Assembly (NCBI GenBank): GCA_021817145.1
Contig: JAKAVV010000015.1
Location: 1-62,201, forward strand
From: a bacterium
GTDB lineage: Bacteria; Vulcanimicrobiota; JABDET01
Direction: 5' to 3'
Length of the DNA: 62,201 bases
Shown: positions 1 through 62,201 of the stretch, one piece after another
Position numbering within the stretch: the first letter of the stretch is position 1
How the letters are laid out: every line of letters starts with the position of its first letter
Notes under the pieces: generated by a model
Databases searched by the model: none
The model's input: the letters and a program-made list of their open reading frames with translations, nothing else
What the model was told of the DNA's origin: nothing
Position numbers and translations under genes: made by a program

Positions 1-764
1 CCCACAAGAACAGAGTTTCCTTTTTCTTGGGTAAATCCAACAGGAGTAACTTCCCTTTCTGTTGTTTCACCTTTGCCATCCTGATAAAAAAGTTTAATCT
101 GATTGTGAGTTAAAAAAGCTTTTTCAACAACTGAGAATTCATTCGGAAGTTTAAAGGCGCGCGCATTAGGTGAAAGAACAGCAGATGTTCTGGCTCTAAA
201 TTCTTCCCAACTTGTTTCCCATTTTTGCGGGAATTCTTCAATGCAGCGGCAGAAAAGATGAAAACATGCTTTTGCATCATTAAGGGCTCGATGAGCTTTT
301 TCAGATTGGAATCCGAATGTTCGAGTTAAAAATTCGAGGCGGTGGTTAGAAAGTTTTGGGAATAAAGATTTAGCTAAAAGGCAGGAGTCCACTACTGCGG
401 CTAAATGAAAGGAATATTCTTCCTCTTTGACGGCTTTCAGCAGAAAAGCTAAATCAAAAGTGGCGTTGTGAGCAAGAGGAATACTATTGGAAAAAAAAGG
501 CAATATGTCAGGAAGAAGGGTTTTAATAAAAGGTTCATCTTTTAATAATTCTTCCCGGATTCCGTTTACCCGGAAAGCTTCTTGAGAAATAGGGATCCCA
601 GGATTTACTAAATGTTCGAATGTGCTGAGGATTTCTTTGTCCTTGAAGAGGACGATTCCTATTTCGACAATTTCATCCTGAATTGGGTCCATTCCCGTTG
701 TTTCGAAATCCAAAGCCGCAAGGGTAATTGATTTTAAAGGAGCCTTTTCATCGATTTGTGTCAT
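1..764 (-). CDS. DnaQ-like 3'-5' exonuclease with C-terminal WYL-like domain (partial, runs off left edge)
   Basis: The reading frame opens at the ATG complementary to 762-764 and stays open to base 1, so the C-terminus is missing. Residues about 15-180 form a DEDDh exonuclease domain: ALDFETTGMD (Exo I), HNATFDLAFL (Exo II) and HRALNDAKA (Exo III with the catalytic His and Asp). After a linker, the last visible residues (AFLTHNQIKLFYQDGKG, then EREVTPVGF and VLVG) look like the start of a WYL domain, a ligand/nucleic-acid-sensing fold of transcription regulators. The exonuclease family degrades DNA or RNA 3'-5' (polymerase III epsilon proofreading or repair). It diverges from the coiled-coil gene at 910. 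The exonuclease call is firm; the WYL call rests on about 45 residues and is tentative. Confidence 0.85.
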   Translation of the reverse strand, partial: MTQIDEKAPLKSITLAALDFETTGMDPIQDEIVEIGIVLFKDKEILSTFEHLVNPGIPISQEAFRVNGIREELLKDEPFIKTLLPDILPFFSNSIPLAHNATFDLAFLLKAVKEEEYSFHLAAVVDSCLLAKSLFPKLSNHRLEFLTRTFGFQSEKAHRALNDAKACFHLFCRCIEEFPQKWETSWEEFRARTSAVLSPNARAFKLPNEFSVVEKAFLTHNQIKLFYQDGKGETTEREVTPVGFTQEKGNSVLV

Positions 765-822
765 GAGTTATTGAGTACTTTCTTTATTTTTTTTAAAAAT
801 CTTGCTCTGGATGACCTTATTT

Positions 823-854
823 TTGACACTTTTTTGACACCCCTGTGTTAGACT
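823..854 (+). promoter_or_regulatory. Twin TTGACA boxes with extended -10 (resembles recA promoter)
   Basis: TTGACA occurs at 823-828 and 834-839, one helical turn (11 bp) apart, followed 9 bp later by an extended -10 (TG at 846-847, TAGACT at 849-854). The same arrangement, with 21 of 32 bases identical, lies upstream of recA at 29320-29351. It points toward the gene at 910, leaving a leader of about 50 nt. An alternative promoter for the same gene, TTGATT-17 bp-TATAAT, is visible at 865-893 but would place the transcript start inside the ribosome binding site. Confidence 0.45.
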
Positions 855-909
855 AGAAAAAAGATTGATTTTAGTCTTAAAATTTGGTATAATTAAGGAG
901 GTAAAGGAC

Positions 910-1272
910 ATGGCATTAAAAGATGAAAGTTTGGAAACGCGGGTGACCAAAGTGGAAGATGAAGTGGAAGTCTTGAAAGGTTTAGTGAAACAGATTTTAT
1001 TGGAATTGCACAGCTTCCGGCAAGAGGTCTTTGCTCAGTTCGAGAAAATAGATAAAAGGTTTGAGAAAATAGATGATCGCTTTGAGAAAATAGACGAACG
1101 ATTTGAGAAAATAGATGCTCGATTCGAACGATTAGATGATCGGTTCGAGAAAATAAATGCTCGATTCGACTTTGTTCATAATCGAATGGACACCTGGTTG
1201 AAATGGGTGTTTGGATTTATGTTTACAAGCTGGTTTACCCTTATGATTTCTATTTGGATAAAGGTGAAATAG
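910..1272 (+). CDS. Coiled-coil protein with heptad repeats and C-terminal membrane anchor
   Basis: 120 residues. The start at 910 is chosen because AAGGAGG at 895-901 sits 8 bp upstream; the in-frame start at 865 lies inside promoter-like sequence. Residues about 1-40 are charged helix; residues 44-85 are six tandem heptads of the form FEKIDxR (21-bp DNA repeats at 1039-1164); the last 25 residues are a single hydrophobic segment (WVFGFMFTSWFTLMISIWI), so it is probably tail-anchored in the inner membrane. The pattern resembles short Bdr-like or DUF1640-like coiled-coil proteins. Function is unknown. The promoter region resembles that of recA, so co-regulation with DNA repair is possible but unproven. 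Confidence 0.8.
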   Translation: MALKDESLETRVTKVEDEVEVLKGLVKQILLELHSFRQEVFAQFEKIDKRFEKIDDRFEKIDERFEKIDARFERLDDRFEKINARFDFVHNRMDTWLKWVFGFMFTSWFTLMISIWIKVK

Positions 1273-1307
1273 GGGAAGAAATAAAGAGAGTGGATACAGC
1301 AGCAGTC

Positions 1308-2351
1308 TTAAGGGGAGATAGATTTTTTAGACAGCTCTTTTTTAATCCTTTTTACGATCCCTGGACCTTCATAAATTAGTCCTGTATAGAGTTGGACAAG
1401 AGATGCGCCAGCTTTTATCTTTTCTACTGCATCTTCACTTGTAAAAATGCCGCCGCATCCAATCAGATGGGTTTTTTTTTCTGTTTTTTGAACGATATAT
1501 CGGATGATTTCTGTTGATCGATTTTTTATGGGCTTTCCACTTATTCCTCCTTCAGAGGGGAGTCCAGCAGAAACTTCTGTTCGCGAAAGGGTGGTATTTG
1601 TGGCAATAATCCCCGCTGCCTTCGTTTCTCTTATCACTGTAAGAATTGAATCTATTTCTTGAAAAGTTAAATCAGGAGAGATTTTAACAAGAATGGGTTT
1701 AGGGCCATTTTGGGCTTTTGAGGAAAGTTCTGTGTTTTTTTTCTGGATGGTATTTAGAAGTGTGGATAAATTTTCTTCTTTTTGCAGCTCTCTTAAGCCT
1801 GGAGTATTGGGGGAGCTGACATTGATAACGAAATAATCTCCATAAGGATATAAAATTTTGAAGCTGGATAGATAGTCTTCTGATGCGTTTTCAATTGGTG
1901 TTATTTTAGATTTTCCAATATTAATTCCAACAGGGATGTCGAGTTTGATCTTTTTTAATCTTTCGGCCACTGCTGCTGCCCCATCATTATTAAATCCAAG
2001 ATGATTCCAGACAGCTTTTGAATCTGGGATTCGTTTAATTCTAGGTTTTGGATTTCCTGGCTGTGGATGAAAAGTGATGGTGCCAATTTCAACAAACCCA
2101 AAACCGAGAAGTGAAAGGGCTTCAAGGTAATGAGCGTTTTTGTCGAAACCAGCAGCAAGTCCAACAGGATTGTGAAAGGTGAGTCCAAAGGCTTTAACTT
2201 CTAAAGAAGGGGTTTCGTAATGAAAAAGCGAGCTTAAGATTTTTCTGCCGCCTGAGGATTTTAAGATGTTCAGCAGGGAAAGAGAAATATGATGAGCAGT
2301 TTCAGCTTCAAGAGTAAAAAGAAGAGGTCTGATAAGTGTCTTATAGATCAC
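1308..2351 (-). CDS. pyrD: Dihydroorotate dehydrogenase (quinone), class 2
   Basis: 347 residues, the usual class 2 length. It oxidises dihydroorotate to orotate with FMN and passes electrons to membrane quinone (pyrimidine biosynthesis). The N-terminal helical extension typical of class 2 (LIRPLLFTLEAETAHH) precedes the barrel. Visible motifs include GLAAGFDKNA, GFVEIGTIT, NHLGFNNDGA, the substrate/catalytic segment NVSSPNTPGLRELQ with the class 2 serine, ISPDLT, ATNTTLSR, GLSG-equivalent EGGISGKP and the FMN phosphate-binding IGCGGI and GASLVQLYTGLIYEGP. It lies 35 bp downstream of the exported-protein gene at 2387 and is probably co-transcribed with it. Confidence 0.95.
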   Translation of the reverse strand: MIYKTLIRPLLFTLEAETAHHISLSLLNILKSSGGRKILSSLFHYETPSLEVKAFGLTFHNPVGLAAGFDKNAHYLEALSLLGFGFVEIGTITFHPQPGNPKPRIKRIPDSKAVWNHLGFNNDGAAAVAERLKKIKLDIPVGINIGKSKITPIENASEDYLSSFKILYPYGDYFVINVSSPNTPGLRELQKEENLSTLLNTIQKKNTELSSKAQNGPKPILVKISPDLTFQEIDSILTVIRETKAAGIIATNTTLSRTEVSAGLPSEGGISGKPIKNRSTEIIRYIVQKTEKKTHLIGCGGIFTSEDAVEKIKAGASLVQLYTGLIYEGPGIVKRIKKELSKKSISP

Positions 2352-2386
2352 TGCGCAGTCATTTTTGGAGAGGTATGAGCATCAAT

Positions 2387-3502
2387 TTAATAAATTGGAG
2401 GTGGAAGCGAAGATTTTTCTCTAGAGGGGAGGCTCCCAATGAAAAGTCCATTTTTATTTTGAAAGGAATACCTCTTTCCATTTCCTGAAAGTCGGAATAC
2501 ACCGAGGAGAACATTCTGTAGATTTTTCAGCGGATGAACTTTAAAGTTATCGGTTTGGCGAGCATAGAAAAAAGAGATTCTAGCCAGCTTTAAGTTCAGC
2601 AGCGCGAATACCGCAATTTTTCCGTTTTCTGATAAATATGGATAAAGATAGGGAGTTCTTGAGTTTTCTAGAATCCAAGTTTTCCCAGAAAGTGTATCTT
2701 TAATAATAGTTTGACGGATTCCATTGGGGCGAAGAGCAAAATAAAGAATTCTATGATTTGCAGCGGCAAAGCCGCCATAAGCTTTTGCAGTATCTAAGTG
2801 CGTTATTTTACCATTATCAAAATGATAAAGGTTCACTTTTTCCCCTTTTTGAGCAGCGATGAATCCTTCGGATCCAGAGACAATCCACCATGACTTTACG
2901 TTTCCCAACTGCTTGAATGTTTTTCCAATATTCCAGGTTTTAGAAAAAAAATTTGAGGAATTTGGATGTGATAGATTGAGTTTAGCAACTGCGTTTGACA
3001 ACCAGTACCCTTTTGAGTCATAAAAATAACCTTGGGCAATAAAATTTCCATCTCGATAACCAAGGAAAATCTGAGCTCTGAATCCAGGTTTTCCCTTGGT
3101 GTGCTTGAAAAGTATCTTGATTTTTCCGCTTTGGAGGTTTACTTTGAGAAATTCTGTTCCATATTGGGAAATAATGACAGCTATTTTCCCTTTCCGATCA
3201 ACAGCAATATTATCGATGTCTGAAACAGGAAGAAGAACGGATTTAATCCCTAGGATTCTGTTGTATGTATCGAATTTGAAGATGCGCAAAATCCAGACAT
3301 CTCCTTTGATTCTTAATTTTAAACTGTTAACCTTTTCAAGTCCAACTCCAACCTTTCCATTCTCTGAAAAAGTTGCCATTTTAAACCGAGAAAAATCAAC
3401 GCCATAGCGCGCTAAGTAAGAGCTGTTATATTCTATTTGGGCCGCTGCTGCGCATGTCTGTAAAAAAATTAGAATGAATACAGCAGATAAGATTTTACGC
3501 AT
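2387..3502 (-). CDS. Exported protein of unknown function, beta-propeller-like
   Basis: 371 residues. The second ATG (complement of 3500-3502) is preferred because GTGAGGA lies 6 bp before it, whereas it abuts the first ATG at 3508. A Sec signal peptide (RKILSAVFILIFLQTCAAAAQ) gives a periplasmic or surface protein. The mature part has repeated short units built on SENGKVGVG, DRKGKIAVI, LSENGKIAVF and LSGNGKRYSF, the spacing expected of TolB/WD-like propeller blades, with no catalytic motif that I recognise. A TATAAT-like -10 is visible on the minus strand near 3546-3551. Probably in an operon with pyrD. Confidence 0.75.
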   Translation of the reverse strand: MRKILSAVFILIFLQTCAAAAQIEYNSSYLARYGVDFSRFKMATFSENGKVGVGLEKVNSLKLRIKGDVWILRIFKFDTYNRILGIKSVLLPVSDIDNIAVDRKGKIAVIISQYGTEFLKVNLQSGKIKILFKHTKGKPGFRAQIFLGYRDGNFIAQGYFYDSKGYWLSNAVAKLNLSHPNSSNFFSKTWNIGKTFKQLGNVKSWWIVSGSEGFIAAQKGEKVNLYHFDNGKITHLDTAKAYGGFAAANHRILYFALRPNGIRQTIIKDTLSGKTWILENSRTPYLYPYLSENGKIAVFALLNLKLARISFFYARQTDNFKVHPLKNLQNVLLGVFRLSGNGKRYSFQNKNGLFIGSLPSREKSSLPPPIY

Positions 3503-3626
3503 AACCATTCCTCACATGCTTGTGTATTTTTTGTCTTTCAACGATTATAGTTCTCAATTCTTCTAGAAAGAAGATTTTTCCCCTCCTAAACCACACCTTT
3601 ATGGAAGAATTAAGATCGTCTTTTTA

Positions 3627-3657
3627 AGAAAAAGAGCTTCCGACTAGTGGAAGCTCT
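3627..3657 (-). terminator. Rho-independent terminator of the 3684 gene
   Basis: On the minus strand the sequence forms AGAGCTTCC - ACTAGTC - GGAAGCTCT (9-bp perfect stem, 3633-3657) followed by TTTTCTT, 27 bp after the stop codon of the EF-hand protein gene. Confidence 0.85.
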
Positions 3658-3683
3658 TGTAAGTAATTTTATGATGGTTTAGA

Positions 3684-4931
3684 TTAAGGTTTGTTTTTAA
3701 TAACCTCCATAACATTGGGATACCAGTCCCACATAGCATATTTCTCCCCATTTCTAATAAACCAGCTCTTCATATCTGGATTTTTCGTGATGTGGATTGC
3801 AGTGATACCAAGTGACTGCACTGATTTCAGTTCACCTGGGTCAACTTTTGCGTTATCATTTTTATCCTGCCATACATAAAGTCCTTTTAGTTCATTTCCT
3901 GTGAGAGTGCCTGTATGATTTTTATTCAGGAGTGAGAGTTTTTGGTATCCGTTAGCAAATCCTCCAACAGTCCCAAACATACAGGTTCCGTTAACGTGAG
4001 TCATGGAACAATTGCCTAGAGTTGGGTCAACAAGAATACCATCACTAGGTCCAACCCATTCCATAATCACTGGGAACCCATCTCCTAAAAAGTCAAACAA
4101 CACTAAGTTGTTTGCATACAAATGATCGGGATGAGGGAGCCACTGCCCTCCTGAAGCCTCTAGCTTTCCGTTTCCACTCATATTTAAAACCAATGGGCTG
4201 GCCACAAAATTCGTTTGGAGTGTATATTGATTCTTTGCGGCGATGATGCCAGAAGTTTTAACAGTTACTGCGCTGTGGACTAAAGAATGACCTGAAAGAG
4301 AAAGAGCTGCTTGATTTTTTGAGTTCACTGTGAATTTTCCACTAAAGTTGTAAGAAGTAGAGTTTTCGGACTGGGTGATGCTTTGAATATATCCGCGCCC
4401 CCAAGGAGTGTTGTTGCTCGTGCCATTCGAGACGTTTGAATCTATTGCATTCAACATTCCTCCAAAATATCCATTTACGTTTACATTTTGAGCGCAGTTA
4501 GAGGGAAGATATCCGCCAGGGTATTGGTCTTCTGTGGGGACAACACAAGGATAAGTGGTTACTGTTAAGGATTCTTGTGGAGGAGAATTTGAATTATTCA
4601 GATACCGCAGGTCTTGTGGACTTAAATAAGTTGAAAATTCTGATGCTGTGATAACCCCTGTTTTTGAATATAAACTCTCTAGTTGATTGACTGCATTTTG
4701 AAGATCAGTAGCTTCATAACCCCATGTAAGAGTATTTGACCAGGGATCAGCGATATTGGTGGCTGTAGCTGAAAAGGAGTTAAAGTTAAAAACTGGTGTA
4801 ACCCTTTGGTTGATCGTAGTATTAATATTCCTTCTTCCATACCCTCCTGTTCCAGCCATGGCTGGCCCGAAAGACAGCGCAGTCAGCAGCAAGACTGCGA
4901 TAAATCGTGTAAATCGCTTAATTTTACTCAT
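3684..4931 (-). CDS. Secreted protein with C-terminal EF-hand/haemolysin-type calcium domain
   Basis: 415 residues from the ATG complementary to 4929-4931, which has GGGAGG 9 bp upstream; the upstream in-frame start at 4976 lacks one. A signal peptide (RFIAVLLLTALSFGPAMAG) is followed by an Asn/Ser/Thr-rich region without known family. The last 120 residues read like the domain that precedes RTX regions in large haemolysin-type proteins: LFDFLGDG, DGILVDP, FGTVGGFANGYQKLSLLNKN, then VWQDKNDNAKVDPGELKS (EF-hand-like loop DxNDNxxxDxxE at 356-367) and LGITAIHI. No RTX nonapeptides are present. Its promoter region carries the motif shared with the aspartyl/PDZ, GH76-like and aromatic-repeat genes. 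Role: probably calcium-binding surface protein; the partner is unknown. Confidence 0.75.
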   Translation of the reverse strand: MSKIKRFTRFIAVLLLTALSFGPAMAGTGGYGRRNINTTINQRVTPVFNFNSFSATATNIADPWSNTLTWGYEATDLQNAVNQLESLYSKTGVITASEFSTYLSPQDLRYLNNSNSPPQESLTVTTYPCVVPTEDQYPGGYLPSNCAQNVNVNGYFGGMLNAIDSNVSNGTSNNTPWGRGYIQSITQSENSTSYNFSGKFTVNSKNQAALSLSGHSLVHSAVTVKTSGIIAAKNQYTLQTNFVASPLVLNMSGNGKLEASGGQWLPHPDHLYANNLVLFDFLGDGFPVIMEWVGPSDGILVDPTLGNCSMTHVNGTCMFGTVGGFANGYQKLSLLNKNHTGTLTGNELKGLYVWQDKNDNAKVDPGELKSVQSLGITAIHITKNPDMKSWFIRNGEKYAMWDWYPNVMEVIKNKP

Positions 4932-4994
4932 AAAGCAAAACCTCCCTTTTAAAGTTATCTCAATAATATTATACACTACTGTTAAGGGGAGTGT

Positions 4995-5058
4995 GTTAAC
5001 AAATTATTAACAATTGTAAATTTTCCTTCACAAAGATGTAAATTTTCCTTTACAATTT
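4995..5058. promoter_or_regulatory. Operator-like motif copy 1 (ATTAACAATTGTAAATTTT)
   Basis: Between the divergent genes at 4931 and 5098 lie GTTAACAAATTATT (4995-5008), ATTAACAATTGTAAATTTT (5006-5024), a second TGTAAATTTTCCTT (5037-5050; first copy 5015-5028, 22 bp apart) and the inverted half TTTACAATTT (5049-5058). Closely matching sequences occur only upstream of three other predicted surface-protein genes (24868-24890 and 42092-42131). Likely a binding site for a shared regulator of the 3684 gene; it could also affect the gene at 5098. Confidence 0.55.
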
Positions 5059-5097
5059 CTTTATTTTTCGAAGGGCTAACTTGAAGTTAGCCGAATA

Positions 5098-6783
5098 ATG
5101 ATGCCAATTATTATGATGACTTTTCTTTATTATTTTTTTCTATGTGTTCTATTTGTCATCTGCATTTTGAAAGTTGTGCATTTAACTCAGCCTGCTCTTC
5201 TTCCTCTTTTGATTGGCAAATGGGAAGTTTTTTCTTTTTGGCTTCTTTTATGTTGGTTTCTGGCCGCCTTATTTTTTTTCGTTTCTACTTATTTCAAGAG
5301 GTCAAATCTTATCTCAAAAAAGACAATCATGGTATTAGGATTAATTTTTCTAATAGGGTTTTACTTAAGGGCTTTTGCTGCTCCCCATACAGAGAGATTG
5401 TATTTTGATGAAGATATTTATTTGAATATTGCGCAGAATATCCAATCAAATAATCAGGCGCTTGCCTGTAATAATGGATATATTCGATTTGGCAGGCTCC
5501 ACTGTTTAGAGCCTATCCTTAATAAAGAACCTGATGGATGGTCCTTTTTATTGAGTCTTGCCTTGAACTTCGCTAGACCAGAAAAAGCGGGAAGATGGCT
5601 GGACATTTTTTTAAGTTCGTTCAGCATTTTGTTGGTTTTTCTTATTGGCAGAGAGTTTCTTGGAGAAAGGGGAGGATTATGGGCTGCTTTTATTTATGCT
5701 CTGATGCCTATTCCTATTAAATGGGCTCCAACGATTGAGCCTGATACAGCTTTTACTTTTTTCTTGCTTTTTTCATTTTGGATCAGCGTGCTTCAAACAA
5801 AAGGCATGAAACTTGGATATTTATTGTTTCCCCTTTTAGCTTTTACTGTTCAGTTCAGGCCTGAGGGTGTTTTGTGTCTCCCTATCATTTTATTTGTTTT
5901 ATGGGTGGATGACAAAGGATTTTTTAAAGAACGAATTAATCTTTTCTTTTCAGGTTTATTTTCGATTTTGTTGATACCCTATGGAATTCATTTGTTTTCA
6001 GCAAAAGCGCACCATTGGGGGAGTAAAGGACCAGTTTTTTCAACGCAGTACTTTTTTTATAATTTATTGACAAATCTCAGATTTTTTGTTCAGCCATTCA
6101 GGTTCCCTACGATTGACATTTTTTTATGCGCCTTAGGGTTTATTTATTTGTATCAATTTAGAACATGGAAAAGCAAAGGGCTTTTTTGTGGGCTGGTTCT
6201 CTGGTTTATTCTGTTTTTTTCGATTTATCTTTTTTTCTATGCAGGCAGTTATAATTATGGAGTTGATATTCGGTTCAGTCTTTCTATTCATCCTGTTTTA
6301 GCTGTTTTTTCGTCTGCAGGGGTTTTATTTTTGCTGGAATGGTTTGATAAAAAAGATTTCAATTTTACTCCTGTTATGGCAGGTCTGCTTTTCACTTTTC
6401 TGCTTTTAGAGCTCCCTCGAATCTCGATCATTGGGCAGCAGGGATGGCAAGCTAGAGCGGATCACAATTTTATCACAGCTTTAGCCCGTACTCTTCCCGA
6501 AAACACAGTCGTTTTTACTCATGATCCTTCAGAACTCATGGCTGCTGGTATTGGAGGTATTCAGACTTTTAGATTAGATTCATCGTATCTTGTTCAGCTT
6601 CTAAAAGAAAGAGAGATTCCTTATTTTTATTTTGATGCTTGGTGTTCTACTCCTGAATTTAAAGATCAGTGTAATAAGATATTGGCAAAATTTAAATTAA
6701 AACCTGTGGCAGAAAATAAAGTTCAGAATCAAAATATGGTTCAAAAATTGGTTTTGTATAAAATACTTGGAGTCCGCAAATAA
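5098..6783 (+). CDS. GT39-type (ArnT/PMT-like) membrane glycosyltransferase
   Basis: 561 residues with about 12 hydrophobic segments. Family members move a sugar from a polyprenyl-phosphate carrier to a protein or lipid on the outer face of the inner membrane. The first periplasmic loop holds the acidic catalytic signature LYFDEDIYLNIAQ (acidic residues 104-106), followed by DGWSFLLSLAL and GREFLGERGGLWAAFIYALMPIPIKWA, typical of the PMT_2 fold. The C-terminal about 120 residues form a soluble periplasmic part. No clear ribosome binding site precedes the ATG at 5098 and several Met codons follow, so the start is uncertain. The next gene encodes a GT2 enzyme that could make the lipid-linked donor. 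Confidence 0.85.
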   Translation: MMPIIMMTFLYYFFLCVLFVICILKVVHLTQPALLPLLIGKWEVFSFWLLLCWFLAALFFFVSTYFKRSNLISKKTIMVLGLIFLIGFYLRAFAAPHTERLYFDEDIYLNIAQNIQSNNQALACNNGYIRFGRLHCLEPILNKEPDGWSFLLSLALNFARPEKAGRWLDIFLSSFSILLVFLIGREFLGERGGLWAAFIYALMPIPIKWAPTIEPDTAFTFFLLFSFWISVLQTKGMKLGYLLFPLLAFTVQFRPEGVLCLPIILFVLWVDDKGFFKERINLFFSGLFSILLIPYGIHLFSAKAHHWGSKGPVFSTQYFFYNLLTNLRFFVQPFRFPTIDIFLCALGFIYLYQFRTWKSKGLFCGLVLWFILFFSIYLFFYAGSYNYGVDIRFSLSIHPVLAVFSSAGVLFLLEWFDKKDFNFTPVMAGLLFTFLLLELPRISIIGQQGWQARADHNFITALARTLPENTVVFTHDPSELMAAGIGGIQTFRLDSSYLVQLLKEREIPYFYFDAWCSTPEFKDQCNKILAKFKLKPVAENKVQNQNMVQKLVLYKILGVRK

Positions 6784-6784
6784 C

Positions 6785-7453
6785 ATGGAGAAAATTAGCC
6801 TTGTTATCCCTGTCTTTAATGAAGCAGAAAATTTAAACTATTTGCTGCCTCAAATACCTCGTTTTATTGATGAGACAATTGTCGTAGACAGCTGGTCAGA
6901 AGATAAAACCGTTGAAGTGGCTCAATCTCATGGAGTTAAAATTGTTTTTGCTAAGAGAGGAAAAGGTGCTGCTCTTCGTGCTGGAATGAAGGAAGCTTCA
7001 GGAGATATTGTGATTACGATGGATGGGGACTGCTCACAGCTTCTTGATGATTTATCTCGTTTTGCCGCAGCAGTTCAATCCGGGAACCATATTGTGATTG
7101 GTTCAAGGTTTTTAAAAGGGGGAGGCAGTGAAGAGATTACTCCTTTTCGCAAATCTGGCATTTTTTTATTTAGAACCATGATCAATTCGCTGTGGAAAAC
7201 GAACTTTACAGACGTCAACTATGGGTACAGAGCTTTTAAGAAAGAGGTTATTCCTCTCCTGGAGTTAACAGCAGATGGGTTTGATCTGGATGTGGAACTG
7301 GTTATTCATGCTGCTAAAAAAAAGATTAAAATCTTAGAAATTCCCTGTTACGAAAAAAAAAGAGCTTATGGGAAAGCGAAGCTTGGGGCGATTAAAGATG
7401 GTTGGCTTCTTTTTTTTCGGATTTTGAGGGAGATGTTTTGTTCGGTGGAATAA
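6785..7453 (+). CDS. Family 2 glycosyltransferase, dolichyl/polyprenyl-phosphate sugar synthase-like
   Basis: 222 residues. GT-A fold enzyme expected to charge polyprenyl phosphate with a sugar from a nucleotide sugar at the cytoplasmic membrane face. Motifs: SLVIPVFNEAENL, TIVVDSWSEDKT, AKRGKGAALRAGM, the metal-binding IVITMDGDCSQL (DxD-type), IGSRFLKGG, and the GYRAFKKEV acceptor region. ATG at 6785 is chosen (GGAG at 6769-6772); a TTG at 6767 would overlap the upstream gene. It starts one base after the stop of the GT39 gene, so the pair is an operon: lipid-linked donor synthesis plus transfer. Its 3' end overlaps the convergent gene at 7392 by 62 bp. Confidence 0.88.
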   Translation: MEKISLVIPVFNEAENLNYLLPQIPRFIDETIVVDSWSEDKTVEVAQSHGVKIVFAKRGKGAALRAGMKEASGDIVITMDGDCSQLLDDLSRFAAAVQSGNHIVIGSRFLKGGGSEEITPFRKSGIFLFRTMINSLWKTNFTDVNYGYRAFKKEVIPLLELTADGFDLDVELVIHAAKKKIKILEIPCYEKKRAYGKAKLGAIKDGWLLFFRILREMFCSVE

Positions 7454-8855
7454 AATACAGTTTAAAAATCTGCTGCGGCGGGCGCAGGTTTTCTCCTCTG
7501 GGCTTCATCCATCCTAAAAATTTCCAGTTTTTAGGGATATGATAAAGAAAATAGGGCAGCCTTTCGTACTTTTTATCTAAAAGCGCGGGAAATATAAGAG
7601 CATAAGAATCAGCCATGCTTTTTAAGTGGAGATGGGGTGTAAAAGGAACAATTTTCCATTTCCCTTTTGAGTAAAGTTGCAGTCTTCCTAAAAACTCTTG
7701 ATTGATATAAATCTTCTTCCGAGGGAGTGATTTCAAAACTCGATATGGTTTTTTATCATAAGCCAGCTGAGCTCTTATCCAGGCTATATTTCCATAAGAG
7801 ATCCAGAGAGAATGAAGAATAAAAAGCATGGTTAAGATTAAAGAAAACTTCTTCACCAGTTCCAGCATTCCACGCGCCATTAAAATAGTGATAGGACATA
7901 TTAAAATCGTCCAATATCGGATCCACTTTAAAATAGGATGAAACGTTATGGTCATCACTCCAAATTCTAGATATCCAACTGTGAAAAGAATCCACAAGAA
8001 AAAGAATAGGATAAATCTGTTTTGATTCCATGCTTTTTTTCGATATTCCGAGAGAAAAAAGAAAAAAACAAAAAAGGGAGAAAGCCCCAATAATCCTCCT
8101 TCTGTTTTAAAGTTTGGAACCAATGCGTGCAGCAGGTATTTGGGAAGATAAAAGAGAGAGGTTTCCCCCTGCATCATGGATTGAGTGGATTCATAAATTT
8201 TTAGATAGTGAAATGGATTCCCTGTGTAAAGATAAAAGATGAAGAGTTCTGCCAACACAATTAAAAAGAATCCAGACATAATTTGTTTTATTGATTTCCA
8301 GTTTAATTTTTCAGCGATTAAGTAAGCGAGAAAGATGAAAAAAAAGAATAACCCATTTTCTTTTGTGACTGTTGAAACCCCCCAGGCAATTCCTGCCATG
8401 AAGCAGTAGTTTTCCATTAGTAAATAAACCCCAAAGAGCGCAAAAAAAGCTACAGGAATATCTCCTCCCACTTGGGTTGAGTAAAATAGATCCAGAGGAA
8501 ATACGGCGTAAAATAAAGCGGCCAGCAGTCCTATTTTTTCTCCTAAAGATTTCCGCGCAATAAGGTAAGTTAATAAAATGCACCCTATAGAACAGGAGAT
8601 ATTGTAGATAACCGCAGAGTTTTCATTAAACCCAAACAGTTTAAAACTTATGGCTAAAGGCAGGACAGTCATTAATCTCTGCGCGTTTAAATCAGCGCTG
8701 TTTAAAAAAGCCAGAGAAATGCCGTGAAGTGTAAGAGCATGATAAGCGATATAAATATAATCAATATCATCTGTATATCCAGGACCAACAAAAAAATAAA
8801 GTCTGAGGAGGAGCCCTAAACAGAGGATTCCAAGAATGGGGAGTTTTTGCTTCAC
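7392..8855 (-). CDS. GT39-type (PMT_2) membrane glycosyltransferase
   Basis: 487 residues, polytopic. The first large loop has the acidic signature GPGYTDDIDYIYIAYHAL (Asp29, Asp30, Asp32), then the PMT-like segment EKIGLLAALFYAVFPLDLFYSTQVGGDIPVAFF. It is the last gene of the minus-strand pilin operon and overlaps the radical SAM gene by 4 bp (ATGA), so translation is coupled. It is a second GT39 gene beside that at 5098, on the opposite strand. Inference: it may glycosylate the pilins or another envelope substrate made by the operon. No transcription terminator is obvious in the overlap with the convergent GT2 gene. Confidence 0.85.
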   Translation of the reverse strand: MKQKLPILGILCLGLLLRLYFFVGPGYTDDIDYIYIAYHALTLHGISLAFLNSADLNAQRLMTVLPLAISFKLFGFNENSAVIYNISCSIGCILLTYLIARKSLGEKIGLLAALFYAVFPLDLFYSTQVGGDIPVAFFALFGVYLLMENYCFMAGIAWGVSTVTKENGLFFFFIFLAYLIAEKLNWKSIKQIMSGFFLIVLAELFIFYLYTGNPFHYLKIYESTQSMMQGETSLFYLPKYLLHALVPNFKTEGGLLGLSPFFVFFFFLSEYRKKAWNQNRFILFFFLWILFTVGYLEFGVMTITFHPILKWIRYWTILICPITILMARGMLELVKKFSLILTMLFILHSLWISYGNIAWIRAQLAYDKKPYRVLKSLPRKKIYINQEFLGRLQLYSKGKWKIVPFTPHLHLKSMADSYALIFPALLDKKYERLPYFLYHIPKNWKFLGWMKPRGENLRPPQQIFKLYFIPPNKTSPSKSEKKEANHL

Positions 8856-9895
8856 TTGTTTTTTTTGACCATGTTGGATAAAATCATTTGGTATGCTTCA
8901 CAAGGGGTCCAGCAGTTTGGGCAGTGAAGTTCACTAACCTCTTTTCTAGTTTCTCCCGCTGGCTGACTTTTAATAATTTTAGCCAGGTCATATTCACTTT
9001 CTCTTAAGGATCCGATTTTTTTATCATAAATTGTGCAGGGGTAAACATTTCCCCAGGAGTCTATGTAGCAGGAAGTTTGAATGGCATGACAGGGTAGGGG
9101 AGTTTTTGCGGTTAATAAAAATTGTTTGGCATAAGAGAGATATTTGTTTTCCAGCCAATTTATGGGGTTCAGTGAAGATTTTTTGAACTGTACGATTTTT
9201 TCCAATTCTTCAGGATCTATTTTCGAAGTTTGTGATTGGTTTGTGTGGTAATAATGCGTAGATTGATGGGCTAGATTAACGTGAATATCGTCCTCTTTTA
9301 TATCAGAAATCTTTTTTTTGAGTTCTCGATAAAATTCCTGGAACTTTTTGGTGTTATAATCAGATAGAGTGTATCCAATATAAGCACGGAATTTTTTATG
9401 TTTTTTTGCGAGTTCCTTTAATTTTAAAAACGTTTGTATTCCTTTTTCCCAATCCCCTTTTATTCCGCGAATATCGTCATTTAAAGATTCAGGACCATCT
9501 AAACTGACGCCAATGATGACACGATCAATGGGGAGGCGCAAAATTTCCTCCACTTTTTGAGGGATGACAGAAGGCATCAGTCCATTCGTTGCGAAATTTA
9601 GCAGAAAAATCTTGCGCCTTTTGGCGAAAATTTTACAGATATCCACCAGATCTTCTCTTAAGAAAACTTCCCCGCCTGTTAAGTTAATCCATGACAAGAA
9701 ATCGGCTTTTTTAATGAATTCTTCGATTTCATCAAGTGTTAGTTCATTTTCAGGCTTGAGCTGCCAAATACTGCAGGTTTTGCATCTAGACTGACAGCGA
9801 AAGGTGATGCAAAAAGTTAATTTGAAAGGAAATTGGAGAGAATTCAGATTGGTTTTGAGAATTTGAAGCCCAAGGCGCGTAGCATTACGAAACAC
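8852..9895 (-). CDS. Radical SAM protein with SPASM-like C-terminal cysteines
   Basis: 347 residues. The N-terminal CITFRCQSRCKTCSIW (Cys34, Cys38, Cys41) is the CxxxCxxC that binds the radical SAM [4Fe-4S] cluster; WINLTGGEVFLRED is the GGE S-adenosylmethionine-binding motif. The C-terminal part has further cysteines in PLPCHAIQTSCYIDSWGNVYPC and ELHCPNCWTPC, as in SPASM/twitch proteins that hold auxiliary clusters and often modify peptides. It overlaps the NodU-type gene by 11 bp and the GT39 gene by 4 bp. The substrate is unknown; a pilin or sugar precursor modified within the same operon is a reasonable guess. Confidence 0.88.
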   Translation of the reverse strand: MFRNATRLGLQILKTNLNSLQFPFKLTFCITFRCQSRCKTCSIWQLKPENELTLDEIEEFIKKADFLSWINLTGGEVFLREDLVDICKIFAKRRKIFLLNFATNGLMPSVIPQKVEEILRLPIDRVIIGVSLDGPESLNDDIRGIKGDWEKGIQTFLKLKELAKKHKKFRAYIGYTLSDYNTKKFQEFYRELKKKISDIKEDDIHVNLAHQSTHYYHTNQSQTSKIDPEELEKIVQFKKSSLNPINWLENKYLSYAKQFLLTAKTPLPCHAIQTSCYIDSWGNVYPCTIYDKKIGSLRESEYDLAKIIKSQPAGETRKEVSELHCPNCWTPCEAYQMILSNMVKKNK

Positions 9896-11627
9896 AGCTT
9901 TTCCTCGAAACAGTGTTTTTAAACTTTTTAACTAAGTCAGAGTTTGGGTTTTCAAAAAGGTAAGGACCAATGATTAAGTAAGGGAATCCTGCTTCAAGAA
10001 AAACAGAAAAAGCTTGTTCAGGAGAACAGACTAGAGGCTCTCCATGGCGATTGAAACTTGTGTTTAACACAGAAGAATACCCTGTTAATTTTTGATAATT
10101 TTCAAGAAGGTTTCGGTAAATAAGGTTTTCATTTTGAAGCAGCTGAGGTCTGGATGAACCATCTGGACCAGTAACAGCTTCCATTTTTTTTCTCTGTTCA
10201 GGTTTAATCTGATATCCCATTGTCATAAAAGGGGATGGATTCCCATCCCAATCTTCCAGCAGATGGTTTGCTGATTCAAATAGGATCGTTGGACAAAAAG
10301 GCTGAAACCAGGATCTGCGTTTTAAAATTTTATTTAGCAAAGTTTTTGCCTCTTGATTTTCAGCAGAAGCTAGAATACTCCGATTTCCAAGAGCTCTTGG
10401 GCCATATTCCATTCTTCCTTGAAACCAGAGTAAAATATTTCCATCAGCCAATATTTCTGCCCCTTTCTGCTCTATGCTGCCTGTGGATTTATAAGTTAAA
10501 TTGAAATTTTTTGCTGTTTTTGCGATTTCATCTTCTGTAAAGGATGGACCAAGATAAGGATCAGTAAAAGAGATTTTCATGTTTGGGATCATTAAGCTTT
10601 GGACATAAAGAGCTGATCCAAGAGCTAATCCTCCATCCCCCATGTGTGGAAAAACAAACCAGTTTTTTAATCCTGAGAAAAGGCGGATCTTTTGATTGGC
10701 TTTGATATTTGAGGCAACTCCTCCTGCCCAAGACGTATCTAATAATTGGGTTTTGTTGAGCGCATTTTTGAATAATTCAACAAGTTTGGCTTCAAGAGTT
10801 TTCTGCCCCATCCAGGCGAACTGTTCCCAAGGCAGCTTAAAAGCGAGTTCCTTCAGTTTTAAGAACATCTTTTCAGGAGAATAAGCTGCTTTTACAGTTA
10901 ATCCATCAACAGTGAAGAAATCTAGCATTGGGTTTTTAAGATCAGGATGCGCCATATCTGCCAAGCACATAACTTTTCCTTCATCTTCCAGTTCTCTCAT
11001 ATTCAACAAAAAAGTGATAAGCTCAAAAAATACTCCTAATGAATCTTGCGCAGAGGTTTTTGCAAGAGAGGTTAATTTTCCATTTTGCAGCAGCTGAACA
11101 GAAGCTGAAAGCCCATCTCCAACCCCATCTATGGTTAAAACTGTTGAATCTGAAAAAGGGGAGCAGTAAGCAGCACAGGCAGCGTGTGCTGTATGATGAT
11201 CCACTAAAAAAAGTTGAAAGTTTTTAAATCCGATATGTCTGAGTTTTCTAATCAGCAGGATTTCACTTAATTTTTTTGTAAAATGAGTAGGTCTGATCCC
11301 TGTTAAGAAAAGCTTCCATTTTTTCTGTGTCTCCACATAAGATGGATACTTTTTTTTTCGCCTGACTTGATAATAATTTTCTTTGAGTCCAGGGAAAAGC
11401 CGTGTTAATGTTTTTGCCAGATCATAAGTTGCAGCAGCAATAATGTTAATTTCTTCCTTTTTAACTTTCGCATAATTTAAGCAGGCTTCAATGGATAATT
11501 CAGGAAAAAGAATTTCTAATTTTCTGCGGGTTAATCTTTCTTCATTAATGGCAAATAAGATTTTTCCATCTTGGAGAAGAGCTGCCCCTGAATCATGTCC
11601 ATCCCAAATTCCAAGAACATATCCCAT
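9885..11627 (-). CDS. NodU/CmcH-family carbamoyltransferase
   Basis: 580 residues, full length for the family. These enzymes transfer a carbamoyl group from carbamoyl phosphate, via a carbamoyl-adenylate, to hydroxyls of sugars or secondary metabolites. N-terminal ASKHA-like domain: GIWDGHDSGAALLQDG, INEERLTRRK, DHHTAHAACAAYCSPF, LTIDGVGDG and HMGDGGLALGSA. C-terminal YrdC-like domain: GRMEYGPRALGNRSILA, FQPFCPTILFE, LNTSFNRHGEPLVCSPEQA. It starts one base after the stop of the pilin-like gene at 11629 and overlaps the radical SAM gene, so it belongs to the pilin operon. Inference: it carbamoylates a surface glycan. Confidence 0.92.
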   Translation of the reverse strand: MGYVLGIWDGHDSGAALLQDGKILFAINEERLTRRKLEILFPELSIEACLNYAKVKKEEINIIAAATYDLAKTLTRLFPGLKENYYQVRRKKKYPSYVETQKKWKLFLTGIRPTHFTKKLSEILLIRKLRHIGFKNFQLFLVDHHTAHAACAAYCSPFSDSTVLTIDGVGDGLSASVQLLQNGKLTSLAKTSAQDSLGVFFELITFLLNMRELEDEGKVMCLADMAHPDLKNPMLDFFTVDGLTVKAAYSPEKMFLKLKELAFKLPWEQFAWMGQKTLEAKLVELFKNALNKTQLLDTSWAGGVASNIKANQKIRLFSGLKNWFVFPHMGDGGLALGSALYVQSLMIPNMKISFTDPYLGPSFTEDEIAKTAKNFNLTYKSTGSIEQKGAEILADGNILLWFQGRMEYGPRALGNRSILASAENQEAKTLLNKILKRRSWFQPFCPTILFESANHLLEDWDGNPSPFMTMGYQIKPEQRKKMEAVTGPDGSSRPQLLQNENLIYRNLLENYQKLTGYSSVLNTSFNRHGEPLVCSPEQAFSVFLEAGFPYLIIGPYLFENPNSDLVKKFKNTVSRKSCVS

Positions 11628-11628
11628 A

Positions 11629-13560
11629 TTAAGGTAAATTATCGTAATTCATGTCCTGTCCTGTTGTTCTATTGACCACTTCCCAATAGACAACATCATA
11701 ACCTGCAGAAATGATGGGGGAATAAGGTGGTTCTCTTTGCAAAAGATTAATATCAAATGGTTCATAAATATTATTATAGTCATTGTATGGAGGGGAGGAT
11801 CTAAAGTATTGAATTTGGGTTCCATAGAGAAGGTAATTGCTGCAGCCTCCACTCCCACAGTCTTTATAGATATTACTTCCTAAATACCCGTTGCTGGCAG
11901 AAGGGGAAACACTGCCAGAAAGATTGCTGCTTCCAGAAAAATTGACAGTAAAATAATTTGCGCTGTCAGATCCCAAACGATCAGACCATGACCAGGGAAT
12001 TGTAGAGGGGCTTCCTAATTGTTCTAAAACCATGGTATTCGCAAAATGGTTCGGATTGGTTGGATTAACATTGATTTGATAAGGAGTAATAAGCCCTGAA
12101 ACATCGCTGCCGCTGGATTGAAAGGGGGTGTTTGGAACAGTTCCTGAAGTGATATAACTTGAGTTGTCGTTTAGGAAGCTTTGTGAAGTGAGATCCCCTG
12201 TAATAGTAACTTTTCCCGGGCTTACATAAGACATATTCCCTGAATATCCTCCAGTTAAGCTGGAAGTATTTCCTTGCCAATAAGATTGAATTCCCATGTT
12301 TCCATCTGTATAAACAATATGATCTTTCAGGGTCGTGCTGTTGAAACAGTGACTGGAATAAGTATTTATAGAATAAGGACCCTGTCCATTTAAGTAATAA
12401 GAAGTCGATTGGAAATTGGTTTTCACTTCAATATCTCCTACACTTCCATCAGAACAGGTCATTAAATCACTTGGATTGGATACAACAATATTGACTTTAT
12501 TATTAGAATTGAATCCAGTCTGGGGGTCCCAGCTGCTGCTTGGAACCCAATCTGTATTGCTGGTGCTGACTCTCCATCCTCCTGGATCATAAATAAAAAG
12601 CCCGCTGTTGATTGCATTGTTAAAAAGGGTTTGCATTACATTGGTTAATGTCCCATTTCCTGATGCTGTTGGAAGCCCAATGCTTTGATTCCCTGTCCAG
12701 ATTCCAGAATTTCCCCCATTTGGCAGATAAACATTGCTTCCAGCAACAACAGCATCTTGAGAATCTTTTAAGCTGAAATAATAATCTGCTGAACTCATTC
12801 CTGTTAATTCATTGTGTGTGGAAGGGGGAGGTAAAACAACCATTTGTCCTGCTGAATAGCTTTTGTCAAAAGAATAAAATGAATTTCCGCCTGGAATATC
12901 TGACCCAGAGGTATAAAGAGTATCTCCTGCGCAGGTGCTGCAGGTGGTTGTTAAAGGTTGATTTGTTATCGCGTCAGGGCTTCCATCGAAAATCGGGACA
13001 GGTTCATTAGGGTCTCCTTCAAAATAGTTAAAAGTTGTGTATGAAACTGGTTTTATAATGACATGGAGCTCTTTTACGCTGGAGATTTGATTAGGATTGT
13101 CCCCTACAGCTCCAATGGCAAAGATCTGGATTCTGGTGCCAGCATGCATTTCAAAAGCGAAATATCCGTCTGTTTTTGTTCCAATTTGAGATCCAGAGCT
13201 GTTATAAATGGGGACTGTAACAGGGACTCCATAAGCTTTTAACGTCGCGGGTCCCAATGTGGTCAGCTCTTGTGAAGAAAAATTTATATTTCCACTTCCT
13301 GTAGAAGAAAGAGGGGCTGCTGATGAAGAAATCGTTTGACTGGTAACCCATTGGGGTAAGGCGTGCCCATTTGCGGTTTGTTCTTCTGCCCATCCTCTGG
13401 CCGCTTCAGAGCCTGTTTCAGCAAGTGAAATCGCTTTCTCATAAAGACTGGTTTTTACTGCCACATTGCTTTGAATAAAGAATGCTATTGAAAGGATGAG
13501 AATGATTGCCGCAATTCCCATAACAATGATAAGGGCGATCCCTCGGTTTGGCTTTTTCAT
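11629..13560 (-). CDS. Large PilX-like minor pilin
   Basis: 643 residues. The N-terminus RGIALIIVMGIAAIILILSIAFFIQSNVAVKTS is a prepilin-like hydrophobic helix of the PilX/GspK type, which lacks the usual Glu5 after the cleavage site; SLAETGSEAARGWAEEQ continues the pilin stalk helix. The remainder is a large Ser/Gly/Asn/Tyr-rich extracellular domain with a few Cys pairs (TTCSTCAGD, CGSGGCSNY). It is probably assembled at the pilus tip or acts as adhesin. It follows the gene at 13577 by 16 bp in the same operon. Its start is supported by GGGAGG about 7 bp upstream on the minus strand. Confidence 0.82.
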   Translation of the reverse strand: MKKPNRGIALIIVMGIAAIILILSIAFFIQSNVAVKTSLYEKAISLAETGSEAARGWAEEQTANGHALPQWVTSQTISSSAAPLSSTGSGNINFSSQELTTLGPATLKAYGVPVTVPIYNSSGSQIGTKTDGYFAFEMHAGTRIQIFAIGAVGDNPNQISSVKELHVIIKPVSYTTFNYFEGDPNEPVPIFDGSPDAITNQPLTTTCSTCAGDTLYTSGSDIPGGNSFYSFDKSYSAGQMVVLPPPSTHNELTGMSSADYYFSLKDSQDAVVAGSNVYLPNGGNSGIWTGNQSIGLPTASGNGTLTNVMQTLFNNAINSGLFIYDPGGWRVSTSNTDWVPSSSWDPQTGFNSNNKVNIVVSNPSDLMTCSDGSVGDIEVKTNFQSTSYYLNGQGPYSINTYSSHCFNSTTLKDHIVYTDGNMGIQSYWQGNTSSLTGGYSGNMSYVSPGKVTITGDLTSQSFLNDNSSYITSGTVPNTPFQSSGSDVSGLITPYQINVNPTNPNHFANTMVLEQLGSPSTIPWSWSDRLGSDSANYFTVNFSGSSNLSGSVSPSASNGYLGSNIYKDCGSGGCSNYLLYGTQIQYFRSSPPYNDYNNIYEPFDINLLQREPPYSPIISAGYDVVYWEVVNRTTGQDMNYDNLP

Positions 13561-13576
13561 GGCATACTCCTCCCTT

Positions 13577-14215
13577 TTAATTATAATATCGAATAAAAGC
13601 AGCTGTGCTGCTTTGAACTAAATTTCCTAAGCGGTCAACAAGAGTGATTCTTTCAACAGCCCACCCTCTTTTATACCAGAACTCTAAATCTTCAATTGGA
13701 TTCTGGCTGCCTGATCCTATTTTTTCTGAAGCAGAAGGAGGAGGGGATTGCACATTCCCTTGATACATATAAATTGTTCCACCATCCGGACCTGTAGGGC
13801 GATAAAATTGAATGGTGATAAGATTTTGCCCAAAAGGATCCAGGGAAAGAGTGATATAATTTCCAGGACCTGTCATGGCTGGGAAATCTCCATATTGATT
13901 CGGTTCATTTGCTGTCAAATTGTAGGGTGGGGGAGGAAAAAGGAGGGGACCAGAACTTAAGGGGGTTCCTTGAGGTCCATCCTGTCCTGTCAAAATGAAG
14001 TCGCTTGCCCTAATTCTTGCGCTGATTTGGTTTAGAATAGCGGCTGCCATGCGTTCAGCATCAGCTTTACCTTCAGTTTTAAGGAAAGCATGCTGATTGA
14101 CTTGAAATAGTTCTGCTATCGCTGTAAGAAGAGCTGCAAAAATGACGCTGGCAATTAAAACTTCGATTAAAGTAAGCCCTGATTTTAGATCCTTTTTTTC
14201 TCTTATGATTCGCAT
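13577..14215 (-). CDS. Minor pilin (PilW/GspJ-like)
   Basis: 212 residues. The start is the ATG complementary to 14213-14215, overlapping the stop of the upstream gene (TAATG) and preceded by GGAGG 6 bp away; longer open frames upstream are read-through of the repeat in the neighbouring gene. The leader MRIIREKKDLKSG is followed by LTLIEVLIASVIFAALLTAIAEL, a class III prepilin signal with Glu at +5, cut by prepilin peptidase and inserted in the pilus or pseudopilus. The C-terminal part contains IEDLEFWYKRGWAVERITLVD. Middle gene of a three-pilin set. Confidence 0.87.
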   Translation of the reverse strand: MRIIREKKDLKSGLTLIEVLIASVIFAALLTAIAELFQVNQHAFLKTEGKADAERMAAAILNQISARIRASDFILTGQDGPQGTPLSSGPLLFPPPPYNLTANEPNQYGDFPAMTGPGNYITLSLDPFGQNLITIQFYRPTGPDGGTIYMYQGNVQSPPPSASEKIGSGSQNPIEDLEFWYKRGWAVERITLVDRLGNLVQSSTAAFIRYYN

Positions 14216-15051
14216 TATCGTCCTCCAACAAAGGTGGTAGTGGAAGTAGAAGAGGTAGAGGTGCTGCTGGTAGAAGTGCTGCTGGTGGAGGAAGTGGAGG
14301 TGGAGGAGGTGGAAGTGGAAGAAGTAGAAGTGCTGCTGGTAGAAGAGGTAGAGGTGGAGGAGGTGGAAGTGGAAGAAGTAGAAGTGCTGCTGGTAGAAGA
14401 GGTAGAGGTGGAGGAAGTGGAAGTGGAAGAAGTAGAAGTGCTGCTGGTAGAAGAGGTAGAGGTGGAGGAAGTGGAAGTGGTGCTGGTAGAGGTAGAAGAG
14501 GTTGTTGTAGAGGTAGGGTAAGTGCATGGGAGAACATTGGGGTTTAGGGGGAACCATCCTGATGGCCTTGCAAACCTGGTTATTAGGTCATAGTTCTCTG
14601 TTTTTCCGCTGGATGGGATATTCCAGGCAAGATGGATGACAAGTTTCTTACTTGCTGATGCACTGCTTAAAGCGTTTTCTGTTTCAGGATAGGCAATAAT
14701 ATAACTTTTTTGCGGGTTAAAGTGGTTATTCTGGAAAAAAGAAGCATAAGTATAAGGATTAGAGGTGCTGTATAAATACTGCAGATTACTGAAAACATCA
14801 TCTGTATTTGTGAGGCAAGTAGAACAAAGCAGTTGGGAGCAGGGGGAAGGATTACAAGGGGGTATATAAAGTCTGGATTCTTCTCTTAACTTTTCCATGA
14901 GAGCTTGTGAAAATAAGGAGGCTTTTAGAGATTCTTTCTGTTGATAAGAATATCTTGTGGAAGTGATAAAAACAGGAATAACATAAAGGAAGATCAGCCC
15001 TAAAATTAGGACAGAAATCATCAATTCTAGAAAACTGATTCCATTTTTCAT
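14215..15051 (-). CDS. Minor pilin (PilV-like) with Ser/Thr repeat tail
   Basis: 278 residues. The start at the ATG complementary to 15049-15051 is chosen because a strong promoter (15077-15105) would start the transcript near 15070; the TTG at 15105 lies in its -35 box. The N-terminus MKNGISFLELMISVLILGLIFLY is a prepilin helix with Glu at +5. After a globular part (residues about 40-170 with CNPSPCSQLLCSTC) the protein ends in about 95 residues made only of Ser and Thr, in 18-residue units. Such tails are typical O-glycosylation or linker regions. The operon downstream encodes sugar-modifying enzymes, which fits a glycosylated pilin. Confidence 0.83.
   Translation of the reverse strand: MKNGISFLELMISVLILGLIFLYVIPVFITSTRYSYQQKESLKASLFSQALMEKLREESRLYIPPCNPSPCSQLLCSTCLTNTDDVFSNLQYLYSTSNPYTYASFFQNNHFNPQKSYIIAYPETENALSSASASKKLVIHLAWNIPSSGKTENYDLITRFARPSGWFPLNPNVLPCTYPTSTTTSSTSTSTTSTSSTSTSSTSSTSTSSTSTSSTSTSSTSSTSTSSTSTSSTSTSSTSSTSTSSTSTSSTSTSSTSSTSTSSTSTSSTSTTTFVGGR
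14231..14514. repeat. 54-bp tandem repeat coding for a Ser/Thr tail
   Basis: Roughly three copies of a 54-bp unit containing GTGCTGCTGGTAGAAG on the plus strand, itself built from 6- and 9-bp sub-repeats. It encodes 18-residue Ser/Thr units in the pilin gene at 14215. The unit is a multiple of 3, so copy-number change would keep the frame. Long open frames read from other frames here are by-products. Confidence 0.9.
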
Positions 15052-15076
15052 AGCAGATAATGGGTTAGTTGGTTTT

Positions 15077-15105
15077 ATTATAACAGAGATTTTGGGATAT
15101 TTCAA
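15077..15105 (-). promoter_or_regulatory. Sigma-70-type promoter of the pilin/modification operon
   Basis: On the minus strand: TTGAAA (15100-15105), 17-bp spacer, TATAAT (15077-15082). Expected start near 15070, about 19 nt before the ATG at 15051. It drives the three pilins and then the carbamoyltransferase, radical SAM and GT39 genes, which have overlaps or spacings of 16 bp or less. Confidence 0.75.
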
Positions 15106-15150
15106 CAGGAAAAGAGAAGAGGTGGATGAATTTTTTCAAATAACTCTTCT

Positions 15151-17280
15151 ATGACAACCTTGAGAACAGATACTCTGCTGTGGAACCAGTATAAAATTGC
15201 AGATTTGAGGTTAGATCTCCCTTTTTGCAAAATTTACCATATTTTTGCGCTAGTTGGCGGAAAATCTTATCTTTTGATTGATTTTGATCCAGCTTCTGCG
15301 GCAGAAGAGATTGAGGAAGAAACGAAATTTTGGATCTCCTCTGCAGTTGGTATTTTCCCTGAAATCCTTCAAACCGTTCATGATAATGGAGTTTATTCGA
15401 TTATTGTCTCTGATTTTGATGGAATTCCTATTCGAACTTTTGTCTCTATGGGAATTTCTGAGCTCCCAGAAGAAAAAGTTTTTTCTTTACTTCCCGATTT
15501 AGTCTATCTTTTGAAAAAAATGAAACAAGTTGGTTTTATTCCTGAATTAGATCTTTTGCTGGATAGAATCTGTTTTACCACTGACCAGCGCCTTGTTTTA
15601 ATTCCCACGCTTCTGTCTCTGCAGTTTCAAAAAAGCGATCAATCTGCTTCCGGCGTTTTTAAATTAGCTCAAGGAGTTGAGGAAGTAAATTACGTTCAAG
15701 TTTTTGGAAAAGTTTTATGCTGCTTTCTTACTCAAGTTTTCCCCGAAGGGAGTAAGCTTCCCGAAAAAGCGTCTGCTCGTTTAAAAGAAGATTTGGAAGA
15801 ATTTTTGCAAGCGGTTCTTGCAGGAAAGGTTGATACTTTGGAAAATGCGGAAAACGCTTTTTCTGATCTTTTGAAAAAACGCGCGGAAAAACGCGCGGAA
15901 AAACCGGCGCCAGAGAGTTTTGCGCAAACCTCTGCATCCTTATCCTGGATTAGGAGAACTCAAGAAAGAGTGGTGAGTATTCTTCTCCCTGGTGTCCATG
16001 GGTTGAAGTTTGGTTTTGATTTTCTTACTGGTTTTTTAAAACTCATTTTTTTTCTGCTGTTTCTCACTGGTTCTTATTATTGGGAACAATTGAATAAAAC
16101 AGCAAGGAGCTGCAAAAAACTATATAAAAAGCTGCGGCATTTAACTTGGGCTGATGTCAAGGGATCTCTGAAAAGTGAAGTTCAAAGAGCCAGAATAGAT
16201 TTTAAAAATGTTCAAATATCGATCGCTTTGTTGACTCCGGTCAGCGATGCTGAACTTTTGCAGTTTACCCGCCATCTTGCTACCATGCTAGATGCTGGTG
16301 TTTCTTTCTCTCATTCTCTCAAAATTTTACACTCCCAGGCAATTAATTTACGTTTTAAAAACGCTTTGGCTACTGTGTATCATGAAGTTGTGCAGAAAGG
16401 CAGTTCTCTTTCCATGGCTCTGCGGCAGACTAAAGCGATTTTTCCGGAATTATATGTTAACATGGTTGCCGCAGGAGAAGTTACGGGAAAAGTTGGGGAG
16501 GTTCTGCATCAAGTAGCTGACTATCTCGAGAAAACGCGGCTGTTAAAACAGAAGATTAAAGCGGCAGTCACTTATCCAATTATTATCTGCATTGTTTGTT
16601 TTGCTTTGTTTAGTTTTTTCGTTTATGTTATTCTTCCTAATTTGATGGGGATTTTTGAAGGGCTGCATATAAAATATCCGCTCCCAACAAAGATTTTAAT
16701 TGCCATTGTGAAATTCGCTCATTCCCCTCTTGTGATGTTGATTAGCTTAATCACAGCCATTATTTTGTTTTTTCCCTTGAAGGTTTTTTTAACCAGTTTG
16801 ATTGGCAGGGAAAGACTGGATCAGTATAAAACTAAAATCCCTTTATTTGGGAAGGTTTATAAAAAAGTTCTTCTGACCCGTTTTTGTTCTACTTTAGGGG
16901 TATTAATTCGATGTGGAATCCCTCTTTTAAATTCACTAGAAACAACGGGCAGAGCTTCGGGAAACGAATTTTTTAATACGATTGTGAGTGATATCATTGA
17001 AAAAGTCAGAATTGGATTGTCCCTTACAAAAATTTTGGAAGATAATCCATTTTTTCCCCCTCTTTTATTTTCCATGGTGCAGATTGGAGAAGAGTCCGGA
17101 AATTTGGAAGAGACCCTTTTAAAAGTGGCAAATATCTATCAAGGGGATGTTGAACATCTCCTGCAGCAGTTTTTATCTCTTTTGGAGCCGCTTTTGCTGG
17201 CTTTTATGGGACTGGTCGTAGGATTTGTCGTGCTTGCTGTTTTTGAACCGATTTATGCGATTGCCAGCGGGATCCATTGA
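15151..17280 (+). CDS. PilC/GspF inner-membrane protein fused to a degenerate protein-kinase-like domain
   Basis: 709 residues, about 300 longer than normal PilC. Residues about 1-245 resemble a bacterial Ser/Thr kinase domain in layout (TLLWNQYKIADL at the start, GVYSIIVSDFDGIPIRTFV as hinge, VQVFGKVLCCFLTQVF as the late helix) but lack the catalytic Lys, HRD (PELDLLLDR instead) and DFG, so it would be a pseudokinase. A Lys/Arg/Glu linker (241-252) and a membrane segment (about 289-309) follow. From residue 365 come two T2SF domains (SDAELLQFTRHLATMLDAGVSF; KVLLTRFCSTLGVLIRCGIP), the platform protein of type IV pilus or type II secretion. Divergent from the pilin operon by about 100 bp, it probably serves those pilins. 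Confidence 0.85.
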   Translation: MTTLRTDTLLWNQYKIADLRLDLPFCKIYHIFALVGGKSYLLIDFDPASAAEEIEEETKFWISSAVGIFPEILQTVHDNGVYSIIVSDFDGIPIRTFVSMGISELPEEKVFSLLPDLVYLLKKMKQVGFIPELDLLLDRICFTTDQRLVLIPTLLSLQFQKSDQSASGVFKLAQGVEEVNYVQVFGKVLCCFLTQVFPEGSKLPEKASARLKEDLEEFLQAVLAGKVDTLENAENAFSDLLKKRAEKRAEKPAPESFAQTSASLSWIRRTQERVVSILLPGVHGLKFGFDFLTGFLKLIFFLLFLTGSYYWEQLNKTARSCKKLYKKLRHLTWADVKGSLKSEVQRARIDFKNVQISIALLTPVSDAELLQFTRHLATMLDAGVSFSHSLKILHSQAINLRFKNALATVYHEVVQKGSSLSMALRQTKAIFPELYVNMVAAGEVTGKVGEVLHQVADYLEKTRLLKQKIKAAVTYPIIICIVCFALFSFFVYVILPNLMGIFEGLHIKYPLPTKILIAIVKFAHSPLVMLISLITAIILFFPLKVFLTSLIGRERLDQYKTKIPLFGKVYKKVLLTRFCSTLGVLIRCGIPLLNSLETTGRASGNEFFNTIVSDIIEKVRIGLSLTKILEDNPFFPPLLFSMVQIGEESGNLEETLLKVANIYQGDVEHLLQQFLSLLEPLLLAFMGLVVGFVVLAVFEPIYAIASGIH

Positions 17281-17314
17281 AAACTTATGGAAATTGAGGG
17301 AGAGGAGACAGACA

Positions 17315-18175
17315 GTGGAAGTGGAAAACATTAAAACAGTTGGGGTGGTAGGGGCAGGAACCATGGGGCATGGGATTGCTCAGGTTTTTGCTCAGGCGGG
17401 CTTTGAGGTAGTTTTAGTTGATCAGAACCTTGATTTTGCCTTAAAAGGTAAAATCAGAATTCAGAAAAATCTTGAAAAATCTGTTTTGAAAGGCTCTTTA
17501 TTGATGGAAGATTCTGAAAGAATCGCCAATCGGATTTCCCCTTTTGGAGATTTAGAGCCTCTTGAAAAAGCACAGTTTATTGTTGAAGCCGCTTTTGAAT
17601 CCATTGAAGCAAAAGAAACTCTTTTCAAAAAGGTAGACAGGATTTCTCCCCTAGAAACCATTTTTGCTTCCAATACTTCAAGTCTTCCAATTACAAAATT
17701 AGCTTCTTTCACAAAAAGAGGGGATCGTTTTATTGGGATGCATTTTATGAATCCTGTGCCCATTATGAAACTAGTGGAGGTGGTCAGCGGTTTTTTAACT
17801 TCTGATGATACTCTAAATCTCACCCTTTTGCTTTGTCAAAAACTTGGGAAAGTTCCAGTTCCTGCCAATGATTTTCCCGGGTTTATTTCAAACAGAATTT
17901 TAATGCCAATGATTAATGAAGCGATTTTTGCTTATATGGAAGGGGTAGGAACAAAAGAAGGAATTGACACGGTAATGAAATTAGGGATGAACCATCCTAT
18001 GGGTCCTCTGGAACTGGCTGATTTTATAGGATTAGATGTTTGCCTCTCAATCCTCGAAATTTTAAATTCTCAATTTGGCGATCCGAAATACAGACCCTGC
18101 CCTCTGCTCCGTAAAATGGTACAGGCGGGTTTGCTTGGAAGGAAAACTAAAAAAGGATTTTATGATTACCCTTAA
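17315..18175 (+). CDS. hbd: 3-hydroxybutyryl-CoA (3-hydroxyacyl-CoA) dehydrogenase
   Basis: 286 residues, normal for the short form. It interconverts (S)-3-hydroxyacyl-CoA and 3-oxoacyl-CoA with NAD(P). The GTG at 17315 is chosen: AGGAG at 17303-17307 lies 7 bp upstream and the Rossmann motif GVVGAGTMGHGIAQ follows directly. Other motifs: VEAAFES, SNTSSLPIT, GMHFMNPVPIMKLVE (catalytic His) and the C-terminal domain NDFPGFISNRILMPMINEA, MNHPMGPLELADFIGLD and GLLGRKTKKGFYDY. It lies 34 bp after the pilC fusion, possibly in the same transcript but functionally unrelated. No other beta-oxidation gene is in the window. Confidence 0.93.
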   Translation: MEVENIKTVGVVGAGTMGHGIAQVFAQAGFEVVLVDQNLDFALKGKIRIQKNLEKSVLKGSLLMEDSERIANRISPFGDLEPLEKAQFIVEAAFESIEAKETLFKKVDRISPLETIFASNTSSLPITKLASFTKRGDRFIGMHFMNPVPIMKLVEVVSGFLTSDDTLNLTLLLCQKLGKVPVPANDFPGFISNRILMPMINEAIFAYMEGVGTKEGIDTVMKLGMNHPMGPLELADFIGLDVCLSILEILNSQFGDPKYRPCPLLRKMVQAGLLGRKTKKGFYDYP

Positions 18176-18198
18176 TAGAGCCCGCTTTCAAAGGTCTT

Positions 18199-19155
18199 TT
18201 ATGGAAGGTACCACTGGGGAGAAAAAGCATCTGAATCGCCTGAGGTTAATTGTTTCAGGATTTTTCCGTTTGTATTCATGATGTACAAATAGAAATGTTT
18301 TCCTTTAAGATTGGCTGAGAAGATGATATCTTTGTCATCAGGAGACCAGCTCGGATCTTGATAATTGACTCCAGTGGTAAAAGTGAGGCGGTGGACGTGG
18401 GTTCCATCCAAATTCATGGTGTAGATTTCAGGGTTTCCTGCTCGATTTGAGACGAAAACGATTTTTTCCCCATTCAGAGAGAGAGAAGCAGAGGTATTAT
18501 TGAATCGATTGTTTGTGATTGGGAGTTCTTGATCTGTTTTAGGATTTAAGATAATGATTTGATCTCTGCCATTAAGATATGCCGTGCATAGAACTCTTCC
18601 ATCTGGTAAAAATCTGGGATTTGAATACCAGTGTTTAGGTTTAACTAAAGGGGTGATCTTGCCGCTTTTAAGGTTTATGACTTCTGGGAGCCTAAATGCT
18701 CCTTGTTTTTCTCGAATATATAAAATTCTTTTTCCGTGGGGTGAAAAGGAAGGCATTAAATTGTTCCCTGAATTTGTCAGCTGTGTGGAATTTCCTGTGA
18801 TCAGGTTGAGTAAATACAATTGTGAGCTGTTATGTTTTACTATTTCATAAGCGGCTTTTCTCCCGGAGGGGGAAACTGTCAGGTAAAATCCTAGATTTTT
18901 CTTTTTGATAACAGGAGTTATTTTTTTTGTGTTTGGATTGATGCTGTCAAGTTTTTGATGGCGGTGGAAATAGGAGATGAAGAGTATTTTACCTGAAAAA
19001 GCGATTTGGGGAGCTGGGTGAGGGTAAAGAAGGTTTGCTGCGTTTTTAGCTTTCGTATTTTGGAAATGATAACTATAATAGGCGAACAGTCCTATGAGCG
19101 CGATCATGAACAGGACTGCAAAGAAAAATACGATTTTTCCGACAAGCCGCTCCAT
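18199..19155 (-). CDS. Membrane-anchored TolB-like beta-propeller protein
   Basis: 318 residues from the ATG complementary to 19153-19155; a TTG six bases upstream is an alternative and neither has an ideally spaced ribosome site (AAGGAG is about 18 bp from the ATG). An N-terminal membrane helix (VFFFAVLFMIALIGLFAYY) anchors a periplasmic domain of TolB/WD40-like blades: SPSGRKAAYEI, SPHGKRILYIREKQG, LPDGRVLCTAYLNG, SLNGEKIVFVSNRAGNPEIYTMNLDG, SPDDKDIIFSANLKG. TolB itself has a cleaved signal and works with Pal; this protein is only a relative. It is convergent with hbd. Confidence 0.8.
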   Translation of the reverse strand: MERLVGKIVFFFAVLFMIALIGLFAYYSYHFQNTKAKNAANLLYPHPAPQIAFSGKILFISYFHRHQKLDSINPNTKKITPVIKKKNLGFYLTVSPSGRKAAYEIVKHNSSQLYLLNLITGNSTQLTNSGNNLMPSFSPHGKRILYIREKQGAFRLPEVINLKSGKITPLVKPKHWYSNPRFLPDGRVLCTAYLNGRDQIIILNPKTDQELPITNNRFNNTSASLSLNGEKIVFVSNRAGNPEIYTMNLDGTHVHRLTFTTGVNYQDPSWSPDDKDIIFSANLKGKHFYLYIMNTNGKILKQLTSGDSDAFSPQWYLP

Positions 19156-19236
19156 TAACAAAACAATAGGTTCACTCCTTTGGAGAGGATCTCCTTCTTG
19201 CTTAAACGGGGATGTCTGAGATTAAATAATTCTTAG

Positions 19237-19393
19237 GTCAGTTTTTATTTGGGATTGGATTAGAGGTCAGGATGACCTCTTTCTTCTCCAAACAAAAACT
19301 GTCAGGGATGTCAGTTTTTATTTGGGATTGGATTAGAGGTCAGGATGACCTCTTTCTTCTCCAAACAAAAACTGTCAGGGATGTCAGTTTTTA
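19237..19393. repeat. Tandem hairpin element, family member A (two 73-bp units plus 11-bp stub)
   Basis: Units at 19237-19309 and 19310-19382, then the first 11 bases again at 19383-19393. Each unit folds on itself: outer arms AGTTTTTATTTGG and CCAAACAAAAACT (one A-C mismatch), inner hairpin GAGGTCA-GGA-TGACCTC. It lies between the divergent genes at 19155 and 19430. A sequence relative with the same fold and compensatory stem changes occurs at 54062-54240. Confidence 0.9.
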
Positions 19394-19429
19394 AAGGAAA
19401 GTATTGATGCTGTTAGAATAGAAAAGGAA

Positions 19430-21097
19430 ATGGCTGGGCTTTTTGCAACGAAATCAGTGGATCGGTTAATCTCTGATTCTGAATGTCATGAGCACCGTCT
19501 AAAAAAGACTCTTACAGCCTGGGATTTAATCGCTATTGGGGTTGGCTGTATTATCGGAACAGGGATTTTTGTATTAACAGGGGTGGTTGCGATTTCAGAT
19601 GCAGGACCTGGAATCATCTTGTCCTTTGTTATCTGTGGAATTGCTTGTGTATTTGCCGCTTTATGTTATGCTGAATTTGCTTCACTTATTCCGATTGCAG
19701 GCAGCGCCTATACTTTTTCTTATGCGTCATTAGGGGAGTTAATTGCCTGGATTATAGGATGGGATTTAATTCTGGAGTATGGAGTTTCAACTGCTGCTGT
19801 GGCAAGCGGCTGGTCAGGCTATTTTGTGAAGTTTTTAGGATTTTTTAGAAGATTTTTTGGAATAAAATGGCTAAAATGGCCTGTGAGATGGGCTTTATCC
19901 CCAACCAGCACAGCTATGGTCCATGGACATTTAGTTCACGGAATTGTAGATTTGCCTGCTCTTTTATCCACTCTTGTGGTTACCTGGCTTTTAATTGTGG
20001 GAATTAAAGAAAGCGCCAATGTAAATAATATTATTGTCGCTATTAAAGTCAGTATTTCTATTTTTTTTATTGGACTGGGTTTATATTTTGTCCATCCCTC
20101 TTACTGGCATCCCATTGTTCCTAAATTTGTTCCTTATCATTCAGTTTCTTCATCCTCTCAAAATGCTGCCAGAAAAATAACAAAACCAGGAACGGTGAAA
20201 TCAGGGATTAATATATGGAAAACAGAGTTGTGGAAATTGATTGCAGAGGGATTTGGATATAAGATCCAGCAGGGTTTTGGGGGATGGGCAGGGATTTTTC
20301 TGGGAGCTGCCATTATCTTTTTTGCTTATATTGGTTTTGATGCTGTTTCAACAACCAGTGAAGAAGCGAAAAATCCTGCTAGAGATCTCCCTATTGGTAT
20401 TATTGGTTCCCTTCTGATTTGCACTGTTCTTTATATTTTGATGTCTGCTGTTTTTACGGGTATTGTTAAATGCAATGGGACTTTGACGTTGGCTTCACTG
20501 GGTGTTAATAAAAGAGCCCCTTTAGTTTATGCTTTTCAATTGGTTCATAATCCTTGGGTCAGCCATTATGCTGCTTTTTTGATCACGATTGGAGCTTTAT
20601 GCGGAATCACCAGTGTTTTAATTGTTACACTTCTGGGACAGTCTCGGATCTTTTTTGCTATGGGAAGAGATGGGCTTCTTCCCGCCTGGATTTCAAAGGT
20701 CCACCCAAGATATCAAACTCCCTGGATTGGAACCTTAATCACTGGAGTTGTAGTAGCTGTTGTCTCAGGCTTTGTTCCTTTAGGAGATATTGCTGAAATG
20801 GCAAATATTGGAACCCTTTTCGCTTTTGTTCTCGTTTCAGCGGGGATTATTTTTTTAAGGAAGTATCAACCTGAGAAAAAAGCCGCTTTTCGCACACCCC
20901 TGGTTCCTTATATTCCTCTTCTTGCTATCTTTTTCTGCGGAGTTTTAATGTTAAGCCTTCCGATTATTACCTGGATCAGATTTGTGGTCTGGCTGGTCAT
21001 TGGTTTGGGTATTTATTTTTCCTATGGGAACAAGCACAGCGCTCTTAGAAATCCCGTTAGAATGACTTCAGATTCTTCTGAAACACCCTGCCCATAA
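19430..21097 (+). CDS. APC-family amino acid permease (cationic amino acid transporter type)
   Basis: 555 residues, 12-14 membrane segments. The start has AAAGGA a few bases upstream. N-terminal HRLKKTLTAWDLIAIGVGCIIGTGIFVLTG is the substrate-binding unwound helix 1 of the family; CYAEFASLIPIAGSAYTFSYASLGE, FFAYIGFDAVSTTSEEAKNPARDLPIGII and GQSRIFFAMGRDGLLP are typical of CAT/YfnA-like permeases. It carries an amino acid across the inner membrane by proton symport or exchange; the substrate cannot be read. A loop of about 45 residues between segments 6 and 7 (SSSQNAARKITKPG) is longer than usual. The stop codon directly abuts the ATG of the next permease. Confidence 0.92.
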   Translation: MAGLFATKSVDRLISDSECHEHRLKKTLTAWDLIAIGVGCIIGTGIFVLTGVVAISDAGPGIILSFVICGIACVFAALCYAEFASLIPIAGSAYTFSYASLGELIAWIIGWDLILEYGVSTAAVASGWSGYFVKFLGFFRRFFGIKWLKWPVRWALSPTSTAMVHGHLVHGIVDLPALLSTLVVTWLLIVGIKESANVNNIIVAIKVSISIFFIGLGLYFVHPSYWHPIVPKFVPYHSVSSSSQNAARKITKPGTVKSGINIWKTELWKLIAEGFGYKIQQGFGGWAGIFLGAAIIFFAYIGFDAVSTTSEEAKNPARDLPIGIIGSLLICTVLYILMSAVFTGIVKCNGTLTLASLGVNKRAPLVYAFQLVHNPWVSHYAAFLITIGALCGITSVLIVTLLGQSRIFFAMGRDGLLPAWISKVHPRYQTPWIGTLITGVVVAVVSGFVPLGDIAEMANIGTLFAFVLVSAGIIFLRKYQPEKKAAFRTPLVPYIPLLAIFFCGVLMLSLPIITWIRFVVWLVIGLGIYFSYGNKHSALRNPVRMTSDSSETPCP

Positions 21098-22510
21098 ATG
21101 AGTTCAGAAGTTCCTTCTTTTCAATCTGAGAAAACTGAATTTAAAAAAGCTCTAAAGCTGTTTGACGCCACAACTCTTGTCATGGGAAGCATGATTGGAT
21201 CAGGGGTGTTTGTGGTTGTTTCAGGTATGATGCAGAAATCTCTTCCTGCTGAAGGAATTTGGGGGGTTCCTTATCCAGGACTTATGCTTTTAGTCTGGGT
21301 GGTTTGTGGAATCATTACTTTAATGGGGGCTTTAACTTACGCAGAAATGGCAGGTTCAATGCCTAAAGCCGGGGGACCTTATGTTTTTTTAAGAGAAGCT
21401 TTTGGGCGATTCCCAGCCTTTTTGTATGGCTGGACCTTATTTTTTGCGATTCAAACAGGAACAATTGCTGCAGTTGCCGTTATTTTTGGAAGAGCTGCAG
21501 TCGCCCTTTTTTCCCATCATGCTTATGCCTCTGTTTCAGGGGAAGCCTGGCCCGTCCGTTTTGCGGCGATTGGATGTTTGATTTTTTTAACGCTCTGGAA
21601 TATTTTTGGAATCCGAATGGGGGCTTTTATTCAGAACCTGTTTACTGTTTTAAAAGTGGCTGCTATTGTGGTTTTAATTGGAATCGGGTTTTCTAAACCA
21701 GAGGTCCAAGGGCAGGTTTCTTTTTTGCCCCATGTTTTTTCAAAAGATTTAATGATGGGATTTGGAGCGGCAATGGTAGGAGCTTTATGGGCTTATGATG
21801 CCTGGTTTAATGTCATGTTCGCGGGTGAAGAAGTAGTGAACGCAAAAAACATCCTCCCGAAATCTTTAATTCTAGGCACTGGTCTTGTGATGATTCTTTA
21901 CTGTTTAACCAATGCTGTTTATGTTCATGTTTTGCCTGTTTCAGTGATTCAAGGACTGCATATAACCCATAAGATTGCCGGAATTGAAGCCGCAAAAGCA
22001 ATAATGGGCGGAATAGGAGCAATTTTTATTACGGCTGCCATCTTGTTTTCGACTTTTGGGTGCGCGAATGGGATTTTGTTATCTGGACCAAGGGCATATT
22101 ATGCCATGGCAAAAGATGGGCTTTTTTTTAAACAGGTTTCGGAAATTCACCCGATTTATAAAACCCCTGTTATTTCTCTGCTTGTGCAGCTTCTCTGGTC
22201 TGTTATTTTGATTTTGCTTCCAGGACAAACGTATGGGAAATTGTTCACTTATGTTGAATTTGCCACTTTTTTATTTTACGCGATGACAACAGTTGGACTT
22301 TTTGTTTTAAGGAAAAAATATCCTCTGATGGAAAGACCTTTTAAAGTTCCCACCGTCATCCCGATTATCTATTTTATTCTGGTCGCTGCTTTTCTGGTCA
22401 ATACTCTTTTAACCCAGACTATGGATTCGGTTTATGGATTAGCGATCATTGGAATTGGAGCATTGGTATATTTTTTCATCAGGGATGAAAAGGAAGCTCC
22501 TGCTCACTGA
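21098..22510 (+). CDS. APC-family amino acid permease/exchanger
   Basis: 470 residues, 12 membrane segments. KALKLFDATTLVMGSMIGSGVFVVVSGMMQKS is helix 1; GALTYAEMAGSMPKAGGPYVFLREAFG, LWAYDAWFNVMFAGEEVVNAKNILPKSLILGT and SGPRAYYAMAKDGLFF are family motifs closest to SteT/LAT-type exchangers. It begins immediately after the stop of the permease at 19430 and is translationally linked to it, but the two sequences are clearly different subfamilies and not a recent duplication. The substrate is not predictable. The end is 17 bp from the small membrane protein at 22527. Confidence 0.92.
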   Translation: MSSEVPSFQSEKTEFKKALKLFDATTLVMGSMIGSGVFVVVSGMMQKSLPAEGIWGVPYPGLMLLVWVVCGIITLMGALTYAEMAGSMPKAGGPYVFLREAFGRFPAFLYGWTLFFAIQTGTIAAVAVIFGRAAVALFSHHAYASVSGEAWPVRFAAIGCLIFLTLWNIFGIRMGAFIQNLFTVLKVAAIVVLIGIGFSKPEVQGQVSFLPHVFSKDLMMGFGAAMVGALWAYDAWFNVMFAGEEVVNAKNILPKSLILGTGLVMILYCLTNAVYVHVLPVSVIQGLHITHKIAGIEAAKAIMGGIGAIFITAAILFSTFGCANGILLSGPRAYYAMAKDGLFFKQVSEIHPIYKTPVISLLVQLLWSVILILLPGQTYGKLFTYVEFATFLFYAMTTVGLFVLRKKYPLMERPFKVPTVIPIIYFILVAAFLVNTLLTQTMDSVYGLAIIGIGALVYFFIRDEKEAPAH

Positions 22511-22526
22511 TGGAATTCTTAAAATT

Positions 22527-22874
22527 ATGGTACAACTTTTAATCTCATGGGTTTTATATGCTGCAGCTCTTTATGCGACTGCCAGCTTTGTTCCAGGACT
22601 GGCCATTGAAAAAGGGGGGAAAGGAATTACAAGCGCCCTTATTGGAGCCGTTGTTCTGGCTTTAATCAATGCGATTGTTTATCCCGTATTAAAATTTTTT
22701 ACGTTTCCAATCACTTTGTTGACTCTTGGATTATTTACTTTTGTGCTGATGGGATTCTGTTTCTGGCTTTTAACTGTTTTTGTTCCAGGGATAAAATCAA
22801 ATGGATTTCTCCCTTGTATCCTCGGAGGGGTTGTTTTTGCTCTTTTGAGCTGGGTTCTGCATCGCATTTTTTAA
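22527..22874 (+). CDS. Phage-holin-IV-family (YvlD/DUF360-like) small membrane protein
   Basis: 115 residues and four membrane helices: LISWVLYAAALYATASFVPGL, ITSALIGAVVLALINAIVYPVL, TFPITLLTLGLFTFVLMGFCFWLL and GFLPCILGGVVFALLSWVLH. The pattern LALINAIVYPVLKFFTFPITLLTLGLF is characteristic of this family, which is widespread in chromosomes and rarely a true holin. The ATG at 22527 is the first Met within the conserved part; the ribosome site is weak. It follows the two permeases closely and may be co-transcribed. Its stop codon is embedded in the repeat at 22871. Confidence 0.85.
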   Translation: MVQLLISWVLYAAALYATASFVPGLAIEKGGKGITSALIGAVVLALINAIVYPVLKFFTFPITLLTLGLFTFVLMGFCFWLLTVFVPGIKSNGFLPCILGGVVFALLSWVLHRIF

Positions 22875-22965
22875 TGCGAAATGAGCGAGGTCGCCGCTGC
22901 TCGCAAGCGGCAGAGGAGCGAATGAGCAAAGGCTCAGCAGGAGCCTTAATGCGAAATGAGCGAGG
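22871..22965. repeat. TTAATGCGAAATGAGCGAGG direct repeats with two hairpins after a stop codon
   Basis: The 20-bp sequence occurs at 22871-22890 (including the TAA stop of the gene at 22527) and 22946-22965, 75 bp apart. Between them are the hairpins GCCGCT-GCTCGCA-AGCGGC (22893-22911) and GGCTC-AGCAG-GAGCC (22931-22945). A diverged copy follows the recA stop codon at 30459. It separates the convergent genes at 22874 and 22967. Confidence 0.75.
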
Positions 22966-22966
22966 C

Positions 22967-24844
22967 TTAGAGCAGTTCTTTTAATTTTATTTTAAAGGTC
23001 AGCAGTTGATGTTTTCCTCTTTTAACAATTAGAGTGATTGTTTTTCCTGATTGTTTAAGGGTTCTTATCACTTGATTGAGTGTCCAATTTTTCAGCGATT
23101 TGTCATTTACAGCAATTAAGAGGTCCCCTTTTTTCACCCCTGCTTCTGCTGCTGGAGATCCTTTTAGAACATCGGCAATCATGAAATGGTTAAATTTTCT
23201 TCCTTTGGCAATTAGCCCTAAGCCACTGGCATCAAATTGTTCTGGTTTCGAATAGTCAGCATCAGGCTCGAGAAAGACTTTAGAATCAGGATAATCAAAG
23301 ATAAGATTAAATTTCTTTAGTATTTGGTAACCGATTCCACCATCATAATTGGGGCTGGCTCCTAATCCTTTTTCCGCAGTATTGATTAAAGCGATTGGAT
23401 TTTTAATCAAGTATTTTCCAATTTGTATGGCGGAGATTCTAGATGCTAAGAAAGAGGCTTTTCCGCCAGCCCCTGCCCCAGAGAGAAGAAGTGGATGAGA
23501 AAAAGAAGCTGACAAGTTGTGGGCTGATGCAAAAGGGGTATTAATTAATATCGATCCGATATTACCAGTATCCAGTAAAAATTTACCTGTTACAGGGGGG
23601 GTGAATTTAGTCCAGATTTTTGCTTTTATGACAGGAACTCTTTCTTGCAGCTGAATGGGAATCATTTCCCCTTTTTCCGCGGTGTGCCAGTGGGAAGGAT
23701 CATAGACATCTAGTTCTTTCTTCTTGTAATTGATTTTTACAATAAAGCGGCTTAAAAAATCGTATCCAAGAATCCCGTCAACTTTATTTCCTATGTAAGA
23801 TTGGATAGTCCCAAAGGATGATACTGCTCCTATTAAATTCGTGATTGTTAGACCCGGGAAGGTTAGATTGATTCCTTTTACAAAAGAGTAATGAAAGGAT
23901 TTTGATCCATACCCTTCACCATTTAAGTTTCCAGTTACTGTTAATCCTAATTCTTTAGCTTTGGCAGGGTTAATCATGACAAGGGGGTCTCCTGAATCCA
24001 GCATAAACCACAAGGGTTTGGAATGATTGACTTTTGCTTTTATAAGAATTGCCCCTACAGCGATTCGAAAAGGCATTTTCGTGAAGGATCCTTTCGAGAA
24101 ATGGAAATCTTTAATTGCAGTATTAGGTTTTTGGAATAAAGAGTTTTGGAAAGGAGCATTGACTTTCATCTGAAGAACAGAAATGGTCATCACTTGTTTA
24201 GGAAAATTGGTTTTTTGTTTCTCAAAAAATGGGAATGCGACCCCTTTAATTTTTTTCCAATCCCCCATAAAGCTGTCTTGAATGGTTGGACCTTGCGTCA
24301 TAATTGAGTTGTCAGGGAGAAAGGTTTTAGCATTTAAAAACAGGGTGATTTTTTCCCCTTTGTCAGGTTCTATTTCTAAAATATAATCTTTTCGGTTAAG
24401 ATTCATTCCTTTATATAGAATCTTCCCTTTTAACCGTCCATGGAGTAGAAATGAAAAGGTGTTGATATAATTAGAGGTGATTTCCTGTTTTAGAGCTTCA
24501 CCAGACATTTTTTCGATTGGGCTGCTGCTAACCAGGATCCACCCTTTTTCTCCGTTGAAAATACTGGTTTGAGAATAGACTCCTCCAAGACTTATTATTT
24601 CCTTATGCTGTCCACTGGAAGTCTGCCAGTCTTTAACAACTCCTGTTAATCCCCCTAGTTGAATGAGTCCTTTAGAATAGATTGTCCTAATTTTGCTCAG
24701 CTCTTTTTTCCCTCCTAAAGCAGTCCCCCATTTTTTAAGGATCCATTGGAGGGTAACTGGATGTTGGGGCGCTGGCATCTGGGCGAAAGCCATATTAGAA
24801 ACAAGCATAAAGCCGAATAAGATCAAGAATATCAATTTTCTCAT
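22967..24844 (-). CDS. Secreted protein with two retropepsin-like DSG/DTG lobes and a PDZ domain
   Basis: 625 residues. Signal peptide at 1-21 (LIFLILFGFMLVSNMAFAQ); residues about 30-240 form a lipoprotein-carrier (LolA)-like beta domain; two aspartyl-protease-type half domains follow, with FMLDSGDPLV (Asp283) and FLLDTGNIGS (Asp425), each with a hydrophobic flap-end segment (GILGYDFLSRF; GGIGYQILKKF). The C-terminus (about 540-620) is a PDZ domain, DVLKGSPAAEAGVKKGDLLIAVND. Single-chain proteins of this layout are known as aspartyl-protease/PDZ proteins; proteolytic activity is inferred, not shown. AAAGGA precedes the ATG. It diverges from the GH76-like gene with the shared operator motif between them. 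Confidence 0.85.
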   Translation of the reverse strand: MRKLIFLILFGFMLVSNMAFAQMPAPQHPVTLQWILKKWGTALGGKKELSKIRTIYSKGLIQLGGLTGVVKDWQTSSGQHKEIISLGGVYSQTSIFNGEKGWILVSSSPIEKMSGEALKQEITSNYINTFSFLLHGRLKGKILYKGMNLNRKDYILEIEPDKGEKITLFLNAKTFLPDNSIMTQGPTIQDSFMGDWKKIKGVAFPFFEKQKTNFPKQVMTISVLQMKVNAPFQNSLFQKPNTAIKDFHFSKGSFTKMPFRIAVGAILIKAKVNHSKPLWFMLDSGDPLVMINPAKAKELGLTVTGNLNGEGYGSKSFHYSFVKGINLTFPGLTITNLIGAVSSFGTIQSYIGNKVDGILGYDFLSRFIVKINYKKKELDVYDPSHWHTAEKGEMIPIQLQERVPVIKAKIWTKFTPPVTGKFLLDTGNIGSILINTPFASAHNLSASFSHPLLLSGAGAGGKASFLASRISAIQIGKYLIKNPIALINTAEKGLGASPNYDGGIGYQILKKFNLIFDYPDSKVFLEPDADYSKPEQFDASGLGLIAKGRKFNHFMIADVLKGSPAAEAGVKKGDLLIAVNDKSLKNWTLNQVIRTLKQSGKTITLIVKRGKHQLLTFKIKLKELL

Positions 24845-24867
24845 GGTTAATACGTCCTTTCAGGTTC

Positions 24868-24890
24868 AATTTACAATCTGTTAACAAATT
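24868..24890. promoter_or_regulatory. Operator-like motif copy 2 (TTGTTAACAGATTGTAAATT)
   Basis: Read on the minus strand this is TTGTTAACAGATTGTAAATT, one inserted base away from the motif upstream of the aromatic-repeat gene (42092). Read on the plus strand it contains TGTTAACAAATTATT, identical over 15 bases to 4994-5008. It lies 24 bp from the ATG of the aspartyl/PDZ gene and about 70 bp from that of the GH76-like gene. An extended -10 for the latter is visible at 24915-24923 (TGCTATACT). Confidence 0.6.
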
Positions 24891-24959
24891 ATTTATTTTT
24901 CTGTAATACTCCTCTGCTATACTTTATTTTAAGAGGTAAATCTTTTTGGAGGAAGGATT

Positions 24960-26807
24960 ATGATTATTGGCGCAGGCGGGGAATCTAAACAGCCGGTTCC
25001 TGTAAGATTAAAGGTGCCTGCAGAGAAGAGCAGGATTGAGAAAGGTTCCTCTTCAGTTTCAAGGGTTCATGTTTTAAGAAAAATGCAAAATACTACGGTA
25101 AAGGCTCTTGGCGGCGGCAGCCAACAGTCTTGCAGTTCAAAACAGACTCACCAGAATCAGGGTTCATCTTTGTTAGGGGATATAGGGCATTTTTTCAGCA
25201 GCGCTTATCATGATGGTGTTCAATGGGGGAAAGATGCCGGACATTTTGTTGGTTCTGTAGTTTCTAAAAATCCTGAAGGAGCAGTTCTTGGCGGGTTGAG
25301 TGGAACTTTGTTAGGCCCTTTGGGTGCTGCTGTAGGTATTATTGGAGGGGCAGCTGGTGAAGGAGCTGTCCATCAATTTTCAACCTACCCACATTCTGAC
25401 TCGCATCTGCCAATACAGGTGGATTCATCGAACTCTTTCAGTTCTGAGCAGACAGCTGGATTAAGAGCAAAAGCTTCTGCTAATGCCCTGATTGATCAAT
25501 TTTCACTAAAACCAACGGGAATGTACTCAGATACCCCATCCAGTGGAAAGCCTACTTCTGCATGGGCAGAAAGTCAGGCAGTCAATGCTCTGATTGATAC
25601 AGGACATGATAATAAAGCCCAGCAGGCTTTAAACAGACTCCAATCTACTTATGGACAAGGGAATGGAGTGGATCCAAATCCCAATGTTGGTTTTCCTCAA
25701 AATCGTTTTTACGACGACAATTCCTGGGTAGGGCAGGATTATATGCAGTTATATCAGAAAACCCATAACCCTAAGGATTTACAGCAGGCAGAAAAGACTT
25801 TCTCATTTCTTCAAACAGGAGAACAAACCACAAAGCCGCCAGATGGGAATGGCGCTTGTTACCTTCCTGTTAAGGGTGGTATGCAGTGGGAAGAAAACCA
25901 ATCTCCGCAGCTGAATGGCACAGCAGCAGGAGCTGCTGCAGAACTGGGAGCGCAGTTATATCAAGCCACTGGCAATCCAAAATACAAGAATTTTGCGGAA
26001 CAAAATCTCCATTTCATGAATCAGTATCTCAGCGACCCAAATCATCCAGGGCTTTATGATAATAGTTTAAATTTGTCTCCACAGCAGAATCACGGGGGAA
26101 ATTCTCAAGGCAAACAGATTCAGATTTATAATAAGAGCACCCATCAGTGGCAAACTTTTTCTTACAGCCAGAATAAGTCTCTTTACACTTATAATCAAGG
26201 AACTGCTATAGGAGCTGATGTTTCTCTTTATCAAAAGACTCATGACTCAAAATATTTAGCCAATGCGATGTTGACAGCTCAGGCTTCCCAGAACTATTTT
26301 AATGAAGTACCTGGCTCTTTAACAACGCATTCTGAGCAGGTAATAGCAATGCATGATCCACAATTTCATCCCGCTGATCAAACCCGCTTCTGGCAGCAGC
26401 CCCCTTCCTTTAATGCCATTTATTTTAGAAATTTACAAGGTTTAAATCAGGAATTAGCAAAAGTTTCTAAGAATCCACAAGATAGCCGAGCTCTTCAGCA
26501 GTATTTATTAAACAATACAATTCCTGGAAATTCAAGTAAGACTTATGCTCAGCAGCTTCAACAGTATTCACATATTGATTTGAGTTCATCTAATGGGATT
26601 CAAAATTATGCCCGACAGCTCAATAATAATTCTCGCGGTTCTCTGCAAAATTATCTTGATAAAGCCTGGAATCAGGCTAGAAATAATAACACAGGCCTTT
26701 TTACAAAAGGTGGAATCGGACACTATGGGAAAGCTCCAGGAACTTTACTGGATCAATCAGGATTTGTGCAGATGTATTCTCTCCTTTCCAGCTGGCCCTC
26801 TGAATAG
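24960..26807 (+). CDS. GH76-like alpha/alpha-toroid protein with N-terminal glycine-zipper region
   Basis: 615 residues with GGAGG a few bases upstream. Residues about 90-140 are a glycine-zipper hairpin (GAVLGGLSGTLLGPLGAAVGIIGGAAGEGAV) as found in membrane-inserting peptides; there is no Sec signal peptide. From about residue 165 comes an alpha/alpha barrel like family 76 endo-mannanases: FYDDNSWVGQDYMQLYQKT (acidic pair 252-253 at the catalytic position), GMQWEENQ, NGTAAGAAAELGAQLYQATGNPKY, and YTYNQGTAIGADVSLYQKT, a hallmark of the family. Predicted role: cutting or binding an alpha-mannan-like surface glycan, delivered by an unconventional route. The promoter region is shared with the aspartyl/PDZ protein. 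Confidence 0.72.
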   Translation: MIIGAGGESKQPVPVRLKVPAEKSRIEKGSSSVSRVHVLRKMQNTTVKALGGGSQQSCSSKQTHQNQGSSLLGDIGHFFSSAYHDGVQWGKDAGHFVGSVVSKNPEGAVLGGLSGTLLGPLGAAVGIIGGAAGEGAVHQFSTYPHSDSHLPIQVDSSNSFSSEQTAGLRAKASANALIDQFSLKPTGMYSDTPSSGKPTSAWAESQAVNALIDTGHDNKAQQALNRLQSTYGQGNGVDPNPNVGFPQNRFYDDNSWVGQDYMQLYQKTHNPKDLQQAEKTFSFLQTGEQTTKPPDGNGACYLPVKGGMQWEENQSPQLNGTAAGAAAELGAQLYQATGNPKYKNFAEQNLHFMNQYLSDPNHPGLYDNSLNLSPQQNHGGNSQGKQIQIYNKSTHQWQTFSYSQNKSLYTYNQGTAIGADVSLYQKTHDSKYLANAMLTAQASQNYFNEVPGSLTTHSEQVIAMHDPQFHPADQTRFWQQPPSFNAIYFRNLQGLNQELAKVSKNPQDSRALQQYLLNNTIPGNSSKTYAQQLQQYSHIDLSSSNGIQNYARQLNNNSRGSLQNYLDKAWNQARNNNTGLFTKGGIGHYGKAPGTLLDQSGFVQMYSLLSSWPSE

Positions 26808-26943
26808 TCTCTTGTCAATTTTTTACTAATCTTTCAATTGTGATGGTTAAATCATAGATTATGCCATGCAGCAGCGTGCCAGTAATCCATTCTTGCGTTA
26901 AAAATGGGAGGATAACAGACAAAGTTTTTGAAAAGTGTTTATC

Positions 26944-27378
26944 ATGGAAGAGGTTCACCCTGTTAGACAAGAGAAGCTCAACCCAGATTTCAATGCTTTT
27001 AAAGCTGCTGAGAGAACCTTTTTGGCATGGATTAGAACAGGAATTTCTTTGATTGGATTGGGATTTGTGGTCTCAAAATTCAATCTATTTGTATCAAAGT
27101 TGAATCTCTTTTTGCAGGCAGCTCGAATTCCCAACGCAAAAAGTTCTATTTATCAACCAGGGGTTTCTGAGTGGCTTGGTGTTTCACTTGTGGCAGTCGG
27201 AATTTTGGTTCTTATTTTTGCCGGCTACTTTTTAAACCGCGACTTGCAGGCAATTCGAGATTTCAGCTTTAAACCCAGAGCCCCTGTTTTCGAATATTTT
27301 CTGGTGGCTGGATTAGGATTGATCGGGATTATTCTCTTGATTTATCTTTTCATATCTGGACATGCTCTGGCAAAATAG
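26944..27378 (+). CDS. DUF202-family membrane protein (YidH-like)
   Basis: 144 residues. N-terminal FNAFKAAERTFLAWIRTGISLIGLGFVVSKF is the DUF202 signature (conserved R-TxxAWxRT), followed by two more membrane segments (WLGVSLVAVGILVLIFAGYFL; YFLVAGLGLIGIILLIYLFI). An insertion of about 25 residues (VSKLNLFLQAARIPNAKSS) extends the first loop. The function of the family is not established. ATG 26944 is the first Met in the conserved frame; a GTG at 26935 is possible. The 135 bp between the GH76-like gene and this one hold nothing I can name. Confidence 0.8.
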   Translation: MEEVHPVRQEKLNPDFNAFKAAERTFLAWIRTGISLIGLGFVVSKFNLFVSKLNLFLQAARIPNAKSSIYQPGVSEWLGVSLVAVGILVLIFAGYFLNRDLQAIRDFSFKPRAPVFEYFLVAGLGLIGIILLIYLFISGHALAK

Positions 27379-27406
27379 CTTAAGGGGTAAATAATTTTTA
27401 ATGCGA

Positions 27407-27445
27407 TTGACAGAATGATGTAATGATGTTCTAATGGTATTAGAA
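27407..27445 (+). promoter_or_regulatory. Promoter with overlapping palindromic operator of the RHH gene
   Basis: TTGACA (27407-27412), 17-bp spacer, TCTAAT (27430-27435). The -10 sits inside the palindrome TTCTAAT-GGT-ATTAGAA (27429-27445), whose last base is the A of the ATG start codon at 27445. Transcript start near 27442 would give an almost leaderless mRNA, which agrees with the lack of a ribosome binding site. Layout expected for autorepression by a ribbon-helix-helix antitoxin. Confidence 0.65.
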
Positions 27446-27681
27446 TGGTGCGTCTGCAAATTCAAGTAACGGAATCTCAATACTCCAGGATTCGAAAAGA
27501 AGCCTTTAAACAGAAAGTTCCCATTTCTAAATTTATCCGAAGCTTGATTGATATGAGTTTTTCAGTTCCTCATTCATCAAAATCTGCGAAAAGGGCTTTT
27601 TCTTTTGTTGGAATGGGAAGGGATTCACAATCTGATGTTAGTGAAAAACACGATCAGTACCTTGCAGGACTTTCAGGGTGA
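27445..27681 (+). CDS. Ribbon-helix-helix antitoxin-like protein
   Basis: 78 residues. MVRLQIQVTESQYSRIRKEAFKQKVPISKFIRSLID is a ribbon-helix-helix DNA-binding fold (beta strand RLQIQV, helices about 10-22 and 26-38), as in VapB/CopG antitoxins. The C-terminal 40 residues would wrap the toxin. The stop overlaps a GTG start (GTGA) of a truncated PIN-domain gene, the normal arrangement of a vapBC pair, so this is the antitoxin of a broken module. It probably still binds the palindrome that covers its own -10 box. Confidence 0.78.
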   Translation: MVRLQIQVTESQYSRIRKEAFKQKVPISKFIRSLIDMSFSVPHSSKSAKRAFSFVGMGRDSQSDVSEKHDQYLAGLSG

Positions 27682-27797
27682 GAGTATTTTTTGACACTTC
27701 AGCTTTTTATGCTCTTGCTTCTCAAACTGATATCCATCATCAAGCCGCAAAAGCATTTTATATAGAGGGATTTAAGTTGATCCCAGAGCAGTCCTGA
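27678..27797 (+). pseudogene. Truncated PIN-domain (VapC-like) toxin
   Basis: Starting at GTG 27678 the frame reads VRVFFDTSAFYALASQTD, then HHQAAKAF, and ends at a TGA after 39 residues. The first strand with the PIN catalytic Asp (FFDTSAFYAL) and the following helix are intact, but about 90 residues with the other three acidic positions are missing. It overlaps the antitoxin stop by 4 bp. Toxin activity is not expected. Confidence 0.75.
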
Positions 27798-27923
27798 GTT
27801 ATACGGCCGCGAATTAGCCTGTTACGATAAGGGTATTTATCTGAAAGTTAACATTTTGTCAATATTGAAAAAGCTTGACTTTTTCCACATTGGTGTGAAT
27901 AAATGATTAGGAGAAGATTTAAA

Positions 27924-28094
27924 ATGGAATTTAAAAGCGATTTATTTCACCCCTTTAATCTAAACGGATCTTCTAATGGAGGGTCATCTGGTGGTGGAAA
28001 TTTCTATTTCGCCTTTCAAAGGGAAGAAGAAGAGAAAAAGGAAAAAGATGAAGAAGCTTTTTCTTCCTCAATTGTTGACCGGTTTGAAAAATAA
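27924..28094 (+). CDS. Small protein with Gly/Ser and acidic/basic-rich stretches
   Basis: 56 residues. ATG 27924 is chosen over 27903 because AGGAGA (27909-27914) lies 9 bp upstream. Sequence in order: a short N-terminal hydrophilic part, a Gly/Ser/Asn segment (GSSNGGSSGGGN), FYFAFQ, then a run of Glu/Lys (REEEEKKEKDEE) and SSSIVDRF. No family recognised. TTGACT at 27875-27880 could be its -35. It lies between two toxin-antitoxin loci. The ribosome site and codon pattern make it plausible, but it could be chance. Confidence 0.5.
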   Translation: MEFKSDLFHPFNLNGSSNGGSSGGGNFYFAFQREEEEKKEKDEEAFSSSIVDRFEK

Positions 28095-28139
28095 GAAGTT
28101 TCTTTAAGCCCTAATCCCTTTCACTGCCCCCTTAGATTT

Positions 28140-28733
28140 TTAATTTTCTATCAGCGATGCGCGGCTAATCGCTTTTATGCTTATGACAGACTGAAGGAAA
28201 AGGGAATCAGGGAACAGCACGAGATTTTTTCCTTTACAGACTGCTGACTGAACCAGAATACCTGACGCTTGGAGCCGTTTTTTGCAGTAAAGTGCCAGGG
28301 AGCGGGGAAGAAGATGTTCTGCGTCATTTGTAAAAGACTGACGCAAGTCTTTAAGGGTAAAGCCGAGTTTTTCCACAGCCTTTTGAGAGGTCAAATCTCG
28401 AATATTTTGAGTTTTAATCTGGAAAGCGGTTATAACAAGTGGAGTCACTGCTCTTCCGCCTGTTGAGTCTATTGGTTTTATTTCTTCAAGGACTGTTTTC
28501 TGTGAATCAGAAAAATATAAAGCGCTGAATGACCTAGGAATGTTGAACCTGGCTTTTTCATTTTGGAAACTTGGACCATTATCCAATAAACTGCGGAGAA
28601 ATGCTCCTGGCACAGCTCGATAGAAAAGATCATTTACTGTTATTTCTGGGATATCGTTTTCTTCTAACTCCAAATCCAGTTTTCTTGCTATTTGCCTGTA
28701 TTTGAGCGGTGGGATCAAGAGTGAAGTCCCCAC
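28140..28733 (-). CDS. RES-domain toxin
   Basis: 197 residues. RES toxins bind NAD+ and degrade it by an ADP-ribosyltransferase-like fold. Visible conserved features: LFYRAVPGAFLRSLLDNGPSF (conserved Arg), ARFNIPRSFSALYFSDSQKTVLEEI (conserved Glu near the end of this segment), and a C-terminal segment ending in serines. The gene overlaps the Xre-type antitoxin by 19 bp and follows it in the same transcript. The open frame is full length, so it is probably functional. Confidence 0.82.
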   Translation of the reverse strand: MGTSLLIPPLKYRQIARKLDLELEENDIPEITVNDLFYRAVPGAFLRSLLDNGPSFQNEKARFNIPRSFSALYFSDSQKTVLEEIKPIDSTGGRAVTPLVITAFQIKTQNIRDLTSQKAVEKLGFTLKDLRQSFTNDAEHLLPRSLALYCKKRLQASGILVQSAVCKGKNLVLFPDSLFLQSVISIKAISRASLIEN

Positions 28734-29119
28734 TTCCTTTGTTCCAGAAGATTTTTTACATCTTTGAGCCCTTGTGGATCCTTGATAAGATTGATGGGAG
28801 CATAGTTTCCAAGTCTGGGATTAGGAGTTTTATACCAGATCTCTTCTTTTCCTTGTTTCAAGACGCCATCCCCTGCTTTTACCAGTTCTTGGACGAGGTC
28901 AACCTGAAAGGACTCTCTTGCCCCAATAAACCCTTCCTTTTTCCAATTGTTCAAGGTTTTTTCGTCAACCCCTATAATATCCCCCAGTTCTTTCATGCTG
29001 ATTCGGAAGTAATCTTTTAGGCTGTCAATGCGATCTTTAACAGATAAGACACTTTCCTGCGGCAGGTTTTCTTTTGCCTGCTGGATTAGTTCTTTTATTC
29101 GAGTTGTCGTTCTTGCCAT
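28715..29119 (-). CDS. Xre/MbcA-ParS-type antitoxin of the RES toxin
   Basis: 134 residues. Residues about 30-65 form a helix-turn-helix (LKDYFRISMKELGDIIGVDEKTLNNWKKEG); the C-terminal half (FQVDLVQELVKAGDGVLKQG, then YKTPNPRLGNYAPINLIKDPQGLKDVKNLL) matches the Xre-MbcA-ParS toxin-binding domain, including the typical W/Y-xxxPNxxLG-xxP motif. It neutralises the RES protein and should repress its own promoter, which holds two palindromes just upstream. Confidence 0.85.
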   Translation of the reverse strand: MARTTTRIKELIQQAKENLPQESVLSVKDRIDSLKDYFRISMKELGDIIGVDEKTLNNWKKEGFIGARESFQVDLVQELVKAGDGVLKQGKEEIWYKTPNPRLGNYAPINLIKDPQGLKDVKNLLEQRKWGLHS

Positions 29120-29120
29120 T

Positions 29121-29164
29121 ACACTATCCCTTTTTAGGGTAGCATATTTCTAGAAATATGTCAA
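29121..29164 (-). promoter_or_regulatory. Promoter with 18-bp palindromic operator of the RES-Xre module
   Basis: On the minus strand: TTGACA (29159-29164), 17-bp spacer, TACCCT (29136-29141). The spacer is almost entirely the perfect palindrome CATATTTCTAGAAATATG (29143-29160). A second, imperfect inverted repeat CTACCCT-AAAA-AGGGATAG overlaps the -10. The ATG is about 16 bp further on. Binding of the antitoxin here would block RNA polymerase directly. Confidence 0.75.
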
Positions 29165-29319
29165 GTAATTTTTCAAGTAAATTTCCAGTAAATTTTTCTA
29201 TTAATCCTATCCTGCTCTGCTGTCTATAATGGAAATTATTTCGTTCATGCGTAGAAATTGCATAAAATTTATTTTTCACCTAGATTTACAAGATAAATAA
29301 CAATTTTCATGCTGATTTT

Positions 29320-29351
29320 TTGACAGTTATTTGACAGGGGGATGATACAAT
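29320..29351 (+). promoter_or_regulatory. Twin TTGACA boxes with extended -10 upstream of recA
   Basis: TTGACA at 29320-29325 and 29331-29336 (11 bp apart), then TGATACAAT ending at 29351 (TG plus TACAAT at 29346-29351). Spacing and 21 of 32 bases agree with 823-854. Neither TTGACA is at the standard 17-bp distance from the -10 (20 and 9 bp), so they may be a regulator's direct repeats and not -35 boxes. Leader about 60 nt. Confidence 0.5.
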
Positions 29352-29417
29352 AAAGTGGCGAACATTAAAATAAAATGGCTTTAATCCACGAACTGGTAAA
29401 GTCAATAGGAGGAGATC

Positions 29418-30461
29418 ATGGGAAACGAAAAAGACAAAGCTCTTGAAGTGGCGATTCACCAAATTGAAAGGCAGTTTGGAAAAGGGGCAATTATGAGACT
29501 GGGAGAGAATTCTGCTCGACTTCAAGTGGAAGTCATTCCAACAGGAAGTATTGGGCTTGATTTGGCTCTTGGGATAGGTGGAATTCCTAGAGGGAGAATT
29601 GTTGAAATTTTTGGGCCAGAATCATCAGGAAAAACAACGCTTGCTCTGCAAGTTATTGCAGAAGCGCAGAAAGCAGGGGGAACTGCCGCTTTTATTGATG
29701 CTGAACATGCCCTTGATCCAACATGGGCTAAAAACATAGGAGTTGATATTGAGAATCTTCTCGTAAGCCAGCCTGACACAGGGGAACAGGCTTTAGAGAT
29801 CGCAGAAGCTTTAATTCGATCCAATGCGATTGATGTGATTGTGGTGGATTCTGTGGCAGCCCTTGCTCCAAAAGCAGAAATTGAAGGGGATATGGGGGAT
29901 TCCTACGTCGGACTCCAGGCTCGGTTGATGAGTCAGGCTTTAAGAAAATTAACAGCCGTCATTAACAAATCCAAAACTTCCGCTATTTTCATTAATCAGT
30001 TAAGAGAAAAAATTGGAGTGATGTTTGGAAATCCAGAGACAACTCCTGGTGGAAGAGCTCTTAAATTTTACTCCAGTGTTCGTCTTGAAGTCAGGAGAGT
30101 TGAAACCATTAAACAGGGGAATGAAAGTATTGGCAACAGGGTTAAAGTGAAAGTCGTAAAAAACAAGATGGCTCCTCCTTTTAAACAGGTTGAATTTGAC
30201 ATTCTGTTCGGCAAAGGGATTTCTAAAATGGGGGATTTGCTGGACCTGGCTGCAGAGCTTGGAGTTATCTCTAAAAGCGGCACATGGTACACTTATGGAG
30301 ATGCCAAACTCGGACAGGGGCGTGAAAATGCGCGCACTTATCTTGAAAACAACCCTCAAACTGCTGCAGAGGTAGAAGCTAAAATTCGGCAGTCCAACTT
30401 TCAAATTAAGCTTTTAGGAAGCGCAGAGGAATCTCCAGCTCTTGTTCAGGCAGAAGTTTAA
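29418..30461 (+). CDS. recA: Recombinase A
   Basis: 347 residues. ATP-dependent strand-exchange protein and SOS co-protease. Walker [14 protein letters not shown], Walker [11 protein letters not shown], loop 1 [20 protein letters not shown], loop 2 [36 protein letters not shown] are all canonical; the short C-terminal domain ends in [24 protein letters not shown] lies just before the ATG. It stands alone; the region upstream (29165-29417) has three near-repeats of CAAGTAAATTT at 29161-29198, then the twin-box promoter. The stop codon runs into a repeat also found after the gene at 22527. No recX or lexA is visible. Confidence 0.98.
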
Positions 30462-30496
30462 GGCGAAATGAGTGAGACATCCGCTGTTTGCGAGCG
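30459..30496. repeat. GCGAAATGAGTGAG repeat after the recA stop codon
   Basis: TTAAGGCGAAATGAGTGAG followed by CCGCTGTTTGCGAGCG is a diverged copy of the element at 22871 (TTAATGCGAAATGAGCGAG then CCGCTGCTCGCAAGCG). In both cases the TAA is the stop codon of a plus-strand gene. Confidence 0.65.
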
Positions 30497-30552
30497 CGAA
30501 ATTGAGCCTCGTGTTCCCCTGATGCCGTAAAAGCGGGCAGAAAAGAGAAGAT

Positions 30553-31497
30553 TTAAAGGTGGTATTTTCTAAAGGTTGGCAGGAATTGTCTTGCAAGAAC
30601 TTTGACTCTTCCATCATCATCATTGATCAAAGTCCCCCATGGTTTTGCTTCAGCTCCTGCAGAGAAATAAATGACATCAGAACCTAGAAATGCTTGAAGC
30701 TGGCTTCCTGGCATTAATCCATAGAATCTTAGAGAAATGGCATAAAATCCGTTTTTATCTGTTTTACCGATTTCGAGCTGTTGGGTTTGCGGCTGAAATA
30801 TCCTAACAACAACTCCTCGTTTTGGCTGGTTTTTCCCATTATAAACATGTCCAATCACCCAGTAAACATGCACGGGTTCTCCTGCCAGTTCCCCAACAGT
30901 TCGATAGCCGTCTTTTACCCAACCTGGGAGTCCACCGTAAAGAACAAAGATATTGTGATACCCCATTCCTTTTAAAATATCGCTGGCAAGCTCTGCTTCA
31001 TGTCGGGGGCAGCTGCAGTAAGTAACCACCATTCCTGTTTTAGGCAAGGGATTGGCAGTAACTTCGCTTTTTACTTCTCCAAGAGGAATATTGACTGCTC
31101 CTGGAATATGCTGCATTAAGTAGGCATAAGGGTCTCTGACATCCACAATAACAATTTTTTGCCCTTGTTTTAATCGCTCTCTTAATTGAGCGATATGAAT
31201 AAACTGATAGTGCGGTTTTGAAGGAAAACCAACGGATAAAGCAAGGGCTTGAGATTTCTTTTGATGAGGGAATTTTTGGACGATTTTTTGAGGGGAGATT
31301 GGTTCAGTATTTTCAATGTTCGGCGATATAGAAGGCTGGAGTTTCGCGCTTTGTATTCTTTGAACTTTTTCAGGATGCTGGTTTTGAGCAAGAGATTGTT
31401 TGGGCATAAGAGATTGTTTCTGGCGGTGCTTTATAAAAAAAGCGAACGCAGGGATGATAATCAGAATTAAAACGATAAATGGAATATATTTTTTCAC
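30553..31497 (-). CDS. Membrane-anchored rhodanese with C-terminal carboxypeptidase-regulatory-like domain
   Basis: 314 residues. An N-terminal membrane helix (IPFIVLILIIIPAFAFFI) and a Gln/Pro-rich linker (25-95) lead to a periplasmic rhodanese domain: VDVRDPYAYLMQHIPGAVNIP, active-site loop YCSCPRHEAELA (catalytic Cys expected at the second Cys) and VLYGGLPGWVKDGY. After it, VYNGKNQPKRGVVVRIF and TDKNGFYAISLRFYGLMPG form a prealbumin-like beta sandwich. The family transfers sulfane sulfur; the rare addition of a second domain suggests an envelope sulfur or redox task. It is convergent with recA and divergent from the DUF1848 gene. Confidence 0.83.
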   Translation of the reverse strand: MKKYIPFIVLILIIIPAFAFFIKHRQKQSLMPKQSLAQNQHPEKVQRIQSAKLQPSISPNIENTEPISPQKIVQKFPHQKKSQALALSVGFPSKPHYQFIHIAQLRERLKQGQKIVIVDVRDPYAYLMQHIPGAVNIPLGEVKSEVTANPLPKTGMVVTYCSCPRHEAELASDILKGMGYHNIFVLYGGLPGWVKDGYRTVGELAGEPVHVYWVIGHVYNGKNQPKRGVVVRIFQPQTQQLEIGKTDKNGFYAISLRFYGLMPGSQLQAFLGSDVIYFSAGAEAKPWGTLINDDDGRVKVLARQFLPTFRKYHL

Positions 31498-31591
31498 AGA
31501 GAAAGAATTAGATATGCAGATAAATTTTCCTTGTTATCTGGTATTAATATGAATCGGTATGTTAAAAGGGAAGAATCAGGATGGATGCGAA

Positions 31592-32494
31592 ATGAAAATT
31601 ATGAAAATCATTTCTGCCAGCAGAAGAACCGATATCCCGGCTTTTTACGCGAAATGGCTTATGAATCGCATTGAAAAGGGGTTTGCGCAGTATCGAAACC
31701 CCTTTAATCAAAAGCTGCATACTGTCAGCTTGAAATCAGAAGACGTTGCCTGTTTCATATTCTGGTCTAAAAATTTTAAGCCTTTTTTAAAATATTTGCC
31801 TGTTCTGGAAGAAAAAGGATATTGCTTTTATTTTCATTACACTATTACTGGCTCTCATAGAATTTTTAATGAGCATGTCCCAACATGGGAAGAATCAGTT
31901 AAAACATTCCAATTTTTATCTCAGAAATATGGTCGAGAAAAGATTGTTTGGAGATTTGATCCAATTGTTACCTCTGATTTAACCCCTCCTGAATATTACC
32001 TGGATCTCTTTAAGAAAATTTGCAAGTCTCTTGAAAGTTTTACAGACAAATGCATCATCAGTTTTGTCTCGTATTATGGGAAAGTTCAGAGAAATTTTAA
32101 AATGCAGCCGCGCAAGAAAGAGTCTGTTCCCCAAGAATCGGTTCTTTATTATGAACTGCTTCCTGAACAGAAAAAATCTCTTGCGGAAAGCATGGCTGAA
32201 TTTTCTGCTGGATGCGGCATACAGTTAGAAGCCTGCTGCAGTGATTTTTTAGTGGGGGACAAGGTGAGAAAAGCTCACTGCATTGATGGAGATCATTTAA
32301 GCCGCATTTTTCCGGGGAGGATTAGTTCAGCCTCAAAAGAGCCAACCCGAGAAGAATGCGGCTGTTCTCAAAGCCGTGATATTGGAGCTTATCATACGTG
32401 CCCTCACGGCTGCTTATACTGTTATGCGAATGTCAATCCTTATACTCCTCTTCAGTATTATAAATCTTTTAACCAGGAGTCCGCATTTTTGTGA
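31592..32494 (+). CDS. DUF1848 protein with C-terminal radical-SAM-like cysteine motif
   Basis: 300 residues from ATG 31592 (AGGA 6 bp upstream; the Met at 31559 has no site). The start IISASRRTDIPAFYAKWLMNRIEKGF and FIFWSKNFKPFLKYLPVLEEKGYCFYFHYTITG are diagnostic of DUF1848. The C-terminal CGCSQSRDIGAYHTCPHGCLYCYAN carries a CxxxCxxC that could hold a [4Fe-4S] cluster, unusually at the end of the chain. Function unknown; the preserved Cys set suggests radical chemistry. It overlaps purU by 4 bp (GTGA). Confidence 0.85.
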   Translation: MKIMKIISASRRTDIPAFYAKWLMNRIEKGFAQYRNPFNQKLHTVSLKSEDVACFIFWSKNFKPFLKYLPVLEEKGYCFYFHYTITGSHRIFNEHVPTWEESVKTFQFLSQKYGREKIVWRFDPIVTSDLTPPEYYLDLFKKICKSLESFTDKCIISFVSYYGKVQRNFKMQPRKKESVPQESVLYYELLPEQKKSLAESMAEFSAGCGIQLEACCSDFLVGDKVRKAHCIDGDHLSRIFPGRISSASKEPTREECGCSQSRDIGAYHTCPHGCLYCYANVNPYTPLQYYKSFNQESAFL

Positions 32495-33360
32495 TCTCTG
32501 ATCTTTCTGCTCGAAATCAGCTTCTGGAATTTTCAGTCATAGGAAAAGACAGGAAAGGTATTGTTTCTGAAATAACGAGTTATGTTTTCCAGAATAAAGG
32601 AAACATTGAGCAGATTTCTCAAAATGTTGCCAGCGGCTGGTTTATGATGCATTTAGAAGCATCTTTTCCACGTGAGTCCTTTCAAAAGGAGAGATTTGAA
32701 ACCGATCTTCTGCGTCTTTCTAAATTGTTAAATCTGGAAATTAAGATTCATTATCAAAATAAAGAGAAAAAGCGGATGGCTGTTTTTGTTACAAAAGAAG
32801 ATCACTGTCTCCGTTCTATTCTAGAGACTTGGAAACAGAATCGTTTAAAGGTAGAAATACCAGTGATTATCAGCAGTCGAAAAGACCTTGAGCCAACTGC
32901 TGCAGAGTATGGCGTTCCGTTTTATAAGATCAATTTTTCAGATCCGCAGAAACGGGAAAAAGCGATCACTGCTCTTCTTGAAAAGAAGAATATTGATTTT
33001 ATTGTTTTGGCACGATACATGAAGATTCTTTCCCCTTCTTTTGTATGGAGGTATCCGAATCGAATTATCAATGTTCATCCATCTCTTCTTCCTGCTTTTC
33101 CCGGGGCTTTTGCTTACACTCAAGCCTATGAACGGGGTGTAAAACTGGTGGGATGTTCTGTGCATTTTGTCACCCCTGATCTGGATCAAGGGCCGATTAT
33201 CTGTCAGGATGCATTTCGGGTTCACCCTAAAGACACGTTGAAAACGATCCGTTCTAAGGGACAAAAGCTGGAAGCAAAGCTGCTTTTAAAAGGGATCAAT
33301 CTGTTTCTTGAAGGGAAACTTGAAGTGTATTGGGGAAAAGTTGGGCTAAAGACTCAGTAG
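32491..33360 (+). CDS. purU: Formyltetrahydrofolate deformylase
   Basis: 289 residues from a GTG that overlaps the upstream stop. It hydrolyses 10-formyltetrahydrofolate to formate and tetrahydrofolate. Residues 1-85 form an ACT domain (LLEFSVIGKDRKGIVSEITSYVFQNKGNIEQISQ); the rest is a formyltransferase fold with RYMKILSPSFVWRYPNRIINVHPSLLPAFPGA (catalytic Asn-His) and GCSVHFVTPDLDQGPII (catalytic Asp). Co-transcribed with the DUF1848 gene and a methyltransferase-like gene, which suggests one-carbon chemistry as a common theme. Confidence 0.93.
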   Translation: MISDLSARNQLLEFSVIGKDRKGIVSEITSYVFQNKGNIEQISQNVASGWFMMHLEASFPRESFQKERFETDLLRLSKLLNLEIKIHYQNKEKKRMAVFVTKEDHCLRSILETWKQNRLKVEIPVIISSRKDLEPTAAEYGVPFYKINFSDPQKREKAITALLEKKNIDFIVLARYMKILSPSFVWRYPNRIINVHPSLLPAFPGAFAYTQAYERGVKLVGCSVHFVTPDLDQGPIICQDAFRVHPKDTLKTIRSKGQKLEAKLLLKGINLFLEGKLEVYWGKVGLKTQ

Positions 33361-33374
33361 GAAAGGATTGTTTC

Positions 33375-33860
33375 TTGGCTGTTCTCCCCTTATCTGAATT
33401 TCTTGCAAGCTGCTCTCGCTTTTTTCTTCCGGGTGAAGGGAAAAAAGCGCTGGTTTCAGTTTTAGGGGATGGTTCTGCTGCATTCTATTTGGCGCAAAAT
33501 GGATTTTCAGTAGAAGGAATCGATCCTGATATTGAGCATTTAAAAGCGATTGCCCGACAGGCTCAAAAAAAAGGATTGTTTTTAAAGCTCATTCAGGCTG
33601 ACCCTGATAAAATTCGTCTGGATAAGGAAAAGTACGATCTGATTGTGTGTTCAGGCGCAGAAACTCCATTTTTTGTTTTACAAATAAAAAAAGGGGTGAA
33701 ATCAGGCGGATTCATTTTAATGGAAAGTGAAATCAATTCCAGAAAATTTGGAAAAGCGTTGTTTCTGTTTAAAGATTACGCGATCTTGAAAAAAGGATAC
33801 TCTCCTTTTGAGGGAGACCTCGCAAAAGCCTTTCTCCTGGTTCAAAAGCCTGAAACATAA
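33375..33860 (+). CDS. Class I SAM-dependent methyltransferase-like protein
   Basis: 161 residues. The TTG at 33375 is chosen (AAAGGA at 33362-33367, 7 bp upstream); a longer frame from 33330 would overlap purU without a ribosome site. ALVSVLGDGSAAFYLAQNGFSVEGIDPDIEHLKAIARQAQ is a Rossmann-fold SAM-binding region in which the usual GxGxG is GDGSA, with the acidic residue of strand 2 (GIDPD). KYDLIVCSGA corresponds to motif II. It resembles TehB-like methyltransferases. The substrate is unknown. Last gene of the DUF1848-purU operon; convergent with the lipoprotein gene 2 bp away. Confidence 0.72.
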   Translation: MAVLPLSEFLASCSRFFLPGEGKKALVSVLGDGSAAFYLAQNGFSVEGIDPDIEHLKAIARQAQKKGLFLKLIQADPDKIRLDKEKYDLIVCSGAETPFFVLQIKKGVKSGGFILMESEINSRKFGKALFLFKDYAILKKGYSPFEGDLAKAFLLVQKPET

Positions 33861-33862
33861 TC

Positions 33863-34762
33863 TTAACTTTTTTTAAGAATCTGAATCGCCTTTTTTGTTA
33901 TTGGATCCTGGAATAGAGATTCTGGAGTAGGAGGATGGCGTCGGGTAAATTTTAGAGGAGGGATCTCTTTCGGAGTGAATTTTTTCATGAGCAGTTTTTG
34001 GATGTAAGAGCTTTGATTTTCAGTTAGAAGAGAGCTGGCTTTTACCGAAATGCGCCAGAGATCCTTCTGACTTTTTTTCCAAAGAGCGATTGCGGAAATC
34101 ATAGTTTTTGCCTGGGTTTTTGTCGGAGTAATACCAGGAGATTTCATGCGGGGCAGAAGATCCAAAATTTGATCCAGGAAAAGGAAGGGTTTATGCGGGA
34201 ACCTCTTTGGGAGAGCTAAAAAAGGATGGGCAGGGAGAGTAAGAGACGGGTATTTGATTAAAAGATAAGCCAGAGCTTTTTCAGCAAAAGGATCTGTTCC
34301 AGGAGGTCCAGGAGGAGGCAGATGGGAAAAATTAACAGATTTCTTCATGTTTTGAGCAATCCACTGCTGCTGTTTTGGGGTTAACAAACGATTGAAAAGA
34401 ATGGATAATTTAAGTTGATTGGTTTCTAGACGGCTGTACTTCTTAAGAATTGGAAGCAGCCCTTTTGCCTGTGTTTTTGTGACAGCATTTTTTGGGTTCT
34501 TTTCCATTTTAATGATTCCAAGACAAATTTGAAACATCGGGAGAGGAATATTTTTTAAGGAGGGAGGGTTTCCAGGAAGGGAGGAATTGGTTTGATTTAT
34601 ACCTTTAGCTTGAGAATTGGGATTAGATTGGGAGATTTTTTTTGATGAAGAACCAGCGGGAGAACTGGAAGATGAGGGCTTGCGAGAACACCCTGTGCTG
34701 CTGACAAGAACTCCAATCATAAGAGTGAATGCAAGAAGAATGTCTAGAACTTTTCTTTTCAT
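33863..34762 (-). CDS. Predicted lipoprotein with LTxxQ-type repeats
   Basis: 299 residues. Signal peptide with lipobox SSTGC (Cys25), then a Ser/Pro/Asn-rich linker to about residue 75. The globular part is helical and contains two similar segments built on TKTQAKGLLPIL or TKTQAKTMISAI followed by LLTPKQQQWIAQ or LLTENQSSYIQK; the LTxxQ element recalls periplasmic Spy/CpxP proteins but similarity beyond it is not evident. Location: periplasmic side of a membrane. Function unknown. Confidence 0.75.
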   Translation of the reverse strand: MKRKVLDILLAFTLMIGVLVSSTGCSRKPSSSSSPAGSSSKKISQSNPNSQAKGINQTNSSLPGNPPSLKNIPLPMFQICLGIIKMEKNPKNAVTKTQAKGLLPILKKYSRLETNQLKLSILFNRLLTPKQQQWIAQNMKKSVNFSHLPPPGPPGTDPFAEKALAYLLIKYPSLTLPAHPFLALPKRFPHKPFLFLDQILDLLPRMKSPGITPTKTQAKTMISAIALWKKSQKDLWRISVKASSLLTENQSSYIQKLLMKKFTPKEIPPLKFTRRHPPTPESLFQDPITKKAIQILKKS

Positions 34763-34899
34763 TTTTTCCTCCTAAAAATAACTCGCAATCTCATTTGCAG
34801 CATATACAGGGTTCTTCCAGTAAGAGATTTTTTTCCCTCCTTTTGGGGAAGGTAATTTGTCTGTAATCGTAAAATTTCACAGAAAGGGGTAAATATCTG

Positions 34900-35529
34900 A
34901 TGCTGAAGTCTCGAAATGGAATTGCTCTTTTAACCGTTCTTCTAGTTGCCGCCATTTTTATGGTGCTTTCCAGTTATTATGTGTATAGTTCAATTTGGGA
35001 TTCTAAAGGAAGCCGCGCTTATTTTAATACAGGGGTAACTTTTTATTTGTGCGACGCAGGGCTGCAGTACGCTGCCTTTTTAGTGAAGTCTAATGAAGGG
35101 GTTTATCCTTTTATAAATAATGCGTACAGTAATATAAATAATCAAAGCCAGACCTATCCTGCTGGAAGCACTTTGAATCTTTACACAGGACAGGAGTTTG
35201 TTTTAATTTCCAATATGGCTTACAGCACTGGAGGAACTTATGGGGACTGGCTTGGGACAGTGATTGGAACCTTTTTAATTCAGCAGACGAATTACTGCGC
35301 AGGACCTCCTACTTGTTCTATTCCAACTCTTACCATTGAATCAACAGGATATTTGAAACAGGTTCCTCCTTGTTATAATCCTGAAAATCCTGATTATTTG
35401 TCCTGGTGTGGAGACACCTCAAGACCTCTTGCCGCATGGCCTGTTTTAGCGCAGCAGACTGCTTATGAAACCATTCAGATTTCCTCTGCAAATTGGAAGG
35501 TGAATCAATGGTATGAAAAGTATCAATAA
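34900..35529 (+). CDS. PilX-like minor pilin
   Basis: 209 residues. AAAGGGG lies about 10 bp before the ATG. MLKSRNGIALLTVLLVAAIFMVLSSYYVYSS is a PilX/GspK-type prepilin start without Glu5, followed by the stalk helix with CDAGLQYAAFLVK. The C-terminal domain has paired cysteines (NYCAGPPTCSIP, PPCYNPENPDYLSWCGD), probably disulfides. First gene of a second three-pilin set (34900-37341); its end overlaps the next gene by 17 bp. Confidence 0.83.
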   Translation: MLKSRNGIALLTVLLVAAIFMVLSSYYVYSSIWDSKGSRAYFNTGVTFYLCDAGLQYAAFLVKSNEGVYPFINNAYSNINNQSQTYPAGSTLNLYTGQEFVLISNMAYSTGGTYGDWLGTVIGTFLIQQTNYCAGPPTCSIPTLTIESTGYLKQVPPCYNPENPDYLSWCGDTSRPLAAWPVLAQQTAYETIQISSANWKVNQWYEKYQ

Positions 35530-36715
35530 GGCTCAAGGGCTTTCTTTATTGGAAGTTGTTGTGGCATTTGCGGTTTTTGCCACTATTTTGTTTGCTATTT
35601 TAAATATTTTTCCAACAGGGATTTTAAATACAGCCAACAATATGAATCATTCTAAATCTTTATATCTTGCTCAAGGGCTGTTAGAAAAGTACGAGCTGTT
35701 ATATGGCCAACCTAATTCAAGTCTAACTCCAGTGAATCAATGGGTTCAATTCCCCAATGTATCAGGATATTATTATGAAGTCGAGGTTACTCCACTTATC
35801 GATCATCCTGAATTGTATTTCAATACCATGATAGGACCTAATGGAACTTCTCTCCCATATTCTGCAGGGTATCGTTTTACCGTTTCTGTGGGTGGACCTG
35901 TGAGCGCTTCTCCACCCCCTTATGGCAGTATTGTCAAACTGGCTGATATCAGGACAAATGAAAATCTAGGAAGCATTTCAGCTTCTTCTCCTGGTTCGAA
36001 AGGAGGCAGCATCACAATAACGGCTCATTCTATTTGCCAAGATTCTTCTTGCAGCAACTTTAACATTTCAGGGGATAGTTCCAGCGCTGACACTATCCAA
36101 ACCCTTACCATTCAAGCCACGGTAAGTGAGATTCCTTTGGTGTCTCAAGAACTTTCTAATTTTACGATTTTTTATTATATTCCATACAGTGGTTTTAATG
36201 ATGCGGTTTGTTCTAACCCTGCATGCACTAATATAACATCTGCTGAATTAACGGATACACAAACTGCCTGCTGGTATTCCGGGGACTTCTGTAACGATCC
36301 CACCTCCGCTTATACTGGAACAAATATGTGTTCCACTGTTCCCTGTGGTTACTCTTCCAGCAGTCCGCCTTATCCAAGTCTTAATTATGGGAACATGTGT
36401 GGTTCTTGCGTCAATAATGATGGAAGCGCGAGCTGTATTTGTTATAATTCTTATGCACTGGATAATATTGTTATTTCTGGAACTGTCGCTCCTCAAAATC
36501 CACCTAATCCTGCTTCTGCTCCAACTTGTGGAATAAACCCTGGATATCAAGCCTGGGAAACTAATAAAATCATCGGGATTCAGGAACAAACTCCTGGAAC
36601 CTGGGTGATTACTCTTTTAAAGCCTCTTTTGTGTTCTTATGATTCTTCAAATGTTACCATTCAGTCTGATGTCAGTGTGAATCCGGATATTTGTCAGGGG
36701 TGTCCAGCGCCATGA
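35513..36715 (+). CDS. PilV-like minor pilin, cysteine-rich
   Basis: 400 residues. MKSINKAQGLSLLEVVVAFAVFATILFAILNIFPTG is a class III prepilin signal with Glu at +5. Residues about 170-400 contain 16 cysteines, mostly in closely spaced pairs (DAVCSNPACTN, NMCSTVPCGY, NMCGSCVN, ASCICYN, ICQGCPAP), implying a disulfide-rich extracellular domain. ATGA overlap with the next pilin gene. Probably a tip-associated minor pilin. Confidence 0.84.
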   Translation: MKSINKAQGLSLLEVVVAFAVFATILFAILNIFPTGILNTANNMNHSKSLYLAQGLLEKYELLYGQPNSSLTPVNQWVQFPNVSGYYYEVEVTPLIDHPELYFNTMIGPNGTSLPYSAGYRFTVSVGGPVSASPPPYGSIVKLADIRTNENLGSISASSPGSKGGSITITAHSICQDSSCSNFNISGDSSSADTIQTLTIQATVSEIPLVSQELSNFTIFYYIPYSGFNDAVCSNPACTNITSAELTDTQTACWYSGDFCNDPTSAYTGTNMCSTVPCGYSSSSPPYPSLNYGNMCGSCVNNDGSASCICYNSYALDNIVISGTVAPQNPPNPASAPTCGINPGYQAWETNKIIGIQEQTPGTWVITLLKPLLCSYDSSNVTIQSDVSVNPDICQGCPAP

Positions 36716-37341
36716 GAAAAGGAGCAACGTTAATCGAGGTTCTTGTGGCAGTTGCTGTTTTCGCGATTTTAACCAGTTTGATTGTGAGTTTTTGGAGCAC
36801 TGGAATTCAAATGTATGAAAGACAGAACTCTTTAACACAAGCAAACCAGAATTTAAATTTAGCGCTAAATGTGGTCAGCTCTGATTTAAGGCAGGCGATT
36901 AACAATCCCCCTCAGTATCCTTTCCCAGATCTAGCAAATCCTTCGCAGTCTCTTGTATTTTATCGCTATGAATACAATTCCCAAACAGGAGCTTTGGATC
37001 TCCATAAAATTCAATATCAGATTACGAGTTCAGGAGATTTTATAAGGACAGATACCGATCCTTCAAAGGGCGAAAAAAGTGTTACTCCTGTTTTAACCAG
37101 TGTGAACTCAAGCTCATCACTTTCTTATTTTGTGTCTGATCCCTTGAGTTTGGATTTAATGGAAGTTCAGTTAACAGTGACAGAGCCAATTCCAGGAGCT
37201 CCTCCCCAAAACTTTACACGGGTTACAGAAATTGGAGCTCGAATGAATATGAGTTCATCCCAACCAGGTACAATTAATGCAGTCAGCCCTGTAACCCCAG
37301 ACAATCAGCCCCCCCCTCTTTATTTTAAAGCTGAACAGTAA
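36712..37341 (+). CDS. PilW/GspJ-like minor pilin
   Basis: 209 residues from the ATG that overlaps the preceding TGA (ATGA). MRKGATLIEVLVAVAVFAILTSLIVSFWSTG is a very short prepilin leader with Glu at +5; the stalk continues as RQNSLTQANQNLNLALNVVSSDLRQAI. The C-terminal domain includes LMEVQLTVTEPIPG as in PilW/GspJ. Third gene of the set. The 145 bp after it hold no gene; a run of G (GGGGGGG) near 37478 serves the next gene. Confidence 0.85.
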   Translation: MRKGATLIEVLVAVAVFAILTSLIVSFWSTGIQMYERQNSLTQANQNLNLALNVVSSDLRQAINNPPQYPFPDLANPSQSLVFYRYEYNSQTGALDLHKIQYQITSSGDFIRTDTDPSKGEKSVTPVLTSVNSSSSLSYFVSDPLSLDLMEVQLTVTEPIPGAPPQNFTRVTEIGARMNMSSSQPGTINAVSPVTPDNQPPPLYFKAEQ

Positions 37342-37486
37342 AGAATACCTGCAGTCAAGAGAAGGAAAGCTTTTAGTGTAGGAGAATTAAACGCTCTAGC
37401 TGTTTTTTAAGGGAATGTCTATACCCATATTTTAATCCAAAGATTTTAACGAAACAACTTCTACCGTTATTTTTGGGGGGGTTAAC

Positions 37487-38389
37487 ATGAACCAAGAGGA
37501 TCTCTGGAAAAGATTTTACGCTGTCGTTGGCGGTGAACCTCAATTATATGCTTTAAAACAGATTGTTACTTATCTCTTGAATTTAATCGCGGATCCAAAA
37601 GCTTCATCAAAAGATATTGCCAGAGTGGTTAGTTCTGATCCTGCTTTATCAGCAAATGTCCTTAAAATTGTGAATTCTCCTATCATTGGACTGCGAAACA
37701 AAGTATCTGATTTGGTTCTTGCGATTTCTCTTTTAGGGTACAATCAAATTCGGGATATTGCCCTGGAGATATCTGTTTCTCAAGCTCTTAACGCAAAACA
37801 AAACGCGCAGATGATGCGATTGTGGAAACATTCATTTTACTGCGGAAAGATCTCTGAAATTATTGCCGCGTCTTTAGGAAGGATGGCAGGGGAAGCCTTT
37901 ACCATGGGGCTGCTGCATGATATTGGCAAAATTCTTTTGGCTTACGCGAATTACGATGCATTTGAAACCAGTTTGAATAATTACCGTTATCAGAGAGGAA
38001 AAGTTTTGCACTGGCAGTCTGAACAAGCGACTATTGGATTAACTCATGCTGAAATTGGAGGGCTTGCTTGTGTTCGGTGGCAGCTGCCGGACCTTTTTTA
38101 TAGAGTGATCTGGTACCACCATGTTCCACCTGCTGGAAACAGTAAATCAGAAGAGATCTATTTATCTCAAGTGGTTCATCTTGCTGATACCCTCTGCTGG
38201 AACTTAAATCATCCATCTGTTAACAGTGTGAACCCTTACTCAGGACAAAAACCTGAAACTTTACTGTCTGAAAATCTTCTGGCAGAGGTTGGATTGTCAA
38301 AAGGGAGATTCCAGGATGTTTTGACAAAAGTGAATGAATCTCTTAAAACCACTGAACTCATTTTTAATTTCATGGAAAGCACGAATTAA
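37487..38389 (+). CDS. HDOD-domain signalling protein
   Basis: 300 residues. LNLIADPKASSKDIARVVSSDPALSANVLKIVNSP and VSDLVLAISLLGYNQIRDIALEIS are the HDOD core; the residual HD motif is seen in FTMGLLHDIGKILLAYA. HDOD proteins are regulatory relatives of HD-GYP phosphodiesterases and usually lack full catalytic sets. Here H-D is present but the other metal ligands cannot be confirmed by eye. A G-rich ribosome site precedes the ATG. It is followed 5 bp later by lnt. Confidence 0.88.
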   Translation: MNQEDLWKRFYAVVGGEPQLYALKQIVTYLLNLIADPKASSKDIARVVSSDPALSANVLKIVNSPIIGLRNKVSDLVLAISLLGYNQIRDIALEISVSQALNAKQNAQMMRLWKHSFYCGKISEIIAASLGRMAGEAFTMGLLHDIGKILLAYANYDAFETSLNNYRYQRGKVLHWQSEQATIGLTHAEIGGLACVRWQLPDLFYRVIWYHHVPPAGNSKSEEIYLSQVVHLADTLCWNLNHPSVNSVNPYSGQKPETLLSENLLAEVGLSKGRFQDVLTKVNESLKTTELIFNFMESTN

Positions 38390-38394
38390 TCAGA

Positions 38395-39912
38395 TTGAAA
38401 TTGGGGAATCTACTGTCCACCTTCTTGTCGAAAGAAAAAGGATTAAGGATATTTTACTCTTTATTATCTGGAATTTTACTAATTTTGTCGTTTCCCCCGT
38501 TTAATTTTTTTCCGTTTGCCTGGGCTGCTTTTATTCCGCTGTTTTTTTCTATTCAAAATAAATCTCGCTCAACAGCCTCATTTTTAATTGGCGTTTCGTT
38601 TTTTCTTTTTTTGGGTGAATTTTTATTTCCATTGAGCCTTTATGCTTGGTGGGCTTGGCTTGGCGCCGCTTTGTATGGATTTTTACTGTTTACTATCTGG
38701 GGATGGATGGTTTATCCTCTTTTGAATTGTTCTCGTTTTTCATTGTTTCAAGTTCTAGCCGTCTCTTCTGCTTATATTTGTCTGCAGATTTTTGCAGGTT
38801 TAGGCCCTTTGGCATTTCCATGGGTGGATTTGGGATATTCTCAGTGGAAATTCTTACCTATTGTTCAAATCACAAGTCTTATTGGAGTGAATGGATTAAG
38901 TTTTTTCATTATTTTCTGTAATTTGCTTTTATACTGGGGGATAAAAGAAAAAAAGTTTCTATTTTTTGTTTTAGGACTCTTATGTTTTTTTCTTCCCACT
39001 TTGTTTGGGATAGTTCGACTTCAAGAGAAAATAACGGGTAAAACGGTAACAGCAGCATTGATCCAGACCGATGATCATAAAACTTTTAAGTGGAGTTATC
39101 AAGATTTTCAAAATTCGCTTATTGAATTAAATCATCTCATTTTAAAATCAAAGCAGTCTCACCCTGATTTAATCATTCTTCCTGAAACCGCTGTTGCGAG
39201 TTATTTAAACGAAAATACGGCTGCTCGGAATTTGGTGAGAAGTTGGGCATTGAAAACAAAAACCTATCTCATTGTTGGAACTCTTTTGAAAGAAAATGGG
39301 TCTCCTAAAAATTCCCTTGTTTTGGTTAAACCCAATGGCGCTTGGAATCAGAAGTATATTAAAATCTGGCTTGTCCCTTTTGGGGAATATGTCCCTGACT
39401 TTTTTAAACCTCTAAAACAGTTTATTCCTGTTTTAAGGAATTTAGCGAATATTAAACCAGGTAAAAAGTTAGGAATTTTTCATTTTCCAGAAGGGGAATT
39501 TGGAGTGATGATCTGTTACGAGTCTTCTTTTGGTTGGATTTCCAGGAAATTGACTTTAGATGGCGCAAAATTTTTAGTGGTTTCAAGCAATGACGCCTGG
39601 TTTGAAAAAACTCCTGCCCAGCAGATTCATGCTTCTATGGCTGTCTTCCGCGCTGTTGAAAACAAAAGAAGTTTTGTTCAGGTTGGAAATACCGGGATTT
39701 CCTGCGTGATCAATCCCTTGGGAAGAATTCTTCTTTGGTCCCAGCCTGAAAAAAGTGAAGTTTTAATTGCTAGAATCCCCCTTGAATCAGGATTAACTGT
39801 GTATGACTTTATCGGCAGATTTCTATCCTATTTCTGGGTTTTAGGAACAATCGTGATAAGCATATTTGTCTTTGCGCATCAGGGGGCTTCCGAGCATATC
39901 ACTGAAACGTAA
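38395..39912 (+). CDS. lnt: Apolipoprotein N-acyltransferase
   Basis: 505 residues. It adds the third acyl chain to the N-terminal Cys of lipoproteins in the inner membrane. Six to seven membrane segments in residues 1-205 (GILLILSFPPFNFFPFAWAAFIPLFF at the start) precede a nitrilase-like domain with the triad: Glu in LIILPETAVASY, Lys in YIKIWLVPFGEYVP, Cys in GVMICYESSF. A final membrane helix closes the protein. The TTG at 38395 is taken as start; no good ribosome site is visible and translation may be coupled to the HDOD gene. Its presence implies a lipoprotein-rich outer membrane. Confidence 0.94.
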   Translation: MKLGNLLSTFLSKEKGLRIFYSLLSGILLILSFPPFNFFPFAWAAFIPLFFSIQNKSRSTASFLIGVSFFLFLGEFLFPLSLYAWWAWLGAALYGFLLFTIWGWMVYPLLNCSRFSLFQVLAVSSAYICLQIFAGLGPLAFPWVDLGYSQWKFLPIVQITSLIGVNGLSFFIIFCNLLLYWGIKEKKFLFFVLGLLCFFLPTLFGIVRLQEKITGKTVTAALIQTDDHKTFKWSYQDFQNSLIELNHLILKSKQSHPDLIILPETAVASYLNENTAARNLVRSWALKTKTYLIVGTLLKENGSPKNSLVLVKPNGAWNQKYIKIWLVPFGEYVPDFFKPLKQFIPVLRNLANIKPGKKLGIFHFPEGEFGVMICYESSFGWISRKLTLDGAKFLVVSSNDAWFEKTPAQQIHASMAVFRAVENKRSFVQVGNTGISCVINPLGRILLWSQPEKSEVLIARIPLESGLTVYDFIGRFLSYFWVLGTIVISIFVFAHQGASEHITET

Positions 39913-39923
39913 ATCTTCTGCCA

Positions 39924-39952
39924 ACAGAAAAAGGGCTCCTTTTTAAGGAGCC
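39924..39952 (-). terminator. Rho-independent terminator of the aromatic-repeat gene
   Basis: On the minus strand: GGCTCCTT-AAA-AAGGAGCC (39934-39952) followed by CTTTTTCTG, 31 bp after the stop at 39983. The stem also lies just downstream of lnt on the other strand, where no T-run follows. Confidence 0.85.
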
Positions 39953-39982
39953 TCAGTGGTTTTGAAACTGAAGGAGGTGAAT

Positions 39983-42025
39983 CTATCGAATGAAGGTGAA
40001 ATTCACAGGTCTTGCCTCTATATGGTTTCCGTCTTGATTAGCATAATATTGATAATAAGCTGCTTGAGTTGAATCATTGAACGCTAGAGTTGACTCTGTT
40101 TGGGCGTTTTGAGAATCCGCATTGGCTTGAGCATTCGCCTGGTTTTCTTCATTGGTATAGCTATTTGCTTGAATATTGTCACTGGCATATTGATTGTTAT
40201 AAGTGTTGTATTGGCTGAGGTAATTATTAGCGGAAGCGGTGTCGCTGTTGTATTGGCTGAGGTAATTATTAGCGGAAGCGGTATCGCTGTTGTATTGGCT
40301 GAGGTAATTATTAGCGGAAGCGGTATCGCTGTTGTATTGGCTGAGGTAATTGTTGGCAGCTGCGGTGTCATTCTGATAAACTAAATATTCTGAATTGGCA
40401 TTAGTCCCTTCAGAATTAGCCAAGGTCTGATAATAGGATGAGGAGGAGAGATTATTCTGATAAGCGGAGTATTCGTTATTACCCCAGCTTAAATACTGTT
40501 GATATCCAGTATAATCGTTTCCAGCGATATTGAACCAATAATTAGCGTTTCCAAACCAAGAATCAGCCACTCCTTGATAGAGATCTGCCCAGTATTGGTA
40601 ATTGTTGGCTGTTCCATTGTAATAATTGGCATAGTATTGATCGTAATTTGCCCAGTATTGATAATTATCAGCGATTCCATAATAATTATCAGCGATTCCC
40701 TGGTCATTACTGGCTATCCCATTGTAATAGTTCCCCCACCATTGGTTATTATTTCCCCAACTTTGATAAACGTCAGCCCAGTATTGGTAATTGTTGGCTG
40801 TTCCGGAGTAATAATTGGCTAGATAAGCGTACCATCCATTATAGACCCATTCTTGAGTCATATACCATCCTACACTCCAGTACCACCCCCAATTCCAGTA
40901 TCCATAATAATTTTGTGTCCATTCCCATGAAACAACCCATTCCGTTGTCCAGTATCCACCACAGGACCATCCGCAAGACTGGTAAACCCAAATTTGATGC
41001 CATACAGGGCGATAAGCCCAGTACCACCCTTGAGTCCAGTACCATCCTAAAACTTCATGCCATCCATAAGTCCATGCCCATTCTAACTGCCAGATCTGGC
41101 TTCTGTAATAGTTAGCTAGAGATGAGTAATAGTTTGATAGATTTCTATCATTGTTTGCTACTCCATAATAATAATTTGCGGTAGAAAAATAGCTGCTTGC
41201 GATTCCTCGATAATAGTTCGCCTGCCATTGATAATTGTTTCCAATTCCTCGATAATAATTGGCTGTTCCTTGGTTTGAATTCGCCCAAGCTTGATAATTT
41301 CTGGCAGTGGAATAGTAATAATTTGCCCACCATTGGTCGCCACTAGCAGTTTGTTGATAGTAGTTTCCGATTGATTCGTCATGGTTAGCGGTCCCTGAAG
41401 CATTTTGGTATTGTGAATAATACGAATTAGCCGCTGCTTCATCGCTTTGATATTGTGAATAATCATTATTAGCCGCGTTTTTGTAAGAATTGGCTTGGGA
41501 TTGGTACTGAGACTGCGCAGAAAGGTCATTTTTGTAATTCTGATAAGCGGTATTGGCATTAGAGGTTGCCGTGTTAGAGTTAGACTTAGCGGTATTGGCT
41601 GCAGAGGTAGCGCTGTTATAGTTAGATTGAGCGGTATTGGCTGCAGAGGTAGCGCTGTTATAGTTAGAGTGAGCGGTATTGGCGTTAGAGTTGGCGTTTT
41701 CGTAGTTAGATTGAGCTGTATTGGCATTTTGTTTATCTTGATTCGCTTTGCTCTTATAATTAGAAGCTTGGGTGGCATCTTGGTTGGCTGCATTCTTTTC
41801 TTGGTTGGCTGCCTGGCTGTCCTTGTTGGCTGCAATTGAAGCCTGTTGGGCTGCCTGATTTTGCTGTTCAGCCAAGTTTTGGTAATATTGACCCCAGTTT
41901 ACAGCTGAATAGGCGGGAAGGGTTGAAGCGCTTATAAAGGCGAGCAGCAAAATAGAAGCGCTGCCTCGTTTTAACCTTTGCCAAAATCTGTCTCTTTTTC
42001 TTGTGTTAGATTTACCCTTAAACAT
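39983..42025 (-). CDS. Secreted heptad-repeat protein extremely rich in Tyr, Trp, Asn, Gln and Ala
   Basis: 680 residues with GGGAGG 7 bp before the ATG. Signal peptide (GSASILLLAFISASTLPAYSA). Almost the whole mature chain follows a 7-residue period. N-terminal part (45-210): 14-residue units like ANTAQSNYNSATSA. Middle (210-310 and 390-510): units such as ANYYNGT and ADLYQGV, with Ala at one core position and Tyr/Trp at the other. Centre (about 315-390): Trp/Tyr-rich non-repeated stretch (WTYGWHEVLGWYWTQGWYW) with one CGWSCGG. C-terminal part: four 14-residue units SQYNSDTASANNYL. This suggests a long antiparallel coiled-coil hairpin with an aromatic tip. No family recognised. It has its own terminator and a double operator motif upstream. 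Confidence 0.85.
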   Translation of the reverse strand: MFKGKSNTRKRDRFWQRLKRGSASILLLAFISASTLPAYSAVNWGQYYQNLAEQQNQAAQQASIAANKDSQAANQEKNAANQDATQASNYKSKANQDKQNANTAQSNYENANSNANTAHSNYNSATSAANTAQSNYNSATSAANTAKSNSNTATSNANTAYQNYKNDLSAQSQYQSQANSYKNAANNDYSQYQSDEAAANSYYSQYQNASGTANHDESIGNYYQQTASGDQWWANYYYSTARNYQAWANSNQGTANYYRGIGNNYQWQANYYRGIASSYFSTANYYYGVANNDRNLSNYYSSLANYYRSQIWQLEWAWTYGWHEVLGWYWTQGWYWAYRPVWHQIWVYQSCGWSCGGYWTTEWVVSWEWTQNYYGYWNWGWYWSVGWYMTQEWVYNGWYAYLANYYSGTANNYQYWADVYQSWGNNNQWWGNYYNGIASNDQGIADNYYGIADNYQYWANYDQYYANYYNGTANNYQYWADLYQGVADSWFGNANYWFNIAGNDYTGYQQYLSWGNNEYSAYQNNLSSSSYYQTLANSEGTNANSEYLVYQNDTAAANNYLSQYNSDTASANNYLSQYNSDTASANNYLSQYNSDTASANNYLSQYNTYNNQYASDNIQANSYTNEENQANAQANADSQNAQTESTLAFNDSTQAAYYQYYANQDGNHIEARPVNFTFIR
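40208..40375. repeat. 42-bp tandem repeats (four copies)
   Basis: Units start at 40208, 40250, 40292 and 40334 with GTATTGGCTGAGGTAATT; the first three are nearly identical and the last has diverged. Each encodes 14 residues (two heptads) of the aromatic-repeat protein. Near-identity at DNA level indicates recent duplication. Confidence 0.9.
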
Positions 42026-42091
42026 AAATCTACCTCCCAGGTCCTGGATAAATTCATTATATCACTAATTTGTAAAAAAGTGTTTGCCAAA

Positions 42092-42131
42092 TTGTTAACA
42101 ATTGTAAATTTTTGTTAACAATTGTAAATTT
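42092..42131. promoter_or_regulatory. Operator-like motif copies 3 and 4 (perfect 20-bp tandem)
   Basis: TTGTTAACAATTGTAAATTT occurs at 42092-42111 and again, identical, at 42112-42131. The first copy overlaps the 14-bp palindrome AATTGTTAACAATT. It lies 67 bp upstream of the aromatic-repeat gene start (minus strand) and downstream of the stop of the convergent-side gene at 42167, so it can only serve the former. Related motifs: 4995-5058 and 24868-24890. Confidence 0.65.
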
Positions 42132-42166
42132 TTTACTCTTTGCAATCTTGCTTGCAGCTCAGGAAA

Positions 42167-43462
42167 TCAACTCGTCTTTTTTTCTATTTCCAGCTTAACG
42201 AGCAAATTTTCAAGATACTTGATTGTTTCGTCTGCCTGCACTCCTTTTGCAAGGGTATCGGCAAGACAGAGAAAAATCAGTTCTTTTTGATATGGGTGAA
42301 TCTCCCGAAAAAGACGGGTGACTGCAGCTTTGGAAGTTTTAGGGCTGCGGGCTAGTTGGGCAGGCCTTAAATGGTTTCGGATAAGTAAAGAAAAGAACTG
42401 GATCTCTTTTACGCTTAAACGAAATCGTTTCCCTAAAGATTTGATAAGTTGCTCCCCGACTGCTTCATGCTGATAAAAATGGATTTCTCCATGTTCATCC
42501 GTACGAAAAGTGGAGGGTTTCCCTAAATCATGAAATAAAGCCGCAAATTTCAATCCTGATTCTTGGGTTCGTTCTCCTGATAAAATAAGGTTCTTTTCAG
42601 GGTAATCTTTTTCCAGCAGCAGGTTTTCCAAGTGATGGATGGTTTCTAAAGAATGTATCCAAACAGAATATTTATGATATCGTGGATTTTGGTTCATTTT
42701 TTTCATGGGCAGGATCTCGGGAAATACAATATCCAAGATCCCAGCGCTGTCCATTTTGCATAACCAGTGGTAAGATTCTGGGGCAGAGAGAATTTTAAAG
42801 AGTTCATCTCGGATCCGTTCAATGGAAACAGAGTGCAGAAGAGGAGCCATTTCTTTTATGATTTTTTCCGTTTTTTCTTCGACGGAGAAATTTAAGAGAG
42901 CCGCGAATCGAAAAGCTCTCAGAATTCGAAGAGGATCCTCTTTCAAGCGATCTGAACTCAATGTCCGTATGATTTTGTTCTGCAAATCTTCAATCCCATT
43001 CTGAGGATCAAGAAAATGAAAAGAACCTGTAAGAACCCCTTCCAGATCCACGGCGACAGCATTGATTGGAAGCTCTCTTTTTAAAAGATTTTCTTCCACG
43101 CTTTTTTCTTCGCAGGGAGAGAGGTCAAAGGAGATTTTCTGCGGTTTTGAAATAAGGCGGAAAAGGTTCCGTTCTTTATCTAAAGTAACAATTGTTATGT
43201 CAGGATTGGTGGAAACGCTCTCTAAAAATGCGTAAAGGTTTCCATGCAAAAGAAGATCCACTTCATGAAAAGGGATCGAAAGAATGGCATTTCTGACACA
43301 TCCGCCAACCAGAAAAAGCCTGCTGCCCTGAAGTTTAGCGATTTGATTAAAGGCTGTTAAAAATTGGGAAGAAGGGTGGTTTGCAAAAGCTTCCTGAAAT
43401 TTTAGATTTTTCTCTGAATCGCTTCCACTCATTTCTTGCAGCTGGGAACAAATCCCTTTCAT
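42167..43462 (-). CDS. Poly(A) polymerase / CCA-adding enzyme family nucleotidyltransferase with HD domain
   Basis: 431 residues. N-terminal nucleotidyltransferase head FLVGGCVRNAILSIPFHEVDLLLHG, neck DPLRILRAFRFAALLNFSVEEKTEKII (conserved RNA/nucleotide-binding helix) and C-terminal HD domain FAALFHDLGKPSTFRTDEHGEIHFYQHEAVGEQ. Family enzymes add CCA or A residues to RNA 3' ends. Two normally invariant Asp positions differ: the DxD of the head reads E-V-D and the RRDFTINA motif reads KRELPINA; R-D after GG is R-N. Glu can replace Asp in metal binding, so activity is uncertain. Downstream of the pseudopilin gene with a 4-bp overlap. Confidence 0.83.
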   Translation of the reverse strand: MKGICSQLQEMSGSDSEKNLKFQEAFANHPSSQFLTAFNQIAKLQGSRLFLVGGCVRNAILSIPFHEVDLLLHGNLYAFLESVSTNPDITIVTLDKERNLFRLISKPQKISFDLSPCEEKSVEENLLKRELPINAVAVDLEGVLTGSFHFLDPQNGIEDLQNKIIRTLSSDRLKEDPLRILRAFRFAALLNFSVEEKTEKIIKEMAPLLHSVSIERIRDELFKILSAPESYHWLCKMDSAGILDIVFPEILPMKKMNQNPRYHKYSVWIHSLETIHHLENLLLEKDYPEKNLILSGERTQESGLKFAALFHDLGKPSTFRTDEHGEIHFYQHEAVGEQLIKSLGKRFRLSVKEIQFFSLLIRNHLRPAQLARSPKTSKAAVTRLFREIHPYQKELIFLCLADTLAKGVQADETIKYLENLLVKLEIEKKTS

Positions 43463-43950
43463 CTTAAACTGATCGTCCCATTGGAATAAACCCAGAGCGT
43501 ATAACTTCCTTCCTGAACCTGAACTGTAATCGGATAGTAAATAAATCCATTTGGATCCTTCTCTTGTTTAAGAGTCGTATCTCCTAAATCCACCATTCCT
43601 GAAGGGGAAAAAACAATCTGTTTTCCGGCTTGAACAACTGTAATTTGAGAGTATATAGAATTAAAATCAACTGTTTTTATGATTGTCTGAGCCCAGGCTC
43701 CATTCTGGCTTTCTGTATCTTCCAGAATCTCGTAAGAATGATTGGTGTTAAAATATAAAGTTGCAGGATACTGAAGTTTTACGGCTTGCAGTCTTATTTG
43801 CCTTAAATCCAGAAAAAGCTGCTGTCTTGCCAATTGGGCATCCATTTTATGTTGATCCGCGATATAATTCGGGATGGCTAAAATGAAAAAAAGAGCGGCA
43901 ATGGTCAGGACCACAAAGAGTTCAATAAGGGTAAATCCATTCTTTTTCAT
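43459..43950 (-). CDS. GspH/FimT-like pseudopilin
   Basis: 163 residues. MKKNGFTLIELFVVLTIAALFFILAIPNYIADQ is a textbook class III prepilin leader (G-FTLIE). The stalk RQQLFLDLRQIRLQAVKLQYPATLYF and the C-terminal GSYTLWVYSNGTISLR are typical of GspH/FimT. ATGA overlap with the GspF gene upstream and with the nucleotidyltransferase downstream. Third pilin-type locus of the window. Confidence 0.87.
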   Translation of the reverse strand: MKKNGFTLIELFVVLTIAALFFILAIPNYIADQHKMDAQLARQQLFLDLRQIRLQAVKLQYPATLYFNTNHSYEILEDTESQNGAWAQTIIKTVDFNSIYSQITVVQAGKQIVFSPSGMVDLGDTTLKQEKDPNGFIYYPITVQVQEGSYTLWVYSNGTISLR

Positions 43951-45179
43951 TTGATTTTCATGATCAGAGTATAAATTGGGTAATACCCGGAAATCACCAC
44001 AAATCCAACAAAAATTCCAAGGGATAGAATAATCATTGGCTCTAAATAACCTAACAATTTAGTCAGATACCCTGAGAGCTCGCTGTCCAAATACTGCGCT
44101 GTTTTCAGCAGCATTTCTGCAAAATCTCCTGTCAGTTCTCCTGTTGTAATCAAAGAGCCGGCAAGTCTTCCACAGAAATAATTATCCACGACAATATCTG
44201 AAAAATTTCCCCCTTCTCTTAGAGCAGCCAGCAGGGGTTTTACAATTTTTTTTTCAAAAAAGCGGTTGGCGCATGCATTATTTGCCAACTGAACAGAAGT
44301 AAGAAGTGGAATCCCCTGGGAGTAAAGATACCCTGTGATTCGGGTAAATCTTGCCATAATCGCATACCTCTTGACTTTTCCAAGAACAGGGAGATCGCAT
44401 AAAAGGGCGTCAAATAAAAAAAAGTATTTTTGAGTGTCAGCAGAACGGGAGGCGAAAAGGATCCTTAAAATCCAAGCGCTTATGAGAACAGTGGTGAGAA
44501 TTGTCAGTAAAACCCAGGGGTTGAAAAGATTTCTAGAAATTTCTATTAAGGTCATTGTTATCCATGGAAGTTGAATCCCCATGCTGCTGAAAAGGTTCGC
44601 TAGTTTAGGGAAAACATAAAGAAACATGATGGAAATGACGGCTAGTCCTGCGATAAAAGTGAAAAAGGGATAAGTTAAAGACTGTTTGATTCGACGAGTC
44701 ATTCTATCTTCTTCTTCCAGATAATCCGCCAGGTTTTTTAAAACTTCTGGGAGAAATCCCCCTTGTTCCCCTGCTGCCACAGAATTAATATAAATAGGTG
44801 AGAAAACTGCTGGGTAAAGCCCTAAGGCTTGTGAAAAGCTGATTCCTCCCACAAAAAGCGAGTGAGTGATTTCTTTGATGATCTCTCTAAAAGTTGGGTT
44901 AGCTTCTGTTTCAGAAAAAAGCTGCAGAGCGGAAAAAATAGGAATTCCAGAATTCAGCATAACATGCAGCTGAGAAGTGAATCGAATGATCTCTTTCTTG
45001 CTGACCCGAAGGGATTCCCAAAACCGTTCAAGTGACCCATGATGGACCTTAGAAATTCGGATTGGGGTTATGCCAGATTCTCTTAATTTTCGAGCCAGCT
45101 CTTCTTCATTGGAAAAATTCAGGCGAAAAGAGTTTCTTTTCCCCATTTTATCTATGGACTCGATTTGAAAGGCAGGCAT
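43947..45179 (-). CDS. GspF/PilC-type inner-membrane platform protein
   Basis: 410 residues, normal length, unlike the fused copy at 15151. The N-terminal cytoplasmic part (FQIESIDKMGKRNSFRLNFSNEEELARKLRE) resembles GspF. Two T2SF domains: SKKEIIRFTSQLHVMLNSGIPIFSALQLFSE with SVAAGEQGGFLPEVLKNLADYLEEE, and KRYAIMARFTRITGYLYSQGIPLLTSVQLA with TTGELTGDFAEMLLKTAQYLD, each followed by membrane helices. It anchors a type II secretion or pilus assembly machine. Divergent from the TolC gene at 45219. Confidence 0.92.
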   Translation of the reverse strand: MPAFQIESIDKMGKRNSFRLNFSNEEELARKLRESGITPIRISKVHHGSLERFWESLRVSKKEIIRFTSQLHVMLNSGIPIFSALQLFSETEANPTFREIIKEITHSLFVGGISFSQALGLYPAVFSPIYINSVAAGEQGGFLPEVLKNLADYLEEEDRMTRRIKQSLTYPFFTFIAGLAVISIMFLYVFPKLANLFSSMGIQLPWITMTLIEISRNLFNPWVLLTILTTVLISAWILRILFASRSADTQKYFFLFDALLCDLPVLGKVKRYAIMARFTRITGYLYSQGIPLLTSVQLANNACANRFFEKKIVKPLLAALREGGNFSDIVVDNYFCGRLAGSLITTGELTGDFAEMLLKTAQYLDSELSGYLTKLLGYLEPMIILSLGIFVGFVVISGYYPIYTLIMKIK

Positions 45180-45218
45180 TACTTTTTCTCTTCTAGAAAC
45201 AAGAAGAAAATACTCCTT

Positions 45219-46523
45219 ATGAGAAAAAGATATAACGCAAAATTTTTCTTTACGTTTCTTTTTTTTGTCTGCTCTTTATTTTATTCTGCCTTTGCTCGCC
45301 CCTTTTTCCCAAAAAGTCAATTGAGCTTGAAAGACTGCATTGCTGTTGGATTAAAACATCAGCCTGATTTAAAAGCTGCTCGAGAAAAACTAAAAGGTTA
45401 TCTGGCTGGTAAAGGGGCTGCTTTAAGTTTTTACTTTCCTCGACTAGAGCTGGATTCTGATTATTTTAGAGGGAACTTTTTTGCGGTTCAGGGTCCTCTT
45501 TCGGAAATTTTTCCAGGAACTTTTACTGTTTACTACACGCAGCTTTCTGCCAGTTATGTGTTTGAAGATTTCGGGAAAAGGTTTGCCAGAGTTGGGAAAT
45601 CTGAAGCCCAGGTTGAGCAGGCAGTGCAAGCCTATCAAAAAGAGAGATTAACGGTTATTTTTCGTATTTCGAAAGCTTATTATCATTTGTTAAAAGCCGA
45701 AGCATTTTTAAAATTAAGGGGGGACGATTTAAAAGAAGCCCAAAAAAACTTGGCATTGGCAGAAGGACTTGTGCAAACAGGGGAGAGGTCAAAAATCGTT
45801 TTGTCTGAAGCGATTGTTTCTCGCGATACAGCCCAGTATGATTTAATCAGAGCAGAACATCAAACTGCTGATGCCGTGGATGATTTAAATCAAGAGATGG
45901 GGGTATCCAATCCACCTGCTTATAAGATTAGAGCAAACTCCTCCATTTTTCCAATAAATTTTACTTTAATGAAAGCTCTCGCTCTTTCTTTTCATCTGAA
46001 CCCTGATCTGCTTGCTCAAAAAGCAAAAGTTAAAGAAGAACAAGCGGAAGTAAATGAATTTACGGCTGAAAAATGGCCTGTTTTATCTGGCAGCGCCAGT
46101 TATGGTTGGGTGGATGAAGTTTTTCCTCCTAAATTTTCAACCTGGAATTTTGGCGTTTCTTTGACCTGGCCCTTTTTTAATGGAGGGTTTCTAAATGAAA
46201 AAATTTCAGAATTTGAAGCTCTAAAGAAAAGAGAAATCGCAAAAGAGAAGGCGCTGATTTTAAAAATTGAAAATAAAGTTGAGCGAAATTATAGAGCTGT
46301 TCAAGATGCCAGATCCGAATTAAAAGCTGCTGAGAGCGAGGTGAAAGCAGCAGAAGAAAATTATCGTCTAACCCTGAAACGATATCAATTGGGTTTAAGT
46401 TCTTCTGCTGCTCTTTCTCTTGCGAGGGCAGGGCTTTCTCTTGCTCGGGCGCATCAAGTTCAGGCATTGTCTCATTTGCGAATGTCGGAAGCAGAGGTTT
46501 ATTATTCCATTGGGATGCCGTAA
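45219..46523 (+). CDS. TolC-family outer-membrane channel protein (1)
   Basis: 434 residues from ATG 45219 (an upstream frame from TTG 45165 would overlap the divergent gene's start). Signal peptide KFFFTFLFFVCSLFYSAFARP. LSLKDCIAVGLKHQPDLKAAREKLKGY and LSLARAGLSLARAHQVQALSHLRMSEAEVYYSIGM are the two TolC-type repeats of helical hairpins; SASYGWVDEVFPPKFSTWNFGVSLTWPFFNGG is the beta-barrel strand region. It forms a trimeric duct for export. First gene of the export operon. Confidence 0.9.
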   Translation: MRKRYNAKFFFTFLFFVCSLFYSAFARPFFPKSQLSLKDCIAVGLKHQPDLKAAREKLKGYLAGKGAALSFYFPRLELDSDYFRGNFFAVQGPLSEIFPGTFTVYYTQLSASYVFEDFGKRFARVGKSEAQVEQAVQAYQKERLTVIFRISKAYYHLLKAEAFLKLRGDDLKEAQKNLALAEGLVQTGERSKIVLSEAIVSRDTAQYDLIRAEHQTADAVDDLNQEMGVSNPPAYKIRANSSIFPINFTLMKALALSFHLNPDLLAQKAKVKEEQAEVNEFTAEKWPVLSGSASYGWVDEVFPPKFSTWNFGVSLTWPFFNGGFLNEKISEFEALKKREIAKEKALILKIENKVERNYRAVQDARSELKAAESEVKAAEENYRLTLKRYQLGLSSSAALSLARAGLSLARAHQVQALSHLRMSEAEVYYSIGMP

Positions 46524-46610
46524 TTTTCACTCTGGAGCGAATCATGAGTCTGTCTATGAATTTCTCAAGGAGGATCTTTATTGTTAAACCCGAATCCTTA
46601 AACAATTGAA

Positions 46611-47978
46611 ATGTTAAAGTATTTAAATATTAAGAGTTTTAATCAGTTTGTCCCCAAGTTTTGGACTCCTCGATTTATGATTTTGTGGTTAGCTTTTCCC
46701 CTTTTCTTTACCAGTCTTCTCGTTTCCGCTGCCCCCTATCTTGCACAGGAGAAAACAAAGAAAGCAAATACAGATAAGGTCTACACTTTACAGGATCTTT
46801 TAAAAATGGCAGTCCAATATCATCCTCTGCTCAGAGAAGGAAGAGGGGTGATTCAGCAGGAAAAAGGGATTAAAGCTCAAGCTTATTCCCCTTATTTCCC
46901 GCAGATTAATTTTCAATCCAGTTATCAAAGGGCAAATGCTCTCGGCGGACTTTTTGGAGCTACTTTCCCTTTTACGGTTTATAATACGGGTTTTTCCATG
47001 ACCCAGCTTATCACTGATTTCGGGCATACCAGCGCTCAAATTTTAGCCACTCAGCAGAGTTTAATTCAATCTCAAGAAAATTATCGTTCCACTTTTCAGC
47101 AGGTTTTGTTTAATGTTGACAATGCTTATTATCAGGTTCTTGAAAATCAGGCAAATGTCAAAGTGCAGAAAGATTCAGTGAATGATTTAAAACAGCATTT
47201 AAAACAAGCGGAATCTTTTTATAAAGTGGGGACCCAGCCTAAAATTGATGTGACTCAAGCAGAAGTCAATCTAACCAATGGAGAATATGCTCTGGTTCAA
47301 GCCAATAATAATCTCGCCATTGCCTGGACCAATCTCTCCGCAGCAGTTGGAAAGCCAAATTTTTACACCTTTCAGTTGACAGGAAAATTAGAATTTCACC
47401 CTTATTCTGTTCCCCTTCAAAAAGCTCTTTCAACTGCTTATCAAAATCGCCCGGATCTTCTTGCTCTTGAATCAGAATTGAAATCTCAGCAGGCGAATTT
47501 AGAAGCTGTTTCAAAGCAGAATTATCCTGTTCTTTCTGGAAGCGCTGGATATGGATGGAGGAATGACTTTTTCCCTCCTGGAACCGCTTTCTGGAATTTA
47601 GGCGTTTCCTTGAACTTCCCTTTGTTTGATGGATTTAAAGAAGCAGGGGAGCTTGAAACAGCTCGTGGAGAAGTGGCTCAAATTCAAGCAGAAGTGGATA
47701 ATCTAAAATTAACGATTCAGCAGGCTGTTCAGCAGGCATATTTGAATTTAAAGTCTTCTAAAACTAATTTAAGAGTATCTAAAACAGCTCTCCGTTATGC
47801 AGCAGAGAATTTTCATTTAGCGGATGGAAGTTATAAAGTCGGAACAGCGGATTACTTGCAGTACGAAGATGCGGAAGTCAGTCTTGTTCAGGCAAAAACA
47901 AATTATATCCAGGCTCTTGCGAATTATAATATAGCGGTTGCTTCATTGAAACAAGCGATGGGGGTTTTAAAACAATGA
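46611..47978 (+). CDS. TolC-family outer-membrane channel protein (2)
   Basis: 455 residues. N-terminal hydrophobic segment (FMILWLAFPLFFTSLLVSAAPYLA) acts as signal peptide. YTLQDLLKMAVQYHPLLREGRGVIQQEKG opens the first repeat; GSAGYGWRNDFFPPGTAFWNLGVSLNFPLFDGFKEAGELETARGE the second. It shares the SAxYGWxxxxFPP segment with the TolC gene upstream, so the two are paralogues. ATGA overlap with macA makes this the likely partner of MacAB. Confidence 0.9.
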   Translation: MLKYLNIKSFNQFVPKFWTPRFMILWLAFPLFFTSLLVSAAPYLAQEKTKKANTDKVYTLQDLLKMAVQYHPLLREGRGVIQQEKGIKAQAYSPYFPQINFQSSYQRANALGGLFGATFPFTVYNTGFSMTQLITDFGHTSAQILATQQSLIQSQENYRSTFQQVLFNVDNAYYQVLENQANVKVQKDSVNDLKQHLKQAESFYKVGTQPKIDVTQAEVNLTNGEYALVQANNNLAIAWTNLSAAVGKPNFYTFQLTGKLEFHPYSVPLQKALSTAYQNRPDLLALESELKSQQANLEAVSKQNYPVLSGSAGYGWRNDFFPPGTAFWNLGVSLNFPLFDGFKEAGELETARGEVAQIQAEVDNLKLTIQQAVQQAYLNLKSSKTNLRVSKTALRYAAENFHLADGSYKVGTADYLQYEDAEVSLVQAKTNYIQALANYNIAVASLKQAMGVLKQ

Positions 47979-49345
47979 AAAAATGGGTCATTCTAGGGAT
48001 TCTTATTCTTGCTGTTTTAGGTGTCTGGTTTTATCTTCATAAAAAAGACGGAGTTCAGTATTTAACTGCAGCAGTTAAACGTGGGCCGCTGACTGTTAAA
48101 GTGGAAGCCACAGGGGTTTTAGATCCAGTTGGCAACACAACCGTCAATTCTGATGGAAGTGTTACAGGTGGAATTACAGTTGGGGCGCAGGTTACAGGAT
48201 TAATTTCTCGTGTATATGTAGGGTTTAATACTCATGTTAAAAAAGGGCAGATTCTTGCTTTGATTAACCCCCGTCCTTACCAAGAAATTGTTGATCAGGA
48301 TAAAGCGAATTTAGCCAGCGCTGAAGCAAATCTGGCAGTAGCAGAGACCAATGTTGAAAACAATAGGGCTTTATATGATCAGGATCTGGCAAATCAACAC
48401 AGTTTAATCGCTCAAGAAAAAAAGGATAAAGCGACTCTGGATAATAATCGGATTAATTATCATCGCGAAATTGTTTTAGTGAAAGAGAATTATGATTCAA
48501 GACAGAGTTTAGACAACAGTTTATACGCTTATCTGGCAAGCAAAGCTCAAGTCGAGTCAGACCAGGCATTAATCCGTCAGGGGGAAGCAAAATTGACTTC
48601 CGCAAAAATTCAGATACAAACCACTTTAAAACAGGTTCAGCTGCAAAAAGCGGTTATATTAGGGGCGAAAGCAAGACTTGCTCAGGATGAAACCAATCTG
48701 AATTACTGTCGGATTGTTTCCCCTAATAATGGAATTGTGATTGCTGTTAACACAGCTGTTGGACAAACCGTTGTTTCCAGTTTTCAAAGTCCTAATCTTT
48801 TTGTGATCGCAAAATCCTTGAAAACGATGCAGATTGACGCCCTTGTGGATGAAGCTGATATTGCTCAAATCCATAAAGGACAAACCGTTGAATTTCATGT
48901 GGATGCTTACCCCAATCAATTATTTGTGGGGAAAGTTTATCAGATTCGTAAAAACCCGATTGTTCAATCAACTGTTGTGAATTATGATGTGATTGTTTAT
49001 CTTAAAAATCCAGGGGAAAAGCTGCTCCCCGGAATGACGGCTGACACGAATTTTATTGTGGCTCAAAAAAAGAATGTATTGGAAATCCCTAATCGAGCTC
49101 TTTTGTTTTCCCCCCTTTCCACTTCCAGCTCTTCTAATTCCAGTCCATTTTTTGTTCCATCAGCCAAAAAAAATACTCCTCATGTTTGGGTTTTGGTTAA
49201 TGGAATGCCTGTTCGAAGAAATATAAAAACAGGGCTTGCCAACAGCTCTTATACACAGGTTTTATCTGGCTTAAAGAAGGGAAATGGAGTGATTGTGGGT
49301 ATAAAAACAGCCCAGAAGAAAAGAAATCCTTTTGCTACTTTTTAA
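47975..49345 (+). CDS. MacA-like periplasmic membrane-fusion protein
   Basis: 456 residues. Membrane anchor WVILGILILAVLGVWFYL; then the barrel and lipoyl halves TVKVEATGVLDPVGNTTVNS, GAQVTGLISRVYVGFNTHVKKGQILALINPRPY, a long coiled-coil hairpin (about 100-230) and NYCRIVSPNNGIVIAVNTAVGQTV. The C-terminal VWVLVNGMPVRRNIKTGLANSSYTQVLSGLKKGNGVIVG matches MacA membrane-proximal domains. It links the MacB pump to TolC. Followed 15 bp later by the ATPase gene. Confidence 0.91.
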   Translation: MKKWVILGILILAVLGVWFYLHKKDGVQYLTAAVKRGPLTVKVEATGVLDPVGNTTVNSDGSVTGGITVGAQVTGLISRVYVGFNTHVKKGQILALINPRPYQEIVDQDKANLASAEANLAVAETNVENNRALYDQDLANQHSLIAQEKKDKATLDNNRINYHREIVLVKENYDSRQSLDNSLYAYLASKAQVESDQALIRQGEAKLTSAKIQIQTTLKQVQLQKAVILGAKARLAQDETNLNYCRIVSPNNGIVIAVNTAVGQTVVSSFQSPNLFVIAKSLKTMQIDALVDEADIAQIHKGQTVEFHVDAYPNQLFVGKVYQIRKNPIVQSTVVNYDVIVYLKNPGEKLLPGMTADTNFIVAQKKNVLEIPNRALLFSPLSTSSSSNSSPFFVPSAKKNTPHVWVLVNGMPVRRNIKTGLANSSYTQVLSGLKKGNGVIVGIKTAQKKRNPFATF

Positions 49346-49360
49346 ATGAGCTGATTTGAA

Positions 49361-50041
49361 ATGAGTTTTATTCAATTGAGCGAGATTAAAAAAGATTATT
49401 ACTTGGATGGAGTGGTTGTCCCTGCTTTAAGGGGGATTGATTTAGAGATTCAACAGGGGGAGTTTTTCTGCATGATGGGGGCAAGCGGTTCTGGAAAATC
49501 CACTTTGATGAATTTGATCAGCTGCATGGACCGCCCGACCAGCGGTAAATATATTTTAGAAGGTCGGGATGTGGCAAATCTTGACAAGAATTCTCTCGCC
49601 CGACTTCGGAATAAAACCGTTGGGCTTGTGTTTCAGAATTTTAATCTTTTATCTTCTGCCACTGCCCTTGAAAATGTGGAACTCCCACTGTTATACGGCG
49701 GTATTTATCCTGCAGAAAGAAGCAAGATCGCAAAACAGTTTCTTGAAAAAGTTGGGTTAGGGGACAGGTTTCATCATTATCCAACTCAATTGTCAGGAGG
49801 GCAGCAGCAGAGAGTTGCTATTGCAAGGGCTCTGGTAAACAACCCTAAAATTTTGATGGCAGATGAACCAACAGGCAATTTGGATTCGCAAACCAGCGAG
49901 GATATTATGGCAATGCTGACCCAACTGAACAAAGAAGGGTTAACCATTGTTCTGGTAACCCATGAGCCTGATGTGGCTCGGTATGCTAAACGGGTGGTTC
50001 ATCTGAAAGACGGGAAGATCCTGAAAGAGGAAAGGAAATGA
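49361..50041 (+). CDS. MacB-type ABC transporter ATPase
   Basis: 226 residues, only the nucleotide-binding part (in many species it is fused to the permease). Walker A MMGASGSGKSTLMNLI, Q-loop VGLVFQNFNLLSSATALENVELPLLY (LolD/MacB type), signature LSGGQQQRVAIARAL, Walker B ILMADEPTGNLDS, H-loop LVTHEPDVARYAKR. It powers mechanotransmission by the FtsX-like permease, with which it overlaps by 4 bp. Confidence 0.95.
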   Translation: MSFIQLSEIKKDYYLDGVVVPALRGIDLEIQQGEFFCMMGASGSGKSTLMNLISCMDRPTSGKYILEGRDVANLDKNSLARLRNKTVGLVFQNFNLLSSATALENVELPLLYGGIYPAERSKIAKQFLEKVGLGDRFHHYPTQLSGGQQQRVAIARALVNNPKILMADEPTGNLDSQTSEDIMAMLTQLNKEGLTIVLVTHEPDVARYAKRVVHLKDGKILKEERK

Positions 50042-51252
50042 CTTTTTCCAGTTTTTTAAAAGTCGCTTTTACCGCTTTGTCAAGAAATCGTTTAAGAGCT
50101 TTTTTAACGGTTTTAGGAATTTTAATTGGAGTAGGGGCTGTGATTGCCATGATGGCAATCGGGAATGGCGCTAAAGCAAAGCTGGAAGAGCAGATGAACA
50201 GCATGGGAACCAATATGCTGTTCATTCATCCTGGCACTGTTACTTCTGGTGGAATCAGACAGTGGGGAGCGGGTCAGAGGTTTTATCCCTCTGATGTGAA
50301 AGCCATTAAACAAAACTGTCCATCTGTTGCTTATGCCGCTCCCACAATTCAAAGGGTGGAAACAGCGACAACCGGGCATGAAAATTGGACAACCCAGATC
50401 ATAGGAGTTTCTCCTGATTATTTTATTATCAGAAATTGGAATGTGGTGGCAGGCAGACTGATCACTCATCAAGATGTTTCAGGAGGAGCTCTTGTTTGTT
50501 TAATGGGGCAAACCGCGATGCAGAACCTTTTTGGAAGCGAAGATCCAATAGGAAAGATTGTTCAAATTAAAGATGTGCCTCTGCGGGTTGTTGGGGTTTT
50601 AGCAAAAAAAGGGGAAACTCCTTTTGGACAGGATCAAGATGACTGCATTATGGTCCCTTATACAACTTTAATGAGAAGAATTGTTGGAACCCCCAATATT
50701 GGAGGAGTCATGGTTTCTGCCACTTCTTCAAAAACCATTCCTGAAGCTGAAGCGGAAATTTCAGCGTTATTGAGACAGAGACATCATTTAGCCCCCTGGC
50801 AGCCGGATGATTTTATGATTGTGTCTTTAAACGCATTTGTTCAAATGAAAGAAGCGGCAACCAGTGTGATTATGCTGTTATTGGGAAGTGTGGCGGGAAT
50901 TTCTCTTCTGGTAGGAGGAATAGGGATCATGAATATTATGTTAGTGAGTGTGACTGAAAGAACTCGAGAGATTGGAATTCGGATGGCTGTTGGAGCAACA
51001 GAAAAGGATATTTTACTACAGTTTTTAATTGAGTCCCTTGTGCTGTCACTAGTGGGCGGAATTTTAGGCATGATTTTAGGAAGCGGAGCAGCCATTGTGA
51101 TTTCGAAAGTTGCGGGATGGGATGTGGTGATTTCTCCTGGTTCTATTCTTTTGGCATTTACTTTTTCAGCAGTGATCGGAATCTTTTTTGGATATTATCC
51201 CGCTATGAAAGCCAGTCAACTGGATCCAATCGAGGCTCTGAGGTATCAATGA
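50038..51252 (+). CDS. MacB-type ABC transporter permease (FtsX family)
   Basis: 404 residues. First membrane helix RNRLRAFLTVLGILIGVGAVIAMMAIGNGA, a periplasmic MacB_PCD domain of about 210 residues, then three helices with GGIGIMNIMLVSVTERTREIGIRMAVGATEKDILLQFLIESLVLSLVGGILG, the FtsX hallmark. Works with the ATPase upstream, MacA and a TolC channel to push substrates (peptides, macrolides, siderophores or lipoprotein-like molecules in characterised systems) from periplasm to outside. ATGA overlap with the third TolC gene. Confidence 0.94.
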   Translation: MTFSSFLKVAFTALSRNRLRAFLTVLGILIGVGAVIAMMAIGNGAKAKLEEQMNSMGTNMLFIHPGTVTSGGIRQWGAGQRFYPSDVKAIKQNCPSVAYAAPTIQRVETATTGHENWTTQIIGVSPDYFIIRNWNVVAGRLITHQDVSGGALVCLMGQTAMQNLFGSEDPIGKIVQIKDVPLRVVGVLAKKGETPFGQDQDDCIMVPYTTLMRRIVGTPNIGGVMVSATSSKTIPEAEAEISALLRQRHHLAPWQPDDFMIVSLNAFVQMKEAATSVIMLLLGSVAGISLLVGGIGIMNIMLVSVTERTREIGIRMAVGATEKDILLQFLIESLVLSLVGGILGMILGSGAAIVISKVAGWDVVISPGSILLAFTFSAVIGIFFGYYPAMKASQLDPIEALRYQ

Positions 51253-52577
51253 TGCGGTATTTTGTATTGTTTTTAATCTTTGTGTTTTGTTTTTCTTCTG
51301 CTTATCCTGAACCATCCCATACCACAAACCATGGCAGTCATTCCTCTGTTAAAGTTTACTCTTCCATTACTTTAAAACAGTGTGAAAAGATCGCTTTATC
51401 TCAACAGCCCCAGCTTTTGATCGCGCGAGCAAAAGTTTTAGAACAAAAAGGGGCTCTTGAGCTGGCAAAAAGCCAGGTTTATCCTTCGCTGTTAGGAACA
51501 GGGGAATTTGCCCATAATACTCCAACCTTGATTGCTGGATTTGGCCCTTTTGTGATTCCAATTGACTCGTCTGATAGTTTTAATACTCTTCTTGAACTGC
51601 AGTATCCGCTTTATAATGGAGGCAGATTGGAGAATCAAGTTAACTTTGCTCAAAAAGGTTTATCTAAAAGTAAGTTTCAAGAAAAAGAGGTTAAACTTAC
51701 AGTTCTTTTAAATACACGGATTTTTTATTACAAGGCTGTTTTAGCAAAAGAGATTTTCAGGGCGGACCGCTGGGATTATAATGCTCAAGCTTTTAATGAA
51801 GATTCTTCCAAAGAGCTTTTTAAAACAGGTCAAGTTCCTAAATTGATTTACAGGAATTCTGTGATTTTGTTGAGAAGAGCAAAAATTAAAGTCTCTGAAG
51901 CGATTTTAGATTATAAAAATTCTCTGGATAATCTTGCTTTTGCAATTGGATTAGATCCCGAACAAATAAAAGGAGTCAAAGGGAATCTTCTCAGACCTTT
52001 TATTTTTCCATCTTATCATCGCTTTGTTCAAAAAGCTTATGAACAAAGAGCTTTGATTAAAGAGGATAAAGCTAAACTACAGCAGGCTCGCATTCAGCTT
52101 CAGATAGCAGAAGCAGTCAATTCACCTAATATTTCTCTTTTTGCCGCAGAAACTTACTCCACCCGTCCTTTTGTTCCTTTTTTTCCTTATGTTCAAAATC
52201 AGGCGGGAATTAATATTTCCTGGCCCTTTCATTGGGGAGAAAAGGGGGGTGAAGTGGAAAAAGCGGCGGCTGGAATTAAGGATGCTGAAGAACAGTTAAG
52301 ACTTGATAAGGAACAGATCGCGGATCAAATTAAAGTTGCTTACAATAATGCTGAACAAGCATTTAAATCAGCCCAATCCAGCATGAAAAATGTGCAGGCG
52401 GGCAGAAAAAGTTTTGATAATGCTCAAGCCGCTTTTGCTAACCAATTGATTGACAGCGCCCAGTTAGATGAAACAACCAGTTTGCTGGATCAAGCTCAAA
52501 GCGATTATTTGGATTCACTTTACAATTACGAAGTTTCTTTGTCTCAATTGAAATATGAGGAAGGGGAATTGAAATGA
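51249..52577 (+). CDS. TolC-family outer-membrane channel protein (3)
   Basis: 442 residues from the ATG overlapping the upstream TGA; a much longer open frame upstream is out of frame with macB and not real. Signal peptide YFVLFLIFVFCFSSAYPE. ITLKQCEKIALSQQPQLLIARAKVLEQKGALELAKSQVYPSLLG is the first helical repeat and KEQIADQIKVAYNNAEQAFKSAQSSMKNVQAGRKSFDNAQAAF the second. Less similar to the other two TolC proteins (it lacks their YGW segment). Followed by the cytochrome with a 4-bp overlap. Confidence 0.9.
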   Translation: MMRYFVLFLIFVFCFSSAYPEPSHTTNHGSHSSVKVYSSITLKQCEKIALSQQPQLLIARAKVLEQKGALELAKSQVYPSLLGTGEFAHNTPTLIAGFGPFVIPIDSSDSFNTLLELQYPLYNGGRLENQVNFAQKGLSKSKFQEKEVKLTVLLNTRIFYYKAVLAKEIFRADRWDYNAQAFNEDSSKELFKTGQVPKLIYRNSVILLRRAKIKVSEAILDYKNSLDNLAFAIGLDPEQIKGVKGNLLRPFIFPSYHRFVQKAYEQRALIKEDKAKLQQARIQLQIAEAVNSPNISLFAAETYSTRPFVPFFPYVQNQAGINISWPFHWGEKGGEVEKAAAGIKDAEEQLRLDKEQIADQIKVAYNNAEQAFKSAQSSMKNVQAGRKSFDNAQAAFANQLIDSAQLDETTSLLDQAQSDYLDSLYNYEVSLSQLKYEEGELK

Positions 52578-54256
52578 GGTTTTTGGCAAAACGGTTCCTG
52601 CTCTTTTTTTTAGCGGCTGGGTTTGTTGGTTTTGCGGTTTTTGGAGAATCTATTCTTATGCCGCACAGGAGTCAGAAGGCTCGATTCCCTCACCAAAATT
52701 CCAATGCTTGTTTAAAGTGCCATGTTCTTTCCGGATGGCATGAAAGTCAGCATTATCAAGAGTTTTCTCGCCTTTTAAAAGAAGGAAAATTTCCTCAGTA
52801 TCACCATAATGCCTGCTTGTTTTGTCATATCAGACATGCTCTTCCTGTCCCCCCCCGAATCACTCGTTTTGCTTTTTTAAGACATGCCACAATTGGGGGG
52901 GTGACTGCTGTTCATACTTTATGCCAAAAGTGCCATACTTCTCCTGAACGTCATCCCATTGTTCCTGCCCCAGATATTCAAGATCAATTTGAAAAGTTTT
53001 ATGTTGGTGGTTCAGCCATGCCTTTGATTTTCCCTGGGCATAAGGTCTTTATCGGAAAACATCCCCAGGAAAGTGTTCTCTTAGGAAGCAAACTGAATGA
53101 ATTTCCTCATATTGAATGCACAGACTGTCATAATCCTCATTTATGCAATCGTCAAGAACCTCTGCGAGGGGCAAAAGGAATTATGAATATTGGAGGGAAA
53201 CCGGTGGCTGTCGGGTATGGAACAACCCATCCAATGATGAACCCTCCTGTTTATGCCATCTGTTTTCGATGCCATGGACCAACGTACAAATGGATTACAC
53301 CTTACCCTGATCCCCCTTATGATATGTTTCCCCCCGGATATACCAATAAGTTTAAGGAGTTTAACCCGAAGAGTCACATGTTTTTACAGCCGAAGTTAAG
53401 AAATACTTCCTGGATGCCTGTGGTTTTCCCTGGGAAAAACAGATCTAAATGGCTGAACTGGCAGTTAAAAACAGCGACTCATGGTGAATTAACTGTGCAT
53501 TCTACGATTGAATGCACAGACTGCCATAACAATAACGCTTTTTCAAAAGTTCATGGGAGAGTTTCACTTTCGATGGGAACTTATAAAGATCCGGTTGGAC
53601 CTCATGGTTCAATTCATCATCGGATTTTAAGAGCAAAATACACTTTTAAAGTTGGGACAGCGACTCGCTCCCCATTTACCCACTATAATCCTAAGGATTT
53701 CGCTTTGTGTTTTAACTGTCATAATGAAAAAGCTTTTGATGGGGGGAGATGGGACAAACATACAGGGTTTTATTCTAAGACTTTTGGGAATCTTCATTAT
53801 CTGCATTTAACAGGGGATGGTGGTAAACTTCCTGTTTATGAATCTTGTATGGAATGTCATTATGATGTTCACAGCAATGTCATGACAGATACCACTTTAT
53901 TTATTTTCCATGGGATTGCTCCTAAAAATGAGGATACTCATTTGATCTGGTTTTATCCAGGGGTGAAAGGACTTGGGAATAATCCTTATCCTGAGTGGAT
54001 TAAAACAGCAGTGCGCGCTACCTGTCTTTTAGTCTGTCATGATCATGTTATGAATTTTCACTATTCGGGACCAGATTTGAGGCATGGAAGCCGAACACCT
54101 CTCCGAACAAGAACTGACAGGAGGTCAAGTTCTTATTCGGGACCGGATTTGAGGCATGGAAGCCGAACACCTCTCCGAACAAGAACTGACAGGAGGTTAA
54201 GTTCTTATTCGGGACCGGATTTGAGGCATGGAAGGCATGGGAGGCATGGAAAATGA
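52574..54256 (+). CDS. Periplasmic multihaem c-type cytochrome with repeat-derived tail
   Basis: 560 residues. Signal peptide at 1-24 (RFLLFFLAAGFVGFAVFGES). Eight CxxCH haem sites at residues 46, 81, 117, 182, 230, 314, 379 and 425, and one CxxxCH (CLLVCH) at 484. Many extra His residues suggest bis-His ligation. The family carries electrons across the periplasm or to outer-membrane partners. Residues 498-560 are in-frame units of a 72-bp hairpin repeat (SGPDLRHGSRTPLR) and are very basic, unlike the rest. Its place between tolC and emrA, with 4-bp overlaps on both sides, is unusual: electron carrier and export pumps in one transcript. Confidence 0.9.
   Translation: MRFLAKRFLLFFLAAGFVGFAVFGESILMPHRSQKARFPHQNSNACLKCHVLSGWHESQHYQEFSRLLKEGKFPQYHHNACLFCHIRHALPVPPRITRFAFLRHATIGGVTAVHTLCQKCHTSPERHPIVPAPDIQDQFEKFYVGGSAMPLIFPGHKVFIGKHPQESVLLGSKLNEFPHIECTDCHNPHLCNRQEPLRGAKGIMNIGGKPVAVGYGTTHPMMNPPVYAICFRCHGPTYKWITPYPDPPYDMFPPGYTNKFKEFNPKSHMFLQPKLRNTSWMPVVFPGKNRSKWLNWQLKTATHGELTVHSTIECTDCHNNNAFSKVHGRVSLSMGTYKDPVGPHGSIHHRILRAKYTFKVGTATRSPFTHYNPKDFALCFNCHNEKAFDGGRWDKHTGFYSKTFGNLHYLHLTGDGGKLPVYESCMECHYDVHSNVMTDTTLFIFHGIAPKNEDTHLIWFYPGVKGLGNNPYPEWIKTAVRATCLLVCHDHVMNFHYSGPDLRHGSRTPLRTRTDRRSSSYSGPDLRHGSRTPLRTRTDRRLSSYSGPDLRHGRHGRHGK
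54062..54240. repeat. Tandem hairpin element, family member B (72-bp period, inside the cytochrome gene)
   Basis: Three units, aligned at TATTCGGGACC (54062, 54134, 54206); the first lacks the 5' arm and the third the 3' arm. A full unit has outer arms AGTTCTTATTCGG and CCGAACAAGAACT and the inner stems GAGG/CCTC and GGC/GCC. The sequence is a relative of the element at 19237-19393, with two paired T-A to C-G changes in the outer stem. The period is divisible by 3, so the cytochrome frame stays open. Confidence 0.85.
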
Positions 54257-55473
54257 AAGAAGCATTGAAGAAATTTTCGTACGTTGTTTTAGGTGTTGTT
54301 ATTATCGGGCTGATTCTTTATGGAATTGACCGCTATTTTTTTGCGGGCAGGGTTTCAACAGAAGATGCCCGGGTTGACAGTCATCTTGTGTTTGTAGGAC
54401 CTAGGATTTCAGGGAAGGTCATAAAGGTTCTGGTTCATGATCATGAATTGGTAAAACCAGGACAGCCGATTGTTCTCTTAAGTCCTGCTGATTATAAAGC
54501 AAAACTTCAAGCAGCGGAGTTCAATTTGAAGCGTTTGGAAAAAACGCTTGCAGCGGACCGTTTAAGTGTGCCGATAAGCCGTATTTCCACCTCAGGAACC
54601 ATGAATAGAGTTGGAGCCATGCTGTTAGCAGCTGGATCAAATCAAGAGAAATTGAATCGCGTTGTGGCTCAAGTAAGATCTAGAATTATTCAATTAAAGG
54701 CCGATCTGATTTCTGCGCGGTCTCGGTATGATTTAGCAAAATCCAATTATGCTCGGATGAAGCTTTTAATTCGGAATTATATTGCTTCTCAAGAGCAGTA
54801 TGATTCTTTCAAAACCCAGTATGAAAACGCAAAAGCGGATTTGATTTCAGCGAAAGCTCGATTAGCCTCAGCTAGAGAAGAGTTAAGCCAGCAGTTAGCT
54901 GCCCTTCAAGAGGTTAAATATCAAGTCAAAGCAGCAAGAGCTCAAGTTTTTGCTGCTTCAGCAGGACCTGCTCAGGTCCTTATGCAAAAACAAAAAGTGG
55001 CAGCAGATGAACAGGCGGTTAAACAGGCGGAAGCTCTAGCCCATCTGGCTAAATTACAGTTATCTTATACAACGGTAAAGGCTCCTGTTGAAGGAATTGT
55101 GACCAGACGTCAAGTGACTGTAGGGGATGTGGTGGCAAGAGGTCAAACTCTCCTGATTTTGGCTCCTATAGGAAAAAATCTTTGGGTCAAAGCCGATTTT
55201 AGAGAAACTGCTCTGACTCAGATGAAACCCGGTGATAAGGTTAGCATTGCCGTTGATTCTTTCCCTGGCAGAGTTTTTCAGGGAGCCGTTAATTCTATCA
55301 GTGGAGCAACAGGAGCGGCCACAAGTCTTTTTCCTCCTGAGAATGCCAGTGGGAATTTCGTTAAAATTGTTCAGAGAGTTCCTGTTAAAATTACCTTTAA
55401 TTCAGGTCAAAATTTGAAGGGACTCTTAACCGGCATGTCTGCTGAAGTAACTATTTTTCTTCATTCGAAATGA
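54253..55473 (+). CDS. EmrA/HlyD-family membrane-fusion protein
   Basis: 406 residues. One N-terminal membrane helix (FSYVVLGVVIIGLILYGIDRYFF), then the EmrA signature STEDARVDSHLVFVGPRISGKVIKVLVHDHELVKPGQPIVLLSPADYKAKL, a long coiled-coil hairpin (about 90-260) and LSYTTVKAPVEGIVTRRQVTVGDVVARGQTLLILAP with the beta barrel LWVKADFRETALTQMKPGDKVSIAVDSFPGR. It bridges an MFS exporter to an outer-membrane channel. The start overlaps the cytochrome stop; the end overlaps the emrB gene. Confidence 0.92.
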   Translation: MKEALKKFSYVVLGVVIIGLILYGIDRYFFAGRVSTEDARVDSHLVFVGPRISGKVIKVLVHDHELVKPGQPIVLLSPADYKAKLQAAEFNLKRLEKTLAADRLSVPISRISTSGTMNRVGAMLLAAGSNQEKLNRVVAQVRSRIIQLKADLISARSRYDLAKSNYARMKLLIRNYIASQEQYDSFKTQYENAKADLISAKARLASAREELSQQLAALQEVKYQVKAARAQVFAASAGPAQVLMQKQKVAADEQAVKQAEALAHLAKLQLSYTTVKAPVEGIVTRRQVTVGDVVARGQTLLILAPIGKNLWVKADFRETALTQMKPGDKVSIAVDSFPGRVFQGAVNSISGATGAATSLFPPENASGNFVKIVQRVPVKITFNSGQNLKGLLTGMSAEVTIFLHSK

Positions 55474-57014
55474 GAAAGGTCAGCCCCTGGATCATTACTT
55501 TTGCGGTCATGTTAGGAACTTCTATTGAAGTTCTGGACACTTCTATTGCCAATGTTGCTTTACCTCATATTGCAGGGAGTCTTTCTGTAACTCCGGATGA
55601 GGCAACGTGGGTCTTAACCAGTTATCTGATTTCAAATGGGATTGTTCTGCCCATTGCTGCCTGGCTGTCCAGGAGGTTTGGAAGGAAGAGATATTTTATC
55701 GCAAGCATCATTATTTTTACGATTTCTTCTGCTTTGTGCGGGCTTGCTCCAAGCTTGAGTTTCCTTATTTTTTTTAGAGTTTTGCAGGGATTGGGTGGAG
55801 GAGGGCTTCAGCCTTCCAGTCAGGCAATCCTACTGGAAACTTTCCCTTTGGAAAAAAGAGGGCAGGGGATGGCTGCTTATGGTTTAGGGATTGTGATGGC
55901 TCCTATGCTTGGTCCAGTGATAGGCGGCTGGATCACAGATCATTATACCTGGCGCTGGATCTTTTATGTGAATGTTCCGATCGGAATTATCGCTGTTCTG
56001 CTTATCTCTTTATTTGTTTTCGATCCTCATTATTTAGAAAGGGTAAAAGAACCGGTTGATTTTATGGGATTAGGGTTTCTTGCCATTGGGATAGCCTTTC
56101 TGCAGTACTGTCTTGACAAGGGAGAACAAAAAGGCTGGCTTTCTTCTCATCTCATTACAACCTTTTTCATCATTTCCGCGATTGGCTTATTCTTTTTTAT
56201 TGTATGGGAATTGATTGTCCCTAAGCCAATTACAGATTTGAGAATTTTTAAAGATCGAACTTTTTTAGCTGGCTGCCTTCTGGTTACTTTTTTAATGCAA
56301 GGACTTTACGCAAACCTTGTGGCAGTCCCTCTTTTCCTTCAATTATTGATAGGATATACAGCAACACAAGCAGGTTTAGCTGTTTTTCCAAGAGGATTGG
56401 GAACTTTTATTGGGATGCCATTAACTGGATTTTTTTTGATGAAACATTTCGATTCCAGATATTTAATCGCGATTGGAGGGATTGGAGCGGGAATTTCTAT
56501 TTTTGTTCTCTCTTATTTGAATCTGGATATTACTTTTTGGAATATTTTCTGGCCCCAATTCCTGCAAGGGCTCTCTATGTCCCTTGTTTTTACTCCATTA
56601 GCAACGGTTACTTATGCGTTTATTCCTAAAGAGAAGTTAGGGAATGCCACCAGTTTATGGGCATTGATTCGAAATATCGGGGCTTCTATTGGAATTTCCA
56701 TTGCAGCCACTTTGCTGCAGCAGCAAGCTCAAACCCATCAAGCAGCTCTGGTTCGGCATTTAACTCCTGGTTCTCCTGTTCTTTCCTCACGACTCCAGAA
56801 CCTTTCTCATTATTTTCTCTTTCAAGGGTTTACTCATGCGCAGTCTCAAATCATGGCAAAAGCGGGAATTTTTTCGCAGCTGCTGACTCAGGCAAATCTT
56901 TTATCCTATCTGGATAACTTTCGCATTTTCGGTTTGATTTTTCTTCCGTTTATTCCCATTATTTTTATGATGAAAAAGCCTCCCATACAAAAAGGGAGTA
57001 TGACGGTAGAATAG
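55470..57014 (+). CDS. DHA2-family MFS exporter (EmrB-like, 1)
   Basis: 514 residues, 14 membrane segments. TSIEVLDTSIANVALPHIAGSLSVTPDEATWVLTSYLISNGIVLPIAAWLSRRFGRKR is the DHA2 motif A and D1 region; LQGLGGGGLQPSSQAILLETFPLEKRGQGMA is motif B/C. Proton-driven drug or metabolite export with EmrA and TolC. The end carries a periplasmic loop (AQTHQAALVRHLTPGSPV) typical of EmrB. Overlaps emrA by 4 bp. Confidence 0.94.
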   Translation: MRKVSPWIITFAVMLGTSIEVLDTSIANVALPHIAGSLSVTPDEATWVLTSYLISNGIVLPIAAWLSRRFGRKRYFIASIIIFTISSALCGLAPSLSFLIFFRVLQGLGGGGLQPSSQAILLETFPLEKRGQGMAAYGLGIVMAPMLGPVIGGWITDHYTWRWIFYVNVPIGIIAVLLISLFVFDPHYLERVKEPVDFMGLGFLAIGIAFLQYCLDKGEQKGWLSSHLITTFFIISAIGLFFFIVWELIVPKPITDLRIFKDRTFLAGCLLVTFLMQGLYANLVAVPLFLQLLIGYTATQAGLAVFPRGLGTFIGMPLTGFFLMKHFDSRYLIAIGGIGAGISIFVLSYLNLDITFWNIFWPQFLQGLSMSLVFTPLATVTYAFIPKEKLGNATSLWALIRNIGASIGISIAATLLQQQAQTHQAALVRHLTPGSPVLSSRLQNLSHYFLFQGFTHAQSQIMAKAGIFSQLLTQANLLSYLDNFRIFGLIFLPFIPIIFMMKKPPIQKGSMTVE

Positions 57015-57065
57015 CCTCTTTCCAGTTTATGTGAATAGGGCGGGGGGGGAAGATTTCAAGATAAA

Positions 57066-58601
57066 ATGAAAAAAATCAACCCCTGGATTGTGGTATTTTC
57101 AGTTCTTTTAGGAACTTCTATTGAAATGCTGGATACCACGATTGCCAATATTGCCCTTCCTCATATTGCAGGCAGCCTTTCAGTAACCCCTGATGAAGCA
57201 ACCTGGGTTTTGACCAGTTATTTAATTTCGAATGGGATTGTTCTGCCTATTGCTGCCTGGCTGTCAGGGAGATTCGGAAGAAAAAGGTATTTTTTGTCCA
57301 GTCTTATCCTTTTTATGATCTCTTCTGCTTTGTGCGGGCTTGCGCCAAGTTTGTCCTGGCTTATTGTTTTTAGAATTTTTCAAGGGCTTGGAGGAGGAGG
57401 ACTGCAGCCTACCAGCAATGCCATTCTCCTTGAAACATTTCCAGTGGAAAAAAGAGGGCAGGCTGTTTCAATTTATGGATTGGCCATTATGCTGTTCCCT
57501 ATGATGGGTCCGCTTCTTGGAGGCTGGATCACAGATCATTATACCTGGCGCTGGATTTTTTACATCAATATTCCGATCGGAATTTTATCGCTTTTACTGG
57601 TCAGTCTGTTTTTGTTTGATCCACCTTATTTGAAAAGGATTAAGGATCCTATTGATTATTTAGGACTAGGTTTTTTAATCATTGGGATCGCTTTTCTGCA
57701 GTACTGTTTAGATAAGGGGGAAGAAAAGGGATGGCTTTCCTCCCATTTAATTATCCTATTCTTTATTATTTCCGCAGTGGGTTTGTTTTTCTTTGTGATT
57801 TGGGAGCTTTTGACCCCAAAACCTATTGTGGATTTAAGAATTTTGAAGGATCGGACGTTTATGATTGGATGTATTCTGGTTATTTTTTTATTTCAAGGTT
57901 TGTTTGCCACTCTTGTCACAATACCTCTTTATTTGCAGCTCCTGCTTGGATATACAGCCTATCAAGCAGGAATAGCGACTCTTCCAAGAGGGATTGGCAC
58001 ACTTATCGGAATGCCGATCACAGGTTTTGTTTTATTAAGTTATTTTGATGCTCGATTTTTAATGGCAGTAGGGGCTGTTGGAGCCGGAATATCTACTTTT
58101 TTCCTATCTTTTTTAAATCTTCATATCGGGTATTGGAATCTCTTCTGGCCCCAATTCTTTTTGGGATTGTCTCTCCCTCTTATTTTTGCTCCTCTCCAAA
58201 CCATGACGTATGGGGAGATCTCAAAAGAGAAAATGGGGGCTGCCACAAGTCTGAGGGCAATGATTCGAAATATTGGCTCCTCGATTGGAATTTCAATTGC
58301 CACGACCCTTCTCCAGGAGAAAGCCCAAGCTCATCAAACCTCACTAACGCAGCATTTAAACCCTGGCTCTCCTCTGGTTTCATCCCAAATCCAGGGCTTA
58401 TCTCAATATTTTCTGCTGCATGGATATTCTTTGTCTCAATCCTTAGGAATGGCAGAAGGGAGAGTTTTTTCTCAACTTGCAGCACAGGCAGAGTTTTTAT
58501 CTTATTTAGATAATTTCCGTTTTTTTGCGCTTTTTTTTATCCCTTTTATTCTGCTCGTGTTTTTTATGAAAAAACTTCCGAAACAGAAGAGGGGGGCATA
58601 A
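57066..58601 (+). CDS. DHA2-family MFS exporter (EmrB-like, 2)
   Basis: 511 residues, a close paralogue of the preceding gene (same start pattern NPWIVVFSVLLGTSIEMLDTTIANIALPHIAGSLSVTPDEATW and the same C-terminal AQAHQTSLTQHLNPGSPL), so the pair arose by tandem duplication. Clear divergence across the whole length suggests that both are kept for different substrates. It is 51 bp downstream and could share the single EmrA. Last gene before the change in base composition. Confidence 0.93.
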   Translation: MKKINPWIVVFSVLLGTSIEMLDTTIANIALPHIAGSLSVTPDEATWVLTSYLISNGIVLPIAAWLSGRFGRKRYFLSSLILFMISSALCGLAPSLSWLIVFRIFQGLGGGGLQPTSNAILLETFPVEKRGQAVSIYGLAIMLFPMMGPLLGGWITDHYTWRWIFYINIPIGILSLLLVSLFLFDPPYLKRIKDPIDYLGLGFLIIGIAFLQYCLDKGEEKGWLSSHLIILFFIISAVGLFFFVIWELLTPKPIVDLRILKDRTFMIGCILVIFLFQGLFATLVTIPLYLQLLLGYTAYQAGIATLPRGIGTLIGMPITGFVLLSYFDARFLMAVGAVGAGISTFFLSFLNLHIGYWNLFWPQFFLGLSLPLIFAPLQTMTYGEISKEKMGAATSLRAMIRNIGSSIGISIATTLLQEKAQAHQTSLTQHLNPGSPLVSSQIQGLSQYFLLHGYSLSQSLGMAEGRVFSQLAAQAEFLSYLDNFRFFALFFIPFILLVFFMKKLPKQKRGA

Positions 58602-58625
58602 AAAGGTGGCAGGCATGAGTGGAAT

Positions 58626-58778
58626 ATGCAGGCGCTTTTTGAGGTGCTTCCCCGCGATCTGGAGGACTGGAAGCTGGTGAGCGCCCTGTTGGGCGAGCGG
58701 AGCACGCTTCGAACCGAGGGGAAACAACGGCAGGGGATTTCCACTGGACCAGAACAATTAAACTTTAAGGGGGTTTGA
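58626..58778 (+). other. Short GC-rich open frame, probably a gene fragment
   Basis: 50 codons reading ALFEVLPRDLEDWKLVSALLGERSTL near the start. Amino-acid usage looks coding and base composition is much richer in GC than the export operon, but there is no good ribosome site and no recognised family. It ends over the ribosome site of the DUF433 gene. Most likely the tail of a lost gene. Confidence 0.3.
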
Positions 58779-58780
58779 AG

Positions 58781-58996
58781 ATGTTTGATCGGATAACGTT
58801 TGATTCCAAAATTATGGGGGGACGGGCTTGCATTCGCGGAATGCGCATTCCCGTTTCCATCGTCGTTTCTCAGATTGCTCACGGGGCTACTTTTGAAGAG
58901 ATTCTAGAGGGATATCCCGATCTGGAGCGGGAGGATATTCAGCAGTCACTTGAGTATGCGGCCTGGTTAACCCAGGAGCAGGTTCACAACTTTTAA
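58781..58996 (+). CDS. DUF433 (VapB45-like) antitoxin
   Basis: 71 residues, with AAGGGGG 7 bp before ATG 58781. MFDRITFDSKIMGGRACIRGMRIPVSIVVSQIAHGATFEEILEGYPDLEREDIQQSLEYAAW is a full DUF433 domain (helix-turn-helix; the G-x-RIPV and I...YP.L...DI motifs). Usually paired with a DUF5615 PIN-like toxin, which follows 8 bp downstream but is truncated, so this antitoxin is an orphan. Confidence 0.88.
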   Translation: MFDRITFDSKIMGGRACIRGMRIPVSIVVSQIAHGATFEEILEGYPDLEREDIQQSLEYAAWLTQEQVHNF

Positions 58997-59004
58997 CCCG
59001 ACGT

Positions 59005-59112
59005 ATGCGATTTTTGGCGGATATGGGGGTGGATTTACGGGTGGTGAAATGGCTGCGTGAACAAGGGCATGATGCTATACATTTTTTAGGTTCATTTTTG
59101 ATTTATTATTGA
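59005..59112 (+). pseudogene. Truncated DUF5615 PIN-like toxin
   Basis: From ATG 59005 the frame reads MRFLADMGVDLRVVKWLREQ then GHDAIHF and stops after 35 residues; intact members run to about 110-120. The usual ADExVD at the catalytic position reads ADMGVD, so the first acidic residue pair is also damaged. Remnant of the DUF433 partner. Confidence 0.72.
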
Positions 59113-59146
59113 GAGAAGGAAGAGAACTTCTTTTTTTATTTTATAG

Positions 59147-59338
59147 ACCTTTAATGTCACCCATCATTTAATTCAGGCGCTCCAGAAGCAAGGTGAGAAG
59201 GGTGCGGCTAAATTGATGAGTCAGGCTGTAATAGCCCGCACCGTTCCTGGAAAGGATCTGGCTTACAGGCTCTACGAAATCTGCGATCGGAAGGGGTGGT
59301 CTCGGGAGGCGCAAGCTTACAACGGACTTATTGTTTAA
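59147..59338 (+). pseudogene. C-terminal remnant of a DUF1156-type DNA methylase
   Basis: The frame opens after an in-frame TAG at 59144 and reads FNVTHHLIQALQKQGEKG, then KDLAYRLYEICDRKGWSREA and QAYNGLIV before TAA. ELAYRLYxxCERKxWAxEAxAYNxLV is the C-terminal signature that I associate with DUF1156 DNA methyltransferases, large proteins that occur in phage-defence operons. A short further stretch (EIQCLAGKEGEQTSFLQRKVEEF, about 59347-59415) may continue it in another frame. Only this end of the gene is left. Confidence 0.55.
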
Positions 59339-59595
59339 TGGGGGGAAATCCAGTGTCTGGCGGGGAAAGAGGGTGAGCAAACGAGTTTTCTGCAGCGAAA
59401 GGTTGAAGAGTTCTCGGCAGAACCAGGACTCCCTAAACACGTTCGTGTCCTTTGATCGGAAATCGAAAAAACAGCCATCATTCAAAAAGAATGGATCGCG
59501 CCCAAAAATCTTTGACCAATTTTAGAGGGTGGACTCCGATTATGCAGAAGTTCTTATCCGTGATACGGGAAACAGAAATGAAAGGGGGACATGGG

Positions 59596-60003
59596 ATGAT
59601 CAAACGGGCAGAAGATCTTCTTGCTATTGTATTATACGAGCTTCACGAGCAAGGGTGCAATAAATTTGAAGCCAGCGCTGCGTCACTGCACCCTGTTTTC
59701 TACGAGTGGCGCGAGAAAAACCGAACCTCCCAGCTCTATAAGCTTCTTGTATTTGACACGAGAGATCGTTTTCCGTTTTCAGAAACCATTCAGGATGCAC
59801 TCGATGCATTGCAATTTTCCGGGTATCTTGAGAGAACGAATCCCAAGGGGATATATTTTGAGATCAACCCAAAAATAAAAAAATTGTACCCAGCAATCCA
59901 AGAGCGATTTGACGAAAACGAGATCGTCCTAATCCGCAGCTTGGCGCAAAAAATTATCGAGAACATTAAAACGGTCCAAGAGCCACGGCCTGTCTCCTCC
60001 TAG
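59596..60003 (+). CDS. Small helical protein upstream of the HD phosphohydrolase
   Basis: 135 residues. ATG 59596 is chosen because AAAGGGGGA ends 6 bp before it; ATGs at 59542 and 59578 are in the same frame. KRAEDLLAIVLYELHEQGCNKFEASAASLHPVFYEW and TIQDALDALQFSGYLERTNPKGIYFEINPKIKKLYP look like a winged-helix-type fold (helices followed by a beta wing near residues 75-100). No known family. It lies 11 bp before the HD gene, with similar base composition, so the two form an operon; it could be its regulator or specificity partner. Confidence 0.7.
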   Translation: MIKRAEDLLAIVLYELHEQGCNKFEASAASLHPVFYEWREKNRTSQLYKLLVFDTRDRFPFSETIQDALDALQFSGYLERTNPKGIYFEINPKIKKLYPAIQERFDENEIVLIRSLAQKIIENIKTVQEPRPVSS

Positions 60004-60014
60004 CAACCTAAGCT

Positions 60015-61550
60015 ATGGCCGAAGGTCTTCATGATGATCAAAAAAATATAGAGGACAGGCTCCAAAGTCAAGTAGATACGCTCCTTGATAAGCTCGTCCC
60101 GTCTGCGCCTAGCACGGTTAGGGACAAAAAAATTATTCATGATTCGATATGGGGAACCCAAATGTTGTTCCCTCAAGAGGTAGCGCTCCTCAATACCCCA
60201 TTGCTGCAGCGTTTAAGATCCCTTCACCAAACAGGTTTCTGCCACTTGACCTATCCGTCAGCCCTCCATACCCGCTTTGACCATTCATTAGGCGTGCTGT
60301 ACCAGGCCAGCCGACTTTCGCACCACCTGAGAGAAAAATACCAGGATGGCGGGTCTTTCTCACTGTCTGACTCAGCCGTATGGAAGATCCGATTAGCTGC
60401 GCTTCTGCATGACTGTTCGCATGGCCCCTTCTCCCACACCAGTGAGGAGGTTTATCGCCTGTTTGACGACATGAAGGTCCTCACCTCAGCAGGAGCAGGC
60501 TACGAAGGCTCAAGCGCGAGCGAGATCCTTGCCCATTTTATCCTTCGCTCTGGTCCGTTCAAAACATTTTTCAAACAACTACAGACTTCATATTCATCAC
60601 TAGACTTTGACCTGGAGGCACTAGAAAAGCTCATCCTAGGGCAAGGAAGAAATTCTGCATTTGGATTCCACACGGATATCATTAATGGCCCATTTGACGC
60701 AGATAAGTTGGACTACATATTCCGAGACAGCCATTTCAGCGGGCTGCCGATGAGCGTTGATATTGACAGGCTGTGGTATTCAGTGGAAGCCCAGATAGAC
60801 CCAAAGCGAAAGAGCAAGAGACTTGTGATTAATACCAGGGGTGTCAACTCGATAGAACAAATCGTCTTTTCGCGAATGGTATTGACCGCAAACGTTTACC
60901 ATCATCATAAGGTCAGAGCCTGTGATTGCATGTTCAAGGCAGTGATCGAGTACTGCAAAAACGCCGGATTGCCACTCTGTGGTCGTAAACTCGATTCCGC
61001 AGTTGACTTCCTCCACATAACCGACAATTCATTTTTCACACAGGCCGAGGACCACAGCGATCCCAACGTCCGGGAGATGATAGGAAATCTCGTTAACAGG
61101 TATCTTTTCAAGAGGGCTTTGGTGATCTCCATGAAGTCTATCGAACAAGATGGTTCGGACAGGGAAACCGAACCTACCCTGATTCAAAACCTGATCGGAT
61201 CGGATTTGACCGAACTTCGAAATCTGGCAAAGACAATCTGGGAATCGGCGGGAAAACCCTGCAGCCCCGAAGAGGTGTGGATCGATTTTCCCAAGGAAAT
61301 GAAACTGGTGGACATGGAGAACACCCTTGTCAACACAGGTACCCTTGCTAAGCCTGACCTATTGACCATGCTGGATTTCCTGCCGCTCGGACAGTGGAGC
61401 ACCCAATACCTCCTTAACAAATGGAGAGGTCACGTTTTCTGCCCGGAACAAGCTGTCGATAAAATTTCGAAAGCAGCGGAAAGTGTACTTCAGGAAAGAT
61501 ACAAAATAAAATTCAATAAATATGCAACGCTACTTGCGAACATTCCTTGA
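60015..61550 (+). CDS. SAMHD1/dGTPase-like HD phosphohydrolase
   Basis: 511 residues. The HD set is intact: LHTRFDHSLGVLYQA (His86/His90), LAALLHDCSHGPFSHTSEEV (His132-Asp133, His136) and GPFDADKLDYIFRDSHFSGLP (distal Asp), the arrangement of SAMHD1-type and dGTPase-type enzymes which hydrolyse dNTPs to nucleosides and triphosphate. The N-terminal DSIWGTQMLFPQEVALLNTPLLQRLRSLHQTG is also typical (substrate-side Q and L-QRLR). The C-terminal 200 residues are not assignable. In phage defence, dNTP depletion by such enzymes is known; its place in an island of defence-gene debris fits that, but this is inference. Confidence 0.85.
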   Translation: MAEGLHDDQKNIEDRLQSQVDTLLDKLVPSAPSTVRDKKIIHDSIWGTQMLFPQEVALLNTPLLQRLRSLHQTGFCHLTYPSALHTRFDHSLGVLYQASRLSHHLREKYQDGGSFSLSDSAVWKIRLAALLHDCSHGPFSHTSEEVYRLFDDMKVLTSAGAGYEGSSASEILAHFILRSGPFKTFFKQLQTSYSSLDFDLEALEKLILGQGRNSAFGFHTDIINGPFDADKLDYIFRDSHFSGLPMSVDIDRLWYSVEAQIDPKRKSKRLVINTRGVNSIEQIVFSRMVLTANVYHHHKVRACDCMFKAVIEYCKNAGLPLCGRKLDSAVDFLHITDNSFFTQAEDHSDPNVREMIGNLVNRYLFKRALVISMKSIEQDGSDRETEPTLIQNLIGSDLTELRNLAKTIWESAGKPCSPEEVWIDFPKEMKLVDMENTLVNTGTLAKPDLLTMLDFLPLGQWSTQYLLNKWRGHVFCPEQAVDKISKAAESVLQERYKIKFNKYATLLANIP

Positions 61551-61662
61551 ATCATTTGCGGGGCAGGCGGAGCGCAAGGCATTGGCAAGCCACTCCAGCG
61601 CGCCTGGCGTGCTTCGCCATCCTTGCAAGGCATCCGCTGCGTAGGAGATCGCTACATCCTGG

Positions 61663-62083
61663 CTATGGCTGTTTTCGAATATACATCACAATCTTATCCG
61701 CCAAGCGCCTGGCGTCTGCTAATACTCGATGAGTGTCATTGTATTTTTTATATGAACACGGACACTCAATGATACCTTTCTCTTTGAATGGATACCTGAC
61801 ATTCGGCTTTTCGAGATTGGAGTCATCTTCATCAGATCTTTTTTGGCCCTCTAAACTGACTGCTTAAGCGTTCCCACCTGCCCTTTGCTTCAGAATTTCC
61901 CACATATACTTCCCCTTTTGCAATAAAAGGGCGCAAAAGGGAATCTTTATCTCTTACAGCAGCCTCAAGCTCTTCCCAAGAACAAGGAATCACAACACTA
62001 GGAGCTGGGAAGATAGAAGAAGGGGTAAAACGATACGGAATTAGTCTTTCAGTTAAAACACTTAACGGGTTATTTGTAGGCGA
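61663..62083 (-). pseudogene. Decayed minus-strand gene with a frameshift, family unknown
   Basis: Two coding-like frames follow each other. The first (from 62083) reads RLIPYRFTPSSIFPAPSVV, EELEAAVRDKDSLLRPFIAKG and GRWERLSSQF and stops at 61832-61834. The second, open from 61863 and overlapping the first, reads RSDEDDSNLEKPNVRYPFKE, IIECPCSYKKYNDTHRVL and ARRLADKIVMYIRKQP before a stop at 61663-61665. Joined by one frameshift near 61840 they would give about 135 residues with no start codon. I do not recognise the family. Confidence 0.35.
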
Positions 62084-62130
62084 TCATCTAGAATTGACCC
62101 CTAACGATCGTTTAAATTTGACCCCCCTTT
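62083..62130. mobile_element. IS21-like terminal repeats
   Basis: On the minus strand, GGGGTCAAATTTAAACGATCG is followed by GGGGTCAATTCTAGATGATCG as a direct repeat of about 26 bp. Multiple copies of GGGGTCAA-TT-GATCG are typical of the ends of IS21-family elements. No transposase gene is visible in the window; it may lie beyond the right edge or be lost. Confidence 0.45.
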
Positions 62131-62201
62131 TTCTTTTTCCTTTTTTAAATTTTTAATCTTTTTTTAATTTAATTTTATAAAAAGAAAAGAGAGGGTTTTT
62201 T

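Follow-up and report, generated by a model that had tools for sequence, protein, structure and literature searches.

The window considered here (the whole stretch of 62,201 nucleotides that was analysed) contains two tandem arrays of a unit of about 73 bp. This unit is probably a mobile DNA element, non-autonomous and moved as a folded single strand, much as REP sequences and members of the IS200/IS605 family are. As judged from the comparison of its copies, it seems to work like a REP-type element, and matches no described family that we found. The spread of REP-like repeats is an open question, in which families lacking a transposase are the hard cases, and this element offers a target rule, empty sites, a kept mismatch and loop, and arrays of modular hairpins, which make its mechanism testable.

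Structure of the two arrays

The canonical strand of the element, defined as the one reading TAAG-AAATG-ACATCC..., is the minus strand at both arrays of the window. Array 1 (19237-19393, minus strand) is intergenic and comprises two full identical units and a left-end arm (2.2 copies of a 73-bp unit with 100% match according to TRF; matches of the covariance model R1, described below, at 19243-19324 and 19316-19397). It is flanked by two divergent genes, coding for a PD40 beta-propeller protein (PF07676; 18199-19161, minus strand) and an amino acid permease (PF13520; 19430-21097, plus strand). Array 2 (54059-54240, minus strand) lies within a coding region and contains two full units and a degraded third one (R1 matches at 54059-54139 and 54131-54211); TRF reports a 72-bp unit at 54062-54234, in 2.4 copies with 98% match, and the left (canonical) end of this array is broken and rearranged.

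Each unit is 72-75 bp long and formed by two consecutive hairpins, A then B, both having TCC in their loops in the same orientation, and separated by a near-invariant TTGTT. Hairpin A, for example AAGAAATG-ACATCCRTGC-CATTTCTT, runs into TTGTT, and hairpin B reads TTGTTYGG-AGA-GG..inner stem-TCC-stem..CC-AAAC-CCRAATAA. In the array 1 unit adjoining the permease gene, sequence and predicted folds place hairpin A at 19367-19392 (AAAAACTGACATCCCTGACAGTTTTT on the minus strand, loop TCC), and hairpin B, also supported by outer-stem covariation, at 19318-19368 (TTGTTTGG ... CCAAATAA on the minus strand, inner stem AGAGGTCA/TGACCTCT, loop TCC). In the second unit, the sequence places hairpins A and B at 19294-19319 and 19245-19295, respectively (both on the minus strand). 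The TAA at the left end of the array (19391-19393, minus strand) is not a stop codon, and the congeneric genome has CCTTTAAAC at the aligned place.

The initial annotation had described a single hairpin per unit, whose outer arms at 19 kb (AGTTTTTATTTGG, 19240-19252, and CCAAACAAAAACT, 19288-19300) are correctly quoted; however, the long arm corresponds to hairpin B extended by the mutually complementary arms of hairpin A. The two T-A to C-G double changes that it reported between the arrays, and the A-C mismatch common to both, are likewise correct by sequence. In contrast, the GAGG/CCTC inner stem is not shared as described, being part of the 8-bp stem AGAGGTCA/TGACCTCT at 19 kb, whereas the predicted fold at 54 kb uses GGC/GCC. 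The fold of the 19-kb unit is more stable than all of 200 shuffled sequences on both strands, and that of the 54-kb unit than 200/200 on the minus strand and 195/200 on the plus strand, with z-scores of -6.7 and -5.0, respectively, on the minus strand versus -3.7 and -2.3 on the plus strand. The A-C mismatch of the plus strand is a G-T wobble on the minus strand, the better-folding one at both arrays.

Covariation of the stems

Two paired changes between two loci are, on their own, weak evidence of selection on the fold, and it is the alignment of 25 units (the same 25 from which R1 was built) that makes the pairing decisive. In this alignment, 87% of the paired cells are complementary and 16 of the 26 pairs undergo two-sided changes, which amount to 86 cells versus 24.1 +- 4.8 in shuffled controls (reached in 0 of 500), all slid controls remaining far below. 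The outer stem of hairpin B (TTGTTYGG/CCRAATAA) is 98.7% paired, with compensatory changes, and its G-T pair is kept in 24/25 units; hairpin A also often keeps a mismatch, whose wobble falls on the opposite strand from that of hairpin B. Nine copies from two related genomes, with stems much further diverged, give 41 two-sided cells versus 14.2 +- 2.9 (0/500) in an alignment fitted to the model. The TCC loop is largely kept while the stems vary. The selection for the folded form proposed in the initial annotation is supported, and neither of the two outcomes that it named as refuting appeared: further copies exist in the genome, and stem changes are paired in the larger alignment.

Copies within and beyond the genome

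The search with R1 covered the genome of the window itself (2.66 Mb, 97% complete), that of a congener, and that of a member of another genus of the same family (67% complete). Far from being limited to the two loci initially noticed, the element counts about 45 units in its own genome, distributed over about 30 places, and BLAST searches of this genome with the two arrays return 19 and 12 matches. The congener has five units and the other genus four, all divergent, and 55 further genomes from the phylum have none. An exact pattern of the core finds no match in 84,980 species genomes (among which the own genome is possibly not included) or in viral contigs, nor does a distant blastn search against phages and plasmids, and low-stringency BLAST searches for an autonomous copy yield fragments only. 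No Rfam family scores above its gathering threshold, and the freely readable literature on bacterial double-hairpin elements at stop codons returned work on REP sequences and mitochondrial parallels, not this family.

Arrays differ in their internal composition. Several are 98-100% homogeneous, while in others the A and B modules have been exchanged independently: L082 and L093 share the same B with a different A, and L006 and L002 a similar A with a different B. Identical units within an array are what slippage is expected to produce, and mosaic arrays what is expected of repeated insertion or exchange. The divergent copies of the other genus (L103:78-255, L104:1890-1972 and L105:3001-3082) lie beside or within tRNA-like sequences, the unit at L104 interrupting a partial tRNA-like copy near the D-arm, after GGATA, and the target of these copies may differ from the TAA described below.

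Insertion sites and the target motif

Orthologous places in the congener were found through flanking genes. The cleanest empty site is the rpsM-rpsK junction, where the congener reads GCGCTAAATAATAAAGGGGG (GCGCTAAATAAT|AAAGGGGG), and where the own genome has one unit between TAAT and AAAGGGGG. Other sites empty in the congener are C10a (NTP transferase), C19a (M23 peptidase), C19b (AI-2E transporter), C26, C29, C37, C28, C32b, C1a, and those of both window arrays; the alignment is ambiguous at C10b and a few other sites. Insertions are dated by this single congener, so that loss from it is possible at single sites. A TAA, TGA or TAG is already present at the element start in the empty sites, the start of array 2 being lost. 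Within the own genome, nearly all intact left ends have a TAA or TGA ahead of hairpin A, in flanks reading RTAAG or TGAG that are variable further upstream, while complete right ends are AATAA-like ((R)AATAA) regardless of the following sequence, which indicates that AATAA belongs to the element and the left TAA to the target. Read from these alignments, the element is inserted immediately 3' of a TAA, and sometimes of a TGA or TAG, that was already there. No consistent target duplication was found at the clean empty sites, where short common motifs blur the exact ends.

At seven sites (C10a, C17a, C19a, C19b, C20, C26 and C29), the TAA or TGA is the exact stop codon of the upstream gene, and C38, C1c and C30a2, the last a solitary hairpin A, probably belong here too. 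The strict count (7/30) exceeds the 8.6% expected from RTAA motifs adjoining intergenic DNA, as delimited by a simple ORF caller (p = 0.012), and so does the wider one (10/31, p = 0.0002). The simplest cause of these sites is the tolerance of insertions that preserve the stop codon. Core genes (rpsM, flagellin) have repeatedly received insertions at their stop codons. Array 2 illustrates another outcome, the creation of a new protein tail: it lies in frame at the 3' end of a doubled-CXXCH cytochrome-like gene (52574-54256, plus strand; PF09699, ORF), and the frame stays open through its 72-bp units (72 = 3 x 24), so that the protein gains a tail of some 60 residues. In the congener, the cytochrome-like gene lacks the array, and the protein stops a few codons past the insertion point.

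Alternative explanations

Strong stem covariation is also what would be expected of a structured RNA, whose fold would be selected in the transcript as a regulatory or 3'-UTR element (mRNA stabiliser, attenuator or small RNA). The 7-10 copies located directly at stop codons would then lie in 3'-UTRs, and TTGTT, which pairs with either side, could allow two exclusive folds. We nevertheless consider this reading unlikely. Relative to the gene upstream, the copies run either way (about 17 in the same direction and 9-10 not, gene calls being rough), copies are also found between divergent genes, antisense to genes and within them, and most aligned sites are empty in the congener, which leaves no conserved regulatory target. 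The wobble pairs of hairpin B and those of hairpin A favour opposite strands, so that neither strand is consistently the better RNA. Rfam offers no match for an RNA either, and the small structured RNA suggested by the initial annotation loses ground on the same points, a small-RNA function being unlikely because of the mixed orientation and the antisense or intragenic copies. A further reading, in which the CAGGATG-like loops that both hairpins carry on the non-canonical strand would sequester CsrA (RsmA), as a sponge, recalls the CsrB repeats, which carry CAGGATG-like loops. The genome does have two csrA genes and fliW, one copy of the element lies between flagellin and fliW, and the loop GGA is kept while stems change, even in some copies of the other genus. 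However, conserved loops are equally expected of a transposase substrate, the mRNA at stop-codon sites carries the complement UCC and not GGA, one copy of the congener (L098) lacks the motif in both loops, and the Rfam CsrB model gives 10.2 bits (E 0.79), where the cut-off is 71. We regard the sponge as very improbable.

Paired changes may also arise mechanically and without selection, by tandem slippage and by quasi-palindrome correction through template switching, an established source of such changes, and the arrays that are 98-100% homogeneous are as slippage gives. This leaves unexplained the roughly 30 places with empty sites, the TAA rule and the kept loop, and template-switch correction would remove the G-T mismatch, which is instead retained in nearly every unit; we hold it to be highly improbable. 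A classical MITE, moved by a DDE transposase, would likewise be small, non-coding, dispersed and associated with empty sites, but the two ends of the unit are not inverted copies of each other (GAAATG... on the left, ...CCCAAATAA on the right), and the clean empty sites show no consistent target duplication, so that this origin is very unlikely. Mixed orientation and intragenic copies, for their part, fit a selfish DNA element, and of the two natures proposed in the initial annotation, it is the mobile hairpin that gains support from the empty sites and dispersed copies.

Proposed mechanism and comparison with known systems

For a mobile element moved as folded single-stranded DNA, TTGTT would act as an internal guide, pairing with the right-end AATAA and with the RTAA of the left flank. 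The former pairing covaries among the 25 units, and the latter would combine Watson-Crick and wobble pairs. A single-strand endonuclease supplied in trans could then cut at the guide-paired points. Because the element itself has AATAA at its 3' end, insertion recreates the target, and older units would receive new ones at their AATAA end. Head-to-tail, partly mosaic arrays would be accounted for in this way, and slippage may subsequently multiply and homogenise the arrayed units. The guide hypothesis predicts targets from the sequence of the element. Units with altered guides (TTGCT, TTCTT) show no clear corresponding shift in target.

A search for the REP-type transposase, as suggested in the initial annotation, found none: the Y1 transposase (PF01797) is absent from the own genome, the congener and the other genus. 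The same search detects it in 8 of the 18 genomes of the set, as well as in 5 controls, and other members of the phylum do carry it. A search for Y2 (IS91-type) transposases gave no match, the controls likewise remaining without one. It is conceivable, though we put it forward tentatively and with more doubt than confidence, that a REP-like element is moved here by an enzyme outside the Y1 (RAYT/IS200) family, with one guide, TTGTT, serving both the right end AATAA and the target RTAA, each insertion rebuilding the target, and stop codons acting as safe landing sites. The lineage being small (three genomes of one family), the missing enzyme can be sought by elimination.

The resemblance to REP sequences, BIMEs and REPINs associated with TnpA_REP (RAYT) extends to small imperfect palindromes that keep a mismatch and a loop and whose stems undergo compensatory changes, to clusters that are mosaic and tandem, to an intergenic location with some intragenic copies, and to the supply of stop codons to neighbouring genes (PMC3116915, PMC3733652, PMC8266576). 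TnpA_REP needs both mismatch and loop (PMC8266576), and GTAG REPs frequently provide the ORFs next to them with a stop codon (PMC3733652). A small imperfect palindrome in many intergenic copies, as used to define GTAG-class REPs, is also what is seen here (about 45 units, about 30 places). However, there is no conserved GTAG (GTRG) at the 5' hairpin foot, nor a CGTC tag, the element ends in AATAA and sits after TAA, and Y1_Tnp is absent from the genome and its two relatives; unlike in REPINs, hairpins A and B have the same orientation and the same TCC loop, and form no inverted pair. The statement of the initial annotation that no named family fits holds for the missing REP tag and Y1 transposase, but not for behaviour, which is of the REP/IS200-IS605 type (empty sites, location 3' of a short motif, tandem mosaic arrays, stop codons, kept mismatch and loop).

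In IS200/IS605 elements, a target tetranucleotide lies 5' of the element, and a guide near the hairpin foot and a final tetranucleotide are found (PMC6006769). Folded ends, a short 5' target, the lack of clear duplication, and right-end bases comparable to the target are common to both, and TTGTT is a candidate counterpart of the base-paired guide (PMC6006769). In contrast, the present element contains no gene, its candidate guide lies between the hairpins, no Y1 enzyme was found, and there is no lagging-strand bias of the kind typical of IS200/IS605 (14/30 sites on the G-rich strand, p 0.86, local GC skew being a poor indicator of the direction of replication). CGTC-tagged REPs and Rickettsia palindromic elements (RPE) are also palindromic repeats without a dedicated transposase, some of them in frame in genes (PMC3733652). 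They differ from the present element, which has no CGTC tag, a two-hairpin unit, a TAA target and tandem arrays. Mycobacterial MIRU likewise form small tandem repeats where genes meet and leave stop codons intact, but they occupy places where a stop and a start codon overlap and are accompanied by short target duplications, whereas this element has a hairpin pair, a TAA motif and no clear duplication. Finally, in the mitochondria of fungi and sponges, double-hairpin elements and repetitive hairpin elements share with the present one the two hairpins, the dispersed distribution, the lack of a known enzyme and, for the Allomyces elements, the lack of reported flanking duplications (PMC2800124). 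They differ in being organellar, and the passages describing them mention no TAA rule.

Other features of the window and genome

In a tree of RpsK, the organism falls next to Candidatus Melainabacteria, weakly supported (93/66), and the collection of named genomes contains no close relative. The two csrA genes are located at L106:1917-2156 and L107:1803-2156, one beside a histidine kinase and a response regulator downstream of ftsZ, and the second immediately next to a flagellin gene and close to a short transposase-like ORF. Within the window, two paralogous neighbours following an HlyD-like gene (55468-55767 and 57064-57363) share 79% identity across their first 300 bases or so, and look like a duplicated efflux transporter. 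A minus-strand gene at 39983-42025 (680 aa) consists mostly of 21/42-bp repeats (for example 40204-40351 and 41546-41726), and its repetitive protein is likely to vary in length. Purine-rich repeats of 15-69 bp at 14239-14540 fall in overlapping ORFs on both strands, one of which codes for a Ser/Gly/Arg-rich stretch. A short intergenic repeat, TTGTTAACAATTGTAAATTT, occurs at 42088-42133 and 5000-5033 (88% alike), and TTAACAATTTGTTCAACATTG, which lies beside L080 and is conserved in the congener, resembles it; this repeat is possibly a regulatory site.
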